From: a virus
DNA length: 20,212 nt
IMG/VR virus record: IMGVR_UViG_3300009075_000021
Location: 1 to 20,212 of that record
Reading direction: 5' to 3' (one strand)
A program made the position numbers and the translations under genes. The notes beneath the pieces were generated by a model. That model was given only the letters and a program-made list of their open reading frames with translations, made no database searches and was not told the DNA's origin. Shown here one piece after another: positions 1-20,212 of the stretch. Positions within the stretch are counted from its first letter, which is position 1. Every line of letters starts with the position of its first letter.

Positions 1-1
1 G

Positions 2-658
2 AAGTGGACCAAGGAATACCCGCACGTACCCTTCCACGCTCTGCTCGACAAGCGCAAGCCCGGGCAGTTCCACAAGCGTTGGATCGTGTTCCCGTGGGAG
101 GGCAACGAGTTCAGTTCCTTCGAGGACAATGTGGTCAGGCTCCTCCAGTTTGTCGGCGAAGATCCGACGCGCGGTGGCTTGCACGAAACACCGACGCGAG
201 TGGCGAAAGCCTGGAAGCATTGGTGCAGCGGGTACAGCGTCGACCCTGCTACCATCCTCAAGGTATTCGAGGACGGTGCGGAGAAGCACGACCAGATGAT
301 CACCGTGAAGGACATCCCGGTCTACTCGCACTGCGAGCACCACCTCGCACCCATTTTCGGCACGGTCACCATCAGCTACATCCCGAACGGTAAGATTGTC
401 GGGCTCAGCAAGCTCTCGCGCCTTGCGGACGTGTTCGCACGTCGCTTGCAAGTGCAGGAGCGCATGACGGACCAGATCGCAGACGCGCTGCATGAGCACC
501 TGAACCCGCTCGGTGTCGGTGTCATCATGAAGGCGCGTCACCTGTGCATGGAGTCGCGTGGCGTGTGCCAACAGGGGCACCACACGATAACCACAGCGGT
601 CCGCGGCGTCATTAAGACGGACGCAAGTGCTCGTGCGGAGTTCCTGCGCTTGGTGTAA
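2..658 (+). CDS. folE: GTP cyclohydrolase I (FolE), 5'-partial
   Basis: This enzyme converts GTP to 7,8-dihydroneopterin triphosphate, the first step of folate and of 7-deazaguanine (queuosine/preQ0) synthesis. Counting from the GTG at 86, the zinc-site motif CEHH is at residues 83-86 and the third zinc ligand lies in LCMESRGV (C154). The GLSKLSR segment (106-112) and the C-terminal QQGHHTITT stretch are also typical of the family. The frame is open with GC-rich third positions to the left window edge, so the true start is probably outside the window. No ribosome site precedes the GTG at 86. A GTG at 131 has GAGG five bases upstream and would give a minimal FolE. It is followed after 22 nt by the dpdA-like gene, which suggests a role in DNA base modification rather than folate supply. 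The family call is very secure; only the N-terminus is uncertain. Confidence 0.93.
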   Translation, partial: KWTKEYPHVPFHALLDKRKPGQFHKRWIVFPWEGNEFSSFEDNVVRLLQFVGEDPTRGGLHETPTRVAKAWKHWCSGYSVDPATILKVFEDGAEKHDQMITVKDIPVYSHCEHHLAPIFGTVTISYIPNGKIVGLSKLSRLADVFARRLQVQERMTDQIADALHEHLNPLGVGVIMKARHLCMESRGVCQQGHHTITTAVRGVIKTDASARAEFLRLV

Positions 659-680
659 ACTAGCAGCAGGGAGGCCGCTG

Positions 681-1616
681 ATGCACATCTACACCGCTGC
701 GGTTTACTCGAACGGTTACATGCGAGGGCAGGGTAGCCGTTACGAGAAGCTGAACGACCACGAGAAAAACATCGTCCACGAGTTGCCGCACCTCCTTGAA
801 TCATGGCACTACGTCGGGAAGCAGAAGTACGTTGACGACATGCGCCGCGAGCAGGCGCAAATCTTTCTGGACTCCGGCGCGTTCTCTGCGTGGACGTTGG
901 GCGTCAAGCTCACCGTGTATGATTACTGCGAGTATATCAAGCGCAACATGGACATCCTGCGCGTTGAGGACGGTGCGCTTATGGCGTCGGTGCTGGACAG
1001 CATCGGTGGCAACGCAGCGTCCGCGGAGGGAACGTACCGCAACCAACTCGAGATGGAGGAGCGTGGCGTGCGCCCTCTGCCTTGCTTCCACAAGGGTGAA
1101 CCCGAAGCTGCGCTCGAATACTACGTCGCGAACTACGACTACATCACACTCGGTGGCATGGTCGGCACAAGCGCTGCTCAGCTGGAAGTGTGGCTCGACC
1201 GTATATGGGAGAAGTATCTAACGGACGGCAGCGGTCGTGCGCGCGTCAAGGTACACGGGTTCGGTATGACGTCCGTGCCGCTCATGGAAGCTTACCCGTG
1301 GTATTCGTGCGACTCGTCGTCGTGGATTCAAGCTGCTGCGTTCGGTAGCGTCATGACACCAGAGCACGGACCCATCAAGGTGTCGAGCTCAAGCCCAAGC
1401 AGGCACGACGCCGGACAGCACATAACCACACTGACGCCGCTCGAGACTGAATACCTGTTCCGCATGCTTGAGAAGCAAGGCTTCACGTATGAACGGCTGA
1501 GCACTGTCTACGAGGCCCGGGCAGCTTACAACCTGTGGGCATTCGGCGTGATAAACACAATGATCAACGCATCGCACAGCGAAGTCTTTCGTGCGCGCGT
1601 GCAGGAGCTTTTCTAA
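681..1616 (+). CDS. dpdA: DpdA-like DNA 7-deazaguanine transglycosylase
   Basis: The 311-residue protein resembles phage DpdA proteins, relatives of tRNA-guanine transglycosylase (TGT) that exchange guanine in DNA for a 7-deazaguanine base. Visible signatures are DSGAFSAW (64-71), corresponding to the DSGGFQ-type active-site motif of TGT, then LPCFHKGEP (133-141), ITLGGMVG (155-162) and GFGMT (193-197). YSCDSSSW (208-215) follows, where D211 is the likely catalytic nucleophile. The ATG at 681 was chosen because AGGGAGG lies just upstream; an in-frame start at 627 would overlap folE. Its stop overlaps the next ATG by one base (TAATG), so it is co-translated with the clamp gene. The protein is shorter than bacterial TGTs, and I see no CxCxxC-type zinc motif, as expected for compact phage forms. 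The exact base inserted cannot be told from this gene. An archaeosine- or tRNA-type TGT role is less likely given the phage replication context. Confidence 0.8.
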   Translation: MHIYTAAVYSNGYMRGQGSRYEKLNDHEKNIVHELPHLLESWHYVGKQKYVDDMRREQAQIFLDSGAFSAWTLGVKLTVYDYCEYIKRNMDILRVEDGALMASVLDSIGGNAASAEGTYRNQLEMEERGVRPLPCFHKGEPEAALEYYVANYDYITLGGMVGTSAAQLEVWLDRIWEKYLTDGSGRARVKVHGFGMTSVPLMEAYPWYSCDSSSWIQAAAFGSVMTPEHGPIKVSSSSPSRHDAGQHITTLTPLETEYLFRMLEKQGFTYERLSTVYEARAAYNLWAFGVINTMINASHSEVFRARVQELF

Positions 1617-2599
1617 TGCTGAAGGAATTGCGGTTCGTACAGGGTGCAGTCGCCAAGAAAGACTTCATGCCTGCAATGACGCACTTCGTTATCGAGGACG
1701 GTGCTGTGCGAGCGTACAACGGTTCGCTCGCCCTGTGCGCGCCGATTGCTTTCAACATTGACTGCAAACCCAAGGCCGCCGCACTGGTCAACGCGATCGC
1801 GCAATGCACGGACACCGACGAGAACGGGCACGACTACCCCATCCAACTCGCAATGACGCCAGCAGGTCGCTTGCGCATTGCTTGCGGTCAGTTCAAAGCG
1901 TTTGTCGACTGCATTGCCGAGGAAACCCCGCACGTACAACCCGAGGGTGAGCGTGTGGACTTCGACGGGGAGACTGTGCTCCGTGCGCTGAAAGTGGTGC
2001 AGCCGTTCATCGGCGACGACGCTTCGCGCCAGTGGTGCAACGGTGTGCTGATGCGCGGTCAAAGCGTGTTCGCAACGAACAACGTTGTCGCGGTCGAATA
2101 CTGGACCGAAGCAACCATGCCAGTCGAGATTAACATCCCTCGCGCAGCGGTTGCGGAGATGCTGCGCATCAACGAGCCTCCGACGCATGCACAAGTCACC
2201 GAAAACTCGGTGACGTTCCACTACACCGACAAGCGCTGGATTCGCAGCCAGCTTCTCGGTCTGGAGTGGCCGGACATCGGCAAGCTGTTTGCCAACAGCG
2301 ACAACGCTACCGCGATCGACAAGCGCATATTCGACGGGCTGGAAAAGCTGAAGCGGTTCGTAGACAAGGCAGGGCGCGTGTTTATTGGAAGTGGTACGCT
2401 ACGCACTGCACCCGGCGAAAAAGAGGATGAAGGCGCACGCTTCGAGATACCAGGCCTCGAGTGTGAAGGCATCTATAATATCGAAATGCTCATGCTACTG
2501 CGCAACGTCGCAACGCACATCGACTTCAGCACGTACCCTGCCCCAAGCGTGTTCTACGGGGAGCGCTTGCGTGGTGCGCTTGTAGGAATGCGGATGTGA
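1616..2599 (+). CDS. Probable sliding clamp (beta-clamp/DnaN-like) processivity factor
   Basis: The 327-residue soluble protein has the look of a divergent beta-clamp. It has alternating beta-strand/helix segments with no membrane segment. A central VFATNNVVAVEYW stretch (about residues 161-173) is reminiscent of the VATDGHRLA strand of DnaN. The C-terminus ends in LRGALVGMRM, which parallels the VVMPMRL ending of bacterial clamps. A clamp encircles DNA and tethers the polymerase; the gene directly downstream is the phage DNA polymerase, whose start overlaps this stop (GTGA, 4 nt). Its own ATG overlaps the dpdA stop by one base. The assignment rests on weak motif resemblance plus context, so another replication accessory protein is possible. 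A structure prediction showing three repeated clamp domains would settle it. Confidence 0.5.
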   Translation: MLKELRFVQGAVAKKDFMPAMTHFVIEDGAVRAYNGSLALCAPIAFNIDCKPKAAALVNAIAQCTDTDENGHDYPIQLAMTPAGRLRIACGQFKAFVDCIAEETPHVQPEGERVDFDGETVLRALKVVQPFIGDDASRQWCNGVLMRGQSVFATNNVVAVEYWTEATMPVEINIPRAAVAEMLRINEPPTHAQVTENSVTFHYTDKRWIRSQLLGLEWPDIGKLFANSDNATAIDKRIFDGLEKLKRFVDKAGRVFIGSGTLRTAPGEKEDEGARFEIPGLECEGIYNIEMLMLLRNVATHIDFSTYPAPSVFYGERLRGALVGMRM

Positions 2600-4614
2600 G
2601 AGCAGACGCTCTAGGCTTGTGGTGGCGCGACGAACCAATCGTCAAAGCGGTCAAGGAGGCTGCACCCAAGCGCACGCCACCGGAACCCGTGTGGTTACGC
2701 TCGGACTACCTGCCCGGCTTGGAAGACGCGCTGCGCTTCAACGTGCATGTGATGAGCGACCCCGAGCTCGCGGAAGCACGCCTGCGCCGGGACAAGCTGC
2801 TGTTCGATGTGGAGTCATATTGGAATTACTTCCTCATCAGCTTCGCGTCGTACACCACCGGCGCGATCGTCTACTTTGAAATGTCCTCCGGGCAAGAGCT
2901 AGCGGAGCGCGCGAAGCTCGAGTGGATAATGCGCAGCTTCACCCTCGTTGGCTTCAACAGCTACGGATACGACCTGCCTATGGCAGCGCTTGCGCTTGCC
3001 GGCAAGAACACCGAACAGATCAAGACTGCCACCAACCGCATCATCCAAGAGGAGTGGCGTGCGACCGACGTGCTGAAGCAGAACAAGGTGCGCGCACTCA
3101 AAAACATTGACCACATCGACCTCATTGAAGTAGCACCGCTCACCGCGAGCTTGAAGATTTACGGTGGACGGTTGCACACGCCTCGCATGCAGGACTTGCC
3201 CTTTCACCATGAGGCAACGCTGTCGCCCGACCAGATGGCGATCGTGCGATGGTACAACGTCAACGACCTCATGCAGACAGGGTTCCTCCTCGAGTCGCTT
3301 ACCGAACAGGTTGAACTCCGTGAGAGCTTGGGGCGCGAGTACGACATCGACCTTCGCTCGAGGTCGGATGCACAAATCGCGGAAGCGGTTATTTCGAACG
3401 AGCTCCACCGGCTGGACGGCAGCCGCCCGGGCAAGCCTGTCATCGAGCCCGGCACCTCGTACCGCTACAAGGTGCCTTCGTTTTTGAAGTACGAGTCCCC
3501 GTTGATGCAGTGGGCGCTCGAGGTCGTGCGGAACGCCTGGTTCGTCGTAGAGCATCACGGGTCGGTAGGCATGCCCCCGGAGGTCGGTGCGCTGCACCTG
3601 CGCATCGGTGGGAACGTGTACCGCATGGGCATCGGTGGACTGCACAGTTCCGAGACCACAATCGCGCACGTTGCAGGGACAACGCATTGCATTGTCGACC
3701 GCGACGTGACGTCATACTACCCTCAAATCATTTTGAATCAGCAACTGTACCCGCACCACCTCGGGCCGCAGTTCTTGCGCGTGTACAGCAACATCGTGAA
3801 CCGTCGTGTTGCTGCTAAGTCCGCAGGCATGCGCGTGGTGGCAGACACGTTGAAGATCGTGGTGAACGGTTCGTTCGGCAAGCTCGGAAGCAAGTACAGC
3901 ATCCTGTACTCCCCGGACCTGCTAGTACAGGTTACCGTCACCGGGCAACTCGCGCTGCTGATGCTTATCGAGCGCCTGGAGCTCAGCGGTGTGCAGGTCG
4001 TGTCGGCGAATACGGACGGTGTGGTCATCAAATGCGAGCGTGCGCAGCGCGACAGCATGGAACGGGTCATCCACCAATGGGAACGCGACACGGGGTTCCA
4101 GACAGAGGAAACCGAGTACGCTGCATATTATTCGCGTGACGTGAATAACTACATCGCGGTCAAGGTGCCGGACAAGGACGGCAAGGTCGGCGTGAAGTCC
4201 AAGGGTGCGTACAACAATCCATGGAACGACCCAAAGCAAGCAATCTTTCGCTTGCATATGAATCCGAAGTCCACAGTCTGCATCGACGCGGTGGAGATGC
4301 TGCTAACTAAGAACATCCCCGTGACGGACACCATTCGCGCTTGCACCGACGTCCGCAAGTTCGTGAGCGTGCGCAAGGTGAAGGGCGGAGCAGTCAAGAA
4401 CGGCGTATACCTCGGCGCCTCAATTCGTTGGTATTACAGCACCGACAACGAGGGCGAGATGGTTTACGCCAGCAGCGGGAACAAGGTGCCACGCAGCGAC
4501 GGAGCGAAGCCGCTCATGCAACTGCCTGCCCAACTTCCTGACGATGTGGATTACGACTGGTATATCGCAGAAGCCACAAAAATCCTCCGGGAGATTGGCT
4601 ACACGGAAGGGTAA
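2596..4614 (+). CDS. Family B DNA polymerase with 3'-5' exonuclease
   Basis: The 672-residue replicative polymerase copies the phage genome. The N-terminal proofreading domain shows Exo I (D71-V-E73), Exo II (GFNSYGYDLP, N121 and D126) and Exo III (YNVND, Y220 and D224). The polymerase domain shows motif A DVTSYYPQ (D370), motif B KIVVNGSFGKLGSKY (K420, N424, G425) and motif C SANTDGVV (D474). The first acidic residue of the usual DTD in motif C is Asn here (N472-T-D474). Start choice: a GTG overlapping the clamp stop (GTGA), with GTAGGA about 8 bases upstream; no better start is visible. It is compact for family B, lacking large N-terminal or terminal-protein (TPR1/2) insertions, so protein-primed replication is not indicated. 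The neighbouring clamp candidate suggests a processive polymerase. Very confident of family; strand-specific role is inference. Confidence 0.93.
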   Translation: MRADALGLWWRDEPIVKAVKEAAPKRTPPEPVWLRSDYLPGLEDALRFNVHVMSDPELAEARLRRDKLLFDVESYWNYFLISFASYTTGAIVYFEMSSGQELAERAKLEWIMRSFTLVGFNSYGYDLPMAALALAGKNTEQIKTATNRIIQEEWRATDVLKQNKVRALKNIDHIDLIEVAPLTASLKIYGGRLHTPRMQDLPFHHEATLSPDQMAIVRWYNVNDLMQTGFLLESLTEQVELRESLGREYDIDLRSRSDAQIAEAVISNELHRLDGSRPGKPVIEPGTSYRYKVPSFLKYESPLMQWALEVVRNAWFVVEHHGSVGMPPEVGALHLRIGGNVYRMGIGGLHSSETTIAHVAGTTHCIVDRDVTSYYPQIILNQQLYPHHLGPQFLRVYSNIVNRRVAAKSAGMRVVADTLKIVVNGSFGKLGSKYSILYSPDLLVQVTVTGQLALLMLIERLELSGVQVVSANTDGVVIKCERAQRDSMERVIHQWERDTGFQTEETEYAAYYSRDVNNYIAVKVPDKDGKVGVKSKGAYNNPWNDPKQAIFRLHMNPKSTVCIDAVEMLLTKNIPVTDTIRACTDVRKFVSVRKVKGGAVKNGVYLGASIRWYYSTDNEGEMVYASSGNKVPRSDGAKPLMQLPAQLPDDVDYDWYIAEATKILREIGYTEG

Positions 4615-4633
4615 AAGCACTCATTGTAAGGGC

Positions 4634-4662
4634 TTGCTTTTATATGCACTCACGCATAAGCT
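4634..4662 (+). promoter_or_regulatory. Weak sigma70-like promoter candidate
   Basis: TTGCTT (4634-4639) and TAAGCT (4657-4662) are separated by 17 bases in a locally AT-rich stretch, upstream of the gene at 4713. The -10 match is poor (three of six), so this is only a candidate. The position, just after the polymerase stop and before a leader with an inverted repeat, is the main argument. Confidence 0.2.
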
Positions 4663-4668
4663 TTGTAT

Positions 4669-4687
4669 TGCAGACAAGCCGTCTGCA
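4669..4687 (+). repeat. Perfect 7-bp inverted repeat in leader
   Basis: TGCAGAC and GTCTGCA are separated by a 5-base loop (AAGCC). The element lies between the polymerase stop and the ribosome site of the small gene at 4713. No T-run follows, so it is not a classical terminator. A repressor operator or a short mRNA hairpin near the ribosome site are both possible. Confidence 0.4.
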
Positions 4688-4712
4688 TGGCGATCTAGAA
4701 AAGGAGTTCCTA

Positions 4713-5048
4713 ATGGTTGGTTCTAACTTAGAGCAATCAATCAGCAAGCGTGTTCTTGAAGCACTGCAAGCGCCCTTGGCGGAGATTGTTTTTGGCGCAG
4801 TTCACAACGCGATCGCGTCTGGTGAAGCGCCTGCTCCGGAAGACCAAAGCGGTTCCAAGTTCTCCCGCCCGGTGAAGGGCGGACGGTGTGCCAAAATTTG
4901 GGACACCTTGGACAAGGTAAGCCGCGAACAGGGTGCTGCCCCATCGCTGGAAGAGATTCGGCGCCTAGCTAAGCGTCGGCATTGGAATATCAACACAGCA
5001 CGCATCCAATACTACCGCTGGCGCGCAAACAGCCACGCGGCAAACTGA
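4713..5048 (+). CDS. Small phage protein of unknown function
   Basis: The 111-residue soluble protein has no signal peptide or membrane segment. The N-terminal 40 residues are helical and acidic/neutral. After a linker (41-55), the C-terminal half carries KGGRCAKIWDTLD (55-67), a helix SLEEIRRLAKRRH (78-90) and WNINTARIQYYRWR (91-104). Its basic, aromatic tail could bind nucleic acid. From memory, short phage proteins with a KGGRC-IWD-LD ... N-T-RIQYYRWR pattern occur in several phages without known function; this was not searched. Start: ATG at 4713 with AAGGAG six bases upstream, the best ribosome site in the + strand region. Upstream in-frame starts would run through the leader. It sits alone between a leader with an inverted repeat and a terminator-like hairpin, so it is probably its own transcription unit. 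A small regulator or replication accessory would fit, but that is a guess. Confidence 0.8.
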   Translation: MVGSNLEQSISKRVLEALQAPLAEIVFGAVHNAIASGEAPAPEDQSGSKFSRPVKGGRCAKIWDTLDKVSREQGAAPSLEEIRRLAKRRHWNINTARIQYYRWRANSHAAN

Positions 5049-5056
5049 CGAGGAAT

Positions 5057-5090
5057 ATAGCCCCGGTCACATGGACCCGACCGGGGCTAT
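5057..5090 (+). terminator. Terminator-like hairpin, 12-bp perfect stem
   Basis: ATAGCCCCGGTC (5057-5068) pairs perfectly with GACCGGGGCTAT (5079-5090) around a 10-base loop. It starts 9 bases after the stop of the gene at 4713. The stem is GC-rich like an intrinsic terminator, but no T-tract follows on either strand. It could end the + strand replication transcript, or stop leftward tail-operon transcripts that run past 5427. Confidence 0.6.
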
Positions 5091-5101
5091 TCGGAGCTCA
5101 A

Positions 5102-5488
5102 ATGATCAAGACTAGCATGTTTATTCTGTGTCTGGCAAGCGTTTCTGCACAGGGGGCTGAACCCCCGGATTGGTACGCCCACATACCGGCTAGCCAACAA
5201 GCTGCGTTGCTAGCTACGCGCTCAGCACAGCTTGGGCACGCTGCGATCGGGGTGCCGGGGGTGCTACCGTACCGGGAGCAGGGTAACGAGCAGGCAGCGC
5301 GTTATACGCGGTCGCAGGGGTTCGATGCTTCAGCACTTGTGCATGCCCCCGAGCGCACCCTGTATGACCACAACCGCAACGCCCGGCAGCTTGACCGTCT
5401 GCTGCGGGAGTACCGGCAACCGAACGTCAACCGTACACACCGAGGGCTCGTGCGTGCGCTTGAATGCGCTCCTCGGTCAAAGCGGTAG
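5102..5488 (+). CDS. Small secreted/periplasmic protein of unknown function
   Basis: The 128-residue protein begins with a short signal peptide: basic MIKT, hydrophobic core SMFILCLASVS, and a likely signal peptidase I site after SVSA (residue 16) or AQGA (residue 19). C10 is not in a lipobox, so a lipoprotein is unlikely. The mature part is hydrophilic and basic, with PDWYAHIP near its start and an Arg/Asn-rich C-terminus (HNRNARQLDRLLREYR). No catalytic motif was recognised. Start: ATG at 5102 with GGAG five bases upstream; the frame is open earlier but a start there would overlap the previous gene. Its last 62 nt overlap the end of the opposing J-like gene. Phage proteins of this kind can act in lysis or in altering the envelope during infection, but nothing here proves either. 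It is a moderately safe gene with unknown function. Confidence 0.62.
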   Translation: MIKTSMFILCLASVSAQGAEPPDWYAHIPASQQAALLATRSAQLGHAAIGVPGVLPYREQGNEQAARYTRSQGFDASALVHAPERTLYDHNRNARQLDRLLREYRQPNVNRTHRGLVRALECAPRSKR

Positions 5489-8444
5489 TGTAAAACGCTG
5501 CACCAGAATACACACCATCCGCGCCTGCGACTGCGCCAGCAGGGTTTCCCATGATGGACAGCGAACCAGTAGTTCCGCCCGTGTGTTCCTGACCGCCTGT
5601 GTACGTGACTTGCGCGGACAGCCTCCCGTCAATGTACATCTTGGCGGTGAGTGTTGCTGCGTCTTTGACGAATGCAATATGGTGCAGCTTACCATCCAGC
5701 GCGCCACCAAGATATTGAGTAAGAGCTGGGCCGTTCGTGCCTGCACCGTATTCCCAAAGCGTTCCCACAGTTCCGTTGGCAGCTAGATCTAACATGAAGC
5801 CGATGTTCGTCGCGAGTGTTTCGCCGTTGCCACCCATCACCATCAGATACCCGGCTGCCGTCCACGCGCCCCATATCTCCGCGGTGAGGGTTGTGATGGG
5901 TGCAAGCGCAGTGGCGATGGCTGTGTTGCCGGCGTAGTTCGCCTGACCTCCGTTAGTTGAAGCTGGACCTCTGCGTGCGGGAAAGTTCGAGTCGAGTGCG
6001 GAGAACTGGTACGCCTGCACCGGCGTCCCTGTGATTGCAAGGTCGTACCCGTTGCCGCTGCTGTCCGCGAAGGCACCGCTGGCCTCATCGAGCTTCCACC
6101 ATCCGAGAGGGGCGTCTGCGGTGATTTCAGCATCAATGGTGCTGAGCGTGTTAGTGTTAAGCCTCCAGATACGGATGCGCGATCCGACAGCTAGACCACC
6201 GGCAACCGTTGTCGTCAATGTAAGCGAAGTGACGTTGACGCCGGTCGTGACCCAACTATGGTTGATAAGAAAGTTTCGAGCGACGCTGAGGTCACCTTGA
6301 GCAATGCTTCCTTCAAAGTTAACACGCCCTGCCGCGTTGCGCATGAGGTTAGCTGTTGCGGTGAAAGTAGACCCTGAGCTAGCAAGGATTTCACCGATGT
6401 GAGGATCGTTAGACCGACCACCATAGACCGATCCGTTGTTTGCCCCGGTCGCTTGATACCAGTAATTCGTAACCGTGGTGTCGGCGTTATATGTCAGTCG
6501 CAGCGTCATCAGTGACGAGCCTGCATTTTGCAGCTTGAGCTCAACGAGGTAATGCTCGTCACTATCTAAATCAAGACCGCTAATGGTCAGTGTGGTTGAA
6601 GCCGATCCGGTGACTACGGATTCGCCCATGAATTGCAGCGCGCCCCCGCCCCCTCCGCCACCTCCGCCAACCACAGGCACCCACTCTGCATCCTTGCGCG
6701 CGTATTGCGCCCCGTCAATTGGAGCTTCGCTAACCCAAGGCGTTACACCTGCAACCCCTGCGTTGACCTCGTACCATGCTGAAGCGGTTTGATCGTAGAC
6801 GAGCGTGTGGTCCGGTACGTCAGCAAACAGCCACTCCGCGTTGTCCGCGTCCCACGTTGCGAAGTTGCCGTTCTGACCTGCCCATGCACCCGTCGCAGCA
6901 GGCGTGAGCGGGATGAAGTACGTGTCACCGTCGACAGGGGACACGGGCGGAGTGGTTAGCGTTGTGCTGACCACATTGGAACCCGTGTCCGCGGACTCCG
7001 CTGGCATCGTTGGGTCGCCCGGTACAGCCGGGTTCGCTATGGTCCCGAGGTAACTGGTCACACCGAGCGCATAGATGTCCTCGAGCGCTTCAATTTTAAT
7101 CGAGCCCTTTTGCAGCGTCCCCTTCGAAATCTTGATTACACGGTACACCGTGCCGTTGATGTCACGCGCTGCCCAATTGAGTCTGAACAGGTCGCCAAAC
7201 TTCACGCTCCAGGCGCGCCGGTTAATCTCGAACGTGATTTTGCTGAGCGGTGTGACGCGGCTTGCAAGCTCCCGTGCCAGCACAGTGCGCGCGACTGTAT
7301 GGTCGCGGATGCCCTTGTACTCGAGCTTCACCGGAACGCGCGCACCCTGCGCGTCAATGTTCGCTAGGTCTTGCTGCGAGATCGCGGTGTCCTTACCGTT
7401 GTCCGGATCCGTGTAGATAAGGGTTACTTCGTTGACCGTTTCGCCCCACGCTTGCCGCTGATAGTCGGTCAGCTGAAGGATGTCGTACTCGTCATATATC
7501 GGGAGCGCCGGGATGCTGTAGTCACCGCGCACGAGAACGAGCTCGTACTTCCCTGTCGCGGTGTTGAGCGTTAGACCGCCGGCAATGTGGTCAAGAATAA
7601 TCTCGATGAACTGCTCGATCGACGCGGTTTGGTTCCAGTTAATTGCAAGGCCGAAGTTCTCGGTGAACAGCTTGTCCGCTACTGCGGTGAACGTTGTGCT
7701 GTCCATCAACGCAGTGTCGACGCCCATGCCCCACCGAGGGTCTGTGAGGCACTGGTAGATGATGTGAGCGGGGTTCATCAGCTTCGTGCTGATGGTAGCT
7801 TTGGCGGAGTACCATGCTGTTCCACCGTACCAACCTGACAGGATACGCCGCACACGCACTGCCCAGACCTTCGGGTAGGCGGTCGTACCAATGTAGAAGG
7901 GGGATGCTGCGCTCCCTGTCAGGTATGCGAAGATGCCCCTGTAGGCAATGCTCGAGCCCGTCTGTGCAAGGAGGTAAGCGTTCGCAGTCTGTGCCTGCGT
8001 GCCGAACATGAACGACACGTCGCCTGCGACACCACCTTCGCGCTTCTCGCCACCGAACAGCGACTTGAGGTTAATGTTGATTGTGGAGTTAGAAGTTACT
8101 GCACCGGACCATGCTTGCTTCTCACCGATGAGGATGCGGTTGACTTGGTCGATTGGTCCGTGGCACAACCCTGCGTGATGGTCGATGTAATACTTGAAGC
8201 CAACTGTCGTAGACGAAAAGAGGCCGCTCTTCTTAATCTTTTTGACCTTGAGGTTACCGTACCACAGCACGTTCGAGCCGCGGATGTCTACCTCACCGAA
8301 CACCACAGGGATCGGGCGCCCTTCCTCCGCTGTCGGGAACTCGAAGTCGTCCAGTGCAGCAGACTTCGGGCCTTGCGGTTTCGGTGCTAACGCTATCCCG
8401 AGGACAAGCGTCACCACCATTACAATGATATATCCCCAGACCAT
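5427..8444 (-). CDS. J-like tail tip / host-specificity protein with LamG domain
   Basis: The 1005-residue central tail tip protein is expected to close the tail tube and contact the host. The N-terminal hydrophobic segment (about 3-22, YIIVMVVTLVLGIAL) and the following EEGRPIPVVFGEV are typical of siphoviral J-like proteins of the phage-tail_3 type. The hub region runs to about residue 480. A DUF2793-like segment follows (about 497-565: PVDGDTYFIP, ATGAWAGQNG, WLFADVPD). Next is APIDGAQYARKDAEWVPV (574-591), a motif common in tail fibres, and a nine-glycine linker (593-601). A beta-rich domain (about 605-760) and a LamG/concanavalin-A-like domain (777-1005, GWWKLDEASG, LHHIAFVKD, YIDG) end the protein. 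Start: ATG at 8444, two bases after the previous stop, without a strong ribosome site, so it is probably translated by coupling; an in-frame start at 8537 lies inside the L-like gene. It is the last gene of the tail operon. Confidence 0.88.
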   Translation of the reverse strand: MVWGYIIVMVVTLVLGIALAPKPQGPKSAALDDFEFPTAEEGRPIPVVFGEVDIRGSNVLWYGNLKVKKIKKSGLFSSTTVGFKYYIDHHAGLCHGPIDQVNRILIGEKQAWSGAVTSNSTININLKSLFGGEKREGGVAGDVSFMFGTQAQTANAYLLAQTGSSIAYRGIFAYLTGSAASPFYIGTTAYPKVWAVRVRRILSGWYGGTAWYSAKATISTKLMNPAHIIYQCLTDPRWGMGVDTALMDSTTFTAVADKLFTENFGLAINWNQTASIEQFIEIILDHIAGGLTLNTATGKYELVLVRGDYSIPALPIYDEYDILQLTDYQRQAWGETVNEVTLIYTDPDNGKDTAISQQDLANIDAQGARVPVKLEYKGIRDHTVARTVLARELASRVTPLSKITFEINRRAWSVKFGDLFRLNWAARDINGTVYRVIKISKGTLQKGSIKIEALEDIYALGVTSYLGTIANPAVPGDPTMPAESADTGSNVVSTTLTTPPVSPVDGDTYFIPLTPAATGAWAGQNGNFATWDADNAEWLFADVPDHTLVYDQTASAWYEVNAGVAGVTPWVSEAPIDGAQYARKDAEWVPVVGGGGGGGGGALQFMGESVVTGSASTTLTISGLDLDSDEHYLVELKLQNAGSSLMTLRLTYNADTTVTNYWYQATGANNGSVYGGRSNDPHIGEILASSGSTFTATANLMRNAAGRVNFEGSIAQGDLSVARNFLINHSWVTTGVNVTSLTLTTTVAGGLAVGSRIRIWRLNTNTLSTIDAEITADAPLGWWKLDEASGAFADSSGNGYDLAITGTPVQAYQFSALDSNFPARRGPASTNGGQANYAGNTAIATALAPITTLTAEIWGAWTAAGYLMVMGGNGETLATNIGFMLDLAANGTVGTLWEYGAGTNGPALTQYLGGALDGKLHHIAFVKDAATLTAKMYIDGRLSAQVTYTGGQEHTGGTTGSLSIMGNPAGAVAGADGVYSGAAFYTTALTEERIQAHARALGVYG
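6642..6668 (-). repeat. Nine-glycine linker tract in the J-like gene
   Basis: Nine consecutive GGN codons using mixed third bases (GGC, GGA, GGT, GGG) join the fibre-like APIDGAQYARKDAEWVPV segment to the C-terminal receptor-binding region. The mixed codons argue against recent slippage and for a selected flexible hinge. It is a likely recombination border for exchange of the C-terminal modules. Confidence 0.7.
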
Positions 8445-8446
8445 AT

Positions 8447-9271
8447 TTAGAACACCGATGATTGGCCGAAAGGATTCTTCTGCGGGGTAAACGGGAACCC
8501 GCCGAAGTTCGGCTCGTTGTTGAACTTGCTGACGCAAGTGGTGCGAGTGTGGTCACAGCCCGGGAACACCCTGACGGTCATACCCGACGTTAGCTCTGGA
8601 ATCTGGTGCGTCAATGTAAGCGTGTCGCCAACGTGTTTCTGGATGCCCCTGCGCGCATAGCCCGACGGCACAGCAACTTCCAGCTTGCCCCCGGTATAGT
8701 AGTCGGCCGGCTTAGCTGCGAACGCAGCAGAGGTCACTGTAATACCTGACACGGTTGCTAGGGCAACGTTCTCTTGGAAGGTTAGCGGGTTCACATTGCA
8801 CTCGCCGTCCCCTTGCCCGTAAAGCAAATGAGGGCACATCTTTCCGTAGATGCGCCGGAGTCCGGGTTGCTTCAGCCTGGTGATGATGCTCTGGCAAGTG
8901 AGCTTGGCTGCGTCCTCCGCCCACGAAACGCTCAGCACTCGTCCGGGATAAATAACCCTCGGATCAGCGAGGTCGCTCAGCTGCACACGCTTGATGATTA
9001 AGCTAACCACATCGGACGGTGGGCTCACCGAAAACAGTTCGGCGATCGGGAAGTCGGGCTGGCAGGTGATGGTAAGGTTTTGATTCGACAGCGTGCCGCC
9101 AGCATCCGTCACGTCGCTGCGGGACAGGGACGCGCTCTTGTATACGGTTGACGCAACGGTGATATCTGCATGGTAACTTGTCCATCTTGATATCTGGGTC
9201 AGATAGTAAAACTCATAGAGCTCTACTGGTTGTCCACCTTCGTCACTGTCTTCGTATGTTTCAAAGGCCAT
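8447..9271 (-). CDS. L-like tail tip protein with probable Fe-S cysteines
   Basis: The 274-residue protein matches the phage BR0599/GTA-hub-like C-terminal type related in role to lambda gpL, which joins the tube end to the J hub. Four well-placed cysteines are visible: C146 in KMCPHLLYG, C158 in GDGECNV, C239 in FPGCDH and C246 in TTCVSKF. The C239-x6-C246 spacing equals that of the last two cluster ligands of lambda gpL, so a 4Fe-4S cluster is plausible. The ending NNEPNFGGFPFTPQKNP is a family hallmark. The ATG overlaps the preceding TAA by one base (TAATG), and the next gene starts two bases after its stop. It acts in the tail tip; there is no signal peptide or membrane segment. Confident of family, less so of the bound metal centre. 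Confidence 0.82.
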   Translation of the reverse strand: MAFETYEDSDEGGQPVELYEFYYLTQISRWTSYHADITVASTVYKSASLSRSDVTDAGGTLSNQNLTITCQPDFPIAELFSVSPPSDVVSLIIKRVQLSDLADPRVIYPGRVLSVSWAEDAAKLTCQSIITRLKQPGLRRIYGKMCPHLLYGQGDGECNVNPLTFQENVALATVSGITVTSAAFAAKPADYYTGGKLEVAVPSGYARRGIQKHVGDTLTLTHQIPELTSGMTVRVFPGCDHTRTTCVSKFNNEPNFGGFPFTPQKNPFGQSSVF

Positions 9272-10983
9272 TAGTTGCTCGGTGTTTTGACACTGCTGAC
9301 TTGGATATCAACTTGCGCGGTCCCTGCGCGATAGTGCGTGAGCTTAGCCTTATCGTTAGCGATCCGCATTAGTCCCACAAACTCAATTCTTCTAACGTCC
9401 GCAACGGTGAGGTCGCTGGCTTGCAGCACGGAATCAAGTGTCAGCACGTCGTCGCTTCCGTCTGCATAGCTGCTCACAATCCTGCGCGTATAGATGGTCC
9501 CATTCGTCAAGGTTATGCGGATGTCACGGTACGGGTTCCGGTTCGCGGAGAACCCGGAATAGTTTGCACCGGCAACACGAATCACAGGAGTGTTCGGAGG
9601 AACCGTTTCAACCAACTGCAAATCTGGTCGGAAGCTCGGCAGCCAGAACGATACTCTGTTCCCGTCGAGTGCGTGCAAGAGCTGCCGGATGCGCCATACT
9701 TCTTGCAAGCTATGGTTCACGCGCCATTGTTTGCGCGTAGTCACCTTGGACCTGTCCCATCCGCTCGTCTGCACTAGCCTGCCAGAAACGGTATCCACGA
9801 CCGTGACTTGACGGTCAAACGTTTCATCCAGCGTGTCGCCCATGAAGTTCGCGTCCGCCAGCAGTACCTTGCTGTCGTACAGCGTCGAACCCGTTGTGCT
9901 GGCGCGCTTCACGTTGTCGATCACCGTAAAGCTCACAGCGGTCTTTGCCACGCCAGTGGGGAACACGTTACGCTTGACGGGTGATGTCGCGTAGCAAACC
10001 ATCACAGGCATGACCACAGCTTTCACCGTGTAGCTGTTGAGCAGCGGTGCTTCGATGGTGATTGCGCTTCCGGTGAACGAGCTAATGCCCATCACTTCAT
10101 ACTTGTCCTCGTTTTCATAAGTCATTACGAGGCCAGCAACACGGAAATCCGAGTATGCGGTTGTGACAGGGATTGAAACTGCACCGGCTGTGACAGCAGA
10201 CGTAACTCGCCGCTGCTCGAACCATAGGGGGACGCCAAACGTGCGCGGCAGCCAGTCGAACAGCAACGCGCGCAGCTTCGCATCCTCAACCTCGTCGGTT
10301 AGCACTTCGAAGTCCAGCCGCTGGCGAGGCGCACCGCGCACAGTTGAGCGCTGCTCCGTGCCGTTGTACGAGGTCATGACGTCTGTTGCCCATTGCAATT
10401 CTTCAACCATAGGCCCGTCAGGCTGAAACGTAAACAGCACAACGCGCGAACCCGTGACGTTGATGGAGTAGTCCCCAACGTCAAAGTCAAACGTGTAAAA
10501 CGCATCAACGACCGGAGGGCCAGACGTTAGAATGGTGAGCTCGTACTCCGACATACGCAGCGCTTCGTATACAAGCGGAGCAGTCGGTCCCGAGATAGCT
10601 AACCCGTCGGTGTCAGTCTCGACAATAGCGTTCAGCGTGCGCGGAACGAAGTACGCATTCCAGACATCGAAGTACCGAATCTGCGTCGAGAGCAGGTTAC
10701 CGAGCTCAATGCTCGTTGGTATGATGTGGATGCGGTTATAGTAGTCGTCTGAGTAGGCGCGCGGGACCGTACCGCTGAGCAGGTCCGGGTACATTGAAAC
10801 CGGAACATTATCAACTACCGTATGCGCGCCTCTTTCGACGTCGCTGCCCATGCCCACGGTGGAGGTTCTTGTCGGCCACCATGCTGTGTAATCCGTTTCA
10901 AAGGCATTCAACCCGTGCGAGAGCCACGGGTTGATGGGCAAGGGCTCAGCCGGTAACGGAACAAAGCCAGCAAGAACTGCCAT
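9271..10983 (-). CDS. Distal tail / M-like minor tail protein
   Basis: The 570-residue structural protein sits between the minor structural genes and the L/J-like tip genes, where lambda M and Dit-type proteins are found. ATDVMTSYNGTEQRSTVRGAPRQRL (199-223) fits the pattern W-TDV-tayNGTEQR-PR of phage distal-tail proteins. The second half (RKQWRVNHSLQEVWRIRQLL, 417-436, then NRVSFWLPSFRPD) resembles DUF2460-like tail proteins. Two similar modules seem present, about residues 237-318 and 432-522. Start: ATG at 10983 (MAVLAGFVPLPAEPLPINPW), two bases after the upstream TGA; an earlier in-frame start would lie inside the previous gene. The predicted role is a ring or sleeve around the distal tube that anchors the tip. 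The exact family name remains uncertain. Confidence 0.75.
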   Translation of the reverse strand: MAVLAGFVPLPAEPLPINPWLSHGLNAFETDYTAWWPTRTSTVGMGSDVERGAHTVVDNVPVSMYPDLLSGTVPRAYSDDYYNRIHIIPTSIELGNLLSTQIRYFDVWNAYFVPRTLNAIVETDTDGLAISGPTAPLVYEALRMSEYELTILTSGPPVVDAFYTFDFDVGDYSINVTGSRVVLFTFQPDGPMVEELQWATDVMTSYNGTEQRSTVRGAPRQRLDFEVLTDEVEDAKLRALLFDWLPRTFGVPLWFEQRRVTSAVTAGAVSIPVTTAYSDFRVAGLVMTYENEDKYEVMGISSFTGSAITIEAPLLNSYTVKAVVMPVMVCYATSPVKRNVFPTGVAKTAVSFTVIDNVKRASTTGSTLYDSKVLLADANFMGDTLDETFDRQVTVVDTVSGRLVQTSGWDRSKVTTRKQWRVNHSLQEVWRIRQLLHALDGNRVSFWLPSFRPDLQLVETVPPNTPVIRVAGANYSGFSANRNPYRDIRITLTNGTIYTRRIVSSYADGSDDVLTLDSVLQASDLTVADVRRIEFVGLMRIANDKAKLTHYRAGTAQVDIQVSSVKTPSN

Positions 10984-10985
10984 GG

Positions 10986-11909
10986 TCAGGGCCCGGTGTA
11001 CCGCAAAGCATACGCCAAAGTTCCGGAGTGGGTGTTCTCTGCTCCGCCGTCTCGTTCCGTGATGTCCTTGCGGAACCACGGGTACACCTTCCAGTCGTCC
11101 GGTCCAAGCGTAATGATATCGCCGGGAACAATGTTGTCGATGCGAATGTGTCGGATATGCTTGAGGTCCGCGACAAGCGTCTGTTTGCTGCCCGAGGAGC
11201 GCGGCATATAAACTGGGAACGGTATCAACAACGCTTCGCCGCTCCACAGGTTCGGAGAATATGCGATTAACGGGCTAAGGAAACGATTAGAGCTGGCCAT
11301 GTTTGACGAACCCGTGTTGCCGTGCCACCCCCCGCTATCAACGTCACCGTGGATGAAACTATTGTTCGTTCCGCTACTGTTGCCGCCTGGGGCGCCTGTG
11401 TAGACATGGAATAACGGACAACCGTCAACGTTGACTCCGAAGTTCGTCTGCGTATCAATGCCGGCTGGAGAGCATTGGTATTCACGTGAACCCTGTTGCG
11501 GTGTTCGATTCGCATGATACCAATTTCCCGTTCCCGTAAGCCCGGGGACGTCAGACTTGCCCCATGCCATCAGCGAATAATAGCTTGTCGAGTAGTTGAT
11601 AACGACGAACACTTCGTCTGGGGCTGTGTTGATGTGTATATCGCACGTCATCGGATAAGTGAGCGGGATACCCGCTATCGTTCCGAAATACGCATACTGA
11701 GGGCCTGGTGTAGTCAGAAGGTTGCTGCCGTCCTTGCCGTTGCCACCGAGGATGCGGACACCAACTGAACCGTCAAGCATCACCTCAACGTATGTGTCGC
11801 CCTTGTGCAGTACGTTGCCTGACAGCGTCCAGCCGTTCAACGTACAGGTATCACGAATGAACGTCAGGAGGGACGCGAGGTCCGCGATTGAGCTTGTAGC
11901 GTATGCCAT
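10986..11909 (-). CDS. Minor virion structural protein B (paralogue pair)
   Basis: This 307-residue soluble protein is rich in Gly, Ser, Asn and aromatic residues, as in fibre or baseplate decoration proteins. The N-terminus has LLTFIRDTCTLNGWTLSG (14-31), matching the N-terminus of the upstream gene (LEYIRDFVDTNGWTILEQ). The segment DIHINTAPDEVFVVINYSTS (90-109) and the ending WKVYPWFRKD (273-282) with ALRYTGP (301-307) resemble many phage proteins annotated only as structural or hypothetical. The ATG overlaps the upstream TGA by one base (TGATG). It lies between the tape measure gene and the distal-tail gene, so a minor tail or tail-fibre role is likely. No enzyme motif was seen. Confidence 0.7.
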   Translation of the reverse strand: MAYATSSIADLASLLTFIRDTCTLNGWTLSGNVLHKGDTYVEVMLDGSVGVRILGGNGKDGSNLLTTPGPQYAYFGTIAGIPLTYPMTCDIHINTAPDEVFVVINYSTSYYSLMAWGKSDVPGLTGTGNWYHANRTPQQGSREYQCSPAGIDTQTNFGVNVDGCPLFHVYTGAPGGNSSGTNNSFIHGDVDSGGWHGNTGSSNMASSNRFLSPLIAYSPNLWSGEALLIPFPVYMPRSSGSKQTLVADLKHIRHIRIDNIVPGDIITLGPDDWKVYPWFRKDITERDGGAENTHSGTLAYALRYTGP

Positions 11910-12769
11910 CAGGTTTCAAGCCTCAGTGCAAAATAGTCGATGAAGCCGGTGCGCGCAACGTCTTGAAGCACGATGTATGTTTCGCCACCGATGACAAGCG
12001 TGTTCTCTACGACGTTGTTGAAACCTGTGATGTAGTGGATGCCGTCGAGCTCGCCGTAAATGTTCGGGGAGCTGTCGCACATGACCACACGGGGCAGCGG
12101 GTAGCTAGCAGTGGCAGTGCCGTCCGCAGGGCGGATGCCTTGACCGCCTGCAAGGTAGCCGTTATTCCATGGATAAGTCTGCGGCTGGAGGTAGGCCCCT
12201 GTGATCCAGCGTATCTGCAAGTTGGCGCGCGAACCCTTCCACGGGAACGAGTGCGACGTGTCGCTGTAGCGCGTAGCAGGGACACCGCTCAGCATGCCCC
12301 CGCAGCAGATCGGATAGGGGTACTGGCGCGGGTTAGCATACGGCAGGAAGAACCCTGCGTAACCACACTCATAAACAGGCGTTCCAACCTTCAGCCCGAA
12401 CGCCACGCGACGGTCGTTCACCGTGAGCCAGTAGTCGATGCGCTGATTGTGCGCGGGTATGCCAGACTCCACGTAACCCGGCTGAGTGGTGAACGTATTG
12501 CCCGGGACGTACCCTGTGAACACTGCGACCGAGAGGTTGTAATAGTCCGACGGGACCGACTGATACGAGCGCATGCCGACGTAGGCGCGCACAGGGCCGT
12601 CCGGTCCCACATAACCGGGCGCTTCCGCGATCCAGTAGCGCGTGTCCGACGCCATGTCCTGCTCGAGGATGGTCCAGCCGTTCGTGTCTACAAAGTCACG
12701 GATGTACTCGAGCATCGCCCGGTTGGCGTAGCCCAAAGTATCGTCAACGAATCCAACTGCGTTAGGCAT
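11909..12769 (-). CDS. Minor virion structural protein A (paralogue pair)
   Basis: This 286-residue protein is probably related to the next gene downstream. Shared features are the N-terminal IRDFVDTNGWTI helix (23-34) and a C-terminal block ending in an aromatic FALRLE (280-285). The middle is rich in Tyr, Pro and Gly (YANPRQYPYPICCGG, 154-168), typical of beta-rich virion proteins. The ATG lies six bases after the tape measure stop (TAACCACACATG) with only a weak ribosome site, so translational coupling is likely. The position right after the tape measure gene suggests a tail tip or fibre component. I do not recognise a named family and infer function from position only. Confidence 0.7.
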   Translation of the reverse strand: MPNAVGFVDDTLGYANRAMLEYIRDFVDTNGWTILEQDMASDTRYWIAEAPGYVGPDGPVRAYVGMRSYQSVPSDYYNLSVAVFTGYVPGNTFTTQPGYVESGIPAHNQRIDYWLTVNDRRVAFGLKVGTPVYECGYAGFFLPYANPRQYPYPICCGGMLSGVPATRYSDTSHSFPWKGSRANLQIRWITGAYLQPQTYPWNNGYLAGGQGIRPADGTATASYPLPRVVMCDSSPNIYGELDGIHYITGFNNVVENTLVIGGETYIVLQDVARTGFIDYFALRLET

Positions 12770-12775
12770 GTGTGG

Positions 12776-15700
12776 TTAACCTGATTTCAGCATCTCGCGG
12801 ATGACGTTCATGTTGTACCCGATCACGTTGAGGATGGACTGCTGCCCTTCGCCACTCTCGATTGCATTCGGGATTTCCTTCGGGTCACGCACGTTAATGA
12901 TCTGCGGCTTGAACTCGATTTTCTGGTTCGAAGCTCCACCACTGTTCGGATCACCCTTGCGCTGCTGCTGCGGTGTGCTCACTGCAACCTTCTCGCCCGG
13001 GGTTGCACGGAACGCGACCATCTGGCTATCAGCACCACCCGAGCCACCAACCTTGAACTCGCCACCCGTTTGGAACCCAGGCGTCGCACCCGCTATCTGG
13101 GCAATCTGTACCGCACTCGCAGCCGCTTGCGCAGCCGCCAGCGCGATATTGTACGGGTACGGCGCGCTGCTGTATGCCTTCATAATTGCACTCGCTGCGT
13201 CGATGCTAGCTTGCGCAAGAGCGGCAGCTTGGCCTATCTTGAAGAGCTTGCTGTTGCCCGACTTCATCAGGGACGCCATGTTACCGAAGAACGACTGGAA
13301 GTTCTTGGTCCGCTCCTCCCACTGCTGATTCGCCACCTTCGCGCGCATCTGCTCAGCGGTTGCGTCGCTAATCAAATCCTTTTGCCGCATGAGGTCGATC
13401 TGCTCGTACATATACCGGAAGCGTTCAATCTGGAGGTCGATTGCTTCCTGCGTACCCTCGAACAGTTCCGGAGTGCTCTGCATCATTTGCGCAGTGGCGT
13501 CACCCTTCGTGATTTGCCCCTCCGCCAGCAGCTTGTTGATCGCGGTCAACTGGTCGATGTACGCTTGCCGGGCGCCTACGCTGTTGGCAAGTATCTCGTC
13601 CTGGACCTGCGTGATGCGGTTGAGCTCTTGCAGCGTTGTGAGCTTGTCGCGCAGCGCTTGCGTCTCTTCCTTGGTCAGCATGATACCTTGTTTCAGCAAC
13701 TCCTTCGTCGCCTCGAGCACCTGCCCCTCGACCTCGCGCGCAGCAGCGCTCATGCCTAACAGCGCAGTCTGTTGGTCGATCTCGCGGTTCATTGCGCCGA
13801 GTGGGTTCAGGATGTCCATGTAATAACGACTGAGGAGCTCGAGGTAACGACCCTCCTGCTCAGCGGTGATGAGCCCCTTCCTGCGCGCCGCGTCCAGAGT
13901 TTCAACTGCGGCTGCCATCTCCATCATTGCCCCTTCGATCGGTGCAATCTGGTTCAGCAGGCTTTGCAGTGATTCCTTGAGGCGGCGAAGCGCTTTGTCC
14001 GCGTTCGGGTCGGGCTTTCCTGCCAACGGGGGCAGCGGAAGCGGCTTGCGGTTGAGGTCGACTTTAATGTCTTCCAGCGGCGCACGGTCACGCGCAATCT
14101 CTTGCGCACGCTTCAGCACACCGTCAACCCAACCCTCGAGGAAGCCACCCTGCTGCGTGAACCCGTCGTTGATGGAGTTAGCAATGTTCTTGCCGTAGTC
14201 CTCGAAGAACGTTTTGTCGACTTCCATGCGCTCGAATTGCACAACCTCGATGAGCGACATGCCTACCGCGTCACGCATGACGTTGACACCGTCAACCACA
14301 ACGTTGACAAGCTTCTCCACAATGCCGATGACGACGTTGTATGTGCGCTTGAACATTTCGCTGATCGCGCCCGGGATGCCTGCAAACGCTCTGACCACAC
14401 CGATGCCCAGGCCTGTCAGCAACCCTGCGATCGCGTCCATGGTGCGTGCTACGCTCCGGGCAACCCCTGCAAAGCCTTTGCCAACCCCGTCGTAGAACCC
14501 GTCGAAGTAGGACAGCCACGCCTTAATCTGTTCGGCGGTGACGGCTGTAATGGTCGTCAGCACGTTACCAATGACCGACAGGATGCCTCCGAACACGTCG
14601 TTCAGGATTCCGTACAGCCCAAGCAAGCCTGCCCGTATCTGCTCCCACACCGCAAGCGCAACGTCCTTCATTGTGGTCAGGTCGTCAACGCCAGCGTTCA
14701 GCTTGTCGCCCCATACCACAAGCACACCAATCGTGGCAATGATTGCGGTTGCTAGCGCGACGAATGGGTGCGCGTTAATCAAGACGAACAGGGCGACAAC
14801 CCGTGTGTAGACCGAGTTCAACATATTGCGCAGGAACAGCATGGCTTGCCCGAACACGGTAGTCGTACCCGCTGCCGCTGCCCCTGTGGTCGCTACCGCA
14901 GCCTGTGCCGCTGCAACGTTGGCACCCGCTGCTGCTAGCGCTGCCGACTGCTGCGTTGCCCTAGCAAGCTGTGCTGAGCTTGCAGCGCTTGCGGCAGCCT
15001 TCGCCGCAGTGAGCTCCGCTTCCGCTGTGGTCAGCAGCTTGGTCATCGCCAGTTCGGACGTGCGGATACCCGCAAGCCGCGTGGCGGACTGCATGCGACC
15101 GATGTCGCTTATCTGGGCCTTCATGCGGACGATTTCCAACTCGCGCTCGGACACAAGCTGCGCCTGCGACCATCGGATGCGGTCCGCTGCGGCGGCAGCG
15201 TTAGCAACCGCTGCCCGAGTCGTCAGGATAATCCCCGCTCCTTCTGCGTCAGCCTTCAGCGTCGCAGCGATAACCGCAGCACGGTCCGCTTCAGCAGACG
15301 CTAGCACCGCGATCGCTTTCTGGCTGTTCGCTGCTGCACTTCCAAGCATGACCACATTGCCCGAGGCGACTGCTGCGGTAAGCCCAAGGAATGCTTTCGC
15401 AGATTCGACAATGGCGTTGACCTTCATTGCCAGCAAGAAGGCTCCATACGCTACCGCAGCAACGGCCACGGTCTTGGTCAACCTGACGATGGTATCCAGC
15501 AGGTCGCTCATGTTGTCGGAAATGTACCGCGCAGCTTTTCCGATTGCGTTGCTGATACCTATTGCAGCATCCGCTTCACCAATCCATTTCGTGAATGCGT
15601 TTCGGATGATGATGAACGACTGTCCGATCGTGAAAGCTGACTTGGAGAACTTTGCATTGATCTCGTCCGTACCCGCCATGATTGCTTCAAAGAACATCTT

Positions 15701-16306
15701 TGAAGTCAACCTTTCCTGAATCATAATTTGTCGCAGACGGATAATGCTGCCACCCGCCTCGTCAATGTTGTTAGCAGCGATTTGTAAGATCGCGGGAGCA
15801 CCTTCAAGGATAGAGTTGAATTCTTCTGCCCGTACTAGGACTCCGCCAACTGCTTGGCCAAGTTGCAGCAGTGCGCCGCGTGCTTGATCCGTTGTTCTAT
15901 TGCTGAAGGCTAGTGTCTTGCCGATGTTTTCCGTGAACTTGATAAGGTCTGCTTGCGAGGCGCCCACTTCCCTGCCTGCAATCGCGAGGCGACTGTAGAG
16001 CTCGACCATGTCAACGACGCCTTGCCTCGTCTTCTGGGAAACTTTGAAAAGTTCGTCCATGACAGCAGTGGCTTCTTGCGTGCTAGCGGTGGCGACGCGC
16101 ACCATGCCGTTGACGGCTGACCATGCGTCCGCATACTTGCGCAATTCGTTGAGAGCGAGCAGCGAACCCAGGCCTAGCAGGGCGCTCTTCAGTATGTTCA
16201 CGCCTGTAGCAGAAGCTTTCGCGGTTGTACCGATGGACTCGATATTGCGCTTGACCACACGGGAACCGTCTTCACGGATTTGAATGTCAATGCGTTCAAC
16301 AGTCAT
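12776..16306 (-). CDS. Tape measure protein
   Basis: The 1176-residue protein sets tail length and is packed inside the tail tube before ejection. The N-terminal tape measure domain is clear (about 55-250, NRTTDQARGALLQLGQAVGG and EEFNSILEGAP). Hydrophobic segments occur near 275-300 (VAVAAVAYGAFLLAM) and 520-545 (FVALATAIIATIGVLVV), as expected for a protein that can enter the host membrane. Long Ala-rich helical stretches fill the rest. The C-terminus has the common GGEFKVGGSGGADSQMVAF and TPGEKV pattern (about 1078-1106). The ATG overlaps the upstream stop by four bases (ATGA), with GAGG about 11 bases before it. At roughly 1.5 angstrom per residue, the predicted tail is about 175 nm. The call is secure. 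Confidence 0.95.
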   Translation of the reverse strand: MTVERIDIQIREDGSRVVKRNIESIGTTAKASATGVNILKSALLGLGSLLALNELRKYADAWSAVNGMVRVATASTQEATAVMDELFKVSQKTRQGVVDMVELYSRLAIAGREVGASQADLIKFTENIGKTLAFSNRTTDQARGALLQLGQAVGGVLVRAEEFNSILEGAPAILQIAANNIDEAGGSIIRLRQIMIQERLTSKMFFEAIMAGTDEINAKFSKSAFTIGQSFIIIRNAFTKWIGEADAAIGISNAIGKAARYISDNMSDLLDTIVRLTKTVAVAAVAYGAFLLAMKVNAIVESAKAFLGLTAAVASGNVVMLGSAAANSQKAIAVLASAEADRAAVIAATLKADAEGAGIILTTRAAVANAAAAADRIRWSQAQLVSERELEIVRMKAQISDIGRMQSATRLAGIRTSELAMTKLLTTAEAELTAAKAAASAASSAQLARATQQSAALAAAGANVAAAQAAVATTGAAAAGTTTVFGQAMLFLRNMLNSVYTRVVALFVLINAHPFVALATAIIATIGVLVVWGDKLNAGVDDLTTMKDVALAVWEQIRAGLLGLYGILNDVFGGILSVIGNVLTTITAVTAEQIKAWLSYFDGFYDGVGKGFAGVARSVARTMDAIAGLLTGLGIGVVRAFAGIPGAISEMFKRTYNVVIGIVEKLVNVVVDGVNVMRDAVGMSLIEVVQFERMEVDKTFFEDYGKNIANSINDGFTQQGGFLEGWVDGVLKRAQEIARDRAPLEDIKVDLNRKPLPLPPLAGKPDPNADKALRRLKESLQSLLNQIAPIEGAMMEMAAAVETLDAARRKGLITAEQEGRYLELLSRYYMDILNPLGAMNREIDQQTALLGMSAAAREVEGQVLEATKELLKQGIMLTKEETQALRDKLTTLQELNRITQVQDEILANSVGARQAYIDQLTAINKLLAEGQITKGDATAQMMQSTPELFEGTQEAIDLQIERFRYMYEQIDLMRQKDLISDATAEQMRAKVANQQWEERTKNFQSFFGNMASLMKSGNSKLFKIGQAAALAQASIDAASAIMKAYSSAPYPYNIALAAAQAAASAVQIAQIAGATPGFQTGGEFKVGGSGGADSQMVAFRATPGEKVAVSTPQQQRKGDPNSGGASNQKIEFKPQIINVRDPKEIPNAIESGEGQQSILNVIGYNMNVIREMLKSG

Positions 16307-16752
16307 GGTCCGACGGTCCTCGTAACCCTAGCATTTTTGACAACGCGAACACCAACCATCACCGCCTTCTCCACGAAGCCGGAAGGGGCTTGCGCAGAGA
16401 ATCCCTCGTTGAGCTTGCCGATATAAGACAGGTTGTTCGTGATGTGGATGGAGGCGTTTACCCCTCCTTTGTACTGCGCCACAACGGCCTTGCCTTGGTC
16501 CAACGCAGCACGGGAGTTCTCACCCTCGGTGCTGCGCTTGCTGCCCGGCACGTAGGGCTCGCGCGTGCTTAGGTTGGGACCGTTGAGCTCGACCTGCCAG
16601 TTTGAACGGGCGCGACCAGTGTCAACAGGGGTTGCGAGAACGACGGTGGCATCCACAGCGAGCGCGCACTTACGCACCAGGCGGTCAGCGTTCCTTTCGA
16701 TACGCTCACCAACCTTTTTCATCCGTCTCGCAAACTCCGGGGCACTGGCCAC
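16303..16752 (-). CDS. HK97 gp10-like tail-completion/minor tail protein
   Basis: The 149-residue protein carries the ATPVDTGRARSNW motif (40-52) characteristic of HK97 gp10-like and related phage neck/tail-completion proteins. A second hallmark is NNLSYIGKLNEGFSAQAPSG (105-124) followed by FVEKAV. Such proteins normally join head to tail or complete the tail end. Start: GTG at 16752 (GTGGCCAGTGCC) with GAGGTG four bases upstream, overlapping the end of the chaperone gene T. Its location between the chaperone and tape measure genes is unusual, since relatives usually precede the tube gene. Its stop overlaps the tape measure start by four bases. Family confident, exact role uncertain. Confidence 0.75.
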   Translation of the reverse strand: MASAPEFARRMKKVGERIERNADRLVRKCALAVDATVVLATPVDTGRARSNWQVELNGPNLSTREPYVPGSKRSTEGENSRAALDQGKAVVAQYKGGVNASIHITNNLSYIGKLNEGFSAQAPSGFVEKAVMVGVRVVKNARVTRTVGP

Positions 16753-16760
16753 CGTTCACC

Positions 16761-17099
16761 TCATTTCGTTTTCGCCTCGAGCTTCTTAGTCTTGTGATCC
16801 AAGTACACTGCGTCGAGATGAGCTATAAAATAAAACAGGTCTTCGCGCTGCGCCCCTCTTAGTTCCTTCCGGTCCGCATACTCTGCAATCGTCATCCAGC
16901 TGATCGGTCCTTCCGTCATCCCCTGCGGCCTACACGTTGTCAGGTCCAGGAACGCGCTGTAATACATCTCCAAGCCGAGCCAGATATCTGGTGCGTTTGC
17001 AATGCGTGCGGGGAGGGGTTGCCTGTCCCGCATGCACGCTTGGATAATTGCCTTCTCAGTCGGCCCCTGTTCAAGGAAGTACAGAAGGACCGTTTTCAG
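16761..17099 (-). CDS. Tail assembly chaperone T extension (-1 frameshift product)
   Basis: This 112-codon frame is entered by -1 slippage at the end of G. The first codon after the slip is CTG at 17099, so the fused product would be about 259 residues (147 from G plus 112). The T part begins LKTVLLYFLEQGPTEKAI and contains PISWMTIAEYAD, EDLFYFIAHLDAVYLD and a basic tail KTKKLEAKTK. In lambda-type phages GT binds the tape measure protein and brings tube subunits to it. The only ATG in the frame (17033) lacks a ribosome site, which favours frameshifting over independent translation. The stop lies eight bases before the next GTG. Confidence 0.82.
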   Translation of the reverse strand: MKTVLLYFLEQGPTEKAIIQACMRDRQPLPARIANAPDIWLGLEMYYSAFLDLTTCRPQGMTEGPISWMTIAEYADRKELRGAQREDLFYFIAHLDAVYLDHKTKKLEAKTK

Positions 17100-17105
17100 T
17101 TTCCC
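17061..17105 (-). promoter_or_regulatory. -1 programmed ribosomal frameshift signal
   Basis: On the minus strand the heptamer GGGAAAC (17105-17099) reads G GGA AAC in the G frame and fits X XXY YYZ, like lambda's GGGAAAG. It is followed by the G stop TGA and, after a 6-base spacer (TGAAAA), by a stem-loop. CGGTCC-TT-CTGT pairs with ACAG-GGGCCG around a 10-base loop (17092-17061), leaving only a two-base bulge and one G-U pair. The shifted frame is open for 112 codons. Confidence 0.9.
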
Positions 17106-17539
17106 GCGTCGGCTTCCCGTAGCTCAACGCGGAACAGCGCAGCCTTGTTCGACTGCTCCTGCAAATCGTTGAACAGGTCGGGGAGTTGCTTAAACAGTGC
17201 AGTGGCGTTTTCCCGCGTGAACGGGAGCAGCTTGCCATCACGATCGGTTACGTTGTCCCATCCGAGGAGCACAGTGTCCACGAACGCTTGCTGCGTCATG
17301 CTCATAAGCACCGCAGTCTCGATCATGTCGTTCTGGATTGCGCGACGGTGCTTCTTCGCCAGCACCTCCAAGCGCTTCGTGTACGTCTCGTTGGCGCCAC
17401 CGGCGCGTGCGAGGCGAAACTGAATCGAAGGGTGCTCGCCTTGCTCGTTAACCGGCAAGTCCTTGTTCGGACCGTAATCCGCAATGATGCCCGATTTCTC
17501 GAGCGTGGGATCGGTTTCGAACTGTTTGAAAAGGCTCAT
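17096..17539 (-). CDS. Tail assembly chaperone G
   Basis: The 147-residue chaperone helps assemble the tail tube around the tape measure and is not part of the mature virion. It starts MSLFKQFETDPTLEKSG, and its C-terminal half has LGWDNVTDRDGKLLPFT (92-108), ENATALFKQLPDLF (110-123) and FRVELREADAGN (136-147), a pattern seen in phage tail chaperones. Start: ATG at 17539 with AAGGTGA about four bases upstream; an in-frame GTG at 17593 would sit in the hairpin and lacks a ribosome site. The gene ends at the GGGAAAC slippery site, so a fraction of ribosomes should make a G-T fusion. A strong hairpin precedes it, after the tube gene, which would keep its level below that of the tube protein. Confidence 0.85.
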   Translation of the reverse strand: MSLFKQFETDPTLEKSGIIADYGPNKDLPVNEQGEHPSIQFRLARAGGANETYTKRLEVLAKKHRRAIQNDMIETAVLMSMTQQAFVDTVLLGWDNVTDRDGKLLPFTRENATALFKQLPDLFNDLQEQSNKAALFRVELREADAGN

Positions 17540-17564
17540 GCTGTCACCTTGTGTTGATAGGGTA

Positions 17565-17592
17565 TGCGGGGTGAGGTTCAACTCACCCCGCA
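17565..17592 (-). terminator. Attenuator-like hairpin after the tail tube gene
   Basis: TGCGGGGTGAG and CTCACCCCGCA form a perfect 11-bp stem around a 6-base loop (GTTCAA on the + strand). It starts eight bases after the tube gene stop. No T-run follows, so it may be a partial terminator or an mRNA-stabilising 3' end. Either would raise tube protein relative to downstream chaperone and tape measure. Confidence 0.6.
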
Positions 17593-17600
17593 CACTACCA

Positions 17601-19118
17601 TCACGCGGCGACAGTCGGCAAGTACGGGAAGCTCTGGAACAGCAGCGTATGGCCGAAGCTCGACTCCGCTGCCATGTTCTCGAGGGGCAGCTTGATCGCC
17701 TGGTCCTGCTCGACGTTCAGTCGACCGTCACCGAGCGACAGCAACGGCACATCGAGGATGAGCCCCTTGTTACCCTTCGACAAAATGATGTCGAGGGTGA
17801 TGTCGCTGTTGTTCCGCACGGCCTGCACTGCGTCAATGCTGGCGAAGTACGCTTCGATCGCGCCGCCCACTTCGAACGTTCCCGCGCTCGTGTCGAACGC
17901 ACCCAACACACCGACCGCCTTGTTGGGCGACACGTTGTTATTGATGGTGAGCGTGACTTCGGTCGCGAACGCGAACAGCGGGGCAATGTCCGTATCGTCG
18001 CTGACGGTTGCCAGCTTAATACGGGCGAAGTCGCTGCTCGTATTGTAAGCGTCCTGAGCGACGAGTGTGGGGCGCGTGCCGCTCTTCACACCCGTGAGCC
18101 CGGTGCGCTGCTCGTTGTCGCAGGCCACGAACGACAGGTCCATCGTCACCTTGTCCGCCTGGGCGATGTTGATGGTCAGCTCGTTGGGTACTGCACCCAC
18201 GAGGTATTCCGACATCGTGCCGTTGGCGTCGAGGCCCAACGTGCGCTCCACGTTGTACGTGCGGCGGACGATGAGGTTCGGGTCGCTCTCGTTCTTCAGG
18301 ACCGAGCCGTAGAACAGGCGGATCGTCTTCGCTGCACCCGCGTCAGCAACCGGCGCCCACGTCGTCTTGTCGAACTCGATGTACGTGGCGGCGATGGTTT
18401 TGATGCGTGCGAAGCCCGGCGCATTGAGCGCGAACTGTTCACCGGCAAGGTCACCGCCGACGAACACCCACTCGCCCACGATGAGCGGCAGTGTGGTCAT
18501 GGTCACTGCCAGACTGGTCAGCCGGGCCAGCGTACCGTTCATCACGATGCTGAGATCCCCAGACGCGAACTGGCGACCCACGAGGGTGACTTTCGCTGCT
18601 GCCGGAGGGGAAGCTTCGTCCGCCAACGAGTCGCTGACACTAAGAGCGTTTGCGGTTGACGTCAGGTTGCAAGTCTTGAGACCGTTGTTCGCTGCAACGC
18701 CGAAGCCTTCCGCGAACAGCAGGTCACCGGAGACCAACCCGAGCAGACCGGACGCTGCGGTGTAGTCGTCGTTCGCTGCGGTGATGGAGGTCATGACCAC
18801 AGCAGCTGAGTTCAGCGTCTGCGTCGTGAACTTCTCGCGCATCGCTGCGAAGAAGAAACCCTGCATGAGGCGGGTCGTGTTGTTGAACGTCAAGTCCTGA
18901 TTGAACCCACCGCTCGCATCGAGGTCGGTAATGACGCCCTTCTTGCGCTGGCGCGACGGGTTGATGGGATTGCGCGCGATGGTCGCGAGCTGTCCACCGA
19001 AATCGCTGTAGCTGTTCGGCTCCAGCGGATACCAGACAGGGGAGCCCGGAAGCGTCTTGAGGGACGACTCCTCGGCGAACCGCAGTCCGGTGACATTGCT
19101 ATCAATTTTGTCAGCCAT
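17601..19118 (-). CDS. Major tail tube protein
   Basis: The 505-residue subunit builds the tail tube. The N-terminus (MADKIDSNVTGLRFAEESSL, RQRKKGVITDLDASGGFNQD) and C-terminal half (VERTLGLDANG, GAVPNELTINI, DLSFVACDNEQRTG) match the tail tube proteins of many siphoviruses. It is about twice the length of lambda gpV. The extra length lies mainly in residues about 105-275, where two similar beta-rich segments appear (GLVSGDLLFAEGFG and PLIVGEWVFVGGDLAG), suggesting an inserted, possibly surface-exposed domain. The ATG at 19118 has GAGGTGA six bases upstream, the strongest ribosome site in the operon, consistent with the highest expression. The position between the terminator gene and the chaperone genes is canonical. 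Confidence 0.9.
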   Translation of the reverse strand: MADKIDSNVTGLRFAEESSLKTLPGSPVWYPLEPNSYSDFGGQLATIARNPINPSRQRKKGVITDLDASGGFNQDLTFNNTTRLMQGFFFAAMREKFTTQTLNSAAVVMTSITAANDDYTAASGLLGLVSGDLLFAEGFGVAANNGLKTCNLTSTANALSVSDSLADEASPPAAAKVTLVGRQFASGDLSIVMNGTLARLTSLAVTMTTLPLIVGEWVFVGGDLAGEQFALNAPGFARIKTIAATYIEFDKTTWAPVADAGAAKTIRLFYGSVLKNESDPNLIVRRTYNVERTLGLDANGTMSEYLVGAVPNELTINIAQADKVTMDLSFVACDNEQRTGLTGVKSGTRPTLVAQDAYNTSSDFARIKLATVSDDTDIAPLFAFATEVTLTINNNVSPNKAVGVLGAFDTSAGTFEVGGAIEAYFASIDAVQAVRNNSDITLDIILSKGNKGLILDVPLLSLGDGRLNVEQDQAIKLPLENMAAESSFGHTLLFQSFPYLPTVAA

Positions 19119-19121
19119 AAA

Positions 19122-19523
19122 TCACCTCACATCTGTGTATTCGAAATCCGCTTTGACGTCGAACCGTTCGAAGGCGCCATCGGTGCCCATCTCGTCCATA
19201 CGGATGTTCCGATACCAGATGCTACCCCGTGCAGCTTGGTAAGCATTCACCAAACACTGCGCGGCATCGTATCCGGCCTTGTTCCCGTCACCAACAGGAG
19301 AAAAGACCTGTATCCACAAAATTCCTTGGCGCTCGTACTTAACGGTCCCGAGCCCACCTGTAAGCGACCCCTGCCGCCCTACAGCGTGCAACACCTTAAC
19401 CCGAGCCCACACTACCGAGTCGGTAGGCGGCTCGCCGGGGACGTCTGCATAAAGCGCTACGCGAGGATCCCATGCAGCCTTGAAGGCTGCGAGCATCGCG
19501 TCGCGTGCTTCATCAAACGTCAC
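19122..19523 (-). CDS. Tail terminator protein (DUF4128-like)
   Basis: The 133-residue protein is predicted to cap the head-proximal end of the finished tail tube. It contains MTFDEARDAMLAAFKAAW at the start, VVWARVKVLHAVGRQ in the middle and ends in ADFEYTDVR, a pattern I associate with siphoviral tail terminator proteins (gpU-like role, DUF4128 family). Start: GTG at 19523 overlapping the previous stop (GTGA), with GGGAG upstream. It lies directly before the tube gene with a three-base gap, the usual place for a terminator gene. Confidence 0.78.
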   Translation of the reverse strand: MTFDEARDAMLAAFKAAWDPRVALYADVPGEPPTDSVVWARVKVLHAVGRQGSLTGGLGTVKYERQGILWIQVFSPVGDGNKAGYDAAQCLVNAYQAARGSIWYRNIRMDEMGTDGAFERFDVKADFEYTDVR

Positions 19524-19900
19524 CTGCTCACTCCCATCACGTACAGCAAGCTCGTCGGACCAGGCTTCAACTCCCTCGTCCAGTTAATCTTCCAAGCTGT
19601 ACCGCTGTCGAGCACACGCTGGAAGGTTGTGAGGTCTGCTGTTCCCACGAAGGTCATTAGCACCTGTTCACACCGTCTCAGCAACTCGTCGTCAGCAAGG
19701 TACTTGCCAAGATCATCCACGCCCGAATGGGGCAGGAAGACCGCACGTTGTTCAACCGTTTCCGCAACCGAGGGAGAGCCTGCACCCTTCCACGGTTTGT
19801 CGACATCCGCTACGGCAGACTCAAGCCGTTCAAAGCTCGTCAGTCGACCGTTCTTTTCAATCAGCCTTTGCGCGAGCGCTGCTGCGCTTGCGTAATCCAT
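19520..19900 (-). CDS. Neck / head-closure-type connector protein
   Basis: The 126-residue soluble protein has an MDYASAAALAQRLIEKNGR start and DKPWKGAGSP (34-43), a pattern seen in phage neck proteins that sit between the connector and the tail terminator. The middle has AVFLPHSGVDDLG and the C-terminal half TADLTTFQRVLDSGTAWKI. The ATG overlaps the previous stop by one base (TAATG) and the gene ends in a GTGA overlap with the terminator gene. Gene order supports a head-tail joining role; sequence evidence alone is moderate. Confidence 0.68.
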   Translation of the reverse strand: MDYASAAALAQRLIEKNGRLTSFERLESAVADVDKPWKGAGSPSVAETVEQRAVFLPHSGVDDLGKYLADDELLRRCEQVLMTFVGTADLTTFQRVLDSGTAWKINWTRELKPGPTSLLYVMGVSR

Positions 19901-20212
19901 TACCGGATCACCCTGCGCGTGTTATCAACAAGCCCCCGCAAAAGCATGTCGGCAGCAGGGTAAGGCCGAAGCACTGCGTTGGCAACACCTTCAGCGTATC
20001 TCGTTTGCTCCTCGAGCGGTCCGAGCTTTTCGCGCTTCTCGATTACCTGTCCGCCCGTGTCCGAGACAACGGGGTCCGGGGCAAGCGTTTGCGTCAAAGC
20101 ACGCAGCGCATACTCCGCGACCGCCTGTTTCATCTTGACAGGCATCTCGGGAGCTTCGAGGTAGTCGTACGTCCGCGGGAAGGCGAGCGCTTGGTCTTCG
20201 CTGTAGAGCTCA
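19900..20212 (-). CDS. Head-tail connector (DnaT-like annotated family), 5'-partial
   Basis: The frame is open to the right window edge, so the start is outside. The visible 103 residues include SEDQALAFPRTYDYLE and then EMPVKMKQAVAEYALRALTQ. This WPR/FPR-IP-xVK-A-xEyA pattern is familiar in phage proteins often labelled DnaT-like ssDNA-binding but found in the head-tail connector position. An internal ATG at 20145 (MPVKMK) is unlikely to be the start because the residues before it match the same family. Downstream it overlaps the neck gene by one base. Its role is inferred as a connector (HK97 gp6-like) from position. Confidence 0.7.
   Translation of the reverse strand, partial: ELYSEDQALAFPRTYDYLEAPEMPVKMKQAVAEYALRALTQTLAPDPVVSDTGGQVIEKREKLGPLEEQTRYAEGVANAVLRPYPAADMLLRGLVDNTRRVIR

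Follow-up and report, generated by a model that had tools for sequence, protein, structure and literature searches.

Does the folE gene that lies beside a dpdA-like gene in this environmental virus contig belong to a complete pathway for writing 7-deazaguanines into phage DNA, which base would such a pathway deliver, and what does the domain fused to FolE contribute? The contig, an entire IMG/VR virus record of 20,212 bases, is referred to here as the window. FolE, QueD, QueE, and QueC form the established route from GTP to the base preQ0. The original prediction assigned folE and the dpdA-like gene, 22 nt apart, to the phage 7-deazaguanine DNA-modification pathway and placed a clamp candidate and a polymerase downstream; the ORF list, Pfam, and PHROGs confirm both ORFs, and PHROGs profiles confirm both neighbours. 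The features concerned are the following.

2..100, + strand: Gpt-like phosphoribosyltransferase (PRT) domain, C-terminal third, residues 81-113 of the fusion protein (phrog_8995, 7.9e-7; alignment; model)
122..658, + strand: FolE, GTP cyclohydrolase I domain, residues 121-298 of the fusion protein, with stop codon (PF01227, 5.5e-70; Z 24.3-24.6 against solved FolE/GCH1)
681..1616, + strand: DpdA, predicted DNA-guanine transglycosylase of the 9g type, 311 aa, ATG start, with D64, H192, and D211 (phrog_887; model)
1616..2599, + strand: DNA polymerase processivity factor (clamp) candidate (phrog_947, 1.2e-71)
2596..4614, + strand: DNA polymerase, family B-like (phrog_1252, 1.4e-209)

The FolE frame (2-658, + strand), which matches PF01227 in Pfam (E 5.5e-70) and phrog_2197 in PHROGs (1.9e-77), is open at the window edge, where the end of the contig cuts a 298-aa fusion protein whose start is not inside the window. 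The 22-nt gap (659-680) separates this frame from dpdA, whose stop codon is overlapped by the clamp start (TAATG), and the polymerase comes next. Clamp and polymerase are conserved neighbours of the cassette, the polymerase standing outside the modification pathway proper.

The preQ0 genes and the predicted base

A DpdA search of viral contigs gave 72 loci (designated by L numbers), one of which, L002 (IMGVR_UViG_3300027721_000038, 37,053 bases), encodes an identical DpdA, is 100% identical to window positions 1-2921, and extends leftward. To the left of the window it carries genes for QueE (phrog_2076, 5.6e-54), QueC (PF06508, 1.1e-46), QueD (PF01242, 2.1e-22), and the full FolE (PF01227, 1.3e-69). 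The earlier suggestion to look there for queD, queE, and queC is thus borne out for all three, and the assignment of FolE and DpdA to the modification pathway is supported both by these genes and by the TGT-like model of DpdA described below. The view that the pathway is incomplete is rejected, the complete set being present on the overlapping contig. The gat-queC and queF relatives sought in the same direction did not appear: QueC has no GAT part, and the sole QueF match in the two records (about 54.3 kb in total, and possibly incomplete) is FolE itself. This candidate QueF in the window was rejected, as the PF14489 match (350-523) lies inside FolE, which has the same tunnelling fold.

The gene order queE-queC-queD-(PRT-)folE-dpdA, with the PRT domain present or absent, recurs in 56 of the 72 DpdA loci. 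The FolE/DpdA cassette is an ordinary member of a known system, its closest counterparts being the Queuovirinae cassettes (9g, CAjan, PaMx25, and Quinobequin-P09; dPreQ0/dG+), in which the same genes stand in the same order before clamp and polymerase. It is very probably the complete gene set by which a Queuovirinae-like tailed phage makes preQ0 and places it in DNA; queE, queC, queD, the PRT-folE fusion, and dpdA form one operon-like row before clamp and polymerase, and DpdA, with its TGT fold, would swap guanines of the phage DNA for preQ0, shielding that DNA from restriction enzymes.

From this gene content, we infer that the modified base is most likely dPreQ0, in line with the rule given in an excerpt of PMC6884629 that FolE, QueD, QueE, QueC, and DpdA together yield dPreQ0. 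This base is favoured over dG+ and dPreQ1 because QueC carries no GAT part and because the two records contain no ArcS, no GATase_7, and no QueF outside FolE. The searches for GATase_7 and the ArcS-related DUF5591 covered both records, whose roughly 54.3 kb may be incomplete, and the former is valid because the GATase_7 profile detects the Gat-QueC proteins of 9g, PaMx25, and L023. Another base, be it dG+, dPreQ1, dADG, or a further derivative made by an enzyme encoded elsewhere or supplied by the host, appears unlikely. Some genes may indeed be missing from the 54.3 kb, given that related phage records span about 57-64 kb, and Gat-QueC is used by PaMx25 and L023; however, QueC here is plain, in contrast to the Gat-QueC of 9g and PaMx25, and the negative GATase_7 and DUF5591 results, together with a QueF match confined to FolE, argue against such a derivative.

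Additional genes are found in other DpdA cassettes. In L036 (4769-6771), L028 (1961-3972), and L025 (4101-6067), a class-III aminotransferase-like gene is followed by an ArcS-related DUF5591 gene (PF00202 in L025, 8.7e-28, and PF17884 in L036, 5.8e-9, were scanned, the rest being assigned by eye), a pair that might lead to another 7-deazaguanine derivative. Cassette membrane proteins are encoded in L026 (5270-5746; Vut_1/YhhQ-like, 1.2e-5, slightly under the cut-off), possibly a preQ0 transporter, and in L029 (6230-6661; YdjM-like, 2e-13).

DpdA and its substrate

DpdA (681-1616) matches phrog_887, labelled queuine tRNA-ribosyltransferase, at 3.8e-87 and has no match in the Pfam profile search. 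By tblastn it matches 233 phage records, and in 154 the alignment spans 80% or more of the query; the best identity is 69% (Pseudomonas and Variovorax phages), 9g and CAjan reach 65.0% and 64.6%, and the Queuovirinae proteins of PaMx25, 9g, and CAjan are 65-69% identical over the whole length. A comparison with PDB sequences returned no relevant match, the fold search alone being informative. Structure prediction, proposed earlier as a check that the dpdA-like protein has a TGT barrel, does reveal one: the AlphaFold model (pLDDT 90.2, pTM 0.88) retrieves TGTs in 50 of the 50 matches listed by Foldseek (best E 1.8e-6, TM 0.53, rmsd 7.2) and likewise in 50 of 50 listed by VIA-align (best Z 18.8, rmsd 3.6, 265 residues aligned at 12% identity, human TGT 7nq4). 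The bacterial Dpd system (dpdA-K, dADG) resembles the cassette in combining a TGT-type DpdA with preQ0 synthesis genes, but a bacterial Dpd-type identity was rejected for the window DpdA (14.5 bits where NCBIfam NF041059 requires 200, and 0.025 for PADLOC's DpdA, both below cut-off).

The DSGAFS and CDSSSW motifs to which the prediction had drawn attention are present and contain D64 and D211, respectively; all 30 aligned relatives keep these two residues and H192, which correspond to D72, D215, and H196 of 9g. Both Asp residues are presumably catalytic, as in TGT. A TGT-type zinc site consists of three Cys in a short motif, and such a site is impossible as such in the window DpdA because the protein has only three Cys in all (C83, C135, and C210). 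Section 8 of PMC6884629 characterizes this DpdA type by a His at position 196, a number that we take to refer to the 9g protein.

DNA would be the substrate of DpdA by analogy with its 65-69% identical relatives, which include the tested 9g and CAjan proteins. Action on tRNA instead is what the queuine tRNA-ribosyltransferase annotation in PHROGs and in many records would imply, and the TGT fold of the model is in keeping with it; nevertheless, we regard it as extremely unlikely. According to excerpts of PMC6884629, the 9g protein (65% identical) modifies plasmid DNA with 7-deazaguanines and fails to complement an E. coli tgt mutant, and in CAjan removal of dpdA abolishes the DNA modification and leaves the phage fully sensitive to restriction; the shortage of Cys for a TGT-type zinc site points the same way.

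The PRT-FolE fusion

The apparently new part of the locus is the fusion of FolE to what seems to be a shortened Gpt-type domain found in many such phages. On L002, the complete protein comprises 298 residues (7082-7978, from about window position -238) and starts with a GTG four bases past the queD stop, with a GAGG sequence in front. Its first ~115 residues form the Gpt-like PRT domain (residues 1-118 match phrog_8995, 'phosphoribosyl transferase', 7.9e-7), and residues 121-298 are FolE. The start codon and the PRPP loop lie left of the window edge, and the part of the domain inside the window contains the 'LLDKR' Lys together with the purine-side motif WIVFPWE (80-100). We found no description of this fusion in the literature searched, which did not extend to key work on further phage 7-deazaguanines, reportedly the subject of Cui et al. 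2023 in NAR. The phosphoribosyltransferases in the excerpts of PMC9025141 and PMC11309003 are of the nicotinate/nicotinamide type.

Recognition of the domain depends on the method. The L002 PRT domain has no Pfam match, Pfam Pribosyltran being matched by 14 of the 25 PRT-domain members and L002 not among them, and a single-sequence PDB search gave weak matches (best E 0.42); a profile of the 25 domains found purine PRTases (1vdm, 6.1e-13; Yersinia and E. coli XGPRT, 1.1e-10 to 5.4e-9; S. solfataricus GpT-2, 4.7e-9). None of the sequences scored against the NCBIfam xanthine PRTase model PRK09177 passes its cut-off of 138 bits (L002, 23.5; three relatives, 33.9, 35.6, and 59.7). In an AlphaFold-type model of the fusion (pLDDT 93.9, pTM 0.80), the PRT part, with pLDDT of about 90-98, aligns with E. 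coli XGPRT 1a96 (Z 12.4, rmsd 3.7, 112 residues aligned) and the FolE part with solved FolE/GCH1 (Z 24.3-24.6), and a ppGpp-bound PRT-fold protein, 5vog, is also among the structural matches of the PRT part (Z 11.2). The predicted N-terminal domain thus has the type I PRT fold and is XGPRT-like.

Eight positions (G43, D70, D71, G76, T78, W107, P111, and E113) are invariant in the alignment of 25 PRT domains, whose overall identity to that of L002 is 21-45%, and they map to the pyrophosphate loop, the PRPP loop, and the purine-side motif. Across the wider viral set, 97 of 101 distinct sequences, L002 among them, keep the PRPP motif DDxxD[ST]GxT intact; the exceptions are L008, where Gly stands fifth, L159 and L162, whose motif begins with Glu, and L168, whose motif is degenerate. 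The purine-side W..PW[ED]-type motif is kept in 93 of 95 scored viral sequences, and the pyrophosphate loop has Arg in 79 of 95 and Lys in 7. Fold, pyrophosphate-loop GG, PRPP loop, and purine-side motif (W..xPW[ED]) are shared with bacterial Gpt/XGPRT; unlike these, the viral domain is fused to FolE and, in 98 of the 100 viral sequences scored, lacks ~25 residues of the flexible-loop region lying between the pyrophosphate loop and the PRPP loop. The spacing from GG to DD is 21-33 in 98 of 100 viral sequences (27 in L002); L152 has 39 and L023 has 53, and all 40 bacterial Gpts listed fall within 49-58. We therefore call the domain Gpt-derived rather than Gpt, because the flexible-loop region is mostly absent. 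Values of dN/dS for the PRT domain lie between 0.07 and 0.33 in eight of ten pairs, two being saturated, which indicates purifying selection, weaker than that on FolE in seven of the eight scorable pairs, where the PRT domain evolves faster.

The fusion is present in 25 of the 72 DpdA loci; one further locus (L023) has a separate PRT gene, 42 have FolE without PRT, and four have no FolE in the examined stretch. A PRT-motif search gave at least 202 viral relatives, several of the best 80 being contigs also in the 72-locus set. These best 80 of at least 202, beyond which weaker relatives may be less tied to FolE, comprise 71 FolE fusions, six separate PRT genes with FolE, two separate PRT genes accompanied by que genes in a stretch lacking FolE, and one locus with neither; DpdA is recognized by profile in 50, and many of the other contigs are short. 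At least 40 bacterial relatives are full-length Gpt proteins, with FolE in the stretch of none among the matches listed. The locus with neither (L168, 5827-6303) has a PRT relative whose PRPP motif is degenerate (DSIYSTGST), and its examined stretch gave no match to FolE, Que, or DpdA.

Isolates with the fusion include PaMx25, VpKK5, MMDA13, and Stenotrophomonas phage ply2008005c. In PaMx25 (L090), the fusion, the same as in the window phage, is hidden by the annotation, which divides the region 8874-9804 between an out-of-frame hypothetical ORF (8874-9248) and a folE that starts late (9229); the frame 8902-9801 is open throughout and encodes a PRT-FolE protein of 300 aa. The PRT domain of the window phage matches 37 isolate records, four of which are Immutovirus (Flavobacterium phage). 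The Immutovirus cluster, seen in one of the four records, has a PRT gene directly upstream of folE, together with queD, queE, queF, and an annotated dpdA, and its PRT aligns in the same family at 21% identity; it differs in that the PRT is a separate gene and that its annotated dpdA is not matched by the DpdA profile.

In a quick FolE tree of 146 sequences, many places of which are weakly supported, the fusion is patchy, requiring 20 changes against a shuffled mean of 45.6. The PRT tree, built on few columns and also weak in many places, puts 100 loop-less viral PRTs on one side of a branch (SH-aLRT 88) and groups the L023 PRT with bacterial Gpts. L023 belongs to a fully supported clade of unfused phages in the FolE tree and carries a full-length Gpt gene (PF00156, 5.6e-18) between queD and folE. 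Other salvage enzymes in unfused DpdA loci were sought in a scan of nine hand-picked ORFs out of 203 listed, plus the L023 Gpt. L010 (6104-6493) and L032 (6984-7406), sisters of L023 in the quick FolE tree, have nucleoside 2-deoxyribosyltransferase-like ORFs (PF05014, 2.6e-11 and 2.7e-11) in the queD-folE slot and no PRT, and L027 (6646-6879), likewise without PRT, has a partial ORF of this kind there (PF05014, 0.0054); a MazG-like ORF precedes the 2-deoxyribosyltransferase-like gene in L027 (scanned) and L032 (by eye).

Four paralogous small proteins with a common C-terminal domain are encoded around the cassette (window 4644-5048; L002 3186-3764, 3836-4567, and 4658-5092). The proteins correspond to phrog_21588/17772/18634, of unknown function in PHROGs. 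The domain is present in 57 of 72 DpdA loci and in 15 of the 80 PRT loci listed, and none of the 40 bacterial Gpt loci listed has it.

Candidate roles of the PRT domain

Each DpdA exchange must free one guanine, and each preQ0 costs one GTP. As our preferred reading, at roughly even chances, we propose that the PRT domain salvages the guanine freed by DpdA, inferring every step: the domain would bind guanine and PRPP and make GMP from the guanine freed per exchange, and host kinases would convert GMP to GTP, which would return to the same FolE and close a guanine loop. In many DpdA phages, a loop-less Gpt domain on FolE may recycle guanine in this way; in phages without the fusion, the occupant of the queD-folE slot would be a full-length Gpt in L023 and, in L010 and L032, a nucleoside 2-deoxyribosyltransferase-like protein. 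Salvage is favoured by the retention of PRPP- and purine-binding motifs, by the near-exclusive occurrence of the domain in que/FolE clusters among the loci seen (71 fused and eight more in the same cluster among the best 80 of at least 202), and by the independent full-length Gpt gene in the same slot of L023. Against it, the loss of the ~25-residue loop region may abolish catalysis, L008 lacks the PRPP-motif Asp taken as the general base, and the domain stays below the NCBIfam xanthine PRTase cut-off, has no Pfam match in L002, and evolves faster than FolE in seven of eight pairs. Moreover, the domain is not required for the pathway, because 42 of 72 DpdA loci have FolE without it and because CAjan, which like 9g and unlike this phage has no PRT domain (annotated FolE of 196 aa, only 36 nt between queD and FolE), modifies ~32% of its Gs according to an excerpt of PMC6884629.

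Nearly as likely as salvage is that the domain is catalytically dead and adjusts FolE activity allosterically by sensing GMP, GTP, ppGpp, or PRPP. PRT folds are reused as regulators elsewhere, as in PyrR and PurR, and the flexible-loop region is gone in 98 of 100 scored viral sequences; furthermore, its fusion partner FolE catalyses the opening step of the pathway, the point at which feedback would operate, the binding motifs alone account for the conservation, and the ppGpp-bound 5vog is among the structural matches. However, retention of the pyrophosphate-loop Arg or Lys and of DDxxD exceeds what a nucleotide sensor would need, L023 fills the same slot with a full-length Gpt gene, and the PRT is separate beside folE in some clusters (six of the best 80 of at least 202 loci; Immutovirus). 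A third reading, that the domain turns preQ0 or another 7-deazaguanine into a nucleotide not feeding DpdA, would suit its place in the pathway that makes these bases, and PRT loci other than the 50 with a DpdA recognized by profile may insert the base otherwise, though many of those contigs are short. We consider it very unlikely: the PRPP-motif Asp, which we take to be the general base contacting N7, is conserved, whereas 7-deazaguanines have no N7, and in the 50 DpdA-carrying relatives, which presumably use base exchange, such a nucleotide would be a dead end.

The cassette is an environmental member of a known restriction-evasion system, in which, as excerpts of PMC6884629 report for Rosebush and CAjan, 28-32% of Gs are modified. 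Should guanine salvage prove true, the fusion would show how phages pay for replacing up to one third of their guanines: by our own estimate, which assumes a genome of 58 kb, 59% GC, 30% of Gs, and 100 progeny, about a million guanines would be released per cell, roughly millimolar, and recycling could therefore matter. In that case, the entry enzyme of a DNA-modification pathway would carry a purine-salvage enzyme, and the PRT domain would be one of the shortest working type I phosphoribosyltransferases. Even if it is a sensor, the domain would constitute a repeated, unannotated FolE module that is also present in the isolates PaMx25, VpKK5, and MMDA13.

Follow-up and report, generated by a model that had tools for sequence, protein, structure and literature searches.

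The slippery heptamer of phage lambda at the junction of its tail chaperone genes G and T is GGGAAAG. The lambda mechanism has been reviewed (PMC5009743), and in E. coli A_AAA_AAC has been found to be less slippery than A_AAA_AAG (PMC5009743). In Burkholderia phage KL1, GGGAAAC lies immediately upstream of a TGA, followed by an mfold-predicted stem-loop, and a single gene separates T from the tape measure gene (PMC3483164), while Acinetobacter phage Loki carries AAAAAAC next to a stop codon, the identical motif being present in IME_AB3 (PMC5313236). The sequence considered here is an IMG/VR virus record of 20,212 bases, referred to as the window, from a phage known from a metagenome only. To judge from its sequence, the window very probably encodes a G/GT pair made by -1 programmed frameshifting at GGGAAAC, with a predicted downstream stem-loop and a GT fusion. 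This arrangement is the standard one, already described in closely related phages (KL1, Loki).

Slip site, reading frames and gene neighbourhood

The heptamer occupies positions 17099-17105 (-) in the X XXY YYZ phase, both phase and sequence being read directly, and the G frame reads GCG GGA AAC TGA, the zero-frame TGA at 17096-17098 (-) adjoining the slip site. The -1 frame continues from GGG AAA with CTG AAA and remains open for 112 codons to a stop at 16761, giving a T domain (16761-17105, -) which matches PHROG 3817 (E 1e-34) and PF23812 (Phage_TAC_18, E 5e-21) as well as PHROG 8233, and which is kept as protein from the slip onward. The zero-frame product is gene G (17096-17539, -), a tail assembly chaperone gene of 147 aa by its matches to PHROG 313 (E 3e-25) and PHROG 8233, preceded by the Shine-Dalgarno-like AAGGTGA and with homologues in approximately 300 phage records. 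G and T overlap by only about nine codons. An earlier note, made from the bases of the window, had described the heptamer in the correct phase, the stop directly after it, a -1 frame open for 112 codons into a T-like sequence, and a 6-base spacer before a 10-bp stem-loop with one 2-nt bulge, and each of these elements is present.

Upstream of G lies the gene for the major tail tube protein (17601-19118, -; PF18906, Phage_tube_2, E 3e-37; PHROG 290). Downstream of T, a tail completion or HK97 gp10-like gene (16303-16752, -; PHROG 169, E 9e-39; PF04883) is followed by the tape measure protein gene (12776-16306, -; 1176 aa; PHROG 3336, E 2e-227; PF20155). G and T are therefore placed between the major tail tube and tape measure genes with one HK97 gp10-like gene intervening, the position of a lambda G/GT-type pair.

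Several further features of the neighbourhood were observed. The gap that separates G from the tail tube gene contains a 14-bp hairpin (GTGTGCGGGGTGAG-TTGAAC-CTCACCCCGCATAC; 17562-17595, -) without a T run; strong hairpins occupy this gap in many relatives, and in Sonora and PaMx42 the annotation calls them terminators. The hairpin of the window is possibly an attenuator setting the level of tube protein relative to that of the chaperones. Two adjacent genes, 10986-11909 (-) and 11909-12769 (-), both match the structural-protein family PHROG 687 and are apparently a tandem duplication. At the other end of the window, a GTP cyclohydrolase gene (FolE, 2-658, +) and a queuine tRNA-ribosyltransferase-like gene (PHROG 887, DpdA-like, 627-1616, +) suggest 7-deazaguanine DNA modification, as in Queuovirinae.

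Conservation of the junction among relatives

The heptamer by itself is not rare, GGGAAAC occurring three times in the whole window against 2.1 expected, but sites of the form XXX(A/T)3Z occupy only 4 of 5832 in-phase codon positions in the genes of the window. The tail hub gene contains a further GGGAAAC in phase (5544-5550, -), roughly 40 codons short of its end and with a -1 frame that is open but arginine-rich; this one was judged to be due to chance. At the G/T junction, chance is excluded as an explanation because the slip site is conserved in homologous junctions. These were located in 118 loci, of which 79 were non-redundant (sharing less than 85% identity in the 100 nt that follow the slip), and their heptamers were GGGAAAC in 42, AAAAAAC in 36 and GGGAAAG in one, so that 78 of the 79 have the form XXXAAAC. 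The sole GGGAAAG belongs to locus L080, whose match starts near position 801, and stands directly before a TAA. Prophage relatives were sought in genome contigs, with L119 as the only one found.

When 32 distinct junctions were read individually, the -1 frame was open into T with the two frames joined at the heptamer, although one of these junctions is cut by the contig end (L028) and in another, RDJL3, a single codon separates the heptamer from the stop. The phages RcHartney, Sonora and RcSimone-Hastad have been deposited with joined CDSs covering the G and T frames. The earlier proposal of a G/GT frameshift is accordingly supported by the family matches of both G and T, by the gene context, and by the conservation of the slip, its phase and the T frame.

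The T protein could instead start at the in-frame ATG at 17033, the heptamer being incidental, and several records do give the T homologue its own CDS from an internal codon. This ATG, however, has no Shine-Dalgarno-like sequence placed before it in the window, lies within a predicted hairpin, and is shared by only 16 of the 71 relatives aligned. Upstream of the ATG, moreover, the T frame is kept as protein from the slip on, retaining the motif VLxYxLExGP with differences mostly at codon position 3, and the heptamer is near-invariant across the 79 junctions. Several relatives have a T frame that lacks any ATG over the first 200-320 nt past the slip, which leaves little room for a separately made T in them. 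The rarity of the ATG, the missing Shine-Dalgarno-like sequence and the relatives without a nearby ATG together indicate that T is most likely made only as GT, and a separately started T is very improbable.

A GT fusion might also arise by a -2 or +1 shift, or by transcriptional slippage on the heptamer. A CCCUUUUUUU motif with a -2 shift has been reported for the distant relative phage 9g (PMC4276943), and the A-run of AAAAAAC in 36 of the 79 relatives could slip during transcription. The 42 relatives with GGGAAAC nevertheless have no extended homopolymer, and wherever the T frame was read it followed the heptamer directly in -1, making these routes, if anything, even less probable than an independent start of T. 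A -1 ribosomal slip is the reading followed below.

Predicted RNA folding after the slip

The spacer TGAAAA separates the heptamer by 6 nt from a predicted stem-loop (17061-17092, -) of 10 bp with a UU bulge, CGGUCC-(UU)-CUGU pairing with ACAG-GGGCCG, which by its minimum free energy (MFE) and the folding of the family is the likely frameshift stimulator. The 38-nt segment after the slip has an MFE of -12.6 kcal/mol, at z -2.25 relative to dinucleotide-shuffled sequences, a 101-nt context is not unusually strongly folded, and against synonymous-codon shuffles the stem of the window taken by itself is suggestive only (p 0.10-0.13).

The relatives provide a clearer signal. Under the synonymous null, folding within the region scanned is strongest in the 45 nt that follow the slip (mean z -1.90 over 79 junctions); the family-wide excess reaches z -12 when synonymous codons are permuted within alignment columns, and p is 2e-13 over 55 clusters. 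The column-wise null disrupts the codon coherence within each phage genome and ignores relatedness, and may thus inflate z, but the near-flat stretch between this peak and a second one further downstream (z -1.4), together with the separate per-genome null, argues against inflation as the whole effect. Covariation in the relatives gave no significant support for the exact pairs of the window, and RNAalifold returned no consensus structure for the family. The register of the stem varies among relatives, the commonest differing from that of the window. The reading favoured is that a stem at the post-slip position is under selection while its exact pairing drifts.

The earlier note had also suggested that an unusual efficiency might result from the immediate stop and the tight stem. 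This is not supported, as the codon right after the heptamer is a stop in 64 of the 79 non-redundant junctions and relatives often have stems predicted to be as strong or stronger; both features are family norms and not oddities.

The second folding peak lies approximately 57-105 nt downstream of the slip, with values near zero between the peaks and beyond. In the window it corresponds to a second predicted hairpin (16999-17039, -; -20.1 kcal/mol) covering the ATG at 17033, which alone reaches p ~0.09. Excess folding at this position across the 71 aligned relatives is well supported, with a family-wide z of -11.7 under column-wise synonymous permutation, subject to the same possible inflation, and a mean z of -1.18 (p 3e-6) in 55 clusters. 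Two roles for the hairpin were considered and rejected: relatives with and without an ATG there show no difference, which speaks against a mask of the internal start, and compensation for a weak first stem would predict a negative correlation that is not seen (Spearman 0.21, p 0.09). Rfam gave no match, and a narrowly worded literature search, which is weak evidence, returned no published description of such an element. The hairpin could be a selected part of the frameshift cassette, acting in addition to the usual single stimulator and adjusting ribosome traffic or the G:GT ratio, though this is rather unlikely because the classical pause mechanism would need a structure closer to the slip.

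Proposed mechanism and comparison with known systems

From the sequence and from the lambda precedent we infer that the slip occurs, at some rate, and that the products act as chaperones. Most ribosomes would read GGA AAC and stop at the TGA, producing G, whereas a minority would pause at the stem-loop, slip from GGA AAC to GGG AAA and translate 112 more codons, producing GT. If the system works as in lambda, G would coat the tape measure protein, the T part of GT would recruit tail tube subunits, and the fraction of ribosomes that slip would set the G:GT ratio. The slip rate may be low, given the weaker slipping of A_AAA_AAC relative to A_AAA_AAG in E. coli. Across the family the site is almost always XXXAAAC, though XXXAAAG-type sites slip more in that host (PMC5009743).

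The analysis allows G and GT to be assigned correctly in an uncultivated phage, and for many relatives in which T stands as a CDS of its own the annotation is probably wrong. Work on frameshifting gains two modest leads, the near-exclusive use of XXXAAAC over XXXAAAG and the second hairpin.

Among known systems, lambda G/GT shares with the window two chaperones with one start, a -1 frameshift and a location ahead of the gene for the tape measure (PMC5009743), a likeness drawn from published description; the window differs in its heptamer and in the tail-completion gene that separates T from the tape measure gene. The closest annotated relatives are the Pseudomonas phages NP1 and PaMx25 (Nipunavirus), with G ~49% and T ~65% identical and with the same gene order and slip position. 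They differ from the window in their AAAAAAC heptamer, a spacer of ~8 nt and a stronger predicted stem, and their records annotate two separate genes. Loki and IME_AB3 likewise have homologous G and T genes and slip position, tested here for IME_AB3, and a motif adjoining the stop, the heptamer being AAAAAAC instead of GGGAAAC. KL1, compared through its published description, is a different phage of a different host, and in both cases the frameshift is a prediction; its gp18/gp19 junction nevertheless matches that of the window in a GGGAAAC adjoining the TGA of the G gene, a -1 fusion, a predicted downstream stem-loop and one tail gene separating T from the tape measure gene.
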